Source: Rhizobium sp. Q54 (lineage in GTDB: Bacteria; Pseudomonadota; Alphaproteobacteria; ATCC43930; CGMCC-115725). Taken from it: a stretch of DNA of 64,000 bases. The notes beneath the pieces were generated by a model. That model made no database searches. It saw only the letters and a list, made by a program, of their open reading frames with translations, and was not told the DNA's origin. The position numbers were made by a program, and so were the translations under genes. The stretch is taken from assembly GCA_945861155.1 (NCBI GenBank), contig CAMATN010000005.1, positions 1 through 64,000 of the forward strand, read 5' to 3'. Below are positions 1 through 64,000 of this stretch, piece by piece (positions within the stretch are counted from its first letter, which is position 1; every line of letters begins with the position of its first letter).

Positions 1-566
1 ACCTCGCGCTCGTTGACGCCGATCCCGATCGCCTGCACCGCCCCGCCGCCGCGCAGGCTTTCGAGCGCGCGGTAGCCGCTGTCACGCAAGCTGCGCATCA
101 GCGCGGGATGGGCGTCGGCGCCGTGCTGGTGCACGCCGATGTCGTGCACGTAGAGGATGTCGATCCGGGCCAGCCCGAGCCGCTGAAAACTGTCCTCGAA
201 CGAGCGCATGATGCCGTCATACGAATAATCGTAGACCGGGTCGAACGGCAGCGGATGATGGCGGCCGTCGGCATGAACGCCGGTCAGGTTCGGACGCAGC
301 AGCCGGCCGACCTTGGTCGACAGCACCCATTCGTCGCGCGGCCGGTCGCGCAACGCGTCGCCGACGCAGCGCTCGGCCTGGCCGACCCCGTAAAACGGCG
401 CCGTATCGACATAGCGCACGCCCGCATTCCACGCAGCGGACACGATCGCCTCGGCCGCCTCGCGGGCGACGCCGATGCGGCTGCCGCCCAAGGTCGCGCA
501 GCCGAGCCCCAATTCGGTGACCTTGACCCCGGTGCGGCCGATCTGCCGCCGCGCGAACTCGATCAT
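1..566 (-). CDS. aldo/keto reductase, D-threo-aldose 1-dehydrogenase-like (partial, C-terminus beyond window)
   Basis: The reverse strand from 566 to the window edge reads open for 188 codons without a stop, so the 3' end is missing. The start ATG at 566 has a GGAGGG Shine-Dalgarno about 6 nt upstream. The N-terminus RRQIGRTGVKVTELGLGCA is followed by DTAPFYG (catalytic Tyr of the aldo/keto reductase barrel), the STKVGRLL strand with the conserved Lys, and DILYVHDIGVHQHG, typical of the D-threo-aldose 1-dehydrogenase / pyridoxal 4-dehydrogenase branch. It should be a cytosolic NAD(P)-dependent oxidoreductase acting on sugar or aldehyde carbonyls. The exact substrate cannot be told. The rest of its operon lies outside the window. 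Confidence 0.85.
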   Translation of the reverse strand, partial: MIEFARRQIGRTGVKVTELGLGCATLGGSRIGVAREAAEAIVSAAWNAGVRYVDTAPFYGVGQAERCVGDALRDRPRDEWVLSTKVGRLLRPNLTGVHADGRHHPLPFDPVYDYSYDGIMRSFEDSFQRLGLARIDILYVHDIGVHQHGADAHPALMRSLRDSGYRALESLRGGGAVQAIGIGVNERE

Positions 567-669
567 CCTCCGCCCTCCGTCAGCCCCGACGCACTCTGCC
601 GGCAGCGCCGCGCGGATCATACGCTCGCCGCCCGAGCGGTGTATCAGTTTGGCGCGGCATGAGCGAATT

Positions 670-885
670 GCGTCCTTCGAGACGCGCCCGCTGGGCGCCC
701 CTCAGAGCTTGTGAATCAATCCAAGCGAACCCAAAAAGACCGGCTGCAATATCATTCGCGCGTCCTTCGAGACGGCGCTCCGCGCCTCCTCAGGATGAGG
801 ATATGTCTTTGATGGCATTAAGAAAGAACCACTTCCTGAGGAGCCCGCTACGCGGGCGTCTCGAAGGACGCGCGGGGATCATCCA
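670..885. repeat. composite palindromic intergenic repeat (copy 1)
   Basis: This stretch contains three imperfect units of the type CGTCCTTCGAGACG + GC-rich hairpin + CTCAGGATGAGG, in alternating orientation. Positions about 701-885, starting CTCAGAGCTTGTGAATCAAT, match the reverse complement of 18937-19106 nearly base for base over about 170-185 bp, including the non-palindromic spacer (TTTGATGGCATTAAGAAAGA here, TTTGATCGCATTAAGAAAGA there). Nothing here looks coding. It fills the gap between the aldo/keto reductase and the cyclase gene and could act as a bidirectional transcription barrier, but its function is unknown. Confidence 0.85.
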
Positions 886-909
886 ACGTTAAACCGAGAC
901 ACTACCGGG

Positions 910-3018
910 CTACTTCGTCGTCTTGACGTAGACGCCGTCCCACGCCGCGGGCGGGTCGGCGTGCAGCGTCGCGGCGCGCTCGGCCATCACCAACGGCGGC
1001 GAGGCGCCGACCAGATAGGGGTGGGTCACGTCGCGGCGCCAGGATGTTTCGGCTTCGGCGAAGTCGCCGGCGCGATAGCGTTCGAGCGCGGCGTTGTAGT
1101 GCGCCGGATAGGCCAGCGTGGCCGCGTCGGCCGCGCCCGTCGCCGCGACGAGCTCGTACACCGCGAGCGGCTCCTCCTTGCCCTTGACCTTGACCCAGTC
1201 GAGCTCGTTGAGCACGAAGCGATCCCTGATCGCCGCCGCGGTCGCCGGCCCGACGACGATACGACAGCCATAATCGCCGGGCACGCTTTCGAGCCGCGCG
1301 GCGATATTCACGGTCTCGCCGACCGCGGTGTAGTTGTAGCGCTTCTCGGCGCCGACATTGCCGACGACCGCGCGCCCGCTGTTGAGACCGATCTTGACCG
1401 AATAACCCGGCCGGTCTTGCGAATCCGCCTCTTCCTTGGCCCGCGTCACCGCCGCCACCGCGGCGAGCGCCGCGCGCGCCGCCGACGCGGCATGGTCCGG
1501 GTCCGGCGCCGGCGCGCCCCAGATCCCCATCACCGCGTCGCCGATAAATTTGTCGACATAGCCGCCGGTCGCCTCGACCGCCTCGACGATGATCGCGAGG
1601 TAGAAATTGGTGACCGCCATCAATTCGGTCGGGCCGACCTTGCCGGACAGCGCGGTAAAGCCCGAGAGGTCGGCGAACATGATCGTGACCTCGCGCTCCT
1701 CGCCGCCGAGACGCAGCGGCGTCTCGCTGTCGAGCAGCTGGTCGACGATCGCCGGTGCGAGGTAATGGCCAAAGGCGTGCTGCACGCGGCGGCGGCGGCG
1801 GTCTTCGATCACGAACCGCACAACATAGGCGACCGCGATCGCCGCGATCGCCGCGGCGGCCGGCAGCACGGCGGGAAACCACAGCCCGAACCCGAGCAAC
1901 ACCGGCGCCGCGGCGAGACACAGCGCGACCAGTGCGACGATCCCGAGCGTCCCCCACAGCGGCGCCAGCGAAAACCCGAGCAGCGCGCCGCCGATCGCCA
2001 TCGTCGCGGCGGCAATCGCGCGACCAACCGGCGGGACCGGGCGGACCAGGTTTCCGTTCAACACCGCCTCGATCGCCGCCGCATGGACAAACATGCCGGG
2101 CGACGTACCGCCCTCCGGGTCCGAGGCGCCGAGCCGGTCGAGCCTGCACCCGCCGATATTCGCTTCGCGGGAGACGGGCGGCGACATGAAGCGGTCGGGG
2201 CTGCGCTTCCTGTCCTCCTCCGGCAGCGTGGTGCCGATCAGCACGAGCTTGCCGGCAAAAACCTGCCGGATCGCCGCCGGATCGCGGTCGAGGCACCGCA
2301 ATACGTCGATCAGGCGATAGGCCGGCATCGCTTCGAGCGGCCGCCGCGGCGCCAGCAGCAGCCGCTCCGGCATCTCCGGCCCCTTGGCGCGGTCGAGCAA
2401 GGCGGCGGCAAAGGTCGGCAGGGTTTTGCCGTCGGCGGTTTCGACCCGCGATGCCGCGTGGCGAAATACGCCGTCGGAATCCGGGGTCAATTCGGCATAG
2501 CCGATCGCACCGGGCTCGGCCTTGCCGGCATCGGTCCGCGGGTCGAACACGGAAGCGACAAACGGCGGCGCCGGATAGGATCGGGCCGAGCGCGCCAGGA
2601 CGATTCGAGCCTTGGCGCGGGCGAGCGCCGTCAGGAAATCGCGGTCGTACTGCCCCTCGGAGCCGGGAAACCGATTGGCGGAATAGTTGAAGATGATGTC
2701 GAACCCGATCGCGCTTGCATCCGCCGCGGCCAGCCCGTCGACGATCTTTGCCCAGACCGGGCTCAGAAACACCCGCGGCAGCGCGGCAAGCTCGTCCGAA
2801 TCGAGGCTGTCGCGATCGAGCGCGATGACCGCCACGGGTTCGTCCCTGGCGCCGGGACGGCGATCGGTGACGGCCAGCGACAAATCGTAGACCAAGCCGT
2901 CGAGGAGACCCATCCCGCCGCCGGCGACAAGGCTGGCCGCCGCCGCGAGCGCCCCGAGCACCACCGTCACGATCGCCCTTCGATGGCGCCCCAAAAATGG
3001 GAAGCGACGCGATCTCAC
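910..3018 (-). CDS. CHASE2 domain-containing class III adenylate/guanylate cyclase
   Basis: This is a membrane-bound nucleotide cyclase of 702 aa. An N-terminal membrane segment (about 14-36) precedes a CHASE2 extracytoplasmic sensor (about 35-310). Three hydrophobic helices (about 326-400) follow, then a cytoplasmic class III cyclase domain (about 440-630). The cyclase carries the metal-binding aspartates in MFADLSGF and FIGDAVMGIWG, the Lys before FIGDAV that favours adenine, and YTAVGETVNIAARLE with the Asn and Arg transition-state residues. It is therefore probably an active adenylate cyclase. The start is GTG at 3018, which overlaps the stop of the FecR-like gene upstream (GTGA), so the two are probably translationally coupled. 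The signal sensed by CHASE2 is unknown. Confidence 0.9.
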   Translation of the reverse strand: MRSRRFPFLGRHRRAIVTVVLGALAAAASLVAGGGMGLLDGLVYDLSLAVTDRRPGARDEPVAVIALDRDSLDSDELAALPRVFLSPVWAKIVDGLAAADASAIGFDIIFNYSANRFPGSEGQYDRDFLTALARAKARIVLARSARSYPAPPFVASVFDPRTDAGKAEPGAIGYAELTPDSDGVFRHAASRVETADGKTLPTFAAALLDRAKGPEMPERLLLAPRRPLEAMPAYRLIDVLRCLDRDPAAIRQVFAGKLVLIGTTLPEEDRKRSPDRFMSPPVSREANIGGCRLDRLGASDPEGGTSPGMFVHAAAIEAVLNGNLVRPVPPVGRAIAAATMAIGGALLGFSLAPLWGTLGIVALVALCLAAAPVLLGFGLWFPAVLPAAAAIAAIAVAYVVRFVIEDRRRRRVQHAFGHYLAPAIVDQLLDSETPLRLGGEEREVTIMFADLSGFTALSGKVGPTELMAVTNFYLAIIVEAVEATGGYVDKFIGDAVMGIWGAPAPDPDHAASAARAALAAVAAVTRAKEEADSQDRPGYSVKIGLNSGRAVVGNVGAEKRYNYTAVGETVNIAARLESVPGDYGCRIVVGPATAAAIRDRFVLNELDWVKVKGKEEPLAVYELVAATGAADAATLAYPAHYNAALERYRAGDFAEAETSWRRDVTHPYLVGASPPLVMAERAATLHADPPAAWDGVYVKTTK

Positions 3019-3671
3019 GGGCCGCGCAGCACAACGAAGAGGCTGGATCCGGACGGGGCCGCCGCGACGAACGGGATGTCGACCGGCTCGGCGCGGTCCC
3101 CGATCGTCAGGCGCAGCACATAGCGTTCGTTGACCGCCAGCGGTGCGGCATCCGCCGGGAACCGCGCCTGACGGCCGGAGACATTGAGCCGTACCAGCGG
3201 CGCATCGAGCCGCCCTTCGGCATGGATTGCCACCGTCTTGAGCTTGTCGGTCCCCTCGCCGGTCAGGACGATCTCGCGGTTGACGGGCCAGCGCGGAGCG
3301 CTGCTCAATCCGCGCATGACCAGCCCACCCGACACCGTCCCGGCCGCGTTGGCGCTCAACCGATGAATGCGCGGACAGGGCGCGTCAATTTCGGCGACGA
3401 TCGTGCCGTCGGTCGTGAAATCGGTGCGGGTCACGGTCACGGTGCCGCCGGTCACGGTGACCATCTTGCACTTTGCATAATGCAGAAAACTCAGCTCGGC
3501 GCCGGGGGCGAGCCGGAGCGGTGCTCCCGACGCGATCTCCGACATCGCGGCGATCGCCGGAGTGGTGCTGCCGGAGAGCGCCGTCACCAGCGCCGCCGGC
3601 GGCTCGTTCGCAACCGCGAGCCCAGGCATCAGGCACAGAACGAACGATGCAGCGACAGCCGCAAACCTCAT
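3015..3671 (-). CDS. exported FecR-like beta-strand protein
   Basis: I place the start at ATG 3671 (218 aa) because GGAG lies 5 nt upstream and the N-terminus MRFAAVAASFVLCLMPGLA is a clear signal peptide; an upstream in-frame start at 3710 would bury it. The segment GAPLRLAPGAELSFLHYAKC followed by a V/T-rich strand is the usual FecR-like pattern (a bound threshold followed by beta strands). The C-terminal half looks like a second beta-rich domain. FecR-like proteins often partner CHASE2 cyclases, and here the stop overlaps the cyclase start. A role as periplasmic ligand or modulator for the CHASE2 sensor is inference. The sequence carries no catalytic motif. Confidence 0.65.
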   Translation of the reverse strand: MRFAAVAASFVLCLMPGLAVANEPPAALVTALSGSTTPAIAAMSEIASGAPLRLAPGAELSFLHYAKCKMVTVTGGTVTVTRTDFTTDGTIVAEIDAPCPRIHRLSANAAGTVSGGLVMRGLSSAPRWPVNREIVLTGEGTDKLKTVAIHAEGRLDAPLVRLNVSGRQARFPADAAPLAVNERYVLRLTIGDRAEPVDIPFVAAAPSGSSLFVVLRGP

Positions 3672-3751
3672 CGTATCTCCTAACGCGCGTGCCCGCCGAG
3701 GCGCTATCATAACCTTGGCGGCAGCCAGTGTCCCGATTTTGGAGTCTCGCC

Positions 3752-5269
3752 GTGCGGCTTGTTGCGTTCACGCGCCCGTTGCCTGGGAAAACCGCGCTGC
3801 GGATCCTGGTGCTGATGATCGCGATGCTCGGCTGCGGCGGTGTCCCGTGCCAGGCCGCCAAGCGAATAGCGCTCGTCGTCGGGAACGATTCGTACCGGCA
3901 CATCCCCGAATTGCGCCGTGCCGTCACCGATGCGGTCGCGGTCGCCTCGGCGTTGCGCGGCATTGGCTTTACCGTCCTGGTCGCGCAAAATCAGGACCGG
4001 CAGGCGATGAGCCATACGCTGCTCGCCTTCGACAGCATGATCGAGCGCGACGACGTGGCGTTCTTCTTTTTCGCCGGTCACGGGTTCGAGATAACCGGCC
4101 GCAATTACCTGTTGCCGACCGATGTGCCGCCGGCCACCGAGGGCGAGGAGGAGCTGATCAAGGATTCCTCCTTCGCCGTCGATCGGATCATCGACCGGTT
4201 CCAGGCAAAGGGCGCCCAGACCATGATCCTGGTGCTCGACGCCTGCCGCAACAACCCGTTCGCCCGACCGGGCACGCGCTCTCTCGGCGGCGGCGGCGGA
4301 TTGGTGCCGCTGGTCCCGCCGGAAGGTACCTTCGTGCTGTTTTCCGCCGGCGCCAAGCAGACCGCGCTCGATGCGCTGGGCGCCAGCGACACCGATCCCA
4401 ATTCGGTGTTCACGCGCCACTTCGTGCGCCAGCTGGCGACGCCGGGAATGACCCTGGTCCAGCTCGCCAAGCGCACCCAGGGCGAAGTCAAGCAGGTCGC
4501 GGCGACCGTCCGGCACCAGCAGACCCCGGCCTATTACGATGAGATCGTCGGCGATTACGTGCTGAATACGAATCCTGGCCAGGCTCCGGCGGGTGTGCAA
4601 ACCGCGGTGCTGCAAGCCCCCTCGCCGGACTTGCTTGCACCGCGACCCGCGCCTGCCCCGAGCGAACCAGTCAACGCGCCACTCGCCTCGTTCACCCGCA
4701 GCAACAGCGGCTGGTCCGTCGCCGTGTCCTTCATCGAGCCGGTCACCGCGATCGCCTGGCGGATCGGCGAGACCGGCGCCTTCAAGGAAACCGGCTTTCT
4801 CGATTCGCTCGATCCGCGCACGCGGCGACGGCTCGCCAATCCCGGCTTTGAACTCGACGCCGACACCCAGACAGCGCTTCTCGAAATCCGCGCGGTCGAT
4901 CAGAACGGCCGCACGCTCGGGCCGTTTCCGATCGCATTCGACCCCGGCGCCGAACTCGAACGCAGCAACCGCCGCATGCTCGAAATGACCGCCGGAAGTT
5001 GGCTGATGTTTCGCGAATACAATGGCCTGCTTCTGTATTACACGCAGCTGATGTCGTATCGCTGCGCCATTCGCGAGGTCCGGATCGGCATCGACAGCAC
5101 CGTGCCGAACCGGGTTGTCGCGCTGGGTGCGTGCGACCCGAAGCAGCCATACGCGATCCCCGAAAACGCACTGCCCTATCTGAAATTGCCCCCGGCAACC
5201 AAGATGGTTTCGGTTGAATTGACCTATCGCGACGGCAGCGTGTCGGAGACCAAGACCTTCCGTCGCTGA
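3752..5269 (+). CDS. exported caspase family (peptidase C14-like) protein
   Basis: This is a bacterial orthocaspase-type peptidase of about 505 aa. GTG 3752 is preferred as start because GGAG sits 7 nt upstream; GTG 3728 is an alternative. A hydrophobic signal segment (about 18-33) precedes AKRIALVVGNDSY, the first strand of the caspase fold. The catalytic His is His110 (FFAGHGFE) and the catalytic Cys is Cys165 (LVLDACRNNPF), the canonical dyad. The caspase domain spans about 35-260. A Pro/Ala linker and a C-terminal domain (about 310-505) of unknown fold, rich in aromatic residues, follow. It is divergent from the FecR-like/CHASE2 pair and convergent with the TPR-CHAT gene, 9 bp apart. The predicted location is the periplasm or the outer face of the membrane. 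Confidence 0.88.
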   Translation: MRLVAFTRPLPGKTALRILVLMIAMLGCGGVPCQAAKRIALVVGNDSYRHIPELRRAVTDAVAVASALRGIGFTVLVAQNQDRQAMSHTLLAFDSMIERDDVAFFFFAGHGFEITGRNYLLPTDVPPATEGEEELIKDSSFAVDRIIDRFQAKGAQTMILVLDACRNNPFARPGTRSLGGGGGLVPLVPPEGTFVLFSAGAKQTALDALGASDTDPNSVFTRHFVRQLATPGMTLVQLAKRTQGEVKQVAATVRHQQTPAYYDEIVGDYVLNTNPGQAPAGVQTAVLQAPSPDLLAPRPAPAPSEPVNAPLASFTRSNSGWSVAVSFIEPVTAIAWRIGETGAFKETGFLDSLDPRTRRRLANPGFELDADTQTALLEIRAVDQNGRTLGPFPIAFDPGAELERSNRRMLEMTAGSWLMFREYNGLLLYYTQLMSYRCAIREVRIGIDSTVPNRVVALGACDPKQPYAIPENALPYLKLPPATKMVSVELTYRDGSVSETKTFRR

Positions 5270-5278
5270 GGGTCCTGG

Positions 5279-8176
5279 TCAACCGCCATCGCCGACGACC
5301 ACAAACGGCGCCCAATAGGCCGGCCTCGCCTTGACGCCGCCCTCCTTCACCAGCGCCATCATCGACCGGCGCAGCGCTTCGGCGCGACCGATCGACGGCT
5401 CCCGCTGCAGCTCCTTGTAGGCGTGGGTCGTCAACGCGACCGCCGCTTCCGAATAGACCGGCCAATGCGACACCATCAACGCGCGCGTACCGGCCAGGAA
5501 AAAAGCCCGCGCAAGCCCGGAAAACGCCTCTTTGTCGTCTGCCGATCCGGCTGCGGTGTTGCACGACGACAGCACGATCCAATCGGCGCTGAGCCGCAAC
5601 CCGGCGATGTCGGACGCCGTCAGCAACCCGTTGTCGTTGGCGTCGTTCGCCGCTGGTGTCAGCACCAATGCCGGTTCGGCGAGGCCCTCGAGTTCGCCGG
5701 ACACCAGACCGTGCGTCGCGAAATGGACGATGGAGTAAGCGCTAAGAGCGCCCGCTTCGCTGAGGTCGAGCACGGCCTTTCTCGTCGCCTGCCCGCCCAG
5801 TAAGACATTGTCCGGCTCCACCCCGAGCGATTCGGCGATCGCGCAAAGCTCGTCGGCCGTGTCGGGCAGCGCGAACAGCTCGCGCACCGATTTCGCCCCC
5901 GGCGCTCCGGCGCGACTCGGCCGCGGCAAATCCGTTGCCATCCTTTGCGGCGCCGCGGAGGCATCCTTCGGGCAAGCCGCTTTCGAGCGCGCCAGCGCCG
6001 CCACCGCTTCGATCTGCCGTCGGTCCGCCGCCGGTATGACTTCGCTCTGTGGCCCGTCGAGCAGCGGATTGCCGATTCCGATAAACGGCTTCGTCGCCCT
6101 CCCCCGGGGAACAGTCGTCCGCAATGCGTCGAGGCTCGCGACTGAGGGCAACACTGTGATCGGCTGCCTTCGGACCAGCCACGCGGCCTTTTCGTAGCGC
6201 TCGTCCGCGGCGACGGCGCGATCGGGCGGTTCGGTGACCAGGATGTGAAGCGGCAGCGTCGCGAGCGCGCCGGTCGGCACCAGGATCAGACGCTTGCCTT
6301 CTATCAACGAGCCGAGCGTGCCGAACAGCTCCTCGTAAAGCTGGTGGCTGCGCCCGAGATCGAACGGCAGCGCCTCGCCGCGTTGAAGGTCGTCCTCGCT
6401 GTAGTTGACGCCCAAGAGCTTGAAGCAGCGATCCGCCCGGTGATCGAGCCAGCCCGTGGCGTCGAGCCCGCAGCGCAGCGCCTCGACGTGTTCGGCGATC
6501 GTCACGCTCGTCGCCGCAAGCGGCATCCACCAAGATTTTTGCCTGGTGATGAAAAAGGCGTGGATGTGCACCTGGTCGTCGGCGAAGTAGACGAGAGCCT
6601 CGTCGTTACTCAGAAGCTCCTGCACCTGTGCGACCGACAGAACCTTGGCACCGCCGAACGTGAAATAACCCGGCGAACTCTGCTCGATCTCGGTGCTGAT
6701 GGATATGAGTTCCTGTTTGAGCTGGGCCTGGCTGGTCCGATCGGAGGTCATTGCTTGACGATCGACCTGATCGGCCGAGCGCGCGAGCTGAGCGATGATC
6801 CGGGTCTCGGCGAGGTTCCATTCATCCTGCAGAGCTTGCTGCCGTCGGACTTGAGTGGCGAGGCCGGGATGGCCCGAGGTGTATCTTGTCGCCATGCGCT
6901 CGATCGCGGCTGCGGCCAGCGGGGGTACCAGCCGCTGCGCTATCTCAAAAGCGGGAAGGCCAAGTTTCGAAAACTGGCTGGTGTCGTACCAGGGCCACTC
7001 GCCACTGATCTGCAGGAAGGTGAGATAGACGATCTGGCTCAGCGTCACATTCGGAATATCGCGGCCGGCCGCGATCAGGCCCTGTGCCGCTCCGCGCCTC
7101 GCGTCGGCCGGGATCATTATCTCGGCGGCGCGGCGGATCAGCGCGTAGGCCCCCTCCCACTCTTTCTTGGCCGAGAGCAGTCGCGCACCGGTCAGGTGCA
7201 GGTGCGCGACACGGGGATGGTCGTCGCCGTAGGCGGCCTGGTCGATGCGCATCGCTTCCTTGAGCGCGCCGTCCGCCTCGTCGTACCGCGCCAGCGTGAG
7301 GTACATCCCGGCGAGATTGTTGAGGCGCGTCGCCAGGCGCGGGCTGTCGGGTCCGAACATCGCGCGGTCGAGGTCGAGCGAGCGCCGATACAGCGGCTCG
7401 GCCTTTCCGTAATCTCCCTGGTCTTCAAGCAGCGTTGCGAGGTTGTTGAGCGCGATCCCCAATCGCGGGTGGGGCGCTGCCGGCGTAGACAGCCCTTCCA
7501 ATATCGCGACCGCCTGTTCCTGCAGCGGGCGGGCCTCGTCAAGCCGGCGCTGCCTCTTGTAGAGAATTCCCAGATTGCCGAGCGCAACCGCCAAGCGCGC
7601 GCCGTTCTGCGCCGGCTGCTGCTTGAATTCGGCAATGGCCGCGAGGTAGAGCCGCTCCGCATCCCGAACCCGATTGAGCCGCTCCATCGCGGCGGCGAAA
7701 TTGGAGAGCGTCGCACCTCGCTCGAATATCGTCGGCTGCCGATCGAAGCTGGCGAGCGCCCGGTGCAACAGCTCCGCGGCCTCGCCGAGATTGTCCTTGT
7801 CAAGCAGCACCAGCGCGAGATTGGCCGTCCGCGTGACAACATCGGGATGGTCCGGACCGAGTGCCGCCAGCGTGATCGCCAGCGATTGCCGCAACAGCTG
7901 CTCGGCCCGGTCGAGCGATCCGGTGAATTGCAGAAACGTCGCGAGGCCGTTCAGAGCACCCGCGTATCGCGGGTCGGCCTCGCCGTATTGTTCACGGTTT
8001 AGCGCGACGATGCGCTCCGCCACCGGGATCCCGTCGAGATAGCGGCCTGTGTTGTAGGCCGCGTCGGATTGCGCCACCAGGGCGCCGAGTTCGTGCTCCG
8101 CTGTCGATGCCTGCCACGCAAAAGCGATCCCGGCCGCTATGACCGCGAGCAGCAATACAACTCGGCGTCCCGGCAT
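5279..8176 (-). CDS. TPR and CHAT domain protein, membrane-anchored caspase-HetF-like protease
   Basis: This is a 965-aa protein from ATG 8176. An in-frame extension to 8296 would overlap the dioxygenase gene and bury the hydrophobic N-terminus. The first about 20 residues after MPGRR form a signal anchor or signal peptide. Kinesin-light-chain-type TPR repeats cover about 40-330 (repeated ALNNLATLLEDQGDYGKAEP-like units). The C-terminal CHAT domain (about 620-965) has its His in HFATHG (about 820) and Cys in LSSCNTAAG (about 870), the dyad of caspase/separase-like proteases. Its start lies only 8 bp after the TauD-type gene, without an obvious Shine-Dalgarno, which suggests coupling. It is likely a scaffolded protease that cleaves partner proteins; the target is unknown. 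Confidence 0.88.
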   Translation of the reverse strand: MPGRRVVLLLAVIAAGIAFAWQASTAEHELGALVAQSDAAYNTGRYLDGIPVAERIVALNREQYGEADPRYAGALNGLATFLQFTGSLDRAEQLLRQSLAITLAALGPDHPDVVTRTANLALVLLDKDNLGEAAELLHRALASFDRQPTIFERGATLSNFAAAMERLNRVRDAERLYLAAIAEFKQQPAQNGARLAVALGNLGILYKRQRRLDEARPLQEQAVAILEGLSTPAAPHPRLGIALNNLATLLEDQGDYGKAEPLYRRSLDLDRAMFGPDSPRLATRLNNLAGMYLTLARYDEADGALKEAMRIDQAAYGDDHPRVAHLHLTGARLLSAKKEWEGAYALIRRAAEIMIPADARRGAAQGLIAAGRDIPNVTLSQIVYLTFLQISGEWPWYDTSQFSKLGLPAFEIAQRLVPPLAAAAIERMATRYTSGHPGLATQVRRQQALQDEWNLAETRIIAQLARSADQVDRQAMTSDRTSQAQLKQELISISTEIEQSSPGYFTFGGAKVLSVAQVQELLSNDEALVYFADDQVHIHAFFITRQKSWWMPLAATSVTIAEHVEALRCGLDATGWLDHRADRCFKLLGVNYSEDDLQRGEALPFDLGRSHQLYEELFGTLGSLIEGKRLILVPTGALATLPLHILVTEPPDRAVAADERYEKAAWLVRRQPITVLPSVASLDALRTTVPRGRATKPFIGIGNPLLDGPQSEVIPAADRRQIEAVAALARSKAACPKDASAAPQRMATDLPRPSRAGAPGAKSVRELFALPDTADELCAIAESLGVEPDNVLLGGQATRKAVLDLSEAGALSAYSIVHFATHGLVSGELEGLAEPALVLTPAANDANDNGLLTASDIAGLRLSADWIVLSSCNTAAGSADDKEAFSGLARAFFLAGTRALMVSHWPVYSEAAVALTTHAYKELQREPSIGRAEALRRSMMALVKEGGVKARPAYWAPFVVVGDGG

Positions 8177-8184
8177 TCTAACGA

Positions 8185-9027
8185 TTAGAACGGCGCCCTC
8201 AAGTCGGCGGGGAAACTGATCCCGACCCGCCGCATCAGGCGCGGGAAATGGTCGGGGAACGGGTCGCGGCGGTGCATCGTCGCGGCGTTGTCCCACAGCA
8301 CCAGATCGCCGACCCGCCAGTGATGCGCATAGACGAATTGCGGCGCGGTTGCGTGGCGGCGCAATTCATCGAGCAGATCGAGGCTGTCGGCCTCCGACAT
8401 CCCGTCGATCCGGGCAGTGTGGTTCATGCTGAAATACAGCGCCTTCTCGCCGGCGAGCGGGTGCGTCCGCACCAGCGGATGGACGGCCTCGGGCGCCCGT
8501 TGGCGCTGTTCCTCGGTCAATTGAATGCCGACCCGGCGATCGGCGGTGGCGGCCGAATGCACCGCCCGCATTCCCTCGACCCGCGCCTTCAACGCGGCCG
8601 GCAACGCGGAATAGGCGGTGCCGAGATCGCAGAACCAAGTATCGCCGCCCTCCGGCGTGACCTCGACCGCGTAGAGCATCGTGCCCGCGGTCGGCTGCGC
8701 CATGAAGATCTGGTCCATGTGCCAGTTCAGCTCCTGGTTGCCGAGCCGGCCGATCGGCTCCCCGTTCTCCTTCTTGTTCGACACCAGCAGCACCTCGCGG
8801 CGCCCGACAATGCGGGCTTGCCGCAGATGGATCTCAACGTCGCCAAGGCGCTGGGCGAAATCGACGAGACCGTCCTCGTCAAGATGCTGATCGTGAAACA
8901 CCAGCACCTTGTGCGCGAGCCAGGCGGCCTTGATCGCATCGGTCGCGGCATCGTCGAGGCGGCTCAGATCGACCCCGTCGATCTCGCCGCAAAAGCTCGG
9001 CGCCAAACGGCGCGCGGTCATGGCCAT
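8185..9027 (-). CDS. TauD/TfdA family 2-oxoglutarate/Fe(II)-dependent dioxygenase
   Basis: This is a cytosolic non-heme iron dioxygenase of 280 aa. ATG 9027 is chosen because GGAG sits 6 nt upstream; a TTG at 9039 is less likely. The iron-binding facial triad is visible as WHMDQIF (His about 103, Asp about 105) and a distal His in TMHRRDPF (about 251), followed by the Arg-rich tail that binds 2-oxoglutarate. The family hydroxylates taurine, alkylsulfonates, 2,4-D-type acids or carnitine-like compounds; no substrate can be assigned here. It is the first gene of a probable two-gene unit with the TPR-CHAT gene, which is an odd pairing. Confidence 0.88.
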   Translation of the reverse strand: MAMTARRLAPSFCGEIDGVDLSRLDDAATDAIKAAWLAHKVLVFHDQHLDEDGLVDFAQRLGDVEIHLRQARIVGRREVLLVSNKKENGEPIGRLGNQELNWHMDQIFMAQPTAGTMLYAVEVTPEGGDTWFCDLGTAYSALPAALKARVEGMRAVHSAATADRRVGIQLTEEQRQRAPEAVHPLVRTHPLAGEKALYFSMNHTARIDGMSEADSLDLLDELRRHATAPQFVYAHHWRVGDLVLWDNAATMHRRDPFPDHFPRLMRRVGISFPADLRAPF

Positions 9028-9078
9028 CAAATTCTCCAAAGGAATGGACCGGTCGCCGCGATTATAGGCGGTTTTCCG

Positions 9079-9744
9079 CTAGAAGCGGACGCCGATGCGG
9101 GCGCCGACCTCGTTCAGGCTTTGATTCTGACGCAGCAGGCCGGCGTTCGAGACATGATCGAGGTAGACCGAGATCTCGTATCCGGGGGTAATGAGATAGC
9201 CCAGCTCGAAGGCTTCGCGGAACAGCACGTGCGAGCCGAGGCTCTTACGGTCGGGTTGCCGGGCGATCTTCTGGCCGTCGTTGAAGCCGGGACCGAAAAA
9301 GATGCCGAAATTGATCCCGTCGCCCGGCCTGAGGACATCGCGGGCCAGCTGCCAGGTCCAGGTCGCGCCGAGATAATACTGGTTGGTGAAGCCTGCGGTG
9401 TTGAACACGGCTCCCAGTGTCGGGCGCGGCTGCACCATCCAGCCCAGATACCAGGGAAGCTGCGCCACCCATGCATCGGCCACCGGCGACTGAAAGATCA
9501 CCTCGGGGTTGATGTCGACACCGCTTTCCTTGCCGCCGAGAAAATGCACGTCGTGCGCCAGAATCCCGAATTTGAATTCGCTATAGGTCACGTTCTGCGC
9601 CAGGGCGCTGCCCGGCACCATGACTGCCGCCATGACTGACGCCACCACCGCTGCCGTGGCGGCGAGGCCCAGCGCCGATCCGCGCTTGCGCCGCGCTTTT
9701 GCTGAGGGACGGTGTCCCTGCCTCGCGCCCATTCTGCACCCCAT
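9079..9744 (-). CDS. PagL-like lipid A 3-O-deacylase (acyloxyacyl hydrolase family)
   Basis: This is an outer-membrane beta-barrel hydrolase of up to 221 aa. A basic N-terminus and a hydrophobic segment ending SALA-QNV form the signal peptide (cleaved near residue 49-50). The C-terminal part YLDHVSNAG contains the H-x-S-N-A-G motif that carries the PagL His/Ser catalytic pair (His197, Ser199), with a Glu at 212 as the third member, and the protein ends in Phe as barrel proteins do. PagL enzymes remove the 3-O acyl chain of lipid A and so remodel LPS. Start choice between ATG 9744 and ATG 9732 is uncertain. The next gene upstream on the same strand is a lipid-kinase-like gene. Confidence 0.8.
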   Translation of the reverse strand: MGCRMGARQGHRPSAKARRKRGSALGLAATAAVVASVMAAVMVPGSALAQNVTYSEFKFGILAHDVHFLGGKESGVDINPEVIFQSPVADAWVAQLPWYLGWMVQPRPTLGAVFNTAGFTNQYYLGATWTWQLARDVLRPGDGINFGIFFGPGFNDGQKIARQPDRKSLGSHVLFREAFELGYLITPGYEISVYLDHVSNAGLLRQNQSLNEVGARIGVRF

Positions 9745-9816
9745 GAAAATTCCCGCAGCAATCTATAAGGCTCTGGGGTCGAACCAAAGGGTTGTGGCAA
9801 GGCCCGTTGCGGAATC

Positions 9817-10719
9817 TCAGCAATTCTTGATCCCTGAGGATCGCGGCTGGACCAGGTACAGCGGCTGCTCGGAAATGCCAATCGCCATCGGCAAGTGCCC
9901 GACGAGCTCGCCATCGGCCTGCACCGGGACCGGCACGGCGGACGAGACCAGTGCATCGCGGCAGCGCAGGAAACTCACGTCGCGGCGCCGCGCAATCCGC
10001 CCGAGCACCAGCGCACCGAGATAGCTCAGCACGGCGAGCCGGCCGGCGCGGCGAAACAGCACCAGGTCGAGAATCGGCTCGGCCAGATCCGCCCGCGGCG
10101 CCACGACAAAGGGTCCGGCGTAAAACCGGCCCTTCGCGGCGATCACGGCGGACGCGCGATGCTCGACCCCGCCGACGCTGACAACCAGTTCGAGGGCGCG
10201 ATACCGCACCAAGCGCCGCACAATGGCCCAGGCGAAGGCGAAGCGGCCGACATAGTGCTTCAGCCGCGGATCGACCGCCGCCACGGTCTCGGCGTCGAAC
10301 CCGCTGCTCGCCGTCGTCAAAAACAGCCGGTCGCCGACCCGGCCCGGCCAAACCGGCCGAACCGGACCGCTGGCGATCAGCGTCGCCAACGCTTCCGGGC
10401 GGCGCGGCAGTCCAAGATCGCGCGCGAGCACATTGGCGGTGCCGAACGGCAGCAGCGCGACGGCGCGCGCCGTGGCGCCGATCCCGTTGACGACGGCGTT
10501 GATCGTCCCGTCGCCGCCGGCCGCGACGACGATGTCGAAATCGGGCTCGGCATCGCGCGCCAAGCGCTCGACATCCCCGGCGATCGGCCCCGCGCGGCGC
10601 AACACGACGCTACATCCGAGTCGTTGCAGAGCCGCGACGACCCGGTCGACCCGGCGCCCGGCATATCCCGATCGCCCCGCATCCGGATTGGCGATGATCA
10701 GCACCCGGCGGCGCAGCAC
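9817..10719 (-). CDS. diacylglycerol kinase-like (YegS/BmrU) lipid kinase
   Basis: This is a cytosolic or membrane-associated kinase of about 300 aa. It begins with RRRVLIIANPDAG, then has the nucleotide-binding AAGGDGTINAVVNG loop and PFGTANVLARDLGLP, the conserved motifs of the DAGK catalytic domain, followed by a beta-sandwich C-terminal half. Bacterial members phosphorylate diacylglycerol, sphingoid bases or related lipids. The start is not certain: GTG 10719 gives a normal family length, but the nearest Shine-Dalgarno-like sequence lies over 15 nt away; GTG 10704 is another option. It follows the asparagine synthase stop by 32 bp and is probably in the same transcript. Confidence 0.85.
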   Translation of the reverse strand: MLRRRVLIIANPDAGRSGYAGRRVDRVVAALQRLGCSVVLRRAGPIAGDVERLARDAEPDFDIVVAAGGDGTINAVVNGIGATARAVALLPFGTANVLARDLGLPRRPEALATLIASGPVRPVWPGRVGDRLFLTTASSGFDAETVAAVDPRLKHYVGRFAFAWAIVRRLVRYRALELVVSVGGVEHRASAVIAAKGRFYAGPFVVAPRADLAEPILDLVLFRRAGRLAVLSYLGALVLGRIARRRDVSFLRCRDALVSSAVPVPVQADGELVGHLPMAIGISEQPLYLVQPRSSGIKNC

Positions 10720-10751
10720 CGCCGCGACGGCTTTTGAATCCTGCTCCAGGT

Positions 10752-12710
10752 CTACGCCGCGGGGCGGTACGCTGGGGTTGCCGAATTCCCCTCGACCCCG
10801 GCCCCGTCGATCCAGGTCCGGTACCAAAGTTCCAGCATCAACAGCGCCCACAGCCGGGTGTGGTGGTTGGCGCGCAGCGCACAATGCTCGTCCAACAGGC
10901 GCTGCACGTAATCCGGGCGCATCAGGCCGCGCGCGCGCGCCGCCGGTCCGAGCAGCGTGTCGTAGGCCATGTCCTTCAACTCGCGCCGCAGCCATTGATC
11001 GATCGGCGCGCCGAACCCCATCTTGCGCCGGCGCACGACCTGCGGCGGCAAATAGGGCGCCATCGCCGCCTTGAACAAAGCCTTGGTCGTGCCGCCCGCC
11101 ATCTTGATCTCGGCCGGAATGCGCGCCGCCCATTCAAGGAGGACATGGTCGAGCAGCGGCGAGCGCGTTTCGAGGCCTTGGGCCATGCTGGCGACATCAA
11201 CCTTCACCATCAAATCGTCCGGCAGATAGGTGTGGATGTCGGCCCGGTTGGCGCCCTCGACCAGGCTCCCGGCGCGCGCGAAATAGGGCGCCAGCAGATC
11301 GAGCGCCGAGTGCGCGAGCTGGTCCTGCATCGCCGCGCCGTAGCCCCGCGCCTTGTCGGTATCGCCAAAAAACGCGATCACGCCGGCGTAACGCCGTTCC
11401 GGCCGCTCCGGCGGCGCGTTGAGGATGTCGCGAATCTGCCCCAGGCGAAGCCGGCGTCCGATCCCGCGCGGGGCCATCGAGCAGAGCCGCGCCAGGCCGA
11501 GCCGCGCCCAGGACGGCAGCCGGTCAAGCCGGTCGAGCTGGCGCATCGCCTGGTATCGCGCATAGCCGAGAAACGCCTCGTCGCCGCCGTCGCCGTTCAG
11601 CGCGACGGTGACCTCCCGGCGCGCCAGCTGCGACACGTACCAGGTCGGGATCGCGGAGGGGTCGGCGAACGGTTCGCCGTAATGCCAGACCAGCTTCGGC
11701 AATACCGCGACCGCATCGGGCTCGACGACGAATTCCCGATGCTCGGTGCCGTAGCGCTCAGCCACCATGCGGGCATAGCGGGTCTCGTCGTATTCCTTGT
11801 TGGGGAAGCCGATCGAGAAGGTCTTGACCGGGCCGGCGCCGGCGCGCGCCATCATCGCGACGACCGCGCTCGAATCGACCCCGCCCGACAGAAACGCGCC
11901 GAGCGGCACGTCCGCTATCATGCGCAGCCGCACCGCCTCCTCGAGATGAGCGACCAGCTCGCGCTGCAGTTCGGCCGGGCTCGCGGCGGCGCGCGCGGCC
12001 TGCGGCTCCGGCAATTCCCAATAGCGCACCAGCTCCGGCTCGCGCCAGCGCCCCCCCTCGGCATCGGGGTCGACCACCAGATAATGCGCCGGCGGCAGCC
12101 GCTGCACGCCGGCAAACGCGGTCTCGGGCGACGGCACGTATTGCAATGTCAGATAATGGTCGATCGCGCGCAAATTGGGCACGCGCGGCATTTCAGGCCA
12201 ATTCAGCAGCGCCTTGATCTCGGAGCCGAACAGAAAAGCCGCTTCCGTCGGGGCATAATAGAGCGGCTTCTTGCCGACGCGGTCGCGCGCGAGAATGAGG
12301 CGGCGCGAGCGCCGGTCCCATAGAGCGAGCGCGAACATCCCGCGCAGCCGGCCGAACAGCGCGGGTCCCCAGGCATGCCAGCCATTGACGATAACCTCGC
12401 TGTCGCCGCGGCTGCGAAACACATAGCCCCTGGCGGCAAGCTCGTCGCGCAACTCGGCGACATTGTAGATTTCGCCGTTATAGGTCAGCCAGACATCGCC
12501 GGCCGCGCTGGCGATCGGCTGATGGGCGAGCGGCGACAAGTCGATGATCGAGAGGCGCGCATGCGCCAGCGCCCCCTGCCCGTCGGTCCACACCCCCTCG
12601 TCATCGGGCCCGCGATGCCGCAGCGTGCCGATCATCGCCCACAGCCGCGCCTCGATCTCGGGATGCGGCATCCCCGGCGACGGCAGCACGAACCCGGCGA
12701 TGCCGCACAT
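10752..12710 (-). CDS. asnB: asparagine synthase (glutamine-hydrolysing), class II amidotransferase
   Basis: This 652-aa two-domain enzyme starts MCGIAGF, where Cys2 becomes the N-terminal nucleophile of the glutaminase domain (about 1-200; note RHRGPDDEG and YNGEIYN). The synthetase domain carries the ATP pyrophosphatase loop FLSGGVDSS and NGDGGDEAFLGY. The reaction forms asparagine, or an amidated sugar or peptide, from glutamine and ATP. Homologues of this length often sit in exopolysaccharide clusters, and here the neighbours are lipid and LPS-modifying genes, so a role in cell-surface amidation is possible. Assignment to the AsnB family is firm; the actual acceptor is not proven. Confidence 0.9.
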   Translation of the reverse strand: MCGIAGFVLPSPGMPHPEIEARLWAMIGTLRHRGPDDEGVWTDGQGALAHARLSIIDLSPLAHQPIASAAGDVWLTYNGEIYNVAELRDELAARGYVFRSRGDSEVIVNGWHAWGPALFGRLRGMFALALWDRRSRRLILARDRVGKKPLYYAPTEAAFLFGSEIKALLNWPEMPRVPNLRAIDHYLTLQYVPSPETAFAGVQRLPPAHYLVVDPDAEGGRWREPELVRYWELPEPQAARAAASPAELQRELVAHLEEAVRLRMIADVPLGAFLSGGVDSSAVVAMMARAGAGPVKTFSIGFPNKEYDETRYARMVAERYGTEHREFVVEPDAVAVLPKLVWHYGEPFADPSAIPTWYVSQLARREVTVALNGDGGDEAFLGYARYQAMRQLDRLDRLPSWARLGLARLCSMAPRGIGRRLRLGQIRDILNAPPERPERRYAGVIAFFGDTDKARGYGAAMQDQLAHSALDLLAPYFARAGSLVEGANRADIHTYLPDDLMVKVDVASMAQGLETRSPLLDHVLLEWAARIPAEIKMAGGTTKALFKAAMAPYLPPQVVRRRKMGFGAPIDQWLRRELKDMAYDTLLGPAARARGLMRPDYVQRLLDEHCALRANHHTRLWALLMLELWYRTWIDGAGVEGNSATPAYRPAA

Positions 12711-12747
12711 GGCTAGCCGCGCCCCTTGAGCGGAACCGAATGCATTG

Positions 12748-12846
12748 CGGTGCGTCCTTCGAGACGCGCTCCCGCGGAGCGCTCTCAGGATCAGGAAAGG
12801 TTCTAACCCAAACTGGAGGTTACCTGATCCTGAAGGGCGGCGCTAA
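12748..12846. repeat. partial copy of the CGTCCTTCGAGACG palindromic repeat
   Basis: This intergenic stretch begins GTGCGTCCTTCGAGACG, continues with a GC hairpin (CGCTCCCGCGGAGCG) and TCAGGATCAGG, and has a mirrored CCTGATCCTGA about 35 bp later. It shares the unit seen at 670-885 and 18937-19106 but lacks the long spacer. It lies in the 178-bp gap between asnB and the PhoX gene and may act as a terminator or barrier. Confidence 0.65.
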
Positions 12847-12888
12847 CCGCGCATCGGCCGCATTCGCGGCAGCCTGACGCCTCCGGCG

Positions 12889-14844
12889 TCACCCGATCTT
12901 GCCGCCGTCTTGTCGCGTGATCATCACGACGGACGGGCGCGGCGGCATCCCGGGTTTGAAATCGGGCCAGCGCGTCGCGGGATCGTCAAAAGTCGATTCA
13001 CGGCCGAATGGGGCCCATTGCTTGACGCCGTCGATGCCCGGATGCTGTACCGCGATGGTCATCGCCGTGTCGCCCGGAAGAAACAGACAGCCGCAGATCT
13101 CGGCCCCGACTGGCGCGCGGAAGAACATCCACCCGGTGCCGCGCAACGGTCCCTCGGTCTCGACGGCCCAGACGCCATCCGCCGTACCCGAGGTTTTCGA
13201 CCACGCCGACCCCTGGTCGGTGCCGACCCAGAGGCGGCCTTGATGGTCGATCGCCATGTTGTCAGGACAGGCGAACCAGCCGTTCGCGCTGGTCGCCTTG
13301 TTCCACAGCGCATGCACCTCGGGCCGATTCGGGTCGCCGCAGCGCACCAGCATGTCCCAGCTAAAGCGGGTCGCGGCGTGGTCGCCGTCGGGATTGGTCA
13401 ACTCGACGACATGGCCCCACTCGTTCTTGGCGCGCGGGTTGGCGGGGTCCGGGCCGGGCTGGTCGGGTCGCTCCGTTTTCTCGGGCCGACGCTCGTTGTT
13501 GGTCAGGGCGATGTAGACTTTGCCGGTGACCGGATTGGGCTCGATGTCCTCGGGCCGGTCCATGCGGGTTGCGCCGAGGAGGTCGGCCGCCCGTCGCGTC
13601 TCGATCAGCACATCGGCCTGGTCGCGGAACCCGTTCGCGGCGGTCAGCTTGCCCGCGCCGTGCACGATCGGCAGCCACTCGCCGGAGCCGTCGGGATCGA
13701 ACCTCGCGACATATAACGTGCCGCGATCGAGCAGGTCGCGGTTGGCCGCGCGCTCGCTCGGGTTGAAGCGGCCCTCGCTGACGAATTTGTAGACATAATC
13801 GAAGCGCTCGTCGTCGCCGCTATAGACGACGACGCGCCCGTCCTTGGCGAGCGCGGTCTCCGCTCCTTCATGCTTGAAGCGGCCGAGCGCGGTGCGCTTG
13901 ACCGGAGCGGCGGCGGGATCCGACGGGTCGATCTCGACCACCCAGCCGAACCGGTTGGGTTCGTTCGGCTCCGTGGCAAGGTCGAAGCGGCCATGATAGT
14001 CGGCCCAATTGTAGCCGCTGCCGGGAACGCCGTAACGCTTGTGGTTGGCGGCTTCGAGGTGGCCCTCGGGCAATTTTCCCCGAAAATAATAGTTGAAGTT
14101 TTCTTCGCCGGTCAGAAAGGTGCCCCAGGGGGTCATTCCTCCGGCGCAGTTGTTGATGGTGCCGATGATGTTGGTGCCGGCCGGGTCGGCAGAAGTTCGC
14201 AGACGCGGATGGCCGGCCGCCGGCCCGCCGACCCTGATCTCGGTCGCAAGCGCGGTGATGCGCCGATTGTATCGGCTGTCGCGCACCCACGACCAGCGAC
14301 CGTCGGCGCCCTTTTCAATTTCGACCACCGAGCAGCCATGCGCCGCCATCTCGATCTCGGCCAGTTCTTTGGTCATCGCGGCGAAGTTGGTCTCCTTGGC
14401 GCGCTGCCGCTGCTTCACTCCCGGAAACATGATTTCGGGCGCGGTGTATTCGTGATTGACGCACAGCAGGCCGCGCGTCGCGTCGATCGGCGCGTAGCCG
14501 ACGTAATCATTGTTGTAGCCGAACTGCCTGGCTTGGGCGGCGGCGCTCTGCGCGGCGGGATCGAACTCGGGCGCGCCGGCGACGATCGGATCGCCCCAGC
14601 GGAGCAGGATATCGGAACGATAGCCTTGGGCGACGTGGTGCGTCTCATCGACGCCGTGGGCGATCTCCTCGAAGCTGAAGCGCGAGCCTTCTGGCGAGCC
14701 CTTTGCGGATGCGCCGAACGCGCTCGGGGCGATCGCCGCCACCGCGGAGGTCGCGAGCAACCCGGTCAGCAGGTCGCGCCGGCCAACCCGCCGGGCAATA
14801 ATGTCGCCGAGCGTCGGATTTTTATGCGGCATGCGATTTTCCAT
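12889..14844 (-). CDS. PhoX family (DUF839) Tat-exported phosphatase
   Basis: This is a 651-aa protein with a twin-arginine signal: RRVGRRDLLTGLLATSAVAA, cleaved near FGASA. The mature protein follows the PhoX beta-propeller pattern, including LCVNHEYTAPEIMFPG, GTFLTGEENFNYYF, and the late block NMAIDHQGRLWVGTDQG. Family members are calcium/iron-dependent alkaline phosphatases that release phosphate from organic esters in the periplasm. The start may be ATG 14844 or ATG 14832; the second has GGAAAA 6 nt upstream. No PHO box was identified upstream, so phosphate control is not shown by the sequence. Confidence 0.85.
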   Translation of the reverse strand: MENRMPHKNPTLGDIIARRVGRRDLLTGLLATSAVAAIAPSAFGASAKGSPEGSRFSFEEIAHGVDETHHVAQGYRSDILLRWGDPIVAGAPEFDPAAQSAAAQARQFGYNNDYVGYAPIDATRGLLCVNHEYTAPEIMFPGVKQRQRAKETNFAAMTKELAEIEMAAHGCSVVEIEKGADGRWSWVRDSRYNRRITALATEIRVGGPAAGHPRLRTSADPAGTNIIGTINNCAGGMTPWGTFLTGEENFNYYFRGKLPEGHLEAANHKRYGVPGSGYNWADYHGRFDLATEPNEPNRFGWVVEIDPSDPAAAPVKRTALGRFKHEGAETALAKDGRVVVYSGDDERFDYVYKFVSEGRFNPSERAANRDLLDRGTLYVARFDPDGSGEWLPIVHGAGKLTAANGFRDQADVLIETRRAADLLGATRMDRPEDIEPNPVTGKVYIALTNNERRPEKTERPDQPGPDPANPRAKNEWGHVVELTNPDGDHAATRFSWDMLVRCGDPNRPEVHALWNKATSANGWFACPDNMAIDHQGRLWVGTDQGSAWSKTSGTADGVWAVETEGPLRGTGWMFFRAPVGAEICGCLFLPGDTAMTIAVQHPGIDGVKQWAPFGRESTFDDPATRWPDFKPGMPPRPSVVMITRQDGGKIG

Positions 14845-15127
14845 GAATGAACGGCCGCCAATTTTATCGAGCGTTTATGACGGTGATTTGACGCTCGCAG
14901 AAATTCAGCGCCGAGCGCGATCCGCGGCTTTGGGAGGCGCGATTCGCCCGCGATCATCTGGTGTCGGCTGAGCAGATCCGGCGGCGTGGGCCCAAATTCC
15001 GGGCATTCACCGGGGATCGGCAAAGCCCGTTGGCAGGATCGGCGAATTCGTGTCTTTATTTCAAGTTCACGGATGCGCCCTAACGTGCGGCGCTCAATTG
15101 GGTAACACTACCGGTCAACGCCTGTCC
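14845..15127. other. intergenic region without recognised gene
   Basis: This divergent gap of about 280 bp between the PhoX gene and the aroQ promoter contains no credible reading frame, no RNA gene that I recognise and no member of the repeat families seen elsewhere. It should hold the promoter of the PhoX gene. Confidence 0.5.
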
Positions 15128-15155
15128 TTGCCGTGGCCGGCCGGCGTGCTATAAG
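15128..15155 (+). promoter_or_regulatory. candidate sigma-70-type promoter of aroQ-accB-accC-aat
   Basis: TTGCCG at 15128-15133 and TATAAG at 15150-15155 are separated by 16 bp. Transcription would start near 15162 and give a leader of about 18 nt, leaving the GGAG at 15170-15173 just inside the transcript. This is a pattern match only. Confidence 0.4.
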
Positions 15156-15179
15156 GCGAGCAGCGACACGGAGTGTCTG

Positions 15180-15638
15180 TTGCCAACAATCTTTATCCTG
15201 AACGGCCCCAATCTGAATTTGCTTGGGGTGCGCGAGCCCGCCACTTATGGTTACGACACGCTGGCGGATGTCGAGGAGCGCTGTCTCGCGCGCGCGAACG
15301 CGCTCGACCTGACGATCGAGTTCCGCCAGAGCAACCATGAAGGCCATCTCGTCGATTGGATCCACGAGGCCCGCGAGGCGGCCGATGGCATCATCCTTAA
15401 CGCCGGCGCGCTGACCCATACGTCGATCGCGATCCTCGACGCATTGAACGCCGCCGACCTTCCGGTCATCGAGGTCCATCTGTCGAATATCTTTCGGCGC
15501 GAGACGTTCCGCCACCATTCCTATGTCAGCTTCGCCGCGCGCGGCGTGATTTGCGGCCTCGGCCCGCATGGCTATGAGCTGGCCCTGGAGGCGCTCGCCA
15601 GCGTCATCGAGGCCGAAGCGGCGGAGGCAATCCGGTGA
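15180..15638 (+). CDS. aroQ: type II 3-dehydroquinate dehydratase
   Basis: AroQ is the small dodecameric dehydroquinase (152 aa) that dehydrates 3-dehydroquinate to 3-dehydroshikimate in aromatic amino acid synthesis. The signature [19 protein letters not shown] includes the catalytic Tyr, and the downstream [14 protein letters not shown] and VEVHLSN-like ([13 protein letters not shown]) blocks carry the substrate-binding Asn and catalytic His region. The start is a rare TTG at 15180, supported by GGAG 6 nt upstream. The stop overlaps the accB start, the usual aroQ-accB-accC order of alphaproteobacteria. Confidence 0.97.
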
Positions 15639-16135
15639 AGGTCGGAGGTCGACGACCGCCCCTCGCGCCGGATGCCGAGGTGATCCGCGCGCTGGCCGGG
15701 CTGCTCGCCGAAACCGGCCTGACCGAGATTGAATACGCGATCGGCGACCACCGCATCCGGGTGGCGCGCGAACCCGTCGGCCGCTCGGCGCCAGCGGTCA
15801 ACGGCCCCCCGGCCAACGGTTACGCGAACGGGCACGCGCCCGCCGCGCCCGCCGAACCGAACGCTCCGCCCGAGACGCCGGCGAAAGCCGCGTCCGATCA
15901 TCCCGGCACACTGACCTCGCCGATCGTTGGGGTTGCCTATCTGTCGGCACAGCCCGGCGCGGCGCCGTTCGTGCGGGTCGGCGACACGGTCAGCAAGGGC
16001 CAGACGCTGCTGATCATCGAGGCGATGAAGGTGATGAACCAGATCAGCGCACCGCGCGCCGGCCGCCTGACCGGGATATTTGTCGAGGATGCCGACGCGG
16101 TCGAATATGGCGCGCCGTTGATGCTGATCGAGTGA
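15635..16135 (+). CDS. accB: acetyl-CoA carboxylase biotin carboxyl carrier protein
   Basis: AccB is the biotin carrier of acetyl-CoA carboxylase (166 aa), the first committed step of fatty-acid synthesis. The C-terminal biotinyl domain has the acceptor lysine in EAMKVMN (Lys132, 35 residues before the end). An Ala/Pro-rich linker (about 50-90) joins it to a short N-terminal domain that begins [16 protein letters not shown]. The GTG start at 15635 overlaps the aroQ stop (GTGA), so translation is coupled. The accC gene follows after 19 bp. Confidence 0.95.
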
Positions 16136-16154
16136 GCGGGCGACGATCGGCGCG

Positions 16155-17513
16155 ATGTTCGAGAAGGTGCTGATCGCCAATCGCGGCGAAATCGCGTTGC
16201 GCATTCATCGCGCCTGCCACGAGATGGGCATCAAGACCGTCGCGGTGCATTCGACCGCCGACGCGCAGGCGATGCATGTCCGGCTCGCCGACGAGACGGT
16301 CTGCATCGGCCCGCCACCGGCTCGAGCGAGTTATCTCAACGTCGTGGCGATCCTCAGCGCGGCGACGATCACCGGCGCCGACGCGATCCATCCCGGGCTC
16401 GGCTTTCTCGCCGAGAACGCCGATTTCGCCGCCGCGGTCGAGGAGACCGGCTTTACCTTTATCGGCCCCTCGCCCGAGCATATAAGGCTGATGGGCGACA
16501 AGGTGCGCGCCAAGGCGGAGGCAACCCGGCTCGGCATCCCGGTCGTGCCGGGCTCAGCCGACGCAGTGCGCAACATCGCCGAGGCGGAGCGGGCGGCGCG
16601 CGCGATCGGCTATCCGGTGCTGCTGAAGGCGTCGGCCGGGGGTGGCGGGCGCGGGATGAAGCTGGCGCACGACGCCGCCGCGCTCGCCCAATTGCTGCCG
16701 CTCGCGCAAGCCGAGGCGAAAGCCGGCTTTGGAGACGATTCGGTCTATCTCGAACGCTACCTCGACCGGCCGCGGCATATCGAGGTGCAGGTGCTCGGCG
16801 ACGGCCAGGGCGGCATCATCCATCTCGGCGAGCGCGACTGCTCGCTGCAGCGCTCGCATCAGAAGCTGTTGGAGGAAGCCCCCTCCCCCGCCTTCGACTT
16901 GCCCGGACTGGAGCCGGGGCCGCGCGAGCGGCTTCTCGCTCTCGCCGTCGGGGCGCTCCAGGAGCTCGGCTACAAGAGCGCCGGCACGATGGAGTTTCTT
17001 TATCAGGACGACGCGTTTTATTTTATCGAGATGAACACGCGGCTTCAGGTCGAGCATCCGGTCAGCGAGATGATCAGCGGCGTCGATATCGTGCAGGAGC
17101 AGCTGCGCGTCGCCGCCGGCCTCCCGCTGCGCCATCGCCAGTCCGACATCGCGCCGCGCGGCCACGCGATCGAATGCCGCATCAACGCCGAGAGCCCGGA
17201 GGATTTCCGTCCCTCGCCGGGGCGGGTCACCGAGTATCACGCGCCGGGCGGGCCGGGCGTGCGCGTCGACAGCGCGCTCTACCAGGGCTATGAGGTCCCG
17301 CCCTACTACGACAGTCTGGTCGCCAAGCTGATCGTACACGGCGCGACACGCGAGGAATGCGTGATGCGGCTGCGCCGCGCGCTCGCCGAATACGTGATCG
17401 GCGGCATCGAGACGACGATCCCGCTGCATCAGCGCATTGTCGACGAACCGGAATTCCGTCGCGGCGAATACGACATCCACTGGCTCGAACGCTTCCTCAA
17501 GCCGGCGCCGTGA
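16155..17513 (+). CDS. accC: acetyl-CoA carboxylase, biotin carboxylase subunit
   Basis: AccC (452 aa) carboxylates the biotin on AccB using ATP and bicarbonate. It starts FEKVLIANRGEIALRI and has the ATP-grasp glycine-rich loop KASAGGGGRGMK, ERDCSLQRSHQK, the metal-binding IEMNTRLQVEHPVSE segment and the C-terminal GHAIECRINAE block, all in the expected order and length. The stop (TGA 17511-17513) overlaps the GTG start of aat, so the four genes form one tight operon. Confidence 0.97.
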   Translation: MFEKVLIANRGEIALRIHRACHEMGIKTVAVHSTADAQAMHVRLADETVCIGPPPARASYLNVVAILSAATITGADAIHPGLGFLAENADFAAAVEETGFTFIGPSPEHIRLMGDKVRAKAEATRLGIPVVPGSADAVRNIAEAERAARAIGYPVLLKASAGGGGRGMKLAHDAAALAQLLPLAQAEAKAGFGDDSVYLERYLDRPRHIEVQVLGDGQGGIIHLGERDCSLQRSHQKLLEEAPSPAFDLPGLEPGPRERLLALAVGALQELGYKSAGTMEFLYQDDAFYFIEMNTRLQVEHPVSEMISGVDIVQEQLRVAAGLPLRHRQSDIAPRGHAIECRINAESPEDFRPSPGRVTEYHAPGGPGVRVDSALYQGYEVPPYYDSLVAKLIVHGATREECVMRLRRALAEYVIGGIETTIPLHQRIVDEPEFRRGEYDIHWLERFLKPAP

Positions 17514-18211
17514 TCCGGCTGACGCCCGCGATCCTGTTGCAAGCCTACGCCGCCGGCATCTTTCCGATGGCCGAATCGGCCGCCGACCCGGAACTGTTCT
17601 GGGTCGATCCGAAGCGCCGCGGCATCCTGCCGCTCGATGCCTTCCACGTGCCGCGCCGGCTGAAGCGGGTGCTGCGCCGCGGGGACATCGAGGTGCGCTG
17701 CGACAGCGCCTTCGCGGCGGTCATGCGCGGCTGCGCCGAAGCCAGCGAGATGCGCCCGACGACCTGGATCAACGACGAGATCGTGCGACTCTACGGCGGC
17801 CTCTTTGCGCAAGGCGCCGCGCACAGCGTCGAGTGCTGGCACGAGGGGGAATTGGTCGGCGGCCTCTACGGCGTCTCGCTCGGCGCCGCGTTTTTCGGCG
17901 AGAGCATGTTCAGCCGGGTGACCGACGCCAGCAAGATCGCGCTCGTCCATCTGGTTGTGCGGCTGCGGCTTGGCGGCTATCGCCTGCTCGATACCCAGTT
18001 CCTGACGCCGCACCTGGCGCAGTTCGGCGGCATCGAGGTGTCGCGCGCGCGCTATCACCGGATGTTGGCCGAGGCGCTGCGCTACCGCGCGGATTTCCCC
18101 CGGGTCTTGCCCGACGGTTTGCCCGCTTGGCTGGGAGCAGCCGGAGTCGCCGCCGCGGCGGGCGTTGGCGAACCGCTCCCGCCTTTGCATTCGAGCAGGT
18201 TGACGTCGTAG
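17510..18211 (+). CDS. aat: leucyl/phenylalanyl-tRNA--protein transferase
   Basis: Aat (233 aa) attaches Leu or Phe from aminoacyl-tRNA to N-terminal Arg or Lys of proteins, marking them for ClpAP degradation through the N-end rule. The start is GTG 17510 overlapping the accC stop; the longer frame upstream is within accC. Family motifs include AYAAGIFPMAE, FWVDPKRRGILPL, TTWINDEIVRLY, GGLYGVSLGAAFFGESMFSR and LLDTQFLTPHLAQFGG. The last about 43 codons overlap, on the opposite strand, the 3' end of the DUF2155 gene by 130 bp, an unusually long convergent overlap. Confidence 0.95.
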   Translation: MIRLTPAILLQAYAAGIFPMAESAADPELFWVDPKRRGILPLDAFHVPRRLKRVLRRGDIEVRCDSAFAAVMRGCAEASEMRPTTWINDEIVRLYGGLFAQGAAHSVECWHEGELVGGLYGVSLGAAFFGESMFSRVTDASKIALVHLVVRLRLGGYRLLDTQFLTPHLAQFGGIEVSRARYHRMLAEALRYRADFPRVLPDGLPAWLGAAGVAAAAGVGEPLPPLHSSRLTS

Positions 18212-18561
18212 ACCGGATGCTCGAGCGCCGACAGCGCCGGGCTCGACGAGAACATCCAGCCGCTGAACAGACGCTCCTTTGCCTCGCCCGGCCGGTTCTC
18301 GTCGATCTCGACAAAGGCGGCATTCTCGCGCCGCTCCTCGGGCGCGCTCTTGGCGCAGTGCCGCACCAGGATCGACAGGTTGCGGAACGTCACGGTCTGC
18401 CCGACCGGCGAATCGAACCGCGACACCCGCGCGGTGATCTTGTCGAGGCCCTGGATGACGACGGTCGGCTCGGCGGTCATCACGGCGGCGGCGGTTGCGC
18501 CGGGCAGCAACATGACGGACGCGAGCATGGCAGGCGCCAGGGCCGCGAGCGCTCGAATCAT
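18082..18561 (-). CDS. DUF2155 domain-containing exported protein
   Basis: This is a 159-aa protein starting at ATG 18561 with signal peptide MIRALAALAPAMLASVMLL. The DUF2155 core follows: VIQGLDKITARVSRFDSPVG, the paired Cys in RHCAKSAPEE and the late LLECKGG, and the block LFSGWMFSSSPALSALEHP. Members are alphaproteobacterial periplasmic proteins of unknown role that sit beside aat and complex I or Mla genes. The ATG overlaps the stop of the preceding small gene (ATGA). The C-terminal Pro/Ala/Lys tail is encoded antisense to the 3' end of aat. Confidence 0.85.
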   Translation of the reverse strand: MIRALAALAPAMLASVMLLPGATAAAVMTAEPTVVIQGLDKITARVSRFDSPVGQTVTFRNLSILVRHCAKSAPEERRENAAFVEIDENRPGEAKERLFSGWMFSSSPALSALEHPVYDVNLLECKGGSGSPTPAAAATPAAPSQAGKPSGKTRGKSAR

Positions 18562-18782
18562 TGCCCGTAGGGGTTGACGAGGGCGGCGAGGATGTCGGCG
18601 AGCACCGCGCGCACCTGGCGCTCGTCGCAGCCCATCAGCACCGCATCCTCGAGCGCGTCCTGCGCCAGCGCCCGCAATTCGGCGAGGTTTTCGTTCAACA
18701 CCTTGATCTTTTCGACGCACGAGACCGGCTCGCCTTCCGGCGTGCGCCAGACCGGAAATTCGTCGGATTCCGCATCCGCCAT
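18558..18782 (-). CDS. small conserved-looking protein upstream of the DUF2155 gene
   Basis: I do not recognise this 74-aa protein. ATG 18782 is the sensible start (MADAESDEFPVWRTPEGEPV); the longer frame to 19004 would translate the intergenic repeats. The sequence is acidic and mostly helical (VLNENLAELRALAQDALEDA), with two Cys, and ends DILAALVNPYGQ. It overlaps the DUF2155 start by 4 nt, so the two are translationally coupled and probably work together or at least are co-expressed. Confidence 0.7.
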   Translation of the reverse strand: MADAESDEFPVWRTPEGEPVSCVEKIKVLNENLAELRALAQDALEDAVLMGCDERQVRAVLADILAALVNPYGQ

Positions 18783-18830
18783 CAGGAAATCCCTCGTCGC
18801 GAAACACCCCTTACCGCGGTTTCTATTCTT

Positions 18831-18892
18831 GTCATACCGGCGAAAGCCGGTATCCACGGTTGACATGGATCCCCGCTTTCGCCGGGATGACT
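18831..18892. repeat. GTCATACCGGCGAAAGCCGG-type hairpin repeat
   Basis: Two hairpin halves, GTCATACCGGCGAAAGCCGG and CCCCGCTTTCGCCGGGATGAC, flank a short spacer that also pairs in part. The same family occurs at 53010-53056 and 58069-58133. It is a dispersed intergenic repeat and is non-coding; in other genomes such units are often wrongly translated into adjacent genes. Confidence 0.8.
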
Positions 18893-18936
18893 CCTGAGAG
18901 TGTGTGAATGAATTGGCGTTCGCTGGATCAGCGAGG

Positions 18937-19106
18937 TGCGTCCTTCGAGACGCCCGCGTCGCGGGCTCTTCAGGATGAGGCTCTTTCTTAATGCGATCAA
19001 ACACATACCCTCATCTGAGGAGGCGCGAAGCGCCGTCTCGAAGGACGCGGGATCGTGTTGCAGCCGGTCTTTTGCCGTTCGCTGGATTGATTCACAAGCT
19101 CTGAGG
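18937..19106. repeat. composite palindromic intergenic repeat (copy 2, inverted relative to copy 1)
   Basis: The reverse complement of this stretch matches 701-885 almost base for base. It contains two CGTCCTTCGAGACG hairpin units in head-to-head orientation and a spacer, and ends in the same TTGATTCACAAGCTCTGAGG block. GTTCGCTGGAT occurs on both sides (18918-18928 and 19077-19087). The element lies just after mlaD, with its right end 10 bp from the mlaD stop. Confidence 0.85.
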
Positions 19107-19116
19107 ACGAGCGCGC

Positions 19117-19614
19117 TCATTTGGCAGCGGGCTGAGTCGAAGGCGGAGTATCGCCCGCGCCCGGCGCTTTCCCGGGCGACGAAAAAATCATCTGGCCGAT
19201 CATGTTTTCCAGGCTGACCGAAGACTGCGTGTATTTGATCTTGCCGCCGGGTGGGATCAATTTGTCCGACCCGCCGGGCACCAGCGACATGTATTTGTCG
19301 CCGAGGAGGCCGGCCGAGGTGACCTGCGCCACGGTGTCGTCCGGCAGCTGGACCGCCGGATCGATGCTCATCCGCAACGTCGCGAGGAAACTCTTCGGGT
19401 CGAGCGCCTCGCCGACCACCGAGCCGATCTTGATGCCGCTGATCCGCACGTCGCTGCCGGCGTGGATGCCATCGACCCGGGCAAACTCGGCGATCACCTC
19501 ATAGCCGCCCGACACCGACCGCAGCTGGCTCGACTTGTAGGCGAAGACCAGAAACAGCGCGGCGACGACGAGCACCACCGTGCCCATCACGGTCTCGATG
19601 ACATTGCCCCTCAT
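19117..19614 (-). CDS. mlaD: outer membrane lipid asymmetry maintenance protein MlaD (MCE domain)
   Basis: MlaD (165 aa) is the inner-membrane-anchored, periplasm-facing ring protein of the Mla phospholipid transport system. One N-terminal membrane helix (about 8-25) is followed by an MCE domain: YEVIAEFARVDGIHAGSDVRI, SGIKIGSVV, then VTSAGLLGDKYMSLVPGGSD. A low-complexity Pro/Ala tail closes the protein. The other Mla genes are not nearby, which is common in this group. It lies 16 bp downstream of the NDUFA12 gene and is likely co-transcribed with it. Confidence 0.93.
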   Translation of the reverse strand: MRGNVIETVMGTVVLVVAALFLVFAYKSSQLRSVSGGYEVIAEFARVDGIHAGSDVRISGIKIGSVVGEALDPKSFLATLRMSIDPAVQLPDDTVAQVTSAGLLGDKYMSLVPGGSDKLIPPGGKIKYTQSSVSLENMIGQMIFSSPGKAPGAGDTPPSTQPAAK

Positions 19615-19630
19615 CGGCGGTTGCCGCTCG

Positions 19631-20008
19631 CTATTCCGGCGTCCATGGCTCGTAATCGCCGGTCGCCGCGACGCGGCGCCCGCCGCGCAGCACCGAGCCC
19701 TGCGGATGGTATGCCTGGGCGGTCCCGGTCATGTTCGGCTGATGCTCCCTCTCCCAGGCGTGGCGGCGACGGGGCTGCGGCACCTCGTTGACCATATGGT
19801 GCAGCCAGGCATGCCATTCCGACGGCACTTTCGAGCCTTCCGGCACGCCCTTATAGATGACCCAGCGCCGCTCGCGGCTGAACCGGCCGCCGCCAAGCCG
19901 CGCCGGCTTATCGCCCTTCAGCCGGTAGTAGCTGTTGCCGTAGGCGTCGCTGCCGACGAGATCGCCGCGCAGCCAGGTCAGCAACCAGGTTCCGAAGGTC
20001 GCGCCCAT
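19631..20008 (-). CDS. NDUFA12-family complex I accessory subunit
   Basis: This 125-aa protein is the bacterial counterpart of mitochondrial NDUFA12 (B17.2), a supernumerary subunit of NADH:ubiquinone oxidoreductase found in alphaproteobacteria. The family pattern is clear: GTWLLTWLRGDLVGSDAYGN, RRWVIYKGVPEGSKVPSEWH, WLHHMVNEVP and the C-terminal YEPWTPE. The start is ATG 20008. It probably sits on the peripheral arm of complex I; the nuo operon itself is not in this window. Confidence 0.93.
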   Translation of the reverse strand: MGATFGTWLLTWLRGDLVGSDAYGNSYYRLKGDKPARLGGGRFSRERRWVIYKGVPEGSKVPSEWHAWLHHMVNEVPQPRRRHAWEREHQPNMTGTAQAYHPQGSVLRGGRRVAATGDYEPWTPE

Positions 20009-20077
20009 GCCATCCCTATCCTTGCGCGGCGAACTTATCGCACCGCTTCAGGGCTGCGGTAAAGAGGCCACACAGAT

Positions 20078-20125
20078 TGTCTATATATTGTGTGTCGGTT
20101 GACGACCTCACCCCATATAGCCTAG
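20078..20125 (+). promoter_or_regulatory. candidate NrdR box pair upstream of nrdJ
   Basis: TGTCTATATATTGTGT at 20078-20093 matches the NrdR box (reverse complement of the ACACWATATATWGTGT consensus) at 13 of 16 positions. A weaker half-site, ACCCCATATAGCCTAG at 20110-20125, matches 9 of 16. Their centres are 32 bp apart, the three-helical-turn spacing typical of NrdR box pairs. They lie 73-120 bp before the start of nrdJ. NrdR would repress nrdJ when dATP is high. Confidence 0.6.
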
Positions 20126-20197
20126 CTTCTAGGCCGGAAGAAGAACCGGCGCGCTACATCTAGTCATCCGACGGCGCGCGATCATCGGGGGAGTATC

Positions 20198-23941
<3,744 letters not shown>

Positions 23942-23967
23942 GCCAGGATTATACGGAGGTTTCAGAG

Positions 23968-24150
23968 ATGGCAAACACTTTCCAAGTTGGCGACGTGGTA
24001 CAGCTAAGATCCGGTGGCCCTAAAATGACCGTGATCGCAGCAGGCCCGGACGGTAACGGTAAGCCTGAGGTCTGGTGCACGTGGTTCCCTGAGAAAAACG
24101 GGAAACCGGAACACGGCTCCTTCCCAGTCGAAGCGATACAGCGCTTCTAG
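23968..24150 (+). CDS. YodC family (DUF2158) small protein
   Basis: A 60-aa protein begins at ATG 23968 with GGAGG 8 nt upstream. MANTFQVGDVVQLRSGGPKM, then WCTWF and the C-terminal VEAIQRF match the YodC/DUF2158 family, a small beta-rich fold of unknown function. It follows nrdJ by 26 bp and may be read from the same transcript. The longer frame upstream (from 23863) overlaps nrdJ and is rejected. Confidence 0.88.
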   Translation: MANTFQVGDVVQLRSGGPKMTVIAAGPDGNGKPEVWCTWFPEKNGKPEHGSFPVEAIQRF

Positions 24151-24171
24151 GACGGGTATCGGTCAAGCAAA

Positions 24172-24262
24172 GTAGGGCGGATAAGCGAAGCGCAATCCGC
24201 CGACTTGCTTTCGCGATGGGCCGGTATCGGCGGAATACGCTTCGCTCTTCCGCCTTACACTT
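24172..24262. repeat. GTAGGGCGGATAAGCGAAGCG-type hairpin repeat
   Basis: AGTAGGGCGGATAAGCGAAG at the left and CGCTTCGCTCTTCCGCCTTA at the right are imperfect inverted copies around a spacer. It is non-coding and resembles widespread intergenic repeats of this motif. It sits between the YodC gene and hicB (convergent) and may serve as a terminator. Confidence 0.7.
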
Positions 24263-24271
24263 GTCGCCTCG

Positions 24272-24700
24272 TCACGCTGCCTTGGCCACATCCACGATGA
24301 GGCGCAGCCCGAGCGCGGCGAGGGCCGCCTCGACCTGCTCCATCTTCGAGGCGTGGCGCAGATCGAGGACGCGGGTGATTTGCGGCAGGTGCCAGCGCAG
24401 CCGGCGCGCCAGTTCGGCCCGGCCGGCGCCCTGCTCGCGCATCGCCTCGTAGAGGGCGGTTTCCGCCATTCCAAGCGCCGAGAGCGGCACTATCGCCTCG
24501 CCGGGCTGTGCCTCCGATGGCGCCGGCAGCTTTTCCTTTGTCGCCACGTACAACGCCAGCGCCGATTCGAGCGCTTCTTCGGCGCGCAAGAGCGCCTCCT
24601 CGCGGCTGTCGCCTTCGGTGATGGCCTCGGGCACGTCGCGGAAGGTGACGGTAAAACCCCCGTCGGGATCGGGCGTCAGGGTCGCGGGATAGGCACGCAT
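24272..24700 (-). CDS. hicB: HicB-family antitoxin, orphaned
   Basis: This 142-aa protein has the HicB N-terminal fold (MRAYPATLTPDPDGGFTVTF, then RDVPEAITEGDSREEALLRA) and a C-terminal DNA-binding helix-turn-helix region (AELARRLRWHLPQITRVLDL). HicB neutralises the HicA mRNA interferase and represses the operon. Here no intact HicA is present: only a decayed fragment lies just upstream (24795-24912), separated by a dispersed repeat. The start is ATG 24700; the longer frame runs into the repeat. It could persist as an antitoxin relic or as a plain regulator. Confidence 0.85.
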   Translation of the reverse strand: MRAYPATLTPDPDGGFTVTFRDVPEAITEGDSREEALLRAEEALESALALYVATKEKLPAPSEAQPGEAIVPLSALGMAETALYEAMREQGAGRAELARRLRWHLPQITRVLDLRHASKMEQVEAALAALGLRLIVDVAKAA

Positions 24701-24733
24701 TGCGTCCTCATTCGAGCTGATCACGCTCTCATT

Positions 24734-24814
24734 GTCATGACCGGGCTTGTCCCGGTCATCCACGACGGCGCCCCGATCTGAGACGTGGATGGCCGGGACA
24801 AGCCCGGCCATGAC
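24734..24814. repeat. GTCATGACCGGGCTTGTCCCGG hairpin repeat inserted between hicA remnant and hicB
   Basis: GTCATGACCGGGCTTGTCCC at 24734 and GGGACAAGCCCGGCCATGAC ending at 24814 are near-perfect inverted arms around a loop with a second inner pairing (ATCCACG and CGTGGAT). The whole is a long imperfect hairpin. It lies exactly where the tail of hicA should be. Confidence 0.8.
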
Positions 24815-24912
24815 GGGTATAGAAGGGCCGTTCAACCTGCGCGAAACCGCTTTCGCCGGTTCGGAGGTGGCCCCTGGCGTTCCAGCCACCGCTTGAACGC
24901 CGCGCTCGCCAC
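24795..24912 (-). pseudogene. hicA: hicA toxin remnant (frameshifted, 3' truncated)
   Basis: From GTG 24912 the reverse strand reads VASAAFKRWLERQG, the family start of the HicA branch with FKRWLE-x-QG. After the Gly codon the frame shifts by one base and continues GATSEPAKAVSRRLNGPSIP, which matches the HicA pattern (GATFEP-GKG...-LNG-S-P) in a different frame. It then runs into the dispersed repeat at 24734-24814 instead of the usual C-terminal PMH...KK helix. The usual catalytic GSH motif is not recognisable. Frameshift plus truncation make it non-functional. The identification rests on a short match, so moderate confidence. Confidence 0.55.
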
Positions 24913-25042
24913 CAACTGAAAATATATGTTCACTGAAGCATCGGGCAACGACTCTCTCCGACATGGCGGAACCGGCTGCCCAACCCGGTTGGGTTCGGCT
25001 TTAATCGGGCCGGCGAGAAACCGTCTTATCGGGAGAGAGAAG

Positions 25043-25555
25043 ATGACGCTCGAAATACGCAGGGTCGTCACCGGGCATGATTCGCAGGGCCGGGCCATCG
25101 TCGCGAGCGATGAGCGGATGACCGGGGTCTCGGCCAGCGCGCGGCCCTATATCTCGCGCTGCGAGATCTGGTCGACCGACACGATGCCGGTCGACAATTC
25201 GGAAGGAGCAGCCACCGCGGCGCAGCGCAAGGGCTTTGTCGTGCGCCACAATTATGTCGGCAGCGGCCAGGGCAGCGTCGTGCGCATCACCGAGTTCGCG
25301 CCGGGCGCGCCCAAATTCATGCACCGCACCGAGACGGTCGACTACGCGATTCTGCTGTCGGGCGAATGCGATCTCGAACTCGACGACGGCAAGACCGTGA
25401 AGGTCAAAGCGGGCGACATCGTCGTCCAGCGCGGCACGATGCATGCCTGGGTCAATAACGGCTCGGTGCCGTGCGTCTTCGCCTTCATCCTGATCGACGC
25501 GGACCCGGTCGAGGCGGGCGGCCAGAAGCTGACGACGCACTACCCGGCGCCCTGA
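25043..25555 (+). CDS. cupin domain-containing protein
   Basis: This 170-aa protein starts at ATG 25043 with GGGAGAGA upstream. The C-terminal half is a single cupin barrel: GAPKFMHRTETVDYAILLSG, then LDDGKTVKVKAGDIVVQRGT and MHAWVNNGSVPCV. The two cupin motifs carry His and Glu residues that may bind a metal (H in FMHRTE, E in the same block, H in MHAW). Such proteins are dioxygenases, isomerases or binding proteins; the substrate is unknown. It stands alone, convergent with murQ. Confidence 0.8.
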   Translation: MTLEIRRVVTGHDSQGRAIVASDERMTGVSASARPYISRCEIWSTDTMPVDNSEGAATAAQRKGFVVRHNYVGSGQGSVVRITEFAPGAPKFMHRTETVDYAILLSGECDLELDDGKTVKVKAGDIVVQRGTMHAWVNNGSVPCVFAFILIDADPVEAGGQKLTTHYPAP

Positions 25556-25575
25556 CGCGATAATTTAGCGGGGCG

Positions 25576-26487
25576 TCAGGCGCGCTTTTTGCGCCCCGCG
25601 CGGCGTTCCTCGATCAGATTCTTGGCGGCGCGCAGGTCGCCGCTGCTCTGAGCGAGCGCCGCTGTCGCCTCGTCGAGAGCGCCGCCTTCGAGCAGCAGCA
25701 GCGCCAGCTTGACGCTGCCCTGCGCCTGGCGCAGCGCCTCGCGCACCTTGTCGCGGTCGCGCCCGGTCAATTGCGCGAGGATCGTCTCGCTGCGCCGCAC
25801 CAGCTTGGTGTTCGATGCCTGGACATCGACCATCAGGCCCCCATAGACGTGGCCGAGCCGGATCATGATCAAGGACGACAGCACGGTCAGCGCGACGCGT
25901 TGCGCGGTGCCGGCCTTCATCCGGGTCGAGCCGGCGATCGGCTCGGCGCCAGTATCGAGCCAGATCGGATGCTCGGACAGGTCGAGGACCGGAGTATTCG
26001 GGTTGTTGGCGATGCCGATCGTCAGCGCGCCGCGCGCCGCCGCCTCGCGCAGGCAGGCGACCGTGAACGGGGTCGTGCCGCTCGCCGCGACCGCGATCAG
26101 CGCGTCGTTGTCGCCGATGGCGTGTTCGCGCACCCGCGCGGCGGCGGCCTCGTCCTCGTCCTCGGCCCCCTCGACGGCGCGCAGCAGCGCCTCGCGCCCG
26201 CCCGCCATCAACAGGACGAGCCGCTCCGCCGGCCAGCTGAAGGTTGGCATCAATTCGGCGCCGTCCTGCACCGCGAGCCGTCCCGACGTGCCGGCGCCGG
26301 CATAGACGAGGCGCCCGCCGGCGCGCAGCCGCGCTTCGATCGCCAGCGCGGCCTGTTCGAGGGCGGGCCGCACGGCATGCACCGCGGCGACGGCGGCGAG
26401 TTGCCCCTCCATCATCGCGTCGAGGATTTCCGCCGGGGTCCACAAATCGATCGTGGAATAGCGCGGGCTGGGGTGTTCGGTTTGCAT
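25576..26487 (-). CDS. murQ: N-acetylmuramic acid 6-phosphate etherase
   Basis: MurQ (303 aa) cleaves the lactyl ether of MurNAc-6-phosphate to GlcNAc-6-phosphate and D-lactate during peptidoglycan recycling. The SIS fold is seen in YAGAGTSGRLAVQDGAELMP, where Glu78 aligns with the catalytic Glu of the family, and in AVAASGTTPFT, GIANNP and GSTRMKAGTAQR. ATG 26487 gives the family length; ATG 26505 is possible; the long frame to 26883 overlaps the divergent gene. It is divergent, with 78 bp between, from the SIS deaminase that acts later in the same pathway. Confidence 0.95.
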   Translation of the reverse strand: MQTEHPSPRYSTIDLWTPAEILDAMMEGQLAAVAAVHAVRPALEQAALAIEARLRAGGRLVYAGAGTSGRLAVQDGAELMPTFSWPAERLVLLMAGGREALLRAVEGAEDEDEAAAARVREHAIGDNDALIAVAASGTTPFTVACLREAAARGALTIGIANNPNTPVLDLSEHPIWLDTGAEPIAGSTRMKAGTAQRVALTVLSSLIMIRLGHVYGGLMVDVQASNTKLVRRSETILAQLTGRDRDKVREALRQAQGSVKLALLLLEGGALDEATAALAQSSGDLRAAKNLIEERRAGRKKRA

Positions 26488-26565
26488 CAATACGACCTGA
26501 TGCATAAACGCCCGCGACCCATTGCCGGTTCTCGGCGTTGAACGAGATAGACCGATTGGGAGCGA

Positions 26566-27621
26566 ATGGTGCCCGGACCAGATCAGGCCGCAATGCCAGC
26601 GAAGACCCTCTCCGAGGAGCTGCGCGAGGCGCCTGGCGCCATCAGCCGCCAGTCGCAACAGCTTGCCGCTCCGCTCGCGGCGCTGGCGGCTCGCCTCCAA
26701 CGCCGGCCGCCGCGACTCGTCATGACCTGCGCCCGCGGCAGCTCGGCGCATGCGGCGACCTTCGCCAAGCATCTGATCGAGCTCTATCTCGGCATCCCGG
26801 TCGCGGCCGCGGCTCCGAACATCGCCAGCGTCTACCACCGGCGACTTCGCCTGAAGGACCAGCTGTTTCTGGCGGTGTCGCAATCGGGGCGCAGCGACGA
26901 TCTGGTCGAGAGCGCGGCGATGGCGAGGGAGGCCGGGGCGTTGACCGCGGCGCTCGTCAACGCGACCGACAGCCCGCTCGCCGCCGTTTGCGACATCGTG
27001 CTGCCGATCGGCGCCGGGCCGGAACAGAGCGTCGCGGCGACCAAGAGCTTTGTCGCCAGCCTCGCCGCGCTGTTGCGCCTCGTCGCGATGTGGGCGCCGG
27101 ACGATCTTCTGCCGGCCGCGCTCGATCGTCTACCGCAGCGGCTCGCCACCGCCGCCGAACTCGACTGGAGCGCGGCGCTCGACAATTTCGCCGGGGCGCC
27201 GAGCCTTATAACGATCGGCCGCGGCCCGACCCTGGCGATCGCCCGCGAGGCGGCGCTAAAGCTCAAGGAGGTGACGAATTTGCATGCCGAGGCGTTCAGC
27301 GGCGCCGAATTCCTGCATGGGCCGGTGGCCTTGGTCTCGACCCGTTACCCGATCCTCGTTCTGCTGCCAACCGACGCGGCGGCCGAGGGATTGCGCGGGT
27401 TGATGGCGGACCTTCGCGGCAAGGGCGCGGCGCTGTTCAGCGCGGACCCAAATGGCGCGACACCTGACGGCGCGCTGCCGGTGCTGCCCTCGGACCATCC
27501 CGCGACCGACGCGATATGCCTGATCCAGTGCTTCTATGCGATGCTGCCGAGGCTGGCCGAGCGCCGCGGCATCGATCCGGACCGGCCCCGCCATTTGCAA
27601 AAAATCACGCGGACCCGATGA
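26566..27621 (+). CDS. SIS domain glucosamine-6-phosphate deaminase/aminotransferase-like protein (NagB-II type)
   Basis: This 351-aa protein has two SIS domains and lacks a glutaminase domain, so it is not a full GlmS. Landmarks are CARGSSAHAATFAKH, AVSQSGRSDDLVE, GAGPEQSVAATKSF, and, in the second SIS, GRGPTLAIAREAALKLKEVT and AEAFSGAEFLHGP. Homologues act as an alternative glucosamine-6-phosphate deaminase (NagB-II). The start is ATG 26566 with GGGAG 3-4 nt upstream. The stop overlaps the nagA start (ATGA), so the two are coupled and together convert GlcNAc-6-P to fructose-6-P. Confidence 0.88.
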   Translation: MVPGPDQAAMPAKTLSEELREAPGAISRQSQQLAAPLAALAARLQRRPPRLVMTCARGSSAHAATFAKHLIELYLGIPVAAAAPNIASVYHRRLRLKDQLFLAVSQSGRSDDLVESAAMAREAGALTAALVNATDSPLAAVCDIVLPIGAGPEQSVAATKSFVASLAALLRLVAMWAPDDLLPAALDRLPQRLATAAELDWSAALDNFAGAPSLITIGRGPTLAIAREAALKLKEVTNLHAEAFSGAEFLHGPVALVSTRYPILVLLPTDAAAEGLRGLMADLRGKGAALFSADPNGATPDGALPVLPSDHPATDAICLIQCFYAMLPRLAERRGIDPDRPRHLQKITRTR

Positions 27622-28784
27622 ACCCCGAGCGAACCCATGCGATCGCCGCCGACACCGTTTTCGATGGGACGGCCCTCCATCGCGGCGCGGCGGTGATCGT
27701 CAGGGGGAGCGCCATTGTCGGGCTGGTGGCGCGACGCGAACTGCCCGCGACAATGCCGGTGCACGACCTGCCGGAGGGGGCGTGGCTCGCGCCGGGCTTT
27801 ATCGACGTGCAGGTCAATGGCGGCGGCGATGTGCTGTTCAACGACGCGCCGACCGCGCAGGGCATCGCCGCGATCGCCGCCGCGCACCGGCGTTTCGGGA
27901 CGACCGCTTTGCTGCCGACCCTGATCAGCGACAGCCCGGACAAGATGCGCGTGGCGAGCGCCGCCGTCACCGCCGCGGCCGGATGTTCTCCCGAGATCCT
28001 CGGCATCCATTTCGAGGGGCCGTTTCTGTCGCGCGAGCGCGCCGGGGTGCACGACCCCAGGGTGTTGCGCGCCCCCGCGGCGGCGGATCTCGACGTGATT
28101 GCAGGACGGCGCGGCGGGGTCACGCTGGTGACCTTGGCGCCCGAATGCGTGCCGCCGGGTTTTATCGCGGCGCTTGCGCGGGCCGGAGTACGCGTCGCGC
28201 TCGGTCATTCGATGGCGAGTTATGCCGAGACGCGAGCGGCGATCGCCGACGGGCTGACCGGCTTTACCCACCTGTTCAACGCGATGCGGCCGATGGCGAG
28301 CCGCGAACCCGGGCCGATCGCGGCGGCGATCGAGGAGCCGCGCGCGTTTTACGGGCTGATCGTCGACGGCGAGCATGTCGCGCCGGCGATGCTGCGCCTG
28401 GCGCTGCGCGGGGCGGGCCACGCGATGCTGGTGACCGATGCAATGCCGCCGGTCGGGGGCACAGGCGATGGCTTCAGGCTCGCCGGCCGGGACATCCAGC
28501 TGCGCGACGGGCGCTGCGCGACGGCCGACGGCACGCTTGCCGGCTCGGCCCTCGACATGGCGAGCGCGGTGCGCAATGCCGTCAGCCTATTGGGCCTGAC
28601 CCTGCCCGCGGCGCTGCGCCTCGCCGCCGCGGCGCCGGCCGCGTTTCTCGGGCTGGCGGACCGGCTCGGGCGTCTCGCGCCGGGCTATCGCGCCGACATC
28701 GTCGCGCTCGAACCGTCCGCCGTGCGCGTACTCGGCACCTGGGTCGCCGGCAAGCCCGACGGCGCGAGCGGCGGCTCGGCGTGA
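27618..28784 (+). CDS. nagA: N-acetylglucosamine-6-phosphate deacetylase
   Basis: NagA (388 aa) is a metal-dependent amidohydrolase that removes acetate from GlcNAc-6-phosphate. The frame begins MNPERTHAIAADTVFDG at ATG 27618, overlapping the previous stop. Motifs: APGFIDVQVNGGGDVLFND, GIHFEGPFLS (metal-binding Glu), ALGHSMASYAETRAAI, THLFNAMRPM, and VTDAMPPVG with the catalytic Asp. It forms an operon with the SIS deaminase and is divergent from murQ. Confidence 0.95.
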   Translation: MNPERTHAIAADTVFDGTALHRGAAVIVRGSAIVGLVARRELPATMPVHDLPEGAWLAPGFIDVQVNGGGDVLFNDAPTAQGIAAIAAAHRRFGTTALLPTLISDSPDKMRVASAAVTAAAGCSPEILGIHFEGPFLSRERAGVHDPRVLRAPAAADLDVIAGRRGGVTLVTLAPECVPPGFIAALARAGVRVALGHSMASYAETRAAIADGLTGFTHLFNAMRPMASREPGPIAAAIEEPRAFYGLIVDGEHVAPAMLRLALRGAGHAMLVTDAMPPVGGTGDGFRLAGRDIQLRDGRCATADGTLAGSALDMASAVRNAVSLLGLTLPAALRLAAAAPAAFLGLADRLGRLAPGYRADIVALEPSAVRVLGTWVAGKPDGASGGSA

Positions 28785-28924
28785 TGCTCGCCGGCGGCGG
28801 CGCGTTCGCTTGAAACGCGGGGCGCTCAAGGGTACACAGGCCCAATACTCGCAACGCCCCGCACAATCGATCACGGCCGCTCCGGGGCGTCTCGCGTTGC
28901 GCGAGCGACCGCACAGGAAAAAAT

Positions 28925-31900
28925 ATGGATGCGCTGTTCAGCGACTATGAAACGATAAGAAAATCGGGGCTGTTCGACGCCGAATACTATCTGGCCACCT
29001 ACCCTGATGTCGCCGAACGCAATCTCGATCCACTGGTCCATTATCTGGAGGAAGGAGCGCGGGAGGGCCGCAACCCGCACCCCGATTTCGACGGCGCATT
29101 CTACCTCGAACAATGCCGCGCCAAAGGCGAGCAGCCGACCAATCCGCTCATTCACTACCTCCGCATCGGTGAAGCGCGCGGCTTCCTGACACGGCGCGAC
29201 AAGGCGGCGGGCGGCCGGGCCGTCGCAACACCGGCGGCGGCGCCGAATTCCGCCAGCCGATCGCCGATCCTGGTCGCGATCGAATCGCTCGGCGCGGTCG
29301 GCGGGCCGCAAGGGTCGTCCCGCATTTCAGTCAGCGGCTGGGCGCTGGCGGCGGCCTCAATCGACGAGATCACCGCCACGCTCGATGGCGAAATCGTGGC
29401 CAAGGCTGCCTACGGCCTGGCGCGACCCGATGTCGCCCGCCTCTACCCTGATCGCGACGGGACCGGTCGGTGCGGTTTCGTTCTCGCCTTCGACCTGCCA
29501 CGGCTTGACAGCGGCGCGATCGAGCCGCTGCTGAGCGTGCGGACCGCCGATGGCGAAACCGGCCAGCACAAGCTGCGCGTCGAGATTCCGCCCCAGGAAT
29601 TGCCGCCGGGATTTAATGTTCGGGTGGTCGATCCGCTCGTCCCGTCCGCGATTGCGGCGCCCGACGCCCGCAAACCGGCGATGCAGATCCACATCGACAG
29701 CGCCGCTGTCGATCGGAACGGCATATTGCGGGTCGAGGGCTGGGTCGTCTGCCTGGTCCAGATCGAATCGGTCGCAGCCTTTATCGACGATGCACGCATT
29801 GGCGAGGCTGAGTTCGGCCGGGTCCGTGCCGATATCGAGCAGGCCCAACCGGACTATCCGAATGCCCGTTTCTCCGGGTTCACGCTGGCCACCGCTGCAA
29901 ATGGCTACGGTTTCGGCCGCAAGACACTCCTCATCAGGGCGACGGCGCGCGCCGGCGTAAACGGGGAAGCCGCCGCCCCGGTGCAGATCCCTCGGCTGTC
30001 GGCCCGGCCGGCGATTGCGGCGACGGCGTTCCAGATTCACCTGGACGAGGCCGCACTGTCAATTTCCGGACGGCTTGTCGTGCGAGGCTGGATCCTCGGC
30101 GGGGCGCCATCGGAATCCATCGTCGTGCTCCTCGACGACGACGAAATCGGCCGGGCCGAACTCGGTCTCCCGCGCCCGGATATCGGCAATCGGTTCCCGA
30201 CGCTCGCCCATGTCCGTGAGCCGGGCTTCGCCTTGGATGCGCGGCTCCCGCGGCCGATCGCCGGACAACACCTGGTCACGGTGCGGGTGTGCCTCGAAGA
30301 CGGACAAATCGGCGACGAACAGGTATCGCTCGCTGCCCGCGTTGCACGGGATTCTCGCAATTCGGGAATCACCGCCGACGAGGACCGCAAGCTGCAGGTC
30401 GACAGCCCGCTTCTGGTCGACGGCGCGATCGAGGCGCCGGTTCGCGGCAATCTCGAAATCAGCGGCTGGGCGATGGCGCGTGCCGGCGTTGCCGCGATCG
30501 AAATAGCCATCGATGGCGTGGCGGTCGCGCTCGCCGATTACGGGTTGCGGCGGCTCGACATCCGGGCCGCCTATCCCGACTGGAAGGATGCGCTCGCGAG
30601 CGGCTACAGCGCGCTCCTGCCGCACCGCATCCTGCCGACCGGCAGTCACACGCTATCGGTCGTTTTGCGCGACAAATCGGGCGAGACGGCGAGCACGGCG
30701 TTTGGGATCGAGGTCGAGGAACTGTCCGAGACGCCTGGCCCCTGGTCGCTGCGGCGGCGGATGGAACAAGCCGAAAGCGATCTTGCCCTGCGCATTCTCG
30801 ATCGCCGCGGCCGCCACCCGATATTCGCGTCCGTGCTGCCGGTAAAGGCGGACCCGGAATCGCTGCGCCGGGCGCGTGTTACGATCGCCTCGCTCCAGGC
30901 TCAGGTCTACCCGGGCTGGCGGCTGCTGATCGTACCGGAACAAGCGGCCGGCAACGCCGCCGCCTCGCTCGTGGCCGAGATGGAGGAATTGCGCGAGCGC
31001 GTCGAGGTGCTGCGCGACGTCACCCTGGCAACGCCTGGCGGTCTCGCGTCGCGTCTCGGCATGCCGGCAACCGATATGTTTCTGAGCGTGCTGGCGCCGG
31101 GCGATCAACTCGGCTGCGACGCTTTCCTCGAAATGGCGATGGCCACGGCGCTCCATGCCGACGCCGATTTTCTCTACAGCGACGAGCGCTCCCTCAACCC
31201 GGGCTCGGGCGCGGTCGAGGCGTATTTCAAGCCGCAATGGTCGCCCGAGTTGATCCTTTCGGCGAATTATGTCGGACGCCTGTGGTGCGCCCGCGCGGAT
31301 CTTCTCGGCCCCGCCGCCGAGCCGGGCGAACCGCTGCTGGGGCACGGCGAATACGATTTGGTGCTGCGCTGCACCGAATTGGCGAAGGCGATCCGGCATG
31401 TGCCGGCGGTGCTGTGCGAGCGGGCGCCGGACGCCATCGACAGCTCCCGGCAATCGCGGGCGGCGCTCGAACGGATGCTGGTGCGGCGGGGCATCGCCGG
31501 CGAGATCGAGGCCGGGCTCGTCGCCGGCACGCATCGGGTGACCCGCACGCTGACAAGACCGGGGCTGGTCTCGATCGTCATTCCGACCTGCGCCGCGCGC
31601 GGCATGATCGAGACCTGCATCGGCACGCTGCGGCGGCTGACCGCCTACCGCGACTATGAAATCATCTGCATCGAAAATCTGCCGGCGCAAGATCGCAAAT
31701 GGCGGGCGTGGCTGCGCGCCAACGCCGATCGCGTGATCTCGACCAAAGAGCCGTTCAACTGGTCCCGGTTCAACAATCTGGCGGCGATTCAGGCCAAGGG
31801 ACAGTACCTGCTGTTCCTCAACGACGACATCGAGATTACCGACCCCGATTGGCTGGGCACGCTGCTCGCCGAGGCGCAGCGGCCGGAAATCGGAATCGTC

Positions 31901-33631
31901 GGCCCGCGCCTCCTTTACCCCGACGGGCGTGTGCAGCATGCCGGGATGTTTCTCGCCGCGCCGGGACAGGGACGGCACGCCTTCCGCTACGCCGCGGCTG
32001 AGGACCCCGGATATTTCGGCCTCGCACTGACGCAGCGCAACGTCATCGCGGTGACCGGCGCGTGCCTGATGACCCGTCGCGACACGTTCGACGCGCTAGG
32101 CGGGTTCGACGAATCGCATTCGATCATCAACAACGATCTCGATTTTTGCCTGCGCGCGTGGCGCAGCGGGCTGTCGAACGTCTACACCCCGCACACGCGG
32201 CTCGTGCACCACGAGGCGGTCAGCAGGGCGGCGCTTGCCGACGATTACAATTTCGCCTCGTTCGATGCCGCATGGCGCGATGTGTTCCTCGCCGGCGATC
32301 CGTTTTTCAATCCGCACCTTTCCAAGAACCATGACGATTTTACGCCCGATCACGAGCCGACCGAGCTGGTCGTGACCGGCCGACCCAATCTGCGGCGCGA
32401 TCAGATCCGCAAGATCCTGGTCCTCAAGCTCGACCATATCGGCGATTGCATCATCGCGTTCCCGGCCATTCGGCGGCTCCAGCACCATTTCCCCGACGCC
32501 CGCATCGCGGTTCTGACCTCGCGGGCGTCGCGCTCGTTATGGGAGCTGGAACCCAGCGTCGAGCGCACGATCGCGTTCGATTTCTTTCACGCCCGCTCGG
32601 CGTCGGGAGAACTCGCGCGATCGGAAGAGGACTGGCGGGAATTGCGCGAATTGCTGGCGCCCGAACAATTCGACTTGGCCGTCGATCTGCGCAAGCATTT
32701 GGAGACGAGGCCGGTCTTGCAGCATACCGGGGCGCGCTATCTGGCCGGGTTCGATTTCCGCAACCAGTTCCCGTGGCTCGATTTCTCGCTCGAATGGACC
32801 GGCGACCAGATCTATGCCCGCAAGCGTCAGCATAATGGCGACGACCTCGTCAATCTGGTCGACGCGATCGCCGCCGCCTGCGAGGCCGACCGCGCGGTCA
32901 TCGCGCCGCGGCCCCCCGGCAGCTCGCCGGGCCTGTCGCTCGCGGGCCTGACGCTCGGGGGCCTGACGCGAATCGGCCGCGTTCCGGGTCCGCTGGTGTG
33001 CGTCCATCCGACGGCCGGGAACGACATGAAACAATGGCCGATCGCTTATTTCGCGGCGGTCATCGACCGGCTCGTCGCCGCGCATGGAGCACAGATCGTG
33101 ATAATCGGCGGCCCCGGCGACGAAGCGGTCGCGACCGAGCTGCTGGATCGGCTGCGTCATCGCGACAGCGTCACCTCGCTGGTCGGGAAAGTGCCGCTGG
33201 CCGAGTTGCCGGCGTTGCTGGCCGGGATGTCGCTGTTCCTCGGCAACGACAGCGGTCCCAAACACATCGCCGCGGGGCTCGGCGTGCCGACCGTCGGCGT
33301 CCATGCCGGGACGGTCGATGTCCGCGAATGGGGGCCGGTGGGGCCGGCCGCGATAGCCGTCGCCCGCGCGGTGGTGTGCTCGCCCTGCTATCTGTCGAAG
33401 ATCGAGGATTGCCGGCGCGGCCTGGTCTGTATTCGACAGCTCGAGCCGGCTTCGGTTTATGAGGCGTGCCGGCGGCTGCTTCTGCTCGATGCGTCGCGGC
33501 AGCCCGCGCCTGATCCCGGCCCCGGTTCCGGCGAACCCGACCCCGGCTTGCCAGCCGGCGGATCGCAACCCGCACGCGGCCGACCGCGGCGAGCGCGCGG
33601 ATCGTCCTCGTCAGCCGAGGTCAGATCCTAG
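28925..33631 (+). CDS. giant multidomain glycosyltransferase (tandem GT2-like plus GT9-like domains)
   Basis: This 1568-aa protein starts at ATG 28925 with AGGA upstream. Domains in order: a short repeat with YYLATYPDV-type units (about 10-95); four tandem copies of a roughly 100-aa module marked by GW...D..(I/V)...G.A..G..R.D(I/V) (about 133, 266, 382 and 508 onward); a first GT2-like domain (about 610-870; YSDERSLNPGSG, FKPQWSPELILSANYVG); a second GT2 (about 878-1130) with SIVIPTCAARGM, the metal-binding FLNDDIEITD and GGFDESHSIINNDLDF; and a C-terminal GT9 heptosyltransferase-like domain (about 1156-1522; VLKLDHIGDCIIAFPAIRRL, GNDSGPKHIAAGLG). It likely builds surface polysaccharide or LPS. 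No membrane helices are obvious. It stands alone, without a polysaccharide export cluster in view. Confidence 0.9.
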   Translation: MDALFSDYETIRKSGLFDAEYYLATYPDVAERNLDPLVHYLEEGAREGRNPHPDFDGAFYLEQCRAKGEQPTNPLIHYLRIGEARGFLTRRDKAAGGRAVATPAAAPNSASRSPILVAIESLGAVGGPQGSSRISVSGWALAAASIDEITATLDGEIVAKAAYGLARPDVARLYPDRDGTGRCGFVLAFDLPRLDSGAIEPLLSVRTADGETGQHKLRVEIPPQELPPGFNVRVVDPLVPSAIAAPDARKPAMQIHIDSAAVDRNGILRVEGWVVCLVQIESVAAFIDDARIGEAEFGRVRADIEQAQPDYPNARFSGFTLATAANGYGFGRKTLLIRATARAGVNGEAAAPVQIPRLSARPAIAATAFQIHLDEAALSISGRLVVRGWILGGAPSESIVVLLDDDEIGRAELGLPRPDIGNRFPTLAHVREPGFALDARLPRPIAGQHLVTVRVCLEDGQIGDEQVSLAARVARDSRNSGITADEDRKLQVDSPLLVDGAIEAPVRGNLEISGWAMARAGVAAIEIAIDGVAVALADYGLRRLDIRAAYPDWKDALASGYSALLPHRILPTGSHTLSVVLRDKSGETASTAFGIEVEELSETPGPWSLRRRMEQAESDLALRILDRRGRHPIFASVLPVKADPESLRRARVTIASLQAQVYPGWRLLIVPEQAAGNAAASLVAEMEELRERVEVLRDVTLATPGGLASRLGMPATDMFLSVLAPGDQLGCDAFLEMAMATALHADADFLYSDERSLNPGSGAVEAYFKPQWSPELILSANYVGRLWCARADLLGPAAEPGEPLLGHGEYDLVLRCTELAKAIRHVPAVLCERAPDAIDSSRQSRAALERMLVRRGIAGEIEAGLVAGTHRVTRTLTRPGLVSIVIPTCAARGMIETCIGTLRRLTAYRDYEIICIENLPAQDRKWRAWLRANADRVISTKEPFNWSRFNNLAAIQAKGQYLLFLNDDIEITDPDWLGTLLAEAQRPEIGIVGPRLLYPDGRVQHAGMFLAAPGQGRHAFRYAAAEDPGYFGLALTQRNVIAVTGACLMTRRDTFDALGGFDESHSIINNDLDFCLRAWRSGLSNVYTPHTRLVHHEAVSRAALADDYNFASFDAAWRDVFLAGDPFFNPHLSKNHDDFTPDHEPTELVVTGRPNLRRDQIRKILVLKLDHIGDCIIAFPAIRRLQHHFPDARIAVLTSRASRSLWELEPSVERTIAFDFFHARSASGELARSEEDWRELRELLAPEQFDLAVDLRKHLETRPVLQHTGARYLAGFDFRNQFPWLDFSLEWTGDQIYARKRQHNGDDLVNLVDAIAAACEADRAVIAPRPPGSSPGLSLAGLTLGGLTRIGRVPGPLVCVHPTAGNDMKQWPIAYFAAVIDRLVAAHGAQIVIIGGPGDEAVATELLDRLRHRDSVTSLVGKVPLAELPALLAGMSLFLGNDSGPKHIAAGLGVPTVGVHAGTVDVREWGPVGPAAIAVARAVVCSPCYLSKIEDCRRGLVCIRQLEPASVYEACRRLLLLDASRQPAPDPGPGSGEPDPGLPAGGSQPARGRPRRARGSSSSAEVRS

Positions 33632-33716
33632 CGGGTCGGCCTGCTTGCCGGGCGAATTGCGGCGCCGGGCGAATTGCGGCACTGTGCGGCAACCAATACA
33701 CGATGGGGCAAGCGCC

Positions 33717-34274
33717 ATGATCGTCAGGATCGCATTCGCAATCGCCGCATCGGCCGCGATCGTCGCCGCGCCGGCTCAAGCCCAGGCTCCCGCGTCCCAG
33801 GCTCCCGCATCCCAGGCTCCGGCCGCCCAATCGCCCGCAGCTCAGGCCGCCGTACCGGCGGCGCCGCCGCAATACGGTGTGCCGATCGGCCTCGAAAATT
33901 CCCGCAAGGCGGCCGCCGCGGCGATCGCCGAAGTCGCCAAGATCGGCGCCAACCCGATGGCGATCGCGATCGTCGATCCAGGCGGCTACCTGGTTTATTT
34001 CGAGCGCATGGACAATACCCAATACGCCTCGGGGCGGATCGCAATCGAAAAGGCGCGCTCGGCGGCGCTGTTCCGCCGTCCGAGCAAGGCGTTCGAGGAT
34101 GCGCTCGCCGGCGGCCGCAACGCAATCCTGGCGCTGCACGGCGCGATGCCGATTGAAGGCGGCGTACCGATCATCGCCGGCGGCAAGCTGATCGGCGCGA
34201 TCGGGGCCAGCGGCGGCACGTCGCAGCAGGACGGGGTCGTCGCCGGCGCCGGAGCCAAGGCGGTCAGCCCGTAA
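33717..34274 (+). CDS. exported GlcG/HbpS-like heme-binding family protein
   Basis: This 185-aa protein starts with a signal peptide (MIVRIAFAIAASAAIVA, cleaved near AQA). It is followed by a Pro/Ala/Gln linker with repeated QAPAS-like units (about 22-50), encoded by near-identical 15-bp DNA repeats. The rest is a GlcG/HbpS fold: AIAIVDPGGYLVYFERMDNT, RIAIEKARSAALFRRPS, then HGAMPIEGGVPIIAGGKLIG and AIGASGGTSQQD. Relatives bind heme or act as corrinoid/glycolate-associated proteins; the ligand here is unproven. The start at 33717 is chosen over a longer frame (33459) inside the preceding gene. Confidence 0.85.
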   Translation: MIVRIAFAIAASAAIVAAPAQAQAPASQAPASQAPAAQSPAAQAAVPAAPPQYGVPIGLENSRKAAAAAIAEVAKIGANPMAIAIVDPGGYLVYFERMDNTQYASGRIAIEKARSAALFRRPSKAFEDALAGGRNAILALHGAMPIEGGVPIIAGGKLIGAIGASGGTSQQDGVVAGAGAKAVSP

Positions 34275-34281
34275 AAAGGGC

Positions 34282-34500
34282 TCACCCGAGGATCACGGCG
34301 ACGTCGCCCTCGGCGATCGGCTCGCCCTCGGCGACGAGGATCTGCGTGACGATTCCGGCGCGCGGCGCCACCAGCGGGATCTCCATTTTCATCGATTCGA
34401 GAACGACCAGAGGATCGTCCTCGGCAACCTCGTCGCCGACCCTCACCTCGATCTTCCACACCGTACCGGCGATCTCGCTGCGCACCCTGATTTCGGCCAT
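34282..34500 (-). CDS. stand-alone single-domain biotin carboxyl carrier protein
   Basis: This 72-aa protein is a bare biotinyl domain. The acceptor lysine lies in LESMKMEIPL, and the flanking GTVWKIEVRVGDEVAEDDPL and AEGEPIAEGDVAVIL fit the family. ATG 34500 is preferred: GAGGG lies 4 nt upstream, and the protein then matches single-domain carriers. ATG 34521 is possible. No carboxylase subunit adjoins it, so its partner must be elsewhere. It is convergent with the GlcG-like gene. Confidence 0.85.
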   Translation of the reverse strand: MAEIRVRSEIAGTVWKIEVRVGDEVAEDDPLVVLESMKMEIPLVAPRAGIVTQILVAEGEPIAEGDVAVILG

Positions 34501-34645
34501 CAATCCCTCATCGCCCTTCATTTGCCGGGGATGACAAGATCCTATCCCGGCAGGTCATGCTCGGGCGACAGAGGGTCGTCCGCATCGCATCGGGATGCAT
34601 CAAAGCCATGCGGAGCCGTATCGGCAACCGCGGCGTTTGCCTGTC

Positions 34646-34972
34646 ATGATGAGCGCGCGCGAACCCGTCACCGTCACGATCTCGCACCGTCTTGGCCGCG
34701 ACGAGGCCAAACGCCGCATCGATAGCGGTCTCGACACGATCCGAACCGAGATCGCCGCCTACATCAAATCGATGGAGTACAGCTGGGACGGTTATCGGCT
34801 CGATTTTCGCGCCTCGGCGATGATGCAGACGATCACCGGCCGAATCGACATCCATGACGAGTTTGTCCGCGTCGAATTGGGCTTGCCGGGTCTGCTGGCC
34901 ATGATCGGCAAGAAGATCGCCGGCCGCATCGAGCGCACAGCCGCGACGCTGCTGGAGGGGCCGAAGGGATAG
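34646..34972 (+). CDS. polyhydroxyalkanoic acid system family protein
   Basis: This 108-aa cytosolic protein starts at ATG 34646 or 34649. The sequence VTVTISHRLGRDEAKRRIDS followed by KSMEYSWDGYRLDFRASAMM, and the late RVELGLPGLLAMIGKKIAGR, match the PHA system protein family, short proteins near or regulating polyhydroxyalkanoate granules. No phaC or phasin gene is in the window, so its link to PHA is inherited from the family name only. It is convergent with the methyltransferase that follows. Confidence 0.72.
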   Translation: MMSAREPVTVTISHRLGRDEAKRRIDSGLDTIRTEIAAYIKSMEYSWDGYRLDFRASAMMQTITGRIDIHDEFVRVELGLPGLLAMIGKKIAGRIERTAATLLEGPKG

Positions 34973-34978
34973 CCGCTC

Positions 34979-35878
34979 TCAACCTTTCGGCTTCAGCCCG
35001 TCCGCGAGGCGCGCCGTCGCGCTGCCGCGGGGCAGCGGCTTGGGCTGGCTCGGATGCGGCGCCCAGCCGCACAGGAACAGGATCTCGAACGTCGCCGGGA
35101 TGCGCCCCTCGGCATCGCCGAACCGCTCGGCATAGAGGAGCGCGGCGCGCGCCAGCGTCGCCCGCCGCCAAAAGCTCCGGCGGCGGCCGGTAAGCGCATT
35201 GGTCTCGCCCATGCCGCGCAGATCGCGCAGCAGCGCGAGGATGCTCGGATAGGTGACGGTGATCGTCTCGCTGTCGGCGACCGGCAGGGCAAAGCCGGCG
35301 CGCTGCAACAGCGCCGCCGCGTCGACCAGTTCGATCGCCGGCGACACCCGCGGGCTGACGCCCCCCTCCTCGGCCAATTCCGCGTCGAACAATACGGTGC
35401 GCAACTCGACCAGCGTCTGACCGCCAAACATCGCGGCGAGCAGCAGCCCGTCCGGCTTTAGCGCCCGGCGCAGCTGCACCAGCGCGCCCGGCAGATCGGC
35501 GGTCCAGTGCAACGCCAGATTGCTGGCGACCAGATCGAAGGTTGCGTCACGAAACGGCGCCAGCTCGGGATCGGCGGCGACCCGAGGGCCCGGCGCGCGA
35601 GCGAGAAATACAGTTGACGGCTCGGCCGCGACGACAAGGACGGTGCCGGAGCGCTCGGCTAGTGCACGAGCCAGCCCGCCGTCACGCGCCCCGAGATCGA
35701 GCGCGACGGCGAATTGGCGGTTGACCAAGTCAAGCCGGTCGAGCAACCGCTCGGCAATCTCGGCGTGCAGAAAATCGACGGCGCCCACCTTGCTCGACAG
35801 GCGCGCCGCGCGGTCGCGATGGGCGCGCCAGGCGCGGCGGTCGAAGAGGGTGGTCGCGGCGGGATCGGAGGGCGGCAT
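34979..35878 (-). CDS. SAM-dependent methyltransferase (BioC/NDUFAF5-like)
   Basis: This 299-aa class I methyltransferase fold protein starts at ATG 35878. Motif I is ALDLGARDGGLARALA, followed by AAEPS, an acidic turn, and FDLVASNLALHWTADLPGAL. The C-terminal half (LRDLRGMGETNALTGRRRSF) fits the NDUFAF5-like branch, whose mitochondrial member hydroxylates a complex I Arg. In alphaproteobacteria this gene commonly sits divergent to comF, as here. The substrate is uncertain, so complex I assembly is inference. Confidence 0.75.
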   Translation of the reverse strand: MPPSDPAATTLFDRRAWRAHRDRAARLSSKVGAVDFLHAEIAERLLDRLDLVNRQFAVALDLGARDGGLARALAERSGTVLVVAAEPSTVFLARAPGPRVAADPELAPFRDATFDLVASNLALHWTADLPGALVQLRRALKPDGLLLAAMFGGQTLVELRTVLFDAELAEEGGVSPRVSPAIELVDAAALLQRAGFALPVADSETITVTYPSILALLRDLRGMGETNALTGRRRSFWRRATLARAALLYAERFGDAEGRIPATFEILFLCGWAPHPSQPKPLPRGSATARLADGLKPKG

Positions 35879-35976
35879 CGTCAGGCGACTTCGCTGGTCG
35901 GCCGGGCCCGCGAAAATTGCCGCGGAAATCGACGGGAGGATTGACGCGCGCCGGCTGTGTTCGATGATGGGGGGCG

Positions 35977-36741
35977 ATGCAGCTTTCGGCAACCCTCCCG
36001 CCCCGCTTGCGCAGGGCTATTCGCCAGGCCGGGCGCGCCGTCGTCGACGGCGTTCTGCCGCCGCGCTGTCTCGCGTGCAGCGCGATCGTCGACCAGCCGG
36101 ACGCGCTGTGCGCCCCCTGCTGGACGGCGATGAGCTTTTTCGCGCCGCCGTGGTGCGCGGTGTGCGGGCTGCCGTTTCCGTACCCGGTGGGCGAGGCCGC
36201 GGTGTGCGCCGCCTGCGCCGGCGCGCCGCCGAGCTGGGACCGGGCGCGCGCCGTGTTGCGCTATGACAGGCACAGCCGCCCTCTTGTGCTGTCGCTGAAG
36301 CACGGCGACCGGACCCATCTGGCGGGGGCGCTCGGCCGCTGGATGCGCCGGGCCGGCGGCGAGATCCTCGACGGCGCCGATTTGATCCTGCCGGTGCCGC
36401 TGCATTGGACGCGTCTGTTCGCGCGCCGCTACAACCAGGCGGCGCTCTTGGCGCACGCGATCCGCGCCGCCGGCGGTCCGCCGGTCGCGCCCGATTGGCT
36501 GGTGCGGCGCCGGCGCACGCCGTCGCAGGGCCGGCTCGGCGCCCTGGCGCGGGCGCGCAACGTGCGCGGCGCCTTCGCGCTGCGCCGGGGATGCAGCGTG
36601 CGGGGCAAGCGGCTCGTCATCATCGACGACGTGCTGACGACCGGCGCAACGGCCGAGGAGTGCGCCCGGGTGCTGCGGCGAGAGGGCGCGGCCTTCGTCG
36701 GCGTCCTGACCGTGGCGCGGGCCTTGCGCGCGGGCAGCTGA
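35977..36741 (+). CDS. comF: ComF family protein (phosphoribosyltransferase-like)
   Basis: This 254-aa protein has an N-terminal double zinc ribbon of Cys pairs (CLACSAIV, CAPCWT, CAVCGLPFP, CAACAG) and a C-terminal type I phosphoribosyltransferase fold with VIIDDVLTTGATAEEC. Also present are LPVPLHWTRLFARRYNQAA and RRRRTPSQGRLGALAR, both typical. ComF homologues function in DNA uptake in naturally competent bacteria; in other bacteria the role is unclear. It is divergent from the methyltransferase and precedes grxC. Confidence 0.92.
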   Translation: MQLSATLPPRLRRAIRQAGRAVVDGVLPPRCLACSAIVDQPDALCAPCWTAMSFFAPPWCAVCGLPFPYPVGEAAVCAACAGAPPSWDRARAVLRYDRHSRPLVLSLKHGDRTHLAGALGRWMRRAGGEILDGADLILPVPLHWTRLFARRYNQAALLAHAIRAAGGPPVAPDWLVRRRRTPSQGRLGALARARNVRGAFALRRGCSVRGKRLVIIDDVLTTGATAEECARVLRREGAAFVGVLTVARALRAGS

Positions 36742-36760
36742 TCGGGGGTTTGCCGAATTG

Positions 36761-36799
36761 CCCGATTTGCCGACCCGATTTGCCGACCCGATTTGCCGA
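36761..36799. repeat. 13-bp tandem repeat between comF and grxC
   Basis: CCCGATTTGCCGA occurs three times in a row (36761, 36774 and 36787), preceded by a degenerate copy (TTTGCCGAATTG) at about 36749-36760. It lies in the 121-bp gap between comF and grxC. Its function is unknown. Confidence 0.85.
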
Positions 36800-36862
36800 A
36801 TTGAATTCGGCGGGCCATATGTGGCCCAATCGAACCAGTCCCGAACTCACGGCGGAGCGGCC

Positions 36863-37126
36863 ATGGCCCAGGTCGAGATCTACAGCACGATGTACTGCCC
36901 CTATTGTGCGCGGGCGCGCGCGCTGTTGCAGCGCAAGGGCATCGACTTCACCGAGATCGACATCGGCGACGAACCCAACCGGCGCGACGAGATGATGCGG
37001 CGCGCCGGCGGCCGCACCTCGGTGCCGCAGATCTTTATCGACGGCGAGCATGTCGGCGGGTGCGACGACATCGTTGCGCTCGACCGCGCCGGCAGGCTCG
37101 ACCCCAAGCTGGGCATAGGCGCATGA
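36863..37126 (+). CDS. grxC: glutaredoxin 3
   Basis: GrxC (87 aa) is a small thiol-disulfide oxidoreductase. The dithiol active site is CPYC (Cys12 and Cys15), followed by TSVPQIFIDGEHVGGCDD with the cis-Pro and glutathione-binding residues. The start is ATG 36863 with GGAG upstream. The stop overlaps the start of the nitrilase gene (ATGA), so the two are translationally coupled; this grxC-nitrilase pair is common in alphaproteobacteria. Frames beginning further upstream cross the tandem repeat. Confidence 0.95.
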   Translation: MAQVEIYSTMYCPYCARARALLQRKGIDFTEIDIGDEPNRRDEMMRRAGGRTSVPQIFIDGEHVGGCDDIVALDRAGRLDPKLGIGA

Positions 37127-38013
37127 CGGCTTTGACCATGGGGGCGTTCACGGCTTCGTGCATCCAGTTCACCGCCGGCCCCGACCCCGAACCCAATCTG
37201 CGCCAGGTCGGCGACCTGATCCGCCGGGCGCGCGACGCCGGCGCCGATCTGATCATGACGCCCGAGGCGAGCAACCTGATCGAAAGCGGCCAAAGGCGGC
37301 GCGACAAGGCGCGGCGCGAAGCCGACGACCCGTTCCTCGCCGCCATGCGCGAACTAGCGCGCGAGCTCGGCGCCTGGATTCTGCTCGGCTCGCTGGTCAT
37401 CGATCCAGCCGGTGAGCCGGGCGCCGATTCGGGTGAAACGCGCCTCGCCAACCGCTCGTTCCTGCTCGATCAAACCGGCGGCATCGTCGCACGCTACGAC
37501 AAGATCCACATGTTCGACATCGACCTGCCCGGCGGCGAAAGCTATCGCGAAAGCAACGCCTACCGCCCCGGCGGGGAGACCGTCGTCGCCGAGACGCCGT
37601 GGGGCCGGCTCGGCCTAAGCGTGTGCTATGATGTGCGCTTCCCGCATCTTTATCGCGCGCTGGCCCAGGCCGGGGCCGATTTTCTCAGCGTGCCGTCGGT
37701 GTTCACGGTGCCAACCGGGCGGGCGCATTGGGAGGTGCTGCTGCGCGCCCGGGCGATCGAGAACGGATGTTTCGTGTTCGCCCCGGCGCAATGGGGTGAG
37801 CATGTCGCGGGCCGCCGCAGCTATGGCCACTCGCTGATCGTCGACCCGTGGGGCGAGGTCTTAGCCGATGGCGGCGGCGAGGAAAGCGGCGTCGTCACGG
37901 CGCGCATCGATCCCGCGAAGATCGCCGAGGCGCGGCACACGGTGCCGTCATTGACGCACGACCGCGCCTTCACGCCGCCGGAGCTGGTCCTCCGCCCGCT
38001 GGCCGCCGAGTAG
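37123..38013 (+). CDS. carbon-nitrogen hydrolase family protein (deaminated-glutathione amidase-like)
   Basis: This 296-aa nitrilase-superfamily enzyme has the Glu-Lys-Cys catalytic triad at Glu48 (MTPEAS), Lys127 (RYDKIHMFD) and Cys168 (SVCYDVRFP). The sequence is closest to the Nit/deaminated-glutathione amidase branch, which repairs faulty glutathione by removing the wrong amide. The start ATG 37123 overlaps the grxC stop. The 3' end overlaps the convergent Uma2 gene by 44 bp. The link to glutathione is supported by co-expression with glutaredoxin. Confidence 0.88.
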   Translation: MTALTMGAFTASCIQFTAGPDPEPNLRQVGDLIRRARDAGADLIMTPEASNLIESGQRRRDKARREADDPFLAAMRELARELGAWILLGSLVIDPAGEPGADSGETRLANRSFLLDQTGGIVARYDKIHMFDIDLPGGESYRESNAYRPGGETVVAETPWGRLGLSVCYDVRFPHLYRALAQAGADFLSVPSVFTVPTGRAHWEVLLRARAIENGCFVFAPAQWGEHVAGRRSYGHSLIVDPWGEVLADGGGEESGVVTARIDPAKIAEARHTVPSLTHDRAFTPPELVLRPLAAE

Positions 38014-38563
38014 CATCAAGCTCGGTATCCTCGTAAACCGTGTCGAGGCTCAGCTCGACCCCGATGCTGGACAGGTTCAGCACCGCGTCGCCGATGATGA
38101 TTTCGTTGGTCCAGCCGGTTTCGCCGCGGGTGTAGAGATCGACCAGGCGGTCATCCTGCTCGATGATCGCGTATTGCCGTACCGACGGGGTCGCGAAGTA
38201 ATCGAATTTCTTGCGCCCGCGATCGACCCGCTCGGTGCTCGTCGATACGACCTCCACGATCAGCACCGGCTCTGGAACCACAATCTCCTGGCCGATCGTC
38301 GGGCTGCAGGTCACAGAAAGATCGGGGTAACGCACGCTGCTGTTTGCGATCACCTTGGCATCGCCACGAAAGGCCATGCAGCCGGTGCCGCGCAGCTTTG
38401 CGGATATCGCGCGGTGCAGGTTGGATGCGATGGTCGAGTGATCGAGCGAGCCTCCCGTCATCGCGGTGGAGGTAAACCCGTCGAATTCATACCGTTCGGG
38501 CTGGTCGCGCTCCCAGGCGAGGAATTCGTCGACAGACATCAAATTTTCGGCGGCGCTTGACAT
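37970..38563 (-). CDS. Uma2 family (DUF820) endonuclease-like protein
   Basis: This 197-aa protein belongs to the Uma2/DUF820 PD-(D/E)XK-like family, frequent in bacteria with unclear cellular role. Landmarks: SVDEFLAWERDQPERYEFDG, SNLHRAISAKL, the metal-binding block YPDLSVTC, PVLIVEVVSTSTERVDRGRK (Glu-X-Val-Ser and Lys), and FDYFATPSVRQYAII. The start is ATG 38563 with AGGATG about 8 nt upstream. It is 10 bp downstream of a methyltransferase gene and probably shares its transcript. Confidence 0.85.
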   Translation of the reverse strand: MSSAAENLMSVDEFLAWERDQPERYEFDGFTSTAMTGGSLDHSTIASNLHRAISAKLRGTGCMAFRGDAKVIANSSVRYPDLSVTCSPTIGQEIVVPEPVLIVEVVSTSTERVDRGRKKFDYFATPSVRQYAIIEQDDRLVDLYTRGETGWTNEIIIGDAVLNLSSIGVELSLDTVYEDTELDATRRPAGGGPAPAA

Positions 38564-38573
38564 GGGCGTCATC

Positions 38574-39140
38574 CTACTCCGGGCGCGAGGCGTTGTCCAA
38601 ATCGAGCGGCAACCGCCCAACCGGCCCGGCGACGGCGGCAATCCGCTGGATGACAGCCGGCCGCGGCACGGTCACTTCGCCCTGCTCGAAGGCGATGATC
38701 GTCAGCGCGGCGAAGGCGTCGAGCAATTCGCCCGGCCGCAACAGGAAATCCGGGTTGCGCGGGCGCCCCAGCCGCTCGTTGCCGAGCGCGAAGGTCTCGT
38801 AGATCAGCACGCCGCCGGGCGCCAGCGCCGCCACGATCGGCTCCAATAGCGGACGGTGCAGGTAGTTGGTCACGACGATGCCGTCATAACCGCCGCCGAG
38901 CGCTTCCATCGGGATCCCCGGCGCGCCGGTTTCAAGATCGATCTGGCGAATCTCGCAATTACCGCCGGCGAATGCACGCAAATCGGCGACATCGCGGTCG
39001 ATTGCGGTCACCAGAAGTCCCATATCGAGCAGCAGCCTGGTGTGACGCCCGCCGCCGGCCGCGAGGTCGAGCACCCGGCCGCCGGACCGTATCAACGGCA
39101 CGAAAATTCGCACCCAGGCAGAGGGCGTCTGTTGATCCAT
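38574..39140 (-). CDS. class I SAM-dependent methyltransferase
   Basis: This 188-aa protein has a methyltransferase fold: GGRVLDLAAGGGRHTRLLLD (motif I), VTAIDRDVADLRAF, and YDGIVVTNYLHRPLLEPIVA, followed by GVLIYETFALGNERLGRP. The last block is seen in small stand-alone methyltransferases of alphaproteobacteria. The substrate is unknown. It is probably co-transcribed with the Uma2 gene downstream, and its divergent partner is the DUF1178 gene. Confidence 0.82.
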   Translation of the reverse strand: MDQQTPSAWVRIFVPLIRSGGRVLDLAAGGGRHTRLLLDMGLLVTAIDRDVADLRAFAGGNCEIRQIDLETGAPGIPMEALGGGYDGIVVTNYLHRPLLEPIVAALAPGGVLIYETFALGNERLGRPRNPDFLLRPGELLDAFAALTIIAFEQGEVTVPRPAVIQRIAAVAGPVGRLPLDLDNASRPE

Positions 39141-39216
39141 TGGTTAGCACTCTTGCCGGATAATTGCCAAAGGCGCCGAGTATAGGTAATAGATAGGTGT
39201 CTCAGGAGGTCCGCTC

Positions 39217-39624
39217 GTGATCCTGTTCAAGTTGCGCTGCGCGTCCGACCATGAATTCGAGGGCTGGTTCCGCGACGGCGACGGTTTCGAGGCCCAGCAC
39301 AAGGCCGGCGAGATCGCCTGCCCGCATTGCGGCGACACCCAGGTCGACAAGGCGCTAATGGCGCCCAATATCGGGCGCTCGCGCGACAAGACGCCGATAT
39401 CGCCCGCCCAAATGCGCGCGGCGTTGATCGAGATGCGCCGTCAGGTCGAGAGCAATTGCGACTATGTCGGCGAGCGCTTTGCCGAGGAGGCGCGCCGCAT
39501 TCATTATGGCGAAGTAGACCCGCGCGGCATCTATGGCGAGGCCACCAGCGACGAATCCCACGAGCTGGCCGAAGAAGGCATCTCGTTCGGCCGCCTTCCC
39601 TGGGTGTCGCCGACCGACGCCTAG
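39217..39624 (+). CDS. DUF1178 family protein
   Basis: This 135-aa protein starts with GTG 39217, with a strong AGGAGG 7 nt upstream. A zinc-binding CPHCG is present (residue about 32-36), preceded by CASDHEFEGWFRD. The rest is a conserved DUF1178 pattern (AQMRAALIEMRRQVESNCDY, then VGERFAEEARRIHYGE). The function is unknown. It ends 2 bp from the convergent usg gene. Confidence 0.85.
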   Translation: MILFKLRCASDHEFEGWFRDGDGFEAQHKAGEIACPHCGDTQVDKALMAPNIGRSRDKTPISPAQMRAALIEMRRQVESNCDYVGERFAEEARRIHYGEVDPRGIYGEATSDESHELAEEGISFGRLPWVSPTDA

Positions 39625-39626
39625 CC

Positions 39627-39890
39627 TCAGTGCAGCGTCAGGGGGTGCTTGACGTGGCGGACCCGGTTCGGCGCCGTGCGGCTGCTCTGCTTCACATTCA
39701 CCGAATGCAGCTTGCCGTCGATATTGTGGCTCCAGAATTCAAGAAATTTGCGCAGCTCGGGAAAATCAGGCGGCAAGTCGAATTTTTGCCAGACAAAGCT
39801 CTGAAGCAGGGCGGGATGATCCGGTAGCCGGTAGATGATCTCCGCCGTCGTAAGCCGATATCCTCTGACTTGCAGCTCGTATAGGGTCAC
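39627..39890 (-). CDS. usg: Usg family protein
   Basis: This 87-aa protein matches the alphaproteobacterial Usg family: LQVRGYRLTTAEIIYRLPDH, PALLQSFVWQKFDLPPDFPE and LRKFLEFWSHNIDGKLHSV. In Caulobacter the gene lies next to trpF/trpB and its role is not known; here it is away from trp genes. The start is GTG 39890, immediately followed by ACC CTA TAC, with GGGGGTG upstream. A compact start is supported, although no other in-frame start gives a better fit. Confidence 0.85.
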   Translation of the reverse strand: MTLYELQVRGYRLTTAEIIYRLPDHPALLQSFVWQKFDLPPDFPELRKFLEFWSHNIDGKLHSVNVKQSSRTAPNRVRHVKHPLTLH

Positions 39891-40094
39891 GTCCGCACCC
39901 CCGATTGTCGCAACTCACGGTAACGAGGATCGCGCGATAATTGCTCCGGATCAATAGAAAATTACCCGATAGAACAGCCCCTTAGCAGCCAGATCGCCGT
40001 GTGCTGCCAAGCCCGCCCGCCACGCGACATCCAGGCGGGGCTCCTGGGCGGGGCTCCTTGAAGCCCTCGCCCTCCGGTTTAAATATTGCATCGG

Positions 40095-40120
40095 GGAAAC
40101 TGTTCATATCACGCGTCGTT
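40095..40120 (+). promoter_or_regulatory. candidate EcfG (general stress sigma) promoter of the degP-like operon
   Basis: GGAAAC at 40095-40100 and CGTT at 40117-40120 are 16 bp apart. The EcfG-type consensus of alphaproteobacteria is GGAAC-N16/17-CGTT, so this differs by one inserted base. It lies 40 bp before the start codon. The three genes downstream (protease, CbpA, CbpM) are all protein-quality genes, which fits a stress promoter. Confidence 0.35.
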
Positions 40121-40159
40121 TTGCTGACGGCGCACCGCATCACCCAAGGTCCCAAATCG

Positions 40160-41287
40160 ATGCACCGGATTTTGTCAGCGCTTCTGCTGTTGAGCGCCGT
40201 CGCCGCCAGCGCGCCCGCGCTGCGTCCGGCCTTGGCGGCGGGCGCGATCCCGGCGGTCGGCGGCGCCGCGGTGCCGAGTCTGGCGCCGATGCTGGCCCGG
40301 ATAACCCCGGGCGTCGTCAATATCGCGGTGCGCGGCAAGGTCCGCGAACAAAACCCGCTGTTGCAGGACCCGTTTTTCCGGCGGTTCTTCAACCTGCCGC
40401 AAAACCAGCAGACGCAGGAGCGCGAGACCCAATCGACCGGGTCCGGCGTCATCGTCGATGCCGCGCGCGGCTATGTGCTGACCAACGGGCACGTCGTCGA
40501 GAACGCGACCCGGATCGAGGTCACCACCAAGGACAACCGCCGTTTGACGGCAAAACTGATCGGTCGCGACGCCGATACCGATGTCGCCGTGTTGCAGATT
40601 CCGGCGACCAATCTGGTCGCCGTGCCGATGGGCGATTCGGATCGGCTGCTCGTCGGCGACTTTGTCATCGCCATCGGCAATCCGTTCGGCCTCGGCCAGA
40701 CCGTGACCTCGGGGATCGTCAGCGCACTCGGCCGCAGCGGGCTCGACATCGGGGAGAATGAGGATTTCATCCAGACCGATGCGTCGATCAATCCCGGCAA
40801 TTCAGGCGGCCCGCTCGTCAACCTGCAGGGCGAATGCGTCGGAATAAACACCGCGATCCTGGCGCCGGGCGGCGGCAATATCGGCATCGGGTTCGCCGCG
40901 CCGATCAACATGGCGCGCAGTGTCATGGACCAGATCGTCCGCCATGGCGAAGTCAAGCGCGGGCGCATCGGTGTCGCGATCCAGGAGCTGACCCCGGACC
41001 TCGCGCAATCGATGAAGACCTCGCATGCCACGGGCGCGGTCATCGCCCGCGTCGATCCCGGCTCTCCGGCGGAGCGCGCCGGACTGCATGGCGGCGATTT
41101 GGTGATCGCCGTCAACGGCGTGCCGGTGCGCGGCGGAACCCAACTGCGCAACACGATCGGCCTGACCCGGATCGGCGAGAAGGTCGATCTGACGATCGAC
41201 CGGCGGGGATCCGAGTACAAGGTCGCGGTCAATGTCGAGGCGGCGGCAGCCGCCGCCGCCACGCCGCCGCGCCCGCGGCAGCGCTGA
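40160..41287 (+). CDS. DegP/HtrA-like trypsin-like serine protease with one PDZ domain
   Basis: This 375-aa periplasmic protease starts at ATG 40160 with a signal peptide (ILSALLLLSAVAASAPA). The catalytic triad is His111 (TNGHVV), Asp141 (TDVAVL) and Ser215 (NPGNSGGP). A single PDZ domain follows (about 280-360; GDLVIAVNGVPVRGG). It is shorter than DegP with two PDZ domains and resembles DegS/DegQ-type or stand-alone members. It is 19 bp upstream of the cbpA-like gene. Confidence 0.92.
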   Translation: MHRILSALLLLSAVAASAPALRPALAAGAIPAVGGAAVPSLAPMLARITPGVVNIAVRGKVREQNPLLQDPFFRRFFNLPQNQQTQERETQSTGSGVIVDAARGYVLTNGHVVENATRIEVTTKDNRRLTAKLIGRDADTDVAVLQIPATNLVAVPMGDSDRLLVGDFVIAIGNPFGLGQTVTSGIVSALGRSGLDIGENEDFIQTDASINPGNSGGPLVNLQGECVGINTAILAPGGGNIGIGFAAPINMARSVMDQIVRHGEVKRGRIGVAIQELTPDLAQSMKTSHATGAVIARVDPGSPAERAGLHGGDLVIAVNGVPVRGGTQLRNTIGLTRIGEKVDLTIDRRGSEYKVAVNVEAAAAAAATPPRPRQR

Positions 41288-41306
41288 GCCAGGGGCCGGG
41301 AAATTC

Positions 41307-42326
41307 ATGGCGACGCAAACCCCGTACGAGGTTCTCGGCGTCAAGCCCGACGCCGGCGCCGATCAGATCCGCAAGGCGTACCGCAAGCTGGCCAAGGAAT
41401 TTCACCCCGACCTCAACCCAGGCAAGCCGGCGGCGGAAGCGCGCTTCAAGGCGGTCACCGCGGCCAACGATTTGTTGTCGGACCCCGAGAAACGGGGCCG
41501 CTACGATCGCGGCGAGATCGACGAAAGCGGCGCCGAGCGACCGCGCTATTCCTATCGTCCGCACGCCGAAGGCCAGCACGGCCGGAAGTACCAGCCGCAG
41601 GGCGAAATGGATATCGGCGATCTCGACGATCTGTTCGCTATGTTCGGACGCGGCGGCGCGCGCAGTTCGAGGGGGGCCGGCCGGACCGGCGAGGGGTTTG
41701 CGATGCCAGGGCAGGACCGGCATTTCGCGCTTTCGGTCGACTTTGTCGAGGCCGCCGCTGGCGCCAAGAAACGGCTTGCGCTGTCGCCCGATGAATGGCT
41801 CGACGTGACGATCCCGCCGGGCATCGACGAGGGCCAGGTGCTCCGCCTCAAGGGCAAGGGCGGCCCCGGCTTCGGCGGCGGCCCCGGTGGCGCCCCACCC
41901 GGTGACGCGCTGATCGAGGTGCATATCGCGCCGCACCCGTTTTTTCGACGCGACGGCGACGACATTCATCTCGAACTGCCGGTCAGCCTCGCCGAGGCGG
42001 TGTTGGGCGCTCGGGCGCCGGTGCCGACCGTGACGGGACCGGTGACGATGACGATCCCCAAGGGTTCCGACAGCGGAACGCGTCTGCGCCTGCGCGGCAA
42101 GGGCATCAAACGCCGGCGCCAAGGCGGCGAGACCGGCGCCGGCGCGACGGCAGGGGATCAATACGTGACGCTGAAAATCGTGATCGGCGCCAGCGACGAC
42201 CCCGATCTGGCTCAATTTATCGAGGGCTGGGCCGCGACTCATCCGACCGATCCACGGCGCGCGATGGGGCCAGGGATCAACACCGGCGATGACGATGGGG
42301 GCGCGGCCCCAGGGACCAAATCATGA
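41307..42326 (+). CDS. cbpA: CbpA-like DnaJ co-chaperone (J domain and C-terminal DnaJ domain)
   Basis: This 339-aa protein lacks the zinc finger of classical DnaJ. The J domain is at 5-70 with HPD at 33-35 (FHPDLN), followed by a Gly/Phe-rich linker and DnaJ_C beta-barrels (about 140-320; LDVTIPPGIDEGQVLRLKGK, GRGG). It stimulates DnaK. ATG 41307 begins MATQTPYEVLGV. The stop overlaps the next gene's ATG, so expression is coupled with its modulator. Confidence 0.93.
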   Translation: MATQTPYEVLGVKPDAGADQIRKAYRKLAKEFHPDLNPGKPAAEARFKAVTAANDLLSDPEKRGRYDRGEIDESGAERPRYSYRPHAEGQHGRKYQPQGEMDIGDLDDLFAMFGRGGARSSRGAGRTGEGFAMPGQDRHFALSVDFVEAAAGAKKRLALSPDEWLDVTIPPGIDEGQVLRLKGKGGPGFGGGPGGAPPGDALIEVHIAPHPFFRRDGDDIHLELPVSLAEAVLGARAPVPTVTGPVTMTIPKGSDSGTRLRLRGKGIKRRRQGGETGAGATAGDQYVTLKIVIGASDDPDLAQFIEGWAATHPTDPRRAMGPGINTGDDDGGAAPGTKS

Positions 42327-42682
42327 TCGGGCTCGATGAGCTGATCCGCCGCTTCGCCGAGCTCGACAATGCCGAACTCGCGCGCTGGATCGACAACCGC
42401 TGGGTGCTGCCGGAACAGCCGGGCGAAGACGGGCGAACTGGCGAACCCGGAGGACAGTTGCAGTTCCGCGAAGTCGACATCGCCCGGGTCGAACTGATCC
42501 TGCACATTCGCCGCGAGTTCGAGATCGACGAGGATTCGTTGTCGCTCGTGCTCGGATTGCTGGATCAGGTTTACAGCCTGCGCCGGCAAATGCACCGGCT
42601 GTGCGACGCAATCGAGTGCCAGCCACCCGCGATCCGCGACGCGATCCGCCGCGCCCTGCCACCGATGGGCGAAGATCGGTAG
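42323..42682 (+). CDS. cbpM: CbpM-family chaperone modulator
   Basis: This 119-aa protein starts at ATG 42323 overlapping the cbpA stop. It has the MerR/HTH-like helical pattern of CbpM: LDELIRRFAELDNAELARWI, then VDIARVELILHIRREFEIDE and LVLGLLDQVYSLRRQMHRL. CbpM binds the J domain of CbpA and lowers its activity. Adjacent and coupled to cbpA, so the assignment is solid from context. Confidence 0.88.
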   Translation: MIGLDELIRRFAELDNAELARWIDNRWVLPEQPGEDGRTGEPGGQLQFREVDIARVELILHIRREFEIDEDSLSLVLGLLDQVYSLRRQMHRLCDAIECQPPAIRDAIRRALPPMGEDR

Positions 42683-42732
42683 CCTCTCACGGCTGAACGC
42701 ACCGCGCGCGGCGCGGTCTCGCCACGCAAACG

Positions 42733-42773
42733 CCTCGCCGATGCGGCGCCGCTCGGACACCGCATCGGCGAGG
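42733..42773. terminator. long perfect inverted repeat between convergent genes
   Basis: CCTCGCCGATGCGG (42733-42746) and CCGCATCGGCGAGG (42760-42773) are a perfect 14-bp inverted repeat with a 13-nt loop, and the stem may extend over flanking CGCAA/TTGCG. It lies between cbpM and the convergent amidohydrolase gene, an ideal place for a bidirectional terminator. There is no T-tract. Confidence 0.6.
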
Positions 42774-42785
42774 TTGCGCTTCCTG

Positions 42786-44258
42786 CTATTCGGCCGCGAC
42801 CCGAACCGGGGCTGCCGCATTCAATACGGCCGCCGCCTCGCGGGCCACCACCGTGCCCTCGAAGAAGCGCGGGTTCTGCGTTCCCCACAACCGCACCGCG
42901 TTGGTAAAGGTGAAGTCGCGGAAATTGTCGTCCGTCAGGAACCCGTCCTCGACCAGCTCATACGCTTCCGGCAACGGCTCGCGCATGTCGATCACGTCGA
43001 AATGCCCGATGTCGGAACTGTAGATCGCGTTCAGTTGCGCGCCGAACGGGTTGCCTCGGCTGAACGCCGTGGCGTTCATCCGGTCGTCCGCCTCGCAGCC
43101 GAAATAATATGGCGTGGCGTAGAGGTCGACCCAGTCCTCCTTGCGGGTGATCTTGCAGGCCGCGAAATCGTCGAGGTTCTCGACGCCGCCGGTCAGGTGC
43201 ATCTCCGGGTCGGGCCAGCCGTCGCGCTCGCGCAACGCCGCGGCGATTTCCGAATAGCCGTGCTTCTCAACCAGGCTCATCAGCAAGCCACGGTCGAGCT
43301 TCTGGGGATGCATGTTCTCGAGCGCCTTGGCGTTGCGCCGCTCCCAGTGCTCGATCAGGTCGCCGAACAACTGCGCGCCCCAGCCGACGCCGCCTTCGAG
43401 GAAGGCAAAGCGCAATTCCGGGAAGCGCCGCGTGACCCCGCCGAGGAAGATGCCCTTGGCGGCGGCATGCCCGGCATCGGCGAAATGGCCGATATGGTTG
43501 TAGGTGAAGTTGCTCGGCGAGTTGCGCAACGCCTGGTTGCTGCCGCTGCTGTGGAAGGTCGGCGCGATGCCCACCTCGCGGCACTTTTCCCAGACCGGGT
43601 CGTAATCGTAGAGGCTGTCGATGCCGAACACCTCGTACCCGACCGCGAGCCGCGCCGTGTCCGGATCGTTGGCGGCGACCGATGGCACCTTGCGCGGCAG
43701 GGCGCTGCCGAACATGCCGACCTTCGAGCCGAGTTCCTTCGTGACGAATTCGAGTTCGGCGATCGCCTCATCCGGCGTGTGCATCGGGATGATCGCGGCC
43801 GGCGTCATGCGGTCGCTGAGATCCTTGAAATAGCCGGCGGAGACGATGTTGTAGGCGCGGATCACGGCGCGCCGCGTCTCGTCGTCGACGATGCGCGGCA
43901 GGCGCAGTCCGGCGGTCGGGTAGACGATGGCGAAATCGGAGCCGATTTCGTCGAGCCGCTCGTACAGCAAATGCGGCATCATCGCCGTCGCGCGGTCGAG
44001 GGTGTTGCCGGTCTGCCGCGTCCAGAAGCCCGGCATCGCGACCCGGCGCCGGCGGCGCTCTTCCGGGCCCAGTTTCAGCGCGTTCAACGTCGAATGCATC
44101 GCGGCGAGGAAGCCGTCGGCCGCCTTGTCGCCGCCCACCTTGCGCATCTGCTCGCTGAAAACCGGATCGTACTCGACCCAATGCCCGTCGCCGTCGATGA
44201 TCGGGTGGCTGAGTTTGGCGCGAATCTGCGATGGGGTGAGGTGGGCGTGACCGCTCAT
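42786..44258 (-). CDS. amidohydrolase family (TIM-barrel) protein
   Basis: This 490-aa protein starts at ATG 44258 with GGAG 8 nt upstream. The amidohydrolase-2 pattern is visible: HPIIDGDGHWVEYD at the start, the metal or catalytic residues in TFHSSGSNQA, and a late Asp in YSSDIGHFD. The N-terminal block is degenerate (DGDGH rather than H-x-H), as in many members. Family enzymes decarboxylate or hydrolyse aromatic or cyclic compounds; the substrate is unknown. It is longer than the usual 330-400 aa because of a C-terminal extension. Divergent from the MBL gene. Confidence 0.85.
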   Translation of the reverse strand: MSGHAHLTPSQIRAKLSHPIIDGDGHWVEYDPVFSEQMRKVGGDKAADGFLAAMHSTLNALKLGPEERRRRRVAMPGFWTRQTGNTLDRATAMMPHLLYERLDEIGSDFAIVYPTAGLRLPRIVDDETRRAVIRAYNIVSAGYFKDLSDRMTPAAIIPMHTPDEAIAELEFVTKELGSKVGMFGSALPRKVPSVAANDPDTARLAVGYEVFGIDSLYDYDPVWEKCREVGIAPTFHSSGSNQALRNSPSNFTYNHIGHFADAGHAAAKGIFLGGVTRRFPELRFAFLEGGVGWGAQLFGDLIEHWERRNAKALENMHPQKLDRGLLMSLVEKHGYSEIAAALRERDGWPDPEMHLTGGVENLDDFAACKITRKEDWVDLYATPYYFGCEADDRMNATAFSRGNPFGAQLNAIYSSDIGHFDVIDMREPLPEAYELVEDGFLTDDNFRDFTFTNAVRLWGTQNPRFFEGTVVAREAAAVLNAAAPVRVAAE

Positions 44259-44591
44259 AGGGGTTTCTCCGCAATGTTGGGGACGCTGCCGGACTGTGCG
44301 GCGGCAGCGAACTGTCGATGCCCTGCAACTCAGGGCGCTCGTCTCGGCGCCGTCCGGACAGTTACCGGATGGCATTTCACCTAACCGGTCGGCAGCGATT
44401 GAGCGTGAGCTTGCACCGCGAACAAAGTCGCGGCAATCCATTTTAGGGAAATTTGTGGCTGACTCGTGTCTGGACGGTCTCAAAAGCTCGAAAAGGAGCG
44501 GGCGATTGGTTGGCAGCCCTAATCGCCGGCGTCGCTTGACCCGCGACCGCGATGGGCTGACCCTGCACATCTCCGATGCAGCGAGGAACCC
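44259..44591. other. divergent intergenic region without recognised gene
   Basis: This gap of 333 bp lies between two divergent genes, the amidohydrolase and the MBL hydrolase. I see no credible reading frame with good codon structure, no repeat family member and no clear RNA structure. It should contain both promoters; no confident -35/-10 pair was picked. Confidence 0.5.
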
Positions 44592-45599
44592 ATGACGCTC
44601 GCAACCTCCCAGCCGTTCACGGCGCCGCTGGTCGACCGGCTGTCGGTGCGGCTTGTTGTCGATTCGTATTTCGACCTGTTCATGCCCAAGGCGACCCATC
44701 CGCACGTGACGATCGAGCACGTCTCGCGCATCCCCGGCCGCGAGACCTCGACCCTGGCCGGCGAATGGGGTCTGTCGCTTCATCTCGAATCCGAGAAAGC
44801 CGGCGACACGCATCGGTATCTCCTCGATTTCGGCTACACCCCGGAGATCCTGCTGCGCAATTTCGATCTGCTCGGGATCGCGCCGGAACAGCTCGACGGG
44901 TTGATCCTCAGCCATTCGCATCGCGATCATTACGGCGGGCTGGCCGGGTTTGTCGGCGCCCAGCGCGCGCATCTGCGCGACGATCTGAAGCTCTATACCG
45001 GCGGCGCCCTGACCTTCCGCGAGAAATGGTCGGGCCCGCGCGGCGGCGAGCCGGTTTCGGTCGGCGCGCCCGACGCGGCCTCGCTGGCGCAGGCCCGGGT
45101 CGAAACAGTGTGCTGCGATCATGCGCACGCGCTTGGCGGCGCCTTCACCAGCGGGGCAATCGCGCGACAATCATTTGAGCGCGTCCTGCCCAACACGCTG
45201 ATCGAGCCGACCCCGGCCGATCATTTCACCGAGGAGGAGAGGCGCGGCCGGCTGGTGCCCGACAAGCATCCCGACGAGCACGCGACCTGCTATGTCGTGC
45301 AGGGTCGCGGATTGGTCGTCATTTCCTCGTGCGGGCATTCCGGGCTGATCAATACGGTGAAGACTGCGCAGGCGGTCTCCGGGGTTACAAAGCTGCACGC
45401 GGTGATCGGCGGCTTTCATCTCGGCGCGGCGCCACAGGACTATATCGACCACACGGTCGCCGAGCTGAAATCGCTCGCCCCCGATGTCGTCGTCCCGATG
45501 CACTGCACCGGGCGCGGCTTTATCGCGGCGGCGCTGCGCGAAATGCCGGAGCAGACCGTTCTTTCCAATACCGGCAGCCGTTTTACCTTCGGGGTCTGA
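44592..45599 (+). CDS. MBL-fold metallo-hydrolase
   Basis: This 335-aa protein has the metallo-beta-lactamase metal-binding motif SHSHRDHYGG (His108, His110, Asp112, His113) and the later SSCGHSG and GGFHLGAAPQ blocks that carry the remaining metal ligands. It resembles the branch related to methanopterin-biosynthesis-like and DRG-type hydrolases, but its substrate is unknown. The start is ATG 44592 with GAGG 6 nt upstream. It is followed by fabI after about 180 bp. Confidence 0.85.
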   Translation: MTLATSQPFTAPLVDRLSVRLVVDSYFDLFMPKATHPHVTIEHVSRIPGRETSTLAGEWGLSLHLESEKAGDTHRYLLDFGYTPEILLRNFDLLGIAPEQLDGLILSHSHRDHYGGLAGFVGAQRAHLRDDLKLYTGGALTFREKWSGPRGGEPVSVGAPDAASLAQARVETVCCDHAHALGGAFTSGAIARQSFERVLPNTLIEPTPADHFTEEERRGRLVPDKHPDEHATCYVVQGRGLVVISSCGHSGLINTVKTAQAVSGVTKLHAVIGGFHLGAAPQDYIDHTVAELKSLAPDVVVPMHCTGRGFIAAALREMPEQTVLSNTGSRFTFGV

Positions 45600-45777
45600 G
45601 CCATCTGCTGTACCAGAGCCTGCAAGCGGCTGACCCACGCGCCGCCCGCTACCCGGCGCGACATGACCTCTTCCCGGTTGCCTCGCCCCGACGGACCGCT
45701 TCGTGTAGGATGATCGGACCGAGGCGGGAATTTTGCCGGCTCGCGCGTACCGGCTTCGCGGCAAAAAGGGGACAGGA

Positions 45778-46578
45778 ATGGGCCTGATGGCCGGGAAGCA
45801 AGGGCTCGTGATGGGTGTTGCTAACGAGCGCTCGCTGGCGTGGGGGATTGCCAAGGCCTTGCACGGCCAGGGCGCCCGGCTGGCTTTCACCTATCAGGGC
45901 GACGCGCTCGGCAAGCGGGTGCGGCCGCTGGCGGCGAGCCTCGACAGCGATTTCGTGATCGAGGCCGACGTGACCTCCGAGCCGAGCCTCGACGCAGTGT
46001 TCGCCACCCTCGCCGAGCGCTGGGGAAGGCTCGATTTTGTCGTGCACGCGATCGCTTTTTCCGACAAGGCCGAGCTGACCGGAAAATACATGAATACGAC
46101 GCGAGGCAATTTCCTGCGCACGCTCGAAATCTCGTGCTTTTCGTTTACCGATTTGTGCCGGCGCGCGGCGCCCTTGATGAATTCGGGCGGCAGCCTCCTG
46201 ACGCTGACCTATGCCGGCGCCGAGCGGGTGATGCCGCATTACAATGTGATGGGGGTTGCCAAGGCGGCGCTCGAAGCCAGCGTGCGCTATCTGGCGGTCG
46301 ATCTCGGCGGCGACAACATCCGGGTCAACGCGATCTCGGCCGGGCCGATCAAGACCCTGGCCGCATCCGGCATTGGCGATTTCCGCTACATCCTCAAATG
46401 GAACCAGTACAACGCGCCGTTGAAGCGCAACGTGACGATCGAGGATGTCGGCGGCGCCGGCCTTTATTTGTTGAGCGATTTGTCGTCCGGGGTCACGGGC
46501 GAGGTGCACCACGTCGATTGCGGCTACCACGTCGTCGGCATGAAAGCGGTCGACGCGCCCGACATCGCGACGGTGTGA
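45778..46578 (+). CDS. fabI: enoyl-[acyl-carrier-protein] reductase (NADH)
   Basis: FabI (266 aa) performs the last reduction step of each round of fatty-acid elongation and is the target of triclosan-like inhibitors. The Rossmann start is GKQGLVMGVANERSLAWGIA, and the Tyr-x6-Lys catalytic pair is in ERVMPHYNVMGVAKAALE. The SISAGPIKTLAASG block (here AISAGPIKTLAASG) and VTGEVHHVDCGYHVVGM complete the pattern. The start is ATG 45778 after AAGGGGACAGGA. Confidence 0.97.
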   Translation: MGLMAGKQGLVMGVANERSLAWGIAKALHGQGARLAFTYQGDALGKRVRPLAASLDSDFVIEADVTSEPSLDAVFATLAERWGRLDFVVHAIAFSDKAELTGKYMNTTRGNFLRTLEISCFSFTDLCRRAAPLMNSGGSLLTLTYAGAERVMPHYNVMGVAKAALEASVRYLAVDLGGDNIRVNAISAGPIKTLAASGIGDFRYILKWNQYNAPLKRNVTIEDVGGAGLYLLSDLSSGVTGEVHHVDCGYHVVGMKAVDAPDIATV

Positions 46579-46585
46579 TGGCCAG

Positions 46586-46682
46586 GACGAGGTCTTTGTC
46601 TTAATGCCATTACAAACGTACCTCATCCTGAGGAGCGGGCGTCGCCCGCGTCTCGAAGGACGCAGGTTGCTCTTGCAGCCCT
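46586..46682. repeat. partial copy of the palindromic intergenic repeat
   Basis: GAGGTCTTTGTCTTAATGCC, CCTCATCCTGAGGAGCGGGC and GCGTCTCGAAGGACGC follow in the same order as half of the composite element (reverse complement of 745-825), and the trailing TTGCAGCCC also matches. It separates fabI from aroC. Confidence 0.8.
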
Positions 46683-46694
46683 GACTGGACACTC

Positions 46695-47771
46695 ATGGCC
46701 GGCAACAGTTTTGGCACGCTGTTCCGCTTTACGACCTGGGGCGAGAGCCACGGGCCGGCGATCGGCGTCGTCGTCGATGGGGTGCCGCCGCGCCTGCCGC
46801 TCGCCGAGCCCGACATCCAGCAATGGCTCGATCGGCGCCGCCCCGGCCAGTCGCGCTTTACGACGCAGCGGCGCGAGCCCGACACGGTCAAGATCCTGTC
46901 CGGCGTGTTCGACGGGGTGACCACCGGCACGCCGATCCAGCTGATGATCGAAAACGTCGACCAGCGCTCGAAAGATTACCGCAACATCGCCGACCGCTTC
47001 CGGCCGGGCCATGCCGACTATGCCTATTGGAAAAAATACGGGATTCGCGACTATCGCGGCGGCGGGCGCGCCTCGGCGCGCGAGACCGCCTCGCGGGTCG
47101 CCGCCGGCGCGGTGGCGCGCCAGGTGCTGGGGGCAGGCATCGCGATCCGCGGCGCGCTGGTCCAGATCGGCCCGCACCGCATCGACCGCGCGGCGTGGGA
47201 TTGGGCGGCAACCGGGGACAACCCGTTCTGGTGCCCGGACCCCGCGATGGCGGCGCGCTGGGCCGATTATCTCGACGGTGTGCGCAAATCAGGCTCGTCG
47301 GCCGGGGCGGTCATCGAATTGGTGGCGAGCGGCGTCCCGGCGGGGCTGGGCGAACCGGTTTACGACAAGCTCGACGGCGATCTCGCCCGCGCCATGATGA
47401 CGATCAACGCGGTGAAGGGAGTCGAGATCGGCGCCGGCTTTGCCGCCGCCTCGCTGTCGGGCGAGGACAACTCGGACGAAATGCGGATGCAAGACGGCCA
47501 GGTCGCGTTCCTGTCGAACAACGCCGGCGGCATCTTGGGCGGGATCTCAACGGGCCAGGACATCGTGCTGCGCTTCGCGGTCAAGCCGACCAGCTCGATC
47601 CTGAAGCCGATGCGCACGGTCGATGCGGCGGGGAACGACGTCGAGATCGAGACCCACGGCCGCCACGACCCCTGCGTCGGCATCCGCGCGGTGCCGGTGG
47701 GCGAAGCAATGCTGGCCTGCGTCCTTGCCGATCACCTGCTGCGCTACCGCGCGATCGGCGGGGCGGTGTAG
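46695..47771 (+). CDS. aroC: chorismate synthase
   Basis: AroC (358 aa) converts EPSP to chorismate using reduced FMN, the last common step to aromatic amino acids. Family patterns: [74 protein letters not shown], and [23 protein letters not shown] 46695 is the natural start. Located near fabI, separated by a repeat. Normal length. Confidence 0.97.
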
Positions 47772-47846
47772 CCGCGACGCCGCTGAACCGGATCAACACG
47801 GTTCATTTCCGTAGCGTAAAGCGCCGGCGCTGGTGCTTGAAAGGAC

Positions 47847-47921
47847 TGGTGCCCCGAGTCGGATTTGAACTGACGACCTACCGCTTACGAAGCGGTTGCT
47901 CTACCGCTGAGCTATCGGGGC
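47847..47921 (-). tRNA. tRNA-Thr (anticodon CGT)
   Basis: The reverse strand folds as a cloverleaf: acceptor GCCCCGA/TCGGGGC with discriminator A and encoded CCA, D arm TAGCTCAGCGGTAGAGC, anticodon stem ACCGC/GCGGT around loop TTCGTAA (anticodon CGT, reading ACG), T arm with GTTCAAATC. It lies between aroC and hemY. Confidence 0.95.
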
Positions 47922-47981
47922 GAACCGGCGCCAGCCTGCGTTCCTTAGATATCCCATTGCAGGGTTGGCGCCAAGCACCGT

Positions 47982-49436
47982 TCAAGCGGTCCTCTGCGCC
48001 GCGCCCGGTACGTCCGGCGCCGGCAGCATCAAAGGCGCGTCGGCACTCGCCGGGTGGATGCCAAGCGCCCCGTGGACGAGCGCCCCGTGGACGAGCGCTT
48101 TGCGGCCGTGCGGCGGCGTTCGCCAGGCCAGCGTGTCGAAACCGCCGCATTCGCCGCAACAGGATTGCCATTGCACGCTGCCGCCGCCGCATCTGCGGCA
48201 CAAATAGCAGGGGTCGGGCGGCGCTCCGATCGCGCGTTCGCGCCAGTCCCGCGCCGTCTCCCCGTTAGCGGACTCGCTCTCCTCGAGCCGCGCCATCAAC
48301 AGGCAAAGCCGGCGCGACTCTCCCTGGATTGGTGATCCGGCGATTGGCGATCCGGGTTGGGGCGAGCCGGCGGCGACGGCGAGCGCGAGGTGGCGGCGCG
48401 CCTCGCCCCAGAGCTGCGCCGTCAGCGCGGTCTCGGCGATCGCGAGGTGGCTTTCGGCAGCCTCCGGATTGCGCGCCGCCAGACGCTGCAGCGAGGCGGC
48501 GCGCGCCAGCGGCCCCGCCGCGGGATGGATGTCGAGATAGAGATAGGCGAGCTCGGGATGGGGCGCCGTGCGCCAAGCGCGCTCGATCGCTTTCGCCGCC
48601 GCGCGCTTGCGTCCGAGCCCGATCAGCAGCCCGGCGTAGCGGCTGGCCAGCGGGGCCAGGTCCGGCGCCAGCTTTTGCGCCTTGGCCGCCAACCCGGCCG
48701 CCTGCCGCGCCGCGCCGCGCCGCTCGGCGGCATGGCTCAGCTCATACAGCACGACGCCCTGGTGATGGCGGGCGCGCTCGGCCGTTATCGCGCCGCTTCG
48801 GGCCGCCGCCGCGATCGTCTCGCGCGCCGCTTCCCACTGTCCCGCGCGAGCCTGCAGCTCGATCAGGCTGTCGGCCAGCCACGGCGCTCGCGGACGCAGC
48901 AGCCGGGCGCGCTCGGCAAGGCGCAGCGCGGTTGCGTCCTCGCCCGACCGCACGGCCTGGCCGAGGAGTCCGCGCAGGCCGAGAAACTCCGTCTCGGGCC
49001 GCTCCAGCAGCGTCCGGTAGGCGTGCCGCGCCGCCGCCCCGTCGCCTTGCCGGGTCGCCGCCTCAGCCGCCAGCAGCAGCACCACCGGCGTACCGCCGAG
49101 CAGCGCCTCAGCGCGCGCCGCGTAACGCCGCGCCGCCGCCGCGTCTCCCGCCGCCAGCGCGACGAGACCCTTGGTCAGCGCCGCCTCGCCGGTGCGGCGC
49201 CGGCGTGCCGCGCGGCGCCGGCCGGCGTTGCGCGGCAGTCGGGCCAATGCCGCGGCGAGCAGCACCAGCCCCGACACGGCCAGCACGATCAGGGAAACCG
49301 CGCCGACGAGTACGGCGACCGAGGTGTCGATCTGCCAGCCTTGCCACAGAATCTCGACCCGGCCCGGATGGTCGGCGAAGAAAGCGCCGGCCGCGACCGC
49401 GGCCGCGAGCAGCACCAGCCCCAGGACGGCGCGCAT
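47982..49436 (-). CDS. hemY: HemY-like TPR membrane protein
   Basis: This 484-aa protein starts at ATG 49436. Two N-terminal membrane helices (about 4-22 and 38-60) frame FADHPGRVEILWQGWQIDTS, a HemY_N hallmark. TPR-type helices follow (about 90-380). A C-terminal Cys-rich ribbon (CYLCRRCG...CCGECGGFDTLAW) is normal for alphaproteobacterial HemY. The last about 40 residues contain an internal 15-bp direct repeat (LVHGALVHGA). The protein is associated with heme synthesis genes but its biochemical role is unclear. The start overlaps the stop of the Mic60 gene. Confidence 0.9.
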   Translation of the reverse strand: MRAVLGLVLLAAAVAAGAFFADHPGRVEILWQGWQIDTSVAVLVGAVSLIVLAVSGLVLLAAALARLPRNAGRRRAARRRRTGEAALTKGLVALAAGDAAAARRYAARAEALLGGTPVVLLLAAEAATRQGDGAAARHAYRTLLERPETEFLGLRGLLGQAVRSGEDATALRLAERARLLRPRAPWLADSLIELQARAGQWEAARETIAAAARSGAITAERARHHQGVVLYELSHAAERRGAARQAAGLAAKAQKLAPDLAPLASRYAGLLIGLGRKRAAAKAIERAWRTAPHPELAYLYLDIHPAAGPLARAASLQRLAARNPEAAESHLAIAETALTAQLWGEARRHLALAVAAGSPQPGSPIAGSPIQGESRRLCLLMARLEESESANGETARDWRERAIGAPPDPCYLCRRCGGGSVQWQSCCGECGGFDTLAWRTPPHGRKALVHGALVHGALGIHPASADAPLMLPAPDVPGAAQRTA

Positions 49437-50584
49437 CAGCCGGGGGCTCCGGCAGAGGGCGCGGGCAACGGTGCGACAGGCGGTCCGACAGGGGCGGATG
49501 GTGCGCCGAGCCGCGCGGTCAACAGGGTCGCGACCCGCTGCAACGCCGCATCGACCGCGAGACGCTCGCGGGCCATGCGCAGCCACGGCCCGGCCGCCTC
49601 GGCCGGCGCACCGGCCAGTTTGTCGAGCGCGGCGACCGAACCCGCCAAATCGCCACTCGCCAGCGCCAGTTCGGCGGCGTTGACCGACGCTTCCGGGCCG
49701 CCGAACGGCGCCGCGCCGCCGACCCGCCGGATCGTGACGAGACCGCGCAGGCGGGCCAGCGCCGCGTCGGCCCAGCCGGGATCGGGGACATCAGCTCGGC
49801 CGTTTTCCGGCGGTTTCGCGCCGGCGATCGTGCCCGCCCTGTCGCGCAGCCGCTTGCCGAGAACCGCGGGGCTCGCCACCCCGGTTTTCGCCGGCTCGAA
49901 CAAGGGCGCTGCCGCCGCTGCGATTTCGGGACGAGACCGCGCCAACGCGGCCAGCGCATCGTATTCGGCCGCGAAAGGCCGCCCGGCCTCAACAGCGCCA
50001 CGGATCTGCAGCAGCGCCAGGGCCAGCGCCATGTCGGTCATGTCACGCGCGGTTTGCGCGTGAACACCGCGGTCGATCGCGTCGATCCGAGCCGCCAGAT
50101 CGGACGCCGCGCCGGCCCGGGAATGGACCGCTTTGTCGAGCGCCTCAACCCGCCTCGACAGTTCGGCCTGAGCGCCGGACAAGGTCGTGAACCGCTGCCG
50201 GGTCTCAGCGCTGTCGCCCGGCGGCACCGCCGGTCTTGCCTCGAGCGTGCCGACCCGCTGCTCGAGCCGCGGCAGCGCCGCACTCGCCGCGGCAGTTTCC
50301 TTGTGGAGCTGCGCGAGTTGCTGGACCTGCCCCTGTGCCGCTTCGAGCCGCTCGATACGTGCGGCCAGGGCCGCGTCGCTGCTCGCCGGAATCATGCCCC
50401 ACGGCAACAGCGGCGCCCAGAACGGCGCCGTCCCGACCAGCACGACGACCAGCAGCAGGGCGCCGGCGAGCCCGATCGCAACGTCGCGGTAGCCCGGCGG
50501 CGATAGAACAGGCGAGGCCTCGGCGGGGGTCGGCGTCGCGGGCGCCGGCTCGGTCGGCGCGGCGGGAGGGTGTGGGTCGCTCAT
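49436..50584 (-). CDS. alphaproteobacterial mitofilin/Mic60 homologue
   Basis: This 382-aa inner-membrane protein starts at ATG 50584. A Pro/Ala-rich cytoplasmic N-terminus (about 1-30) precedes one membrane helix (about 35-55; AIGLAGALLLVVVLVGTAPF). A long coiled-coil follows (about 70-190; LEAAQGQVQQLAQLHKETA...), then a helical C-terminal mitofilin-like domain. In alphaproteobacteria the homologue of the mitochondrial crista protein Mic60 is encoded between hemD and hemY, and that is exactly the position here (stop overlaps the hemY ATG, start overlaps the hemD stop). The family match is from architecture and context, not from sharp motifs. Confidence 0.75.
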   Translation of the reverse strand: MSDPHPPAAPTEPAPATPTPAEASPVLSPPGYRDVAIGLAGALLLVVVLVGTAPFWAPLLPWGMIPASSDAALAARIERLEAAQGQVQQLAQLHKETAAASAALPRLEQRVGTLEARPAVPPGDSAETRQRFTTLSGAQAELSRRVEALDKAVHSRAGAASDLAARIDAIDRGVHAQTARDMTDMALALALLQIRGAVEAGRPFAAEYDALAALARSRPEIAAAAAPLFEPAKTGVASPAVLGKRLRDRAGTIAGAKPPENGRADVPDPGWADAALARLRGLVTIRRVGGAAPFGGPEASVNAAELALASGDLAGSVAALDKLAGAPAEAAGPWLRMARERLAVDAALQRVATLLTARLGAPSAPVGPPVAPLPAPSAGAPG

Positions 50585-51360
50585 GCGCGGCGCCGTTCGG
50601 CGAGCAACCCGTCGAGCCGGTCCAGCAGGCCCGGCTGGTCCGGTCTGTCGGCGATCTGCCGGTCGCGGAAACACAGCGGTTGCAGCGCGGCATCGGCGGC
50701 GGCGCTGATCGAGATTGCGCTGACGAACCGCATCGCCTCGGCGATCAGGGCGCCATCGACCAGCCGGGCAAAGATCGCGGCGGTGCGCGGCGAGAAGAAC
50801 AGCGCAAAATCGACGATCCCGGCGGCCAGCGCCCGCACCGTCGGGGCGCTGAGCCGGGACACCGGACGGGCCTCGTACAAGACCGACCGCTCGACGGCAA
50901 AGCCGCGAGCCCGCAATTCGCCGGCCAGATCGCCGGCAACGACGCTGCCGGCGACATGCAGCAGCCGCCCTCCCGCCGGACGCAGCCGCTCGCCGACGAG
51001 GCGCACGAGATCGCCGACCGTGCCGCCGGCGCTCTCGACCCGGGCGAAGCCTTCGCCGCGCGCCCGCGCCGCGGTCGCCTCGCCGACCGCCAGGATCGAT
51101 ACCGCGCGATCGTCGCATACACGCGCCAGCGCCCGGACGCCGTTGGCGCTGGTGCACAGCACGGCCTGCACCCCGGCGAGATCGGGCGCCGGCTCGCTGG
51201 TGTAGCGAATGTCGAGGAGCGGCTCGATGATGGCCGCGATGCCGCGCGAAGCGAGCGCCTCGGCCAATTCCTCCGCCTCGGCGCGCGGCCGGGTCACCAG
51301 GGCACGCCAGCCGTGGCGCGAGGTGTCGATCGCTACTTTGGTCCCGCTGGCGGCGCCCAT
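50581..51360 (-). CDS. hemD: uroporphyrinogen-III synthase
   Basis: HemD closes hydroxymethylbilane to uroporphyrinogen III. ATG 51360 gives about 259 aa beginning GAASGTKVAIDTSRHGWRAL; a start at ATG 51441 is possible but has no Shine-Dalgarno and reaches into the divergent promoter. Matching blocks: RALVTRPRAEAEELAEAL, VLCTSANGVRAL, AVGEATAARARGEGF, LLHVAGSVVAGDLAGEL and FFSPRTAAIFARL. The stop overlaps the Mic60 gene start (ATGA). No hemC lies upstream, unlike in many relatives. Confidence 0.88.
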   Translation of the reverse strand: MGAASGTKVAIDTSRHGWRALVTRPRAEAEELAEALASRGIAAIIEPLLDIRYTSEPAPDLAGVQAVLCTSANGVRALARVCDDRAVSILAVGEATAARARGEGFARVESAGGTVGDLVRLVGERLRPAGGRLLHVAGSVVAGDLAGELRARGFAVERSVLYEARPVSRLSAPTVRALAAGIVDFALFFSPRTAAIFARLVDGALIAEAMRFVSAISISAAADAALQPLCFRDRQIADRPDQPGLLDRLDGLLAERRRA

Positions 51361-51472
51361 GCGGCTTTCATCGCCCAAGATCGGCCGGGTGACAAGCTCC
51401 GTGGCGCCGCGCCCATGGAAGCAGGCATCGACTTGCGTCATAATCGGTCGATATAGCTTGGGAGGACGGTCG

Positions 51473-52816
51473 ATGCCCCTGACGCAAGACCTTGGCCGCT
51501 TTGCCGCCGGCCTGACCTTTGAAAAACTGCCGGCCGAGGCGATCGAAATCGCCCGCACCGGCTTTATCGACACGATCGCGACGATGATCGCCGGCGCGCA
51601 CGACCCGGCGCCGCAATTGTTGCGCAAGGCGCTGAACCCGCCCCCGGGCGAGGCGACGCTCTATTTTACCGGCGACACCGCACCCGCACCCGAGGCGGCC
51701 TGGATCAACGGCACCGCCGCGCACGCGCTCGACTACGACGACGTGGCGGTGCGCGGCCACCCGAGCACGGTGCTGGTGCCGGCCATCCTCGCCGAAGGCG
51801 AGGCGCTGGGATCCTCCGGCAACGACATGATCGCCGCCTATGTCGCGGGCTACGAAACCTGGGCGGAAGTCGCCAACCGCGATCCCGGGCATCACCATCG
51901 CAAGGGCTGGCACCCGACCGGCATTTTCGGCGCGATCGCCGCCGCCGCCGCCTGCGCCCGGCTGCGCCGGCTCGACCCCGAGCGGACGACGATGGCAATC
52001 GCGCTCGCGGCATCGCAATCGGCCGGGGTGACGGCCAATTTCGGCACGATGACAAAGCCGTTCCACGCCGGCCGCGCGGCTCATGCCGGTGTGGTCTCGG
52101 CGCGCCTGGCGGAAGTCGGCTTTACCGCCGCCGCCGATGCGATCGAACACCCGCAGGGCTTCTTGTCCGCCGTGTCGCCCGAGGGACTGGCGGATCGGGA
52201 GCGCCCGGCCGCGCTCGGCCGCGAGTGGCACATCGTGCGCAACCGCCTCAGCATCAAGAAATACCCGGCCTGCTATGCGCTGCACCGCTCGCTCGACGGC
52301 ATGCTCGATCTGCTCGACAAGCGGCCGCTGCGGCCGGACGAGATCGCCCGGATCACGGCCTCGATCAGCAAGACGCGATCCTTGATCTTGCGCAACCACC
52401 GGCCGCAGACCGGGCTCGAAGGCAAGTTCAGCATGGAATTCGCGATGGCGGCTTCGGTCATCGCCCGGCGCGCCAACCTCGCCGAATTCACCGACGAATT
52501 CGTCGGCCGCCCCGACGTGCAGGATCTGATGCGCCGGGTCGACATCGAGACCAACGAAAACTACGACCCGGAAGTATCCGGCGCGTCGCTGTACGACCAG
52601 GTGCGGGTCGAGCTGATTTCAGGCGAGATGCTCGAAACCGCGCAGATCAGGCGGGCGCGCGGCGCCGCCGAATTGCCGCTGCGCGAGTCCGAATTGTTCG
52701 AGAAGTTCCGCACCTGCCTCGATGCCGGCCACGCGCGGATCTCCCCCGAGCGCCTGTTCGACCGATTGCGCAACCTCGAAAACATCTCCGCGCGCGAGCT
52801 GACGGCGGCGGGTTGA
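51473..52816 (+). CDS. MmgE/PrpD family protein
   Basis: This 447-aa protein starts at ATG 51473 with GGGAGG 7 nt upstream. The MmgE/PrpD pattern is complete: IARTGFIDTIATMIAGAHDP, INGTAAHALDYDDVAVRGHP, WHPTGIFGAIAAAAACARLR, TKPFHAGRAAHAGVVSARLA and HPQGFLSAVS. The family includes 2-methylcitrate dehydratase and aconitate decarboxylase-like enzymes, so a lyase or isomerase acting on a C6-C7 tricarboxylate or related acid is likely. No prpB or prpC is nearby. Divergent from hemD. Confidence 0.9.
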   Translation: MPLTQDLGRFAAGLTFEKLPAEAIEIARTGFIDTIATMIAGAHDPAPQLLRKALNPPPGEATLYFTGDTAPAPEAAWINGTAAHALDYDDVAVRGHPSTVLVPAILAEGEALGSSGNDMIAAYVAGYETWAEVANRDPGHHHRKGWHPTGIFGAIAAAAACARLRRLDPERTTMAIALAASQSAGVTANFGTMTKPFHAGRAAHAGVVSARLAEVGFTAAADAIEHPQGFLSAVSPEGLADRERPAALGREWHIVRNRLSIKKYPACYALHRSLDGMLDLLDKRPLRPDEIARITASISKTRSLILRNHRPQTGLEGKFSMEFAMAASVIARRANLAEFTDEFVGRPDVQDLMRRVDIETNENYDPEVSGASLYDQVRVELISGEMLETAQIRRARGAAELPLRESELFEKFRTCLDAGHARISPERLFDRLRNLENISARELTAAG

Positions 52817-52832
52817 GTAACGCCTTTCCCTT

Positions 52833-53056
52833 GTCGTCCCGGCGAAAGTCCATGGGCGCTAAATTAACCGTCATTCCGGGGCCGCCTGAAGGGCGGAACC
52901 CGGAATCCATACACTGTGGCCTCTGGAATATGGATTCCGGGCTCGCCGCTGCGCGGCGCCCCGGAATGACAGCTGAACGGACGGGCCAAAGTCAGCGCCC
53001 ATGGGCGAAAGCCGGGACCCATGGTTGCCATGGATACCGGCTTACGCCGGTATGAC
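52833..53056. repeat. nested intergenic repeats (hairpin element inside another)
   Basis: The outer arms TCCATGGGCGCT (about 52849-52860) and AGCGCCCATGGGCG are inverted, and both ends carry the GTC(CC)CGGCGAAAG / CCGGTATGAC family. Inside, GTCATTCCGGGGCC at 52870 and GCGCCCCGGAATGAC ending 52970 form a second, complete hairpin element. The inner copy seems inserted into the outer one. It is non-coding and lies between the MmgE/PrpD gene and thiE. Confidence 0.75.
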
Positions 53057-53087
53057 AATTTTGTCGGATCGGCAGGCACAACCGTCA

Positions 53088-53705
53088 ATGCTCCCCTCCC
53101 CGCCCTTCCTCGTGATCTCCGATCGCGGCCAGGCGACCAAGCCGCTCGTCGAAATCGCCGAGGCGGTGTTTCGGGCCGGGTGCCGCTGGTTCAGCCTGCG
53201 CGAGAAGGATCTGTTCCGACACGACCGCCGAGAGCTGTTGGCGGCGCTGGTCACGCTCGGACAGCGGTTTGGCGCGACCGTCACCGTACATGACGACATC
53301 GAAGCGGCCGTCGCGACCGGCGCCGGCGGCGTGCACCTGCCGGGCGGCGGCGATCCGGCAGCGGCGCGGCGGCGTCTGCGTCAGGGGCTTATCGGGGTAT
53401 CCGCGCATTCGCCAGAAGAAGCAGCGGCGCAGCTCAAAGCGGGCGCCGATTACGTGACCTTGAGCCCGATTTTCCTGACCGCCAGCAAGCCCGGCTACGG
53501 CCCGGCGGTCGGGCTCGACGCGCTCGCCGAGGCGGCACTTCTGTCGGCGGGGCCGGTCATCGCCCTCGGCGGCATCGCCGACGACAATCTCGCGTCCTGT
53601 GTTGCAGCGGGAGCGCGCGGCGTCGCGGTCATGGGCGAGATCATGCGCGCCGCCGACCCCGAGGCGATCGTGCGACGCCTGCTCGCCGCCATGGAGAAAA
53701 AATAA
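53088..53705 (+). CDS. thiE: thiamine phosphate synthase
   Basis: ThiE (205 aa) couples the thiazole and pyrimidine moieties of thiamine. The TIM-barrel pattern is seen: FLVISDRGQATKPLVE, GCRWFSLREKDL (diphosphate/substrate region), VTVHDDIEAAVATGAGGVHL, IGVSAHSPEEAAAQLKAGAD, YVTLSPIFLTASKPGYGPAV and IALGGIADDN. ATG 53088 is the start; the frame extending upstream passes through repeat DNA. No TPP riboswitch is recognisable upstream. Confidence 0.92.
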   Translation: MLPSPPFLVISDRGQATKPLVEIAEAVFRAGCRWFSLREKDLFRHDRRELLAALVTLGQRFGATVTVHDDIEAAVATGAGGVHLPGGGDPAAARRRLRQGLIGVSAHSPEEAAAQLKAGADYVTLSPIFLTASKPGYGPAVGLDALAEAALLSAGPVIALGGIADDNLASCVAAGARGVAVMGEIMRAADPEAIVRRLLAAMEKK

Positions 53706-53710
53706 CAACG

Positions 53711-53883
53711 CTTCAACGCAAAGGACGCGGAGGATTCGCAAAGGGCGCGAAGGAGACGGTACGGCGCGCAGCGCCAATCAATACCGGCAGCGCCAGCGCT
53801 GTTGCGATTTGAGGAGGCGCCGCGCGCCAGCAAACCCACCTTCGCGACCTTCGCGAATCCTCCGCGTCCTTTGCGTTAAAGCG
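53711..53883. repeat. large inverted repeat (AACGCAAAGGACGCGGAGG family)
   Basis: CTTCAACGCAAAGGACGCGG and the following AGGATTCGCAAAGG (53711-53752) are matched in reverse complement by CCTTCGCGAATCCTCCGCGT and CCTTTGCGTTAAAG (about 53839-53883). The arms are over 35 bp long, and a related sequence occurs at 58214-58308. No gene lies between; the spacer is about 85 bp. Confidence 0.8.
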
Positions 53884-53954
53884 TTTTTCTTCTCCGTGTC
53901 CTTCGTGCCTCCGTGGTGTATGAAAAGCGGCCAGGGGCGTGGGGATATAGGATC

Positions 53955-55571
53955 ATGGACGCGGATTACGTGGTGGTCGGGGCCGGGTCGGCCGGATGCG
54001 TCGTCGCCAGTCGTTTGAGCGAGGACGGCGCTTCGGTGGTGCTGCTCGAAGCGGGCCCCCGCGATCTCCACCCGCTGATCCACATTCCGGCCGGCGTCTT
54101 GCACCTGCTGCATCACCCGCACATCAACTGGAACTACAACAGCGAGGGCGAGACCGGCACCGCCGGGCGCCAGATCTATTGGCCGCGCGGCAAGGTGATG
54201 GGCGGGTCGAGTTCGATCAACGGCATGCTTTATGTGCGCGGCAACCCGGCCGATTACGACGGCTGGGCGCAGATGGGCTGCCGCGGCTGGAGCTATGACG
54301 AGGTCTTGCCGCTGTTCCGCAAATCGGAGAGTTACATTTCGGGCGGCGACCCGGAATATCGCGGCAAGGGCGGGCCGTTGCTGGTCGAGGATTACCGCAC
54401 GATCCTGCCCTTGACCCATGCCTTCGTCTCGGCGGCCCAGGAGGCCGGGTTTCCGCTGACCCTGGACTACAACGGCAAGTCGCAGGAAGGCGTCGGGTAC
54501 TCGCAGATGACCCGGCGCGGTCGGGTGCGCGGCTCGACGGCGCGGACCTTCCTCGCGCAGGCCAAGGGACGCGCCAACCTCAAGGTCGAGACCAAGGCGA
54601 TCGCCACCCGCCTCCTGTTCGAGGGAAAACGCTGCGTCGGGGTCGCATTCCGCCAGAACGGCACCGAGCGGCAGGTTCGCGCGGCGCGCGAGGTGATTCT
54701 CTCCGGCGGGGCGATCAACTCGCCGCATCTGCTGCAGATCTCGGGGGTCGGCCCAGCCAGCCATTTGCAGGCGATCGGCGTCGATGTCGTACACGATTCG
54801 GCCGGGGTCGGCGCCAATCTGTCCGACCATTACGTCGTGCGCATCTCGCACCGGGTAGCGGGCGCGATGACGATCAACCAGCTGTCGCGCGGGCTCCGCC
54901 TGGCGCGCGAGGCGGTGCGCTGGGCGACAATCGGCAACGGCGCGCTGACCTTCGGCGTCACCGCCGCGATGGTGTTCTGCCACAGCCGCGAGGGGCTCGC
55001 GAGCCCCGATCTGCAATTATTGTTCACCCCGGCGAGCTACGCCCAGAACCGCTTCCGCGAGTTGGAGCGCGACCCCGGCATGACCGTCGCGGTCTGCCCG
55101 GTGCGGCCGGAAAGCCGCGGCACGATCATGGCGCAGTCGCCCGACCCGCTCCAATACCCGGCGATCCGGCCGAACTATTTGTCGGCGCCGAACGATTTGC
55201 GGGTGCTGATCGGCGGCGTCCGCCACACCAGGCGGATTTTCGCCCAGCCGGCGATGGCCCGGTACAGCGTCGAGGAGACGGTGCCGGGGGGAGAAGTCGA
55301 TTCGGACGACGCCTTTCTGGAATTGGCGCGGCAGACCGGCACGACGATCTTCCACCCGGTCGGCACCTGCAAGATGGGCACCGACGCGATGGCGGTGGTC
55401 GATCCGCGCTTGCGAGTGCACGGCATCGCGGGCCTGCGCGTCATCGACGCCTCGGTGATGCCGACGGTCACCACCGGCAACACCAACGCGCCGACCATCA
55501 TGATCGGCGAAAAGGGCGCCCAGATGATCCGCGAAGACGCCTGCGCCGAGCCGGCCGCCGCGGCGGCCTGA
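53955..55571 (+). CDS. GMC family FAD-dependent oxidoreductase (choline dehydrogenase-like)
   Basis: This 538-aa flavoenzyme starts at ATG 53955. The N-terminal FAD fold is YVVVGAGSAGCVVASRLSED, followed by GGSSSINGMLYVRGNPADYD (GMC signature 1) and SGGAINSPHLLQISGVG (signature 2). The catalytic His is in FHPVGTCKMGTDA. The last block VMPTVTTGNTNAPTIMIGEK is typical. It oxidises alcohols (choline, glucose, aromatic or polyether alcohols); the substrate is not known. It converges on the ornithine cyclodeaminase-like gene, with 0 bp between stops. Confidence 0.9.
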   Translation: MDADYVVVGAGSAGCVVASRLSEDGASVVLLEAGPRDLHPLIHIPAGVLHLLHHPHINWNYNSEGETGTAGRQIYWPRGKVMGGSSSINGMLYVRGNPADYDGWAQMGCRGWSYDEVLPLFRKSESYISGGDPEYRGKGGPLLVEDYRTILPLTHAFVSAAQEAGFPLTLDYNGKSQEGVGYSQMTRRGRVRGSTARTFLAQAKGRANLKVETKAIATRLLFEGKRCVGVAFRQNGTERQVRAAREVILSGGAINSPHLLQISGVGPASHLQAIGVDVVHDSAGVGANLSDHYVVRISHRVAGAMTINQLSRGLRLAREAVRWATIGNGALTFGVTAAMVFCHSREGLASPDLQLLFTPASYAQNRFRELERDPGMTVAVCPVRPESRGTIMAQSPDPLQYPAIRPNYLSAPNDLRVLIGGVRHTRRIFAQPAMARYSVEETVPGGEVDSDDAFLELARQTGTTIFHPVGTCKMGTDAMAVVDPRLRVHGIAGLRVIDASVMPTVTTGNTNAPTIMIGEKGAQMIREDACAEPAAAAA

Positions 55572-56480
55572 TCAGGCTGCGCTCTCGCCGAGTGCCGCGT
55601 CGTAGACCAGCTTGGCGGCGGCGACATCCTCGATCGCGAGGCCGACCGATTTGAAGATCGTCGTCGCGCCCGTCGGCGCCGGCTTGAGGCCGGCGAGAAT
55701 CTCGCCGAGTTCGGCATGGATCGGCGCCTGCGACAGGATCACGTCGCCAGATTCCTTCAGAACCGCGTCGCGCGAATCGACGATCAGCACGTTAGCCATC
55801 GCCGCGTCGTCGAGTTCGCGCCAGGTGGGCCGTGGCGCCCCGACCGCGTTGACGTGAGCGCCGGGCTTCAGCCAGCACCCGCGCAGGATCGGCTCGATCG
55901 CCGCGGTGGCGGTTACGACGACATCGGCGCCACGCACTGCCTCCTCGATGTCGGTCGCGACGATCCCGTGCTCGGCGGCGAAGCGCCGCGCATGTTCCGG
56001 CGTGCGGCTCCAAACTCCGACCTCGTTATATCGGTGCAGGTGGGTCAGCGCCGCGAGATGGGCGCGCGCCTGCACCCCGCTGCCGAGCAATGCGAGTACC
56101 CGGCAGCCCGGCGCCGCGAGCAATCTCGTGGCCGCCGCCGAGACCGCCGCGGTGCGCATCTCGGTAATGAGCCGGCCATCCATGACCGCCAGCGGCTCGC
56201 CGGTGTCGCTGCGGAACAACAGGATCATCGCGTGATGGGTCGGAACCGCGCTGCCGGCATTGCCGGGATAAAAGCTGACCAGCTTCAGCCCCATCGCCGC
56301 CTCGGCGACCGCCGGCATGATGCCGAGATAACGGCGGCCCTCCTCGATCGTCAGCATGTTGCGCACCGGCTGCAACACCCGCCCGCGCGAAAACGCGGCG
56401 AGCGCCTCCTCCATCGTCGCGATCAGCGCATCCCAGCCGAGTAGCCCGGCAATGCGTTCCTCGTCGAGAAACATGACCAT
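55572..56480 (-). CDS. ornithine cyclodeaminase / mu-crystallin family protein
   Basis: This 302-aa NAD(P)-binding protein has LKLVSFYPGN, HHAMILLFRSDTGEPLAVMD, GRLITEMRTAAVSAAATRLL, and the Rossmann loop VLALLGSGVQARAHLAALTH. The late block is ESGDVILSQAPIHAELGEIL. Family members catalyse ornithine cyclisation, alanine dehydrogenation or reduction of cyclic imino acids (ketimine reductase), so the exact reaction is open. ATG 56480 is the longest start; ATG 56474 is equally possible. Confidence 0.88.
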   Translation of the reverse strand: MVMFLDEERIAGLLGWDALIATMEEALAAFSRGRVLQPVRNMLTIEEGRRYLGIMPAVAEAAMGLKLVSFYPGNAGSAVPTHHAMILLFRSDTGEPLAVMDGRLITEMRTAAVSAAATRLLAAPGCRVLALLGSGVQARAHLAALTHLHRYNEVGVWSRTPEHARRFAAEHGIVATDIEEAVRGADVVVTATAAIEPILRGCWLKPGAHVNAVGAPRPTWRELDDAAMANVLIVDSRDAVLKESGDVILSQAPIHAELGEILAGLKPAPTGATTIFKSVGLAIEDVAAAKLVYDAALGESAA

Positions 56481-56545
56481 GGCGAGGCTCCGGCATGCGG
56501 CCGTTAGCGACCTTTACGTTTCCCTTGGGTAAAAGGGTTTCTTTT

Positions 56546-58000
56546 CTAATTGTACACAGGCGTTGTCCCCGGCGCCGGGGAATAGCCGAAGCTGCCGCGC
56601 GCCAATATCGCCTCGCGCCCGCCCATTGCGGCGATGCGGGCGCGCTGGTCTGATTTGGCCAGGGCATCGGCGGCGTCCGGATCGACCACCCGGCGCAACG
56701 CCGCCTCGCAATCGGCGGCGAGCCCCTGATAGCCGGGCTCGCGCGCCAGGTCGCGAGTTTCCTGGCGGTCGGCGCCGAGGTCGAACAGCTGCGGCGGCAT
56801 GCCCGCGTAATAGACGTATTTGAACTTCCCCTTGCGGATCATGCAGGCGCCGGTCGCCGCCCCGGTCGCGTGGTATTCGCTCAAAATCGTGCGGGGAACG
56901 GATGTGCCCTTCACTACATCGAACAGCGATGCGCCGGGCAGGGCGCGATCGTCAGGATGCGGCGCGAGGCCGGCGCCGGCGACGACCGTCGGAAACGCGT
57001 CGACCAGCGACACCGGCTCGTCGCAGACGAAACCCTGCGGCACATCGGGCCCGGCGAGGATCATCGGCACCCCGGCCGATTCCTCGTACATCGTCGATTT
57101 GCCCCAGAGCCGCCGTGTGCCGAGATTGTCGCCATGGTCGCTCGAATAGAGCACCCGCGTGGTGTCGGCGAGCCCGGTCGCGGCAAGTGCGTCGACGAGC
57201 TTGCCGATATTATGGTCGGTGAAACTGACCAGGCCGAAATAGGCGGCCAGCGCGCGCCGCAACTTCACCTCGTCAAACGCCTTGTCATAGACTTGGCACT
57301 CGCGGATCGCGGCGATGTAGGGATGGTCCGGCTGGCGCTCAGCCGGTTCATAAAGCGCCGGGCGCGGCATCTGGTCCTCGGGGTACAAATTGTACCATTC
57401 GGGCCGCGCGATCAGCGGGAAATGCGGGCAGACCAGCGACACGAACAGCACCCACGGTTTTCCCCCCGCCGATCGGGCGCGCGCCGTCAGCCAATCGACC
57501 GCCGCCGCGGTGATCTTGTCGTCGTATTGCTGGTATGTCGAATCGCCGGGTCCGGCGTCGTTGGCCAGCCGCAACGCCGCCTTCCTGACCGGCAGCGGGT
57601 CGCGCAGCCAGCCGAGCGGGTCGCCGATCCCGTCGACGACGTGCAGCGGCATGATCTCCTCGGTGAAGCCGTTATCGTCGTCGGCGCTGCGGAAGTGCAG
57701 TTTGCCGATCGACACCGCCTCGTGCCCGGCCGCCTTGAGCCGATGGCCCCAGCTCGGCACGCTGCCGTCATAGGGGATGCCATTGTCCCAGAAGCGTATC
57801 TGGTGCGGGTAGCGCCCGGTCGCCAGCGCCGCGCGTGCCGGCACGCAGATCGGCGAGTTGGTGTAGGCATCGCTGAAACGCACGCCGCGCGCCGCCAGCC
57901 GGTCGAGGTTCGTCGTCTTGATCATGCCGTGCCCATAACAGCCGAGCACGCGCCGGCTGTGCTCGTCCGACAGGATGAAAAGCAGGTTGGCGGGTTTCAT
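56546..58000 (-). CDS. sulfatase family hydrolase
   Basis: This 484-aa alkaline-phosphatase-fold protein starts at ATG 58000 (MKPANLLFILSDEHSRRVLG). The sulfatase signature CVPARAALATG has Cys52 in C-x-P-x-R, the residue converted to formylglycine by a maturase. Other metal ligands lie in ILSDEH and SDHGDNLG. There is no signal peptide, so it should act in the cytoplasm, as choline-sulfatase does. The sulfate ester it cleaves is unknown. No sulfatase-maturing enzyme is encoded nearby. Confidence 0.9.
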   Translation of the reverse strand: MKPANLLFILSDEHSRRVLGCYGHGMIKTTNLDRLAARGVRFSDAYTNSPICVPARAALATGRYPHQIRFWDNGIPYDGSVPSWGHRLKAAGHEAVSIGKLHFRSADDDNGFTEEIMPLHVVDGIGDPLGWLRDPLPVRKAALRLANDAGPGDSTYQQYDDKITAAAVDWLTARARSAGGKPWVLFVSLVCPHFPLIARPEWYNLYPEDQMPRPALYEPAERQPDHPYIAAIRECQVYDKAFDEVKLRRALAAYFGLVSFTDHNIGKLVDALAATGLADTTRVLYSSDHGDNLGTRRLWGKSTMYEESAGVPMILAGPDVPQGFVCDEPVSLVDAFPTVVAGAGLAPHPDDRALPGASLFDVVKGTSVPRTILSEYHATGAATGACMIRKGKFKYVYYAGMPPQLFDLGADRQETRDLAREPGYQGLAADCEAALRRVVDPDAADALAKSDQRARIAAMGGREAILARGSFGYSPAPGTTPVYN

Positions 58001-58019
58001 GCGGCCCTCAGGTTGGGAT

Positions 58020-58310
58020 TCACCACGGAGACACGGAGGACATCGAGCGACGGCGACGCACCTATCATATCGTCATACCGGCGAAGGCCAGTATCCACGG
58101 TGGAATGGGTTCCTCCTCGTCGAGACGACGAGACTAGCAACAGGACTCCGGGCGCGGCGCGCCCAATAACAATTCCTGACGACCGCACCGGCGGCCGCAT
58201 AAGTGATTGGCGCTTCGCACCGTAGAAGCGCCTTCGCGGCCTTAGGCCTGCCTTTGCGTCGTTTGCGCTAAAGCGTTTTTCTCTTCGTGTCCTCCGTGTC
58301 TCCGTGGTTA
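58020..58310. repeat. intergenic repeat cluster with 19-bp perfect inverted repeat
   Basis: ACCACGGAGACACGGAGGA (58022-58040) is exactly reverse complemented at 58290-58308. Inside lie a GTCATACCGGCGAAGG hairpin (58069-58133) and an AAAGCG-TTTTT/CCTTCGCGG family stretch (58214-58289). Nothing coding is seen. Confidence 0.75.
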
Positions 58311-58314
58311 AAAA

Positions 58315-59814
58315 TCAGGTGTTCCGCCCCACCTGCTTGCCTGCTGACGTCCCGGCGATCTTGCCGAATACCGAGCCTGATACCAAGCCGGTGCCGCCCG
58401 GATAGTTATGGTAGAACAGCCCGCCGACCAGTTCGCCGGCCGCATACAGTCCGGCGATCGGTTTTTGCGCGGTGTCGAGCACCCGCCCGTCGGTGTCGAT
58501 GCGCACGCCGCCAAAGGTGAAGGTCACGCCGCACGTTGTGCAATACGCTTCGTAAGGCGGCTTTTCGAGCGGCATTGCCCAGTTGGTCTTGTCGATCGCC
58601 AACCCCTTGGTGGTGCGGCCGTCCTTGACCGTCGGGTTGTACGGGATGTCGCGCTGCACCGCCGCGTTGTACTCGCGCACCGTCTCGATGAATTTCGGTT
58701 TATCGACCGGGGCGTACTCGGCCATCTTGTCGGCCAGTTCCTCGATCGTGTTGGCGGTGACCTTGGTCACCTGGCGGATGCGGTATTCGTCGCGCTGCAA
58801 ATGCACGACCTGCTGGTCGAAGATCTGCCAGGCGAACTGGTGCGGCTGCGTCAGGATCTCGCGGCCGTATTTGGCATAGGTGTAGTTGCGGAAATCGGCG
58901 CCCTCGTCACAGAACCTTACGCCATCGGCATTGACCATGATCGCGAACGGGTAGCTGTGCTTCTGGAAATTGTCGCCGACCGCGAGGTCGCCGAATTCGG
59001 GCGCGTTGTAGTCCCAGCCGACCGCGTGGCAGCCCGACCAGTTGCCGTACGACATCGCGCCGATCTCGAGCGCCATCTTGATGCCGTTGCCGGTGTTGAA
59101 GCGGGTGCCGCGGACCTTGGCGAGGTCCCAGCCGGGGCCGAGATAGCGGGTGCGCATCTCGGCATTGGCCTCGAACCCGCCGCACGCCAGCACGACCGCC
59201 TTCGCGCGGATCTCGGTGGTCTTGCCCTCGACATTGGCGACGACGCCGTGGACCCCGTCATCGTCGTAGATCAGCTTTTCGCCGCGCGCCTCATAGGCCA
59301 CCGCGATGCCGCGATCCTCGGCCGATTTATAGAGGCCCTCGACCAGCCCCGGCCCGCCGCCCCAGGCTTCGAGCGCGAGCCCGCCCCAGAACACGAATTT
59401 GCCCTCATGCTTGAAGGCCTGGCGCGAATACATCGGGGCGAAGCGGATGCCCTTGCCGCGCATCCACAACAGCGTCTCCTGGCTCTTGGTGATCAAGAGT
59501 TCGGCCATGTCGGGGTTGCTTTTATAGTCGGTCAGGCGGCCGAGATCGTCGTAATACTTGTCCTGTGTATAGGTGCCGAAATCCGATGTCGCGATCTCGG
59601 TCTCGCTGAGGTCGCACAGCTTCAGCAAATCGTCGACGCCGTTATAGACAAAGCGCAATGCCCCGGCGGTATAACGGCTGTTGCCGCCGCGCTCGTCGAA
59701 CGGGGCGGATTCGAGCACCAGCACCCGCGCCCCATTTTCCTGCGCCGCCAGCGCCGCGCACATCCCGGCATTGCCGGCGCCGACCACGACGACATCGTAT
59801 TCGCCCGAAATCAT
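58315..59814 (-). CDS. TcuA-like FAD-dependent dehydrogenase (fumarate reductase/succinate dehydrogenase flavoprotein family)
   Basis: This 499-aa flavoprotein starts at ATG 59814 with a GGAAGCGGAG upstream. The FAD fold is YDVVVVGAGNAGMCAALAAQ, then GARVLVLESAPFDERGGNSRYTAG is split as GARVLVLES and GGNSRYTAG. It is similar to FAD-dependent tricarballylate dehydrogenase TcuA and other 3-ketosteroid-dehydrogenase-like proteins (late block FTFGGVRIDTDG, GLYAAGELVGG, YPGGTGLVSG). No TcuB partner is found. The electron acceptor and substrate are unknown. Confidence 0.85.
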   Translation of the reverse strand: MISGEYDVVVVGAGNAGMCAALAAQENGARVLVLESAPFDERGGNSRYTAGALRFVYNGVDDLLKLCDLSETEIATSDFGTYTQDKYYDDLGRLTDYKSNPDMAELLITKSQETLLWMRGKGIRFAPMYSRQAFKHEGKFVFWGGLALEAWGGGPGLVEGLYKSAEDRGIAVAYEARGEKLIYDDDGVHGVVANVEGKTTEIRAKAVVLACGGFEANAEMRTRYLGPGWDLAKVRGTRFNTGNGIKMALEIGAMSYGNWSGCHAVGWDYNAPEFGDLAVGDNFQKHSYPFAIMVNADGVRFCDEGADFRNYTYAKYGREILTQPHQFAWQIFDQQVVHLQRDEYRIRQVTKVTANTIEELADKMAEYAPVDKPKFIETVREYNAAVQRDIPYNPTVKDGRTTKGLAIDKTNWAMPLEKPPYEAYCTTCGVTFTFGGVRIDTDGRVLDTAQKPIAGLYAAGELVGGLFYHNYPGGTGLVSGSVFGKIAGTSAGKQVGRNT

Positions 59815-59980
59815 CTCCGCTTCCTCCGCTTCGATCCCGCTTCCCGATCCGCTTCGCGTCTCAGTAGCGCGGGGCGGGAATGGGAGCAAGGGGCGGCTCT
59901 CGCCACCGTTGTCCCGTCACTTGCCCGGGGGCGGCCGTCATGCGAGTTTCGGCCCTACGGCAACGGAAAGGATCACGGGC

Positions 59981-60595
59981 ATGCTCAAGATCTACGGCAT
60001 CGCGCGCTCGCGCGCTTTCCGCACGATGTGGATGGCGAAGGAATTGGGGCTCGACTACGAGCACATCCCGATCAACTTCGCCGATGGCGGCACGCGCGAC
60101 CCTGAATACCTCGCGATCAACCCGAACGGCCACGTGCCGACGATCGACGACGATGGGTTCGTCTTGTGGGAGTCGATGGCGATCAACCTCTACCTCGCCA
60201 AGAAATACGGGCGGGGCACCCTCTACCCGATCCTGTTCGAGGACGAGGCGCGCACCTGGCAATGGAGCTTCTGGGGGATGACCGAGCTCGAGCGCCCGGT
60301 ATTGACCGCGATGTTCAACCGCGCCCTCCTGCCCGAGGACAAGCGCGACGCGGCGCTGGCCGACCAATGCGAGCGCGAGATGGGCCGGCCGCTGATGGTG
60401 CTCGACAGCGTCGTCGCCGCCTCGCCCTATCTGCTGGGCGAGCATTTCACCGTCGCCGACCTCAACGTCGCCAGCATCCTCTCCTGGGCGCGCCCGGCGC
60501 GGATCGATTTCAGCGCGGTCCCAAAGGCGGCCGACTGGCTCAAGCGCTGCGCCGAACGTCCGGCGGCGCGGGCCGCTCGCGAATTGCAGCGGTAA
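59981..60595 (+). CDS. glutathione S-transferase family protein
   Basis: This 204-aa protein starts at ATG 59981. The N-terminal thioredoxin-fold domain reads LKIYGIARSRAFRTMWMAKE with a Ser near residue 9 to 10 as the candidate glutathione-activating residue, then NPNGHVPTIDDDGFVLWESM with the cis-Pro and SNAIL-like ESMAINLYLA. The C-terminal domain is all helical (GEHFTVADLNVASILSWARP). The substrate is unknown. It is followed 10 bp later by a lactonase-like gene, likely co-transcribed. Confidence 0.88.
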   Translation: MLKIYGIARSRAFRTMWMAKELGLDYEHIPINFADGGTRDPEYLAINPNGHVPTIDDDGFVLWESMAINLYLAKKYGRGTLYPILFEDEARTWQWSFWGMTELERPVLTAMFNRALLPEDKRDAALADQCEREMGRPLMVLDSVVAASPYLLGEHFTVADLNVASILSWARPARIDFSAVPKAADWLKRCAERPAARAARELQR

Positions 60596-60605
60596 ACCGC
60601 TTGTC

Positions 60606-61748
60606 ATGGGCGAGAGGCTGACCCGGCGGCGCCTGTTTGGCCTCGCCGGGGCCGCCGCTTCCGGCATGACGGCGCAACCCATCATCGGAGTCCGCAGGGC
60701 CATGGCGCAAGCAACCCCCGAAACAATCGTGTACGTGTCGAACGCCGGCGGCCCGGAGATTCACGTGCTGTCGATGAACCGCGCGAGCGGCGATGTCGAT
60801 TTGATCGAGAAGGTCGCGATCCCGGGCGCCGACAAGCCGTCGCCGAGCAGCATGCCGCTGGCGGTGAGCCCCGATCGCCGGTTTCTCCATGCCGCGCTGC
60901 GCAGCGAGCCGTTCACGGTCGCGAGTTTCGCGATCGACCCGGCGAGCGGCAAACTCAAGCATCTCGGCAATGCGCCGCTCGATTCGAGCATGGCCTATAC
61001 GACGCTCGACCGCACCGGGCGGTGGCTGCTCGCGGCCTCCTATCCCGGCGGCAAGCTGACGGTCAACCCGATCGACGCCGAAGGCCGGGTTACGGCGCCG
61101 CCGAGCCAGATCGTGACGGACCGGCCGAAGGCGCACAGCGTCGTCGTCGATGCGTCGAACAAATACGTCTATAGCGCCGTCCTCGCTCAGGACATCATCC
61201 TGCAGATGAAGTTCGACCCGGCGAGCGGCAAGCTGACGCCGAACAACCCGGGCGAGATCGCGACCAAGCCGGGGGCCGGCCCGCGCCATTTGGCGCTGCA
61301 CCCGAGCGGGCGGTTTCTGTACCTGATCACCGAAACCACCGCGACGATCGGCGCCTATGCCGTCGACCCGGCCAACGGCACCCTGAAACAGCTGCAATTC
61401 GTCGACATGCTGGCGCCCGGCTTCAAGGAGCAGCCCTCGGCGGCGGATCTGCACGTGACCCCCGATGGCCGCTACCTCTATGGCAGCGAGCGCAAGACCA
61501 GCACGCTGGTCGGGTTCCGCATCGATCCCGACAAGGGCACGCTGACCTTGACCGGCCGCCATCCGACCGAGACGACGCCGCGCGCTTTCGCGATCGATCC
61601 GCGTGGCAGGTTCCTGCTCTCGGTCGGGCTCGCTTCGAACCACATGACAGTCTATGCGATCCGCCCGGCCAACGGCGCGCTCGACCCGGTCACCCAGCAG
61701 GCGCTGGGCAAGATGCCGAACTGGATCGAGTTCGTCGATTTGCGCTGA
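60606..61748 (+). CDS. Tat-exported beta-propeller lactonase family protein
   Basis: This 380-aa protein starts at ATG 60606. The N-terminus RLTRRRLFGLAGAAASGMTA is a twin-arginine signal; cleavage near AMAQA. The seven-bladed propeller pattern of 6-phosphogluconolactonase-like proteins follows (repeated VSPDRRFLHAAL, DRTGRWLLAASYP, HPSGRFLYLITE, TPDGRYLYGSE and DPRGRFLLSVG). Substrate unknown; periplasmic location makes a cytosolic pentose-phosphate role unlikely. Confidence 0.88.
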   Translation: MGERLTRRRLFGLAGAAASGMTAQPIIGVRRAMAQATPETIVYVSNAGGPEIHVLSMNRASGDVDLIEKVAIPGADKPSPSSMPLAVSPDRRFLHAALRSEPFTVASFAIDPASGKLKHLGNAPLDSSMAYTTLDRTGRWLLAASYPGGKLTVNPIDAEGRVTAPPSQIVTDRPKAHSVVVDASNKYVYSAVLAQDIILQMKFDPASGKLTPNNPGEIATKPGAGPRHLALHPSGRFLYLITETTATIGAYAVDPANGTLKQLQFVDMLAPGFKEQPSAADLHVTPDGRYLYGSERKTSTLVGFRIDPDKGTLTLTGRHPTETTPRAFAIDPRGRFLLSVGLASNHMTVYAIRPANGALDPVTQQALGKMPNWIEFVDLR

Positions 61749-61804
61749 GCTTTTCCTATCGGCGTCGGGATCGGCGCCGGGTTCTCAATCGAAAGGGTGT
61801 GAAC

Positions 61805-62701
61805 ATGCAGCTCGGCGCCTCGATACCGGTAGCCGATATCGGCATCGGTCCGGCGGTGCTGCGCGACTATGCGCAGGCCGCCGAAGGGCTTGGCTATGGG
61901 CATTTGGTGGCACCCGATCACGTGCTCGGCGTCAACCCGGCCGCCGATCATGGCGGGCGTCGCGTCGGCACCACGGCCAACGCCTACCACGACCCGTTCG
62001 TGCTGTTCGGGTTCCTCGCCGGCTGCACCCAGCGGATCGGCTTTGCCGCCGGCGTCCTGATCCTGGCGCAGCGCCAGGCGGTGCTGGTCGCCAAGCAGGC
62101 CGCCTCGCTCGATGTCTTGTGCGGCGGCCGGTTCCGACTCGGGGTCGGGGTCGGCTGGAACGAGGTCGAATTCGTCGGGCTCAACGAGAATTTCAAGAAT
62201 CGCGGCCGGCGCTCGGAGGAGCAGGTGCGCGTCATGCAGGCGTTGTGGGCCGAGCCGCATACCAATTTCACCGGCGATTTCCACCGGATCGAGGATGCCG
62301 GCATTAACCCGCGCCCAGCCTCGGGGCGCGTGCCGATCTGGTTCGGCGGCCATGCCGAGGCGACGTTCCGCCGCGCGGCGCAATACGGCGACGGCTTTAT
62401 GCCGCTTGCCTATCCGGCCGGCGATGCGGCGCTCGCGGCATTCGAGAAATTGCGCGGGCTGGCGCGGCAGGCCGGGCGCAACCCGGCCGAGATCGGGATC
62501 GAGGTGTGGACCTCGCCCGGCATCGGCACCGACGAAGATTGGCGGCGAGAGATCGCCTTCTGGAAGAAGGCCGGCGTCACCCACGTCACCGCTCATACGA
62601 CCTATGTCAGCGGGCACCACAAACGGATCGCCGGCCACAGCGCGGCCGAGCATCTGGCGGCGATCACCCGATACCGTACGGCCGTCGCCGATCTGCTGTA
62701 G
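61805..62701 (+). CDS. LLM class F420/flavin-dependent oxidoreductase
   Basis: This 298-aa TIM-barrel protein starts at ATG 61805, with AAGGG 7 nt upstream; GTG 61799 is less likely. Family blocks: DPFVLFGFLAGCTQRIGFAA, LILAQRQAVLVAKQAASLDV, GRFRLGVGVGWNEVEFVGLN and RVPIWFGGHAEATFRRAA. The luciferase-like family uses FMN or F420 to oxidise small molecules. The F420 or FMN preference cannot be told. It is last of the catabolic run. Confidence 0.88.
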   Translation: MQLGASIPVADIGIGPAVLRDYAQAAEGLGYGHLVAPDHVLGVNPAADHGGRRVGTTANAYHDPFVLFGFLAGCTQRIGFAAGVLILAQRQAVLVAKQAASLDVLCGGRFRLGVGVGWNEVEFVGLNENFKNRGRRSEEQVRVMQALWAEPHTNFTGDFHRIEDAGINPRPASGRVPIWFGGHAEATFRRAAQYGDGFMPLAYPAGDAALAAFEKLRGLARQAGRNPAEIGIEVWTSPGIGTDEDWRREIAFWKKAGVTHVTAHTTYVSGHHKRIAGHSAAEHLAAITRYRTAVADLL

Positions 62702-62856
62702 CCGTCGTCGACGGCAAAGTCGCCGGGATCAAGGGCGGCGCCAAGCGCACGGCGATGCCGTCGCGGGGTGTTGAATTTCCGATCGTCAACGGCCAAATAG
62801 CCTACGCCGATGGCCGGCCGACCGGGGCGATTTCGGGGCAAGTGCTGTGGTCGTAG
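62702..62856 (+). pseudogene. C-terminal remnant of a D-aminoacylase-type amidohydrolase
   Basis: The frame ends in AMPSRGVEFPIVNGQIAYAD followed by GRPTGAISGQVLWS-stop, which matches the last about 50 residues of N-acyl-D-amino-acid amidohydrolases (…VNG…DGRPTGA.PG.VL). No start and no catalytic core are present, and it directly follows the LLM gene. It is therefore a 3' fragment, possibly a trace of deletion or recombination. Confidence 0.55.
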
Positions 62857-62998
62857 GCCTGCGGATGCTTGCCGACGGCGACAGCGAGTCACCGATAGGT
62901 TGTATTTTATCGAATCGACCGCGACAAGCTCGGGAAAGCCGGGCATATTGGCAAACATTGCCAACGATGGTAGCGACATTCCGTTAAGGTCGGGGATC

Positions 62999-63280
62999 AT
63001 GCCCACCCGCAACATCAATTTGACGCCCGAACAGGATGAATTTGTCGAGAGCGTCGTGCGCGCCGGCGAATATCAAAGCGCCAGCGAGGCGATCCGCGAC
63101 GCGCTCCGCGCGCTGCAACAGCGCCGGCGGGAGGACGCCTTGAAGCTCGACGCGTTGGGCACTCTGATCCAGGCCGGCGCGACGGCGCTCGACCGCGGCG
63201 ATTTCGCCGAAATCGACGATGCGGACTTGCAGCGGTATCTGGAAGCTCTCGCCGCGATCGGCGAAGAACGGACAAGCTGA
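62999..63280 (+). CDS. parD: ParD-family antitoxin
   Basis: This 93-aa protein starts at ATG 62999. The ribbon-helix-helix N-terminus RNINLTPEQDEFVESVVRAG and SASEAIRDALRALQQRR are typical for ParD/CopG antitoxins; the C-terminal part (DADLQRYLEALAAIGEERTS) is the toxin-binding tail. It represses its own promoter. The toxin gene begins 6 bp downstream. Confidence 0.9.
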   Translation: MPTRNINLTPEQDEFVESVVRAGEYQSASEAIRDALRALQQRRREDALKLDALGTLIQAGATALDRGDFAEIDDADLQRYLEALAAIGEERTS

Positions 63281-63286
63281 ATTTCG

Positions 63287-63634
63287 GTGCAACGCTACCG
63301 TCTGTCGCGCCCGGCGCGGACGGATGTGGCCTCGATCCTTGTCGAAAGCGGCCAACGCTGGGGCAATGAGGCCAAGCGGCGCTATGCCGCGACGCTCGCT
63401 GCCGCGATGCGCCAGGTCGCGGCCGATCCCGAAGGCCCGGTAACTCACGACCGCAGCGAGCTGTTGCCCGGAATCCGGAGCTTTCATCTTCGCCATGCCC
63501 GCCTCCCCGATACGTTGAAGGTGCGTCGACCGGCGCATGTGCTCTATTACCGGGCCGTCCAGCCGGATCTGGTCGAAATCGTCAGGATCATCCACGAGCG
63601 CATGGAGCCGACCCGGCAATTCGGACCGGATTGA
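63287..63634 (+). CDS. parE: ParE-family toxin
   Basis: This 115-aa protein begins at GTG 63287. The ParE/RelE-like fold shows RYRLSRPARTDVASILVESG, RYAATLAAAMRQVAADPEGP and HVLYYRAVQPDLVEIVRIIH, the last block being the usual VxIxRILH ending of ParE. Family toxins inhibit gyrase. It appears intact, and has a C-terminal extension RMEPTRQFGPD. Confidence 0.88.
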   Translation: MQRYRLSRPARTDVASILVESGQRWGNEAKRRYAATLAAAMRQVAADPEGPVTHDRSELLPGIRSFHLRHARLPDTLKVRRPAHVLYYRAVQPDLVEIVRIIHERMEPTRQFGPD

Positions 63635-63696
63635 ACCGACGCGAATTGCTGGCCCCCGCCTCTCGCCGGTGCTAAACAGACCGGGCCGTATGCACG

Positions 63697-63912
63697 CCCG
63701 CAGGAGAGGTCGCGCCCCTGGCTCGAACAGGAGGCGCGGCGCCGAAGGAGCAACCGCCCCGGAAACTCTCAGGCAAAAGGACTGCGGGAAGAAGGGCGCT
63801 CTGGAAAGCGGCGGGTCGGGTTTGGAGCCCGGGGCCGTCCACCGAAGGAGTAAGCCGGACCCTGGCGCACGAGTGCCTGGGCGCGGTGAATCTCTCAGGG
63901 TCCACGACAGAG
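63697..63912 (+). ncRNA. tandem glycine riboswitch
   Basis: Aptamer 1 has a 7-bp P1 (63697-63703 CCCGCAG with 63782-63788 CTGCGGG), GGAGAGGT, GCCGAAGGAGCAA, and GGAAACTCTCAGGCAAAAGG. Aptamer 2 (63799-63912) repeats this with CTCTGGAAAGC, ACCGAAGGAGTAAG and AATCTCTCAGGGTCCA. The two-aptamer form typically senses glycine and controls the glycine cleavage genes. Confidence 0.95.
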
Positions 63913-63923
63913 GGGGCATCTCC

Positions 63924-63942
63924 CGGACGCGATGCGCGTCCG
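63924..63942 (+). promoter_or_regulatory. expression-platform hairpin after glycine riboswitch
   Basis: CGGACGCG and CGCGTCCG form a perfect 8-bp stem with an ATG triloop, just before the GGAGG at 63949-63953. There is no U-run, so control may be at translation or by alternative pairing, not simple termination. Confidence 0.5.
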
Positions 63943-63960
63943 CTTGGCGGAGGTGTGCCC

Positions 63961-64000
63961 GTGTCTACTGCAGCAGATTCTGGCGAAGCGGCGCCGTTGC
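63961..64000 (+). CDS. gcvT: start of a glycine-riboswitch-controlled gene, probably aminomethyltransferase GcvT (partial)
   Basis: GTG 63961 follows GGAGG (63949-63953) by 7 nt and reads MSTAADSGEAAPL before the window ends. Thirteen residues do not identify a protein. GcvT is inferred from the glycine riboswitch, whose first gene is very often gcvT. GcvP, or an amino acid transporter, would be alternatives. Confidence 0.45.
   Translation, partial: MSTAADSGEAAPL

Follow-up and report, generated by a model that had tools for sequence, protein, structure and literature searches.

For most CHASE2 receptors, neither the ligand nor the mode of activation is known. In Campylobacterota, genes for a CHASE2 cyclase, a FecR-domain protein, a TPR protein and a phosphodiesterase form a cluster that has been proposed to act as one pathway (PMC9239204). 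Sinorhizobium meliloti possesses the CHASE2 cyclases CyaD1, CyaD2 and CyaK, alongside the outer-membrane protein NsrA and Clr (PMC13001267, PMC5498481). A Burkholderiales operon, BiofilmReg, pairs a LysM-FecR protein with a CHASE2 histidine kinase (PMC5192318), and Trichodesmium encodes a metacaspase-CHASE2 fusion (PMC2853523, PMC3501461). The CHAT proteases characterised so far, Craspase among them, act in the cytoplasm.

The locus analysed here lies in a 64,000-nucleotide stretch of Rhizobium sp. Q54 DNA (the window), and places a CHASE2 cyclase beside a small protein and two caspase-clan proteases, all three predicted to be exported (Table 1). An earlier, sequence-only reading had described four linked genes at 910–8176. 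All four open reading frames are present and intact, and its domain calls were upheld by Pfam: CHASE2 (1.4e-25) and Guanylate_cyc (2e-22) in the cyclase, Peptidase_C14 (7.3e-27) in the caspase, and CHAT (1.3e-52) together with TPRs in the largest protein. The proteases do face each other as that reading had it, tail-to-tail, with the caspase ending at 5269 and the CHAT at 5279. The cyclase and the small exported gene overlap at the GTGA of 3015–3018. Eight bases separate the TauD stop codon from the CHAT start, and the opposite-strand caspase lies between the CHAT gene and the small gene/cyclase pair. The divergent intergenic region contains a sigma-70-like sequence on the minus strand (3734–3706; consensus match only), and no CRP-type palindrome was found in the locus. 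Because the window begins at base 1 of contig C5, sequence more than 909 bases downstream of the cyclase is cut off. No plasmid relatives were found at 1e-40. A phage origin was considered and rejected, as PHROGs gave only general cyclase-domain matches and a weak TPR match.

Table 1. Features of the locus and its flank, in window coordinates.
Feature	Position	Strand	Basis
CHASE2 class III cyclase, predicted adenylate type, 702 aa	910..3018	-	Pfam, transmembrane segments, catalytic residues
Small all-beta protein (predicted), predicted exported, 218 aa, two-cysteine family	3015..3671	-	signal peptide MRFAAVAASFVLCLMPGLAVA
Intergenic region, divergent small exported gene versus caspase	3672..3751	.	
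Predicted exported caspase (Peptidase_C14, paracaspase-like fold)	3752..5269 (ORF from GTG 3728)	+	
TPR-CHAT protease, 965 aa, N-terminal hydrophobic export/anchor segment	5279..8176	-	Pfam
TauD-type dioxygenase directly upstream of CHAT gene, with adjoining PagL-like lipid A deacylase	8185-9744		

Within the cyclase, the CHASE2 domain (residues 30–338) precedes the cyclase domain (442–617). The latter retains the metal-binding aspartate pair (D450 and D494), the Lys/Thr specificity pair (K490 and T564) and the Asn/Arg residues (N571 and R575). K490 and T564 align with the Lys/Thr of Pseudomonas CyaB and not with the Glu/Gly of Synechocystis Cya2. In class III cyclases, the Lys/Thr pair denotes adenylate-type (cAMP) specificity. 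K490/T564 thus predict a class III enzyme of the adenylate type with cAMP as its product. Neither a cNMP-gated Pycsar effector nor a cAMP phosphodiesterase was present in the scanned neighbours (by Pfam for the latter), on a contig that stops 909 bases beyond the cyclase on its downstream side.

The small protein starts at ATG 3671, with AGGAG just before it. Members of its two-cysteine family are encoded upstream of CHASE2 cyclases across many alphaproteobacterial families, and its C68 and C99 are invariant in 20 relatives. Structure prediction gave an all-beta model (mean pLDDT 81, pTM 0.52), which had no significant match in the PDB. The label that did not hold up is "FecR-like", which had been given to this protein: no FecR Pfam match was obtained for it even at E = 10, nor for the five relatives scanned, and a six-frame search of its own genome with PF04773 (E up to 10) missed it while recovering two other FecR genes. 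Profile-profile comparison with true FecR sequences gave a negligible probability of 3.4%, and comparison with one single FecR sequence gave 28.6%. None of the Pfam, own-genome, PDB profile, fold and profile-profile comparisons showed membership of the FecR family. What the protein shares with FecR is positional, namely a signal peptide and a gene adjoining a CHASE2 sensor, and is not a defining sequence feature. Of the 76 CHASE2 cyclases without the two-cysteine protein, 25 have a true FecR no more than 2.5 kb away, as do none of those with it. Given the failed FecR matches and this distribution, we treat the small protein as a putative replacement in the FecR slot, a FecR by position but not demonstrably one.

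Both proteases have intact active sites at the residues previously proposed. The caspase likely starts at GTG 3752, which has GGAG upstream, and its dyad is His110/Cys165 from that codon (118/173 from GTG 3728); the CHAT dyad is His822/Cys872. These positions are invariant in 17 caspases and 13 CHATs, respectively, mostly from small-gene/cyclase loci. The caspase belongs to the caspase fold, with MALT1 as its best solved match, and carries a C-terminal domain of approximately 190 aa of unknown family. Another small-gene/cyclase locus, L095 of Roseibium aggregatum, has two caspases, and one caspase there has a peptidoglycan-binding domain. No Cas7-11/gRAMP partner gene lies beside the CHAT, whose neighbours are the caspase, TauD and PagL. 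A signal segment in the caspase and a hydrophobic N terminus in the CHAT had already been noted, and signal-like segments were found in both. With few exceptions, the small protein's relatives, the caspases and the CHATs all start with such a segment, and a lipobox is present in four CHATs (L168, L169, L182 and L189); segments and lipoboxes alike were called from sequence by a simple script rather than by a trained signal-peptide predictor. The small protein, caspase and CHAT are accordingly predicted to be exported, and probably share the periplasm with the CHASE2 sensor.

Co-location of protease, small gene and cyclase is non-random in many families. Among the loci examined, 56 have the small gene immediately upstream of a CHASE2 cyclase. 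A CHAT or caspase gene was located within 6 kb in 18 of 45 small-gene loci compared with 3 of 48 CHASE2 cyclases lacking that gene (loci with 3 kb or more of sequence on each side, the window itself left out; Fisher p = 1e-4) and with none of 40 such cyclases, among the matches listed, in named genomes from many phyla (p = 1.5e-6 against the 18 of 45); both p-values treat loci as independent, and kin are included (four of family f31, three Stappiaceae and many Bradyrhizobium). The second comparison is the cleaner, because a few of the 48 loci were fetched for having a protease. Across 387 alphaproteobacterial genomes there were 68 cyclase hits, 13 of which had a CHAT within 6 kb; the expectation was 0.26, assuming 4.5 Mb genomes. 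CHATs were present in 39 of 61 genomes with the cyclase and 39 of 326 without it (raw counts, uncorrected for genome size). Shadow ORFs and Bradyrhizobium synteny aside, no other non-core family neighbours these operons as often as CHAT and caspase, and about ten families have a CHAT next to the cyclase. Neither protease is nearby in more than half of the small-gene operons.

The usual unit combines the small exported protein and the cyclase with either a CHAT or a caspase. In several genomes, CHAT, small gene and cyclase make up a single closely spaced operon; L173 and L182 are same-strand runs of this kind. A second subtype comprises CHAT, a different exported protein of 226–236 aa and a CHASE2 cyclase on the same strand (L213, L214, L228 and L233), with gaps of 7–10 bases in L228 and the same spacing in L229; the two middle proteins scanned had no Pfam match. 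Elsewhere the parts of the locus occur together well above chance, but the full set of four was seen in only two genomes, that of the window and G410 (L189); in the latter, caspase and CHAT likewise meet tail-to-tail although the order of the set differs. In one family, an ORF of approximately 343 aa without a Pfam match is situated between the caspase and small gene (L178:6338-7366, with equivalents in L174, L175 and L193). In Betaproteobacteria, CHASE2-Ser/Thr kinase proteins are encoded near CHASE2 cyclases (L124:4554-7403 and L103:4824-7370).

Conservation within the genus is partial. Genome G023 keeps the caspase (69%) and the small protein (58%), along with part of the cyclase where a contig ends, and has a second caspase, but its whole genome contains no CHAT. 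A separate locus of G023 (L028:4645-6681) encodes a small two-cysteine protein, a 140-aa unknown protein and a caspase on one strand; no cyclase was detected on this short contig. In the genome of the window itself, another locus on contig C90 (L033: 2579-13212) encodes a two-partner-secretion (TPS) exoprotein, a CHASE2 cyclase, a TPR-CHAT, a DUF928 protein and a ShlB-type transporter, and adjoins an FG-GAP/cadherin-like protein. Elsewhere, a TPS exoprotein of 2337 aa, which carries a caspase domain at its C terminus, is encoded downstream of a small gene, cyclase and ShlB (L192:12004-19014). The C90 and L192 loci support a cell-surface setting, and also the alternative that the proteases are effectors.

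Our preferred reading, which we hold tentatively and at nearly an even chance, is that the locus encodes an envelope signalling module in which the caspase-clan proteases act on the small protein/CHASE2 pair and so change cAMP. The small two-cysteine protein and the CHASE2 adenylate cyclase would form a translationally coupled sensor pair at its core, and the exported caspase and TPR-CHAT would be periplasmic proteases acting on this pair. A protease would be activated by a cue at the envelope or surface, probably sensed through the TPR repeats or the caspase C-terminal domain. Its cleavage of either the CHASE2 region or the small exported protein would then lead the cyclase domain to alter its cytoplasmic cAMP output. 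We infer the proteolysis, its substrate, its direction from protease to cyclase, the dependence of cAMP on it and the cue, outside-in proteolytic signalling being the most economical scheme because protease, small protein and CHASE2 would share the periplasm and only the cyclase would catalyse in the cytoplasm. Given how many alphaproteobacterial families have such pairings, these may represent an undescribed protease-linked envelope signalling module. That there is a whole widespread, undescribed class, in which periplasmic CHATs or caspases, sometimes TPS-fused, turn a surface event into cAMP through an adaptor and a CHASE2 cyclase, is conceivable but somewhat doubtful.

The same proteins could be wired differently. 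It is rather unlikely, though worth serious consideration, that the proteases are effectors that process or release surface proteins, such as TPS adhesins, while the CHASE2 cyclase monitors or controls the surface system through cAMP. A TPS exoprotein, a ShlB or both occur beside CHASE2 cyclases in L033, L035, L135, L150, L155, L192 and L211, and the caspase of L192 is itself fused to the exoprotein, in a run of small gene, cyclase, ShlB and TPS-caspase. The locus in the window has neither TPS nor ShlB, however, the sole ShlB-type POTRA match in the genome being that on C90, and only 3 of 45 small-gene loci have such genes. Far harder to sustain is an anti-phage or abortive-infection role with a Pycsar-like cyclase and a suicidal caspase, which we consider highly improbable. 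PADLOC did match the caspase to a caspase model and the cyclase domain to its models of Pycsar cyclases (best 4.7e-33), yet here the cyclase is a transmembrane receptor of the CHASE2 type and its partners are predicted to be exported. The neighbours scanned, TauD and PagL, include neither a Pycsar effector nor a defence partner, and the phage response suggested by the sequence-only reading was not borne out.

A further question is whether the CHAT belongs at all. That only small gene, cyclase and caspase go together, with the CHAT accompanying TauD or standing alone, is improbable in our estimation, although it would fit the CHAT-free set in G023 and the short TauD-CHAT spacing. It would also fit the phylogeny. 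A 22-sequence tree had given a single co-inherited CHAT clade (97/94), but this broke up with 82 sequences and was abandoned: the cyclase-linked CHATs cluster but do not make up a single clade (6 changes or more), and that of the window falls outside the main linked group, with an unlinked CHAT (weak support). Its link to the cyclase may therefore be independent or incidental, and the CHAT is the least certain member of the locus. On the other side stand the rank of CHAT among the two commonest non-core operon neighbours, its position beside the cyclase across those ten or so families, and gene order: the minus-strand succession of CHAT, small gene and cyclase is that of L037, L171, L173 and L182. 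The window may thus represent the common operon with the caspase interposed.

Should the signalling module prove correct, the recurrent operon of CHAT, exported adaptor and CHASE2 cyclase offers a testable path by which proteolysis at the envelope could reach cAMP, and would give caspase relatives in bacteria a function beyond cell death and CRISPR. The literature searched, mostly open-access, did not contain "CHASE2 domain" and "CHAT domain" together, which is weak evidence of novelty. The earlier statement that no such system had been described therefore holds in part: we found no description of coupling to an exported CHAT or caspase, but CHASE2-FecR-cyclase clusters are already known (PMC9239204). 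The Campylobacterota cluster likewise has a CHASE2 cyclase, an exported protein and a TPR protein adjacent to one another; in contrast, no CHAT or caspase is reported there (PMC9239204), the small protein of the window is not detectably a FecR, and no phosphodiesterase is among its Pfam-scanned neighbours, the contig ending nearby. The S. meliloti enzymes are also alphaproteobacterial CHASE2 adenylate cyclases and raise cAMP upon an extracellular signal, whereas the adjacent exported caspase-clan protease of the window has no mention in the portions of those reports available to us (PMC13001267, PMC5498481). BiofilmReg similarly pairs an exported protein, there a FecR, with a CHASE2 sensor, but its output is a histidine kinase and it lacks a protease (PMC5192318). 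The Trichodesmium protein joins caspase and CHASE2 in one functional unit, although as a single fused protein with a predicted cytoplasmic caspase and no cyclase (PMC2853523, PMC3501461). Finally, Craspase shares the TPR and CHAT protease architecture; its partner is CRISPR Cas7-11, whereas the CHAT of the window has an export segment and is encoded near a sensor cyclase (PMC9729208, PMC9935389).
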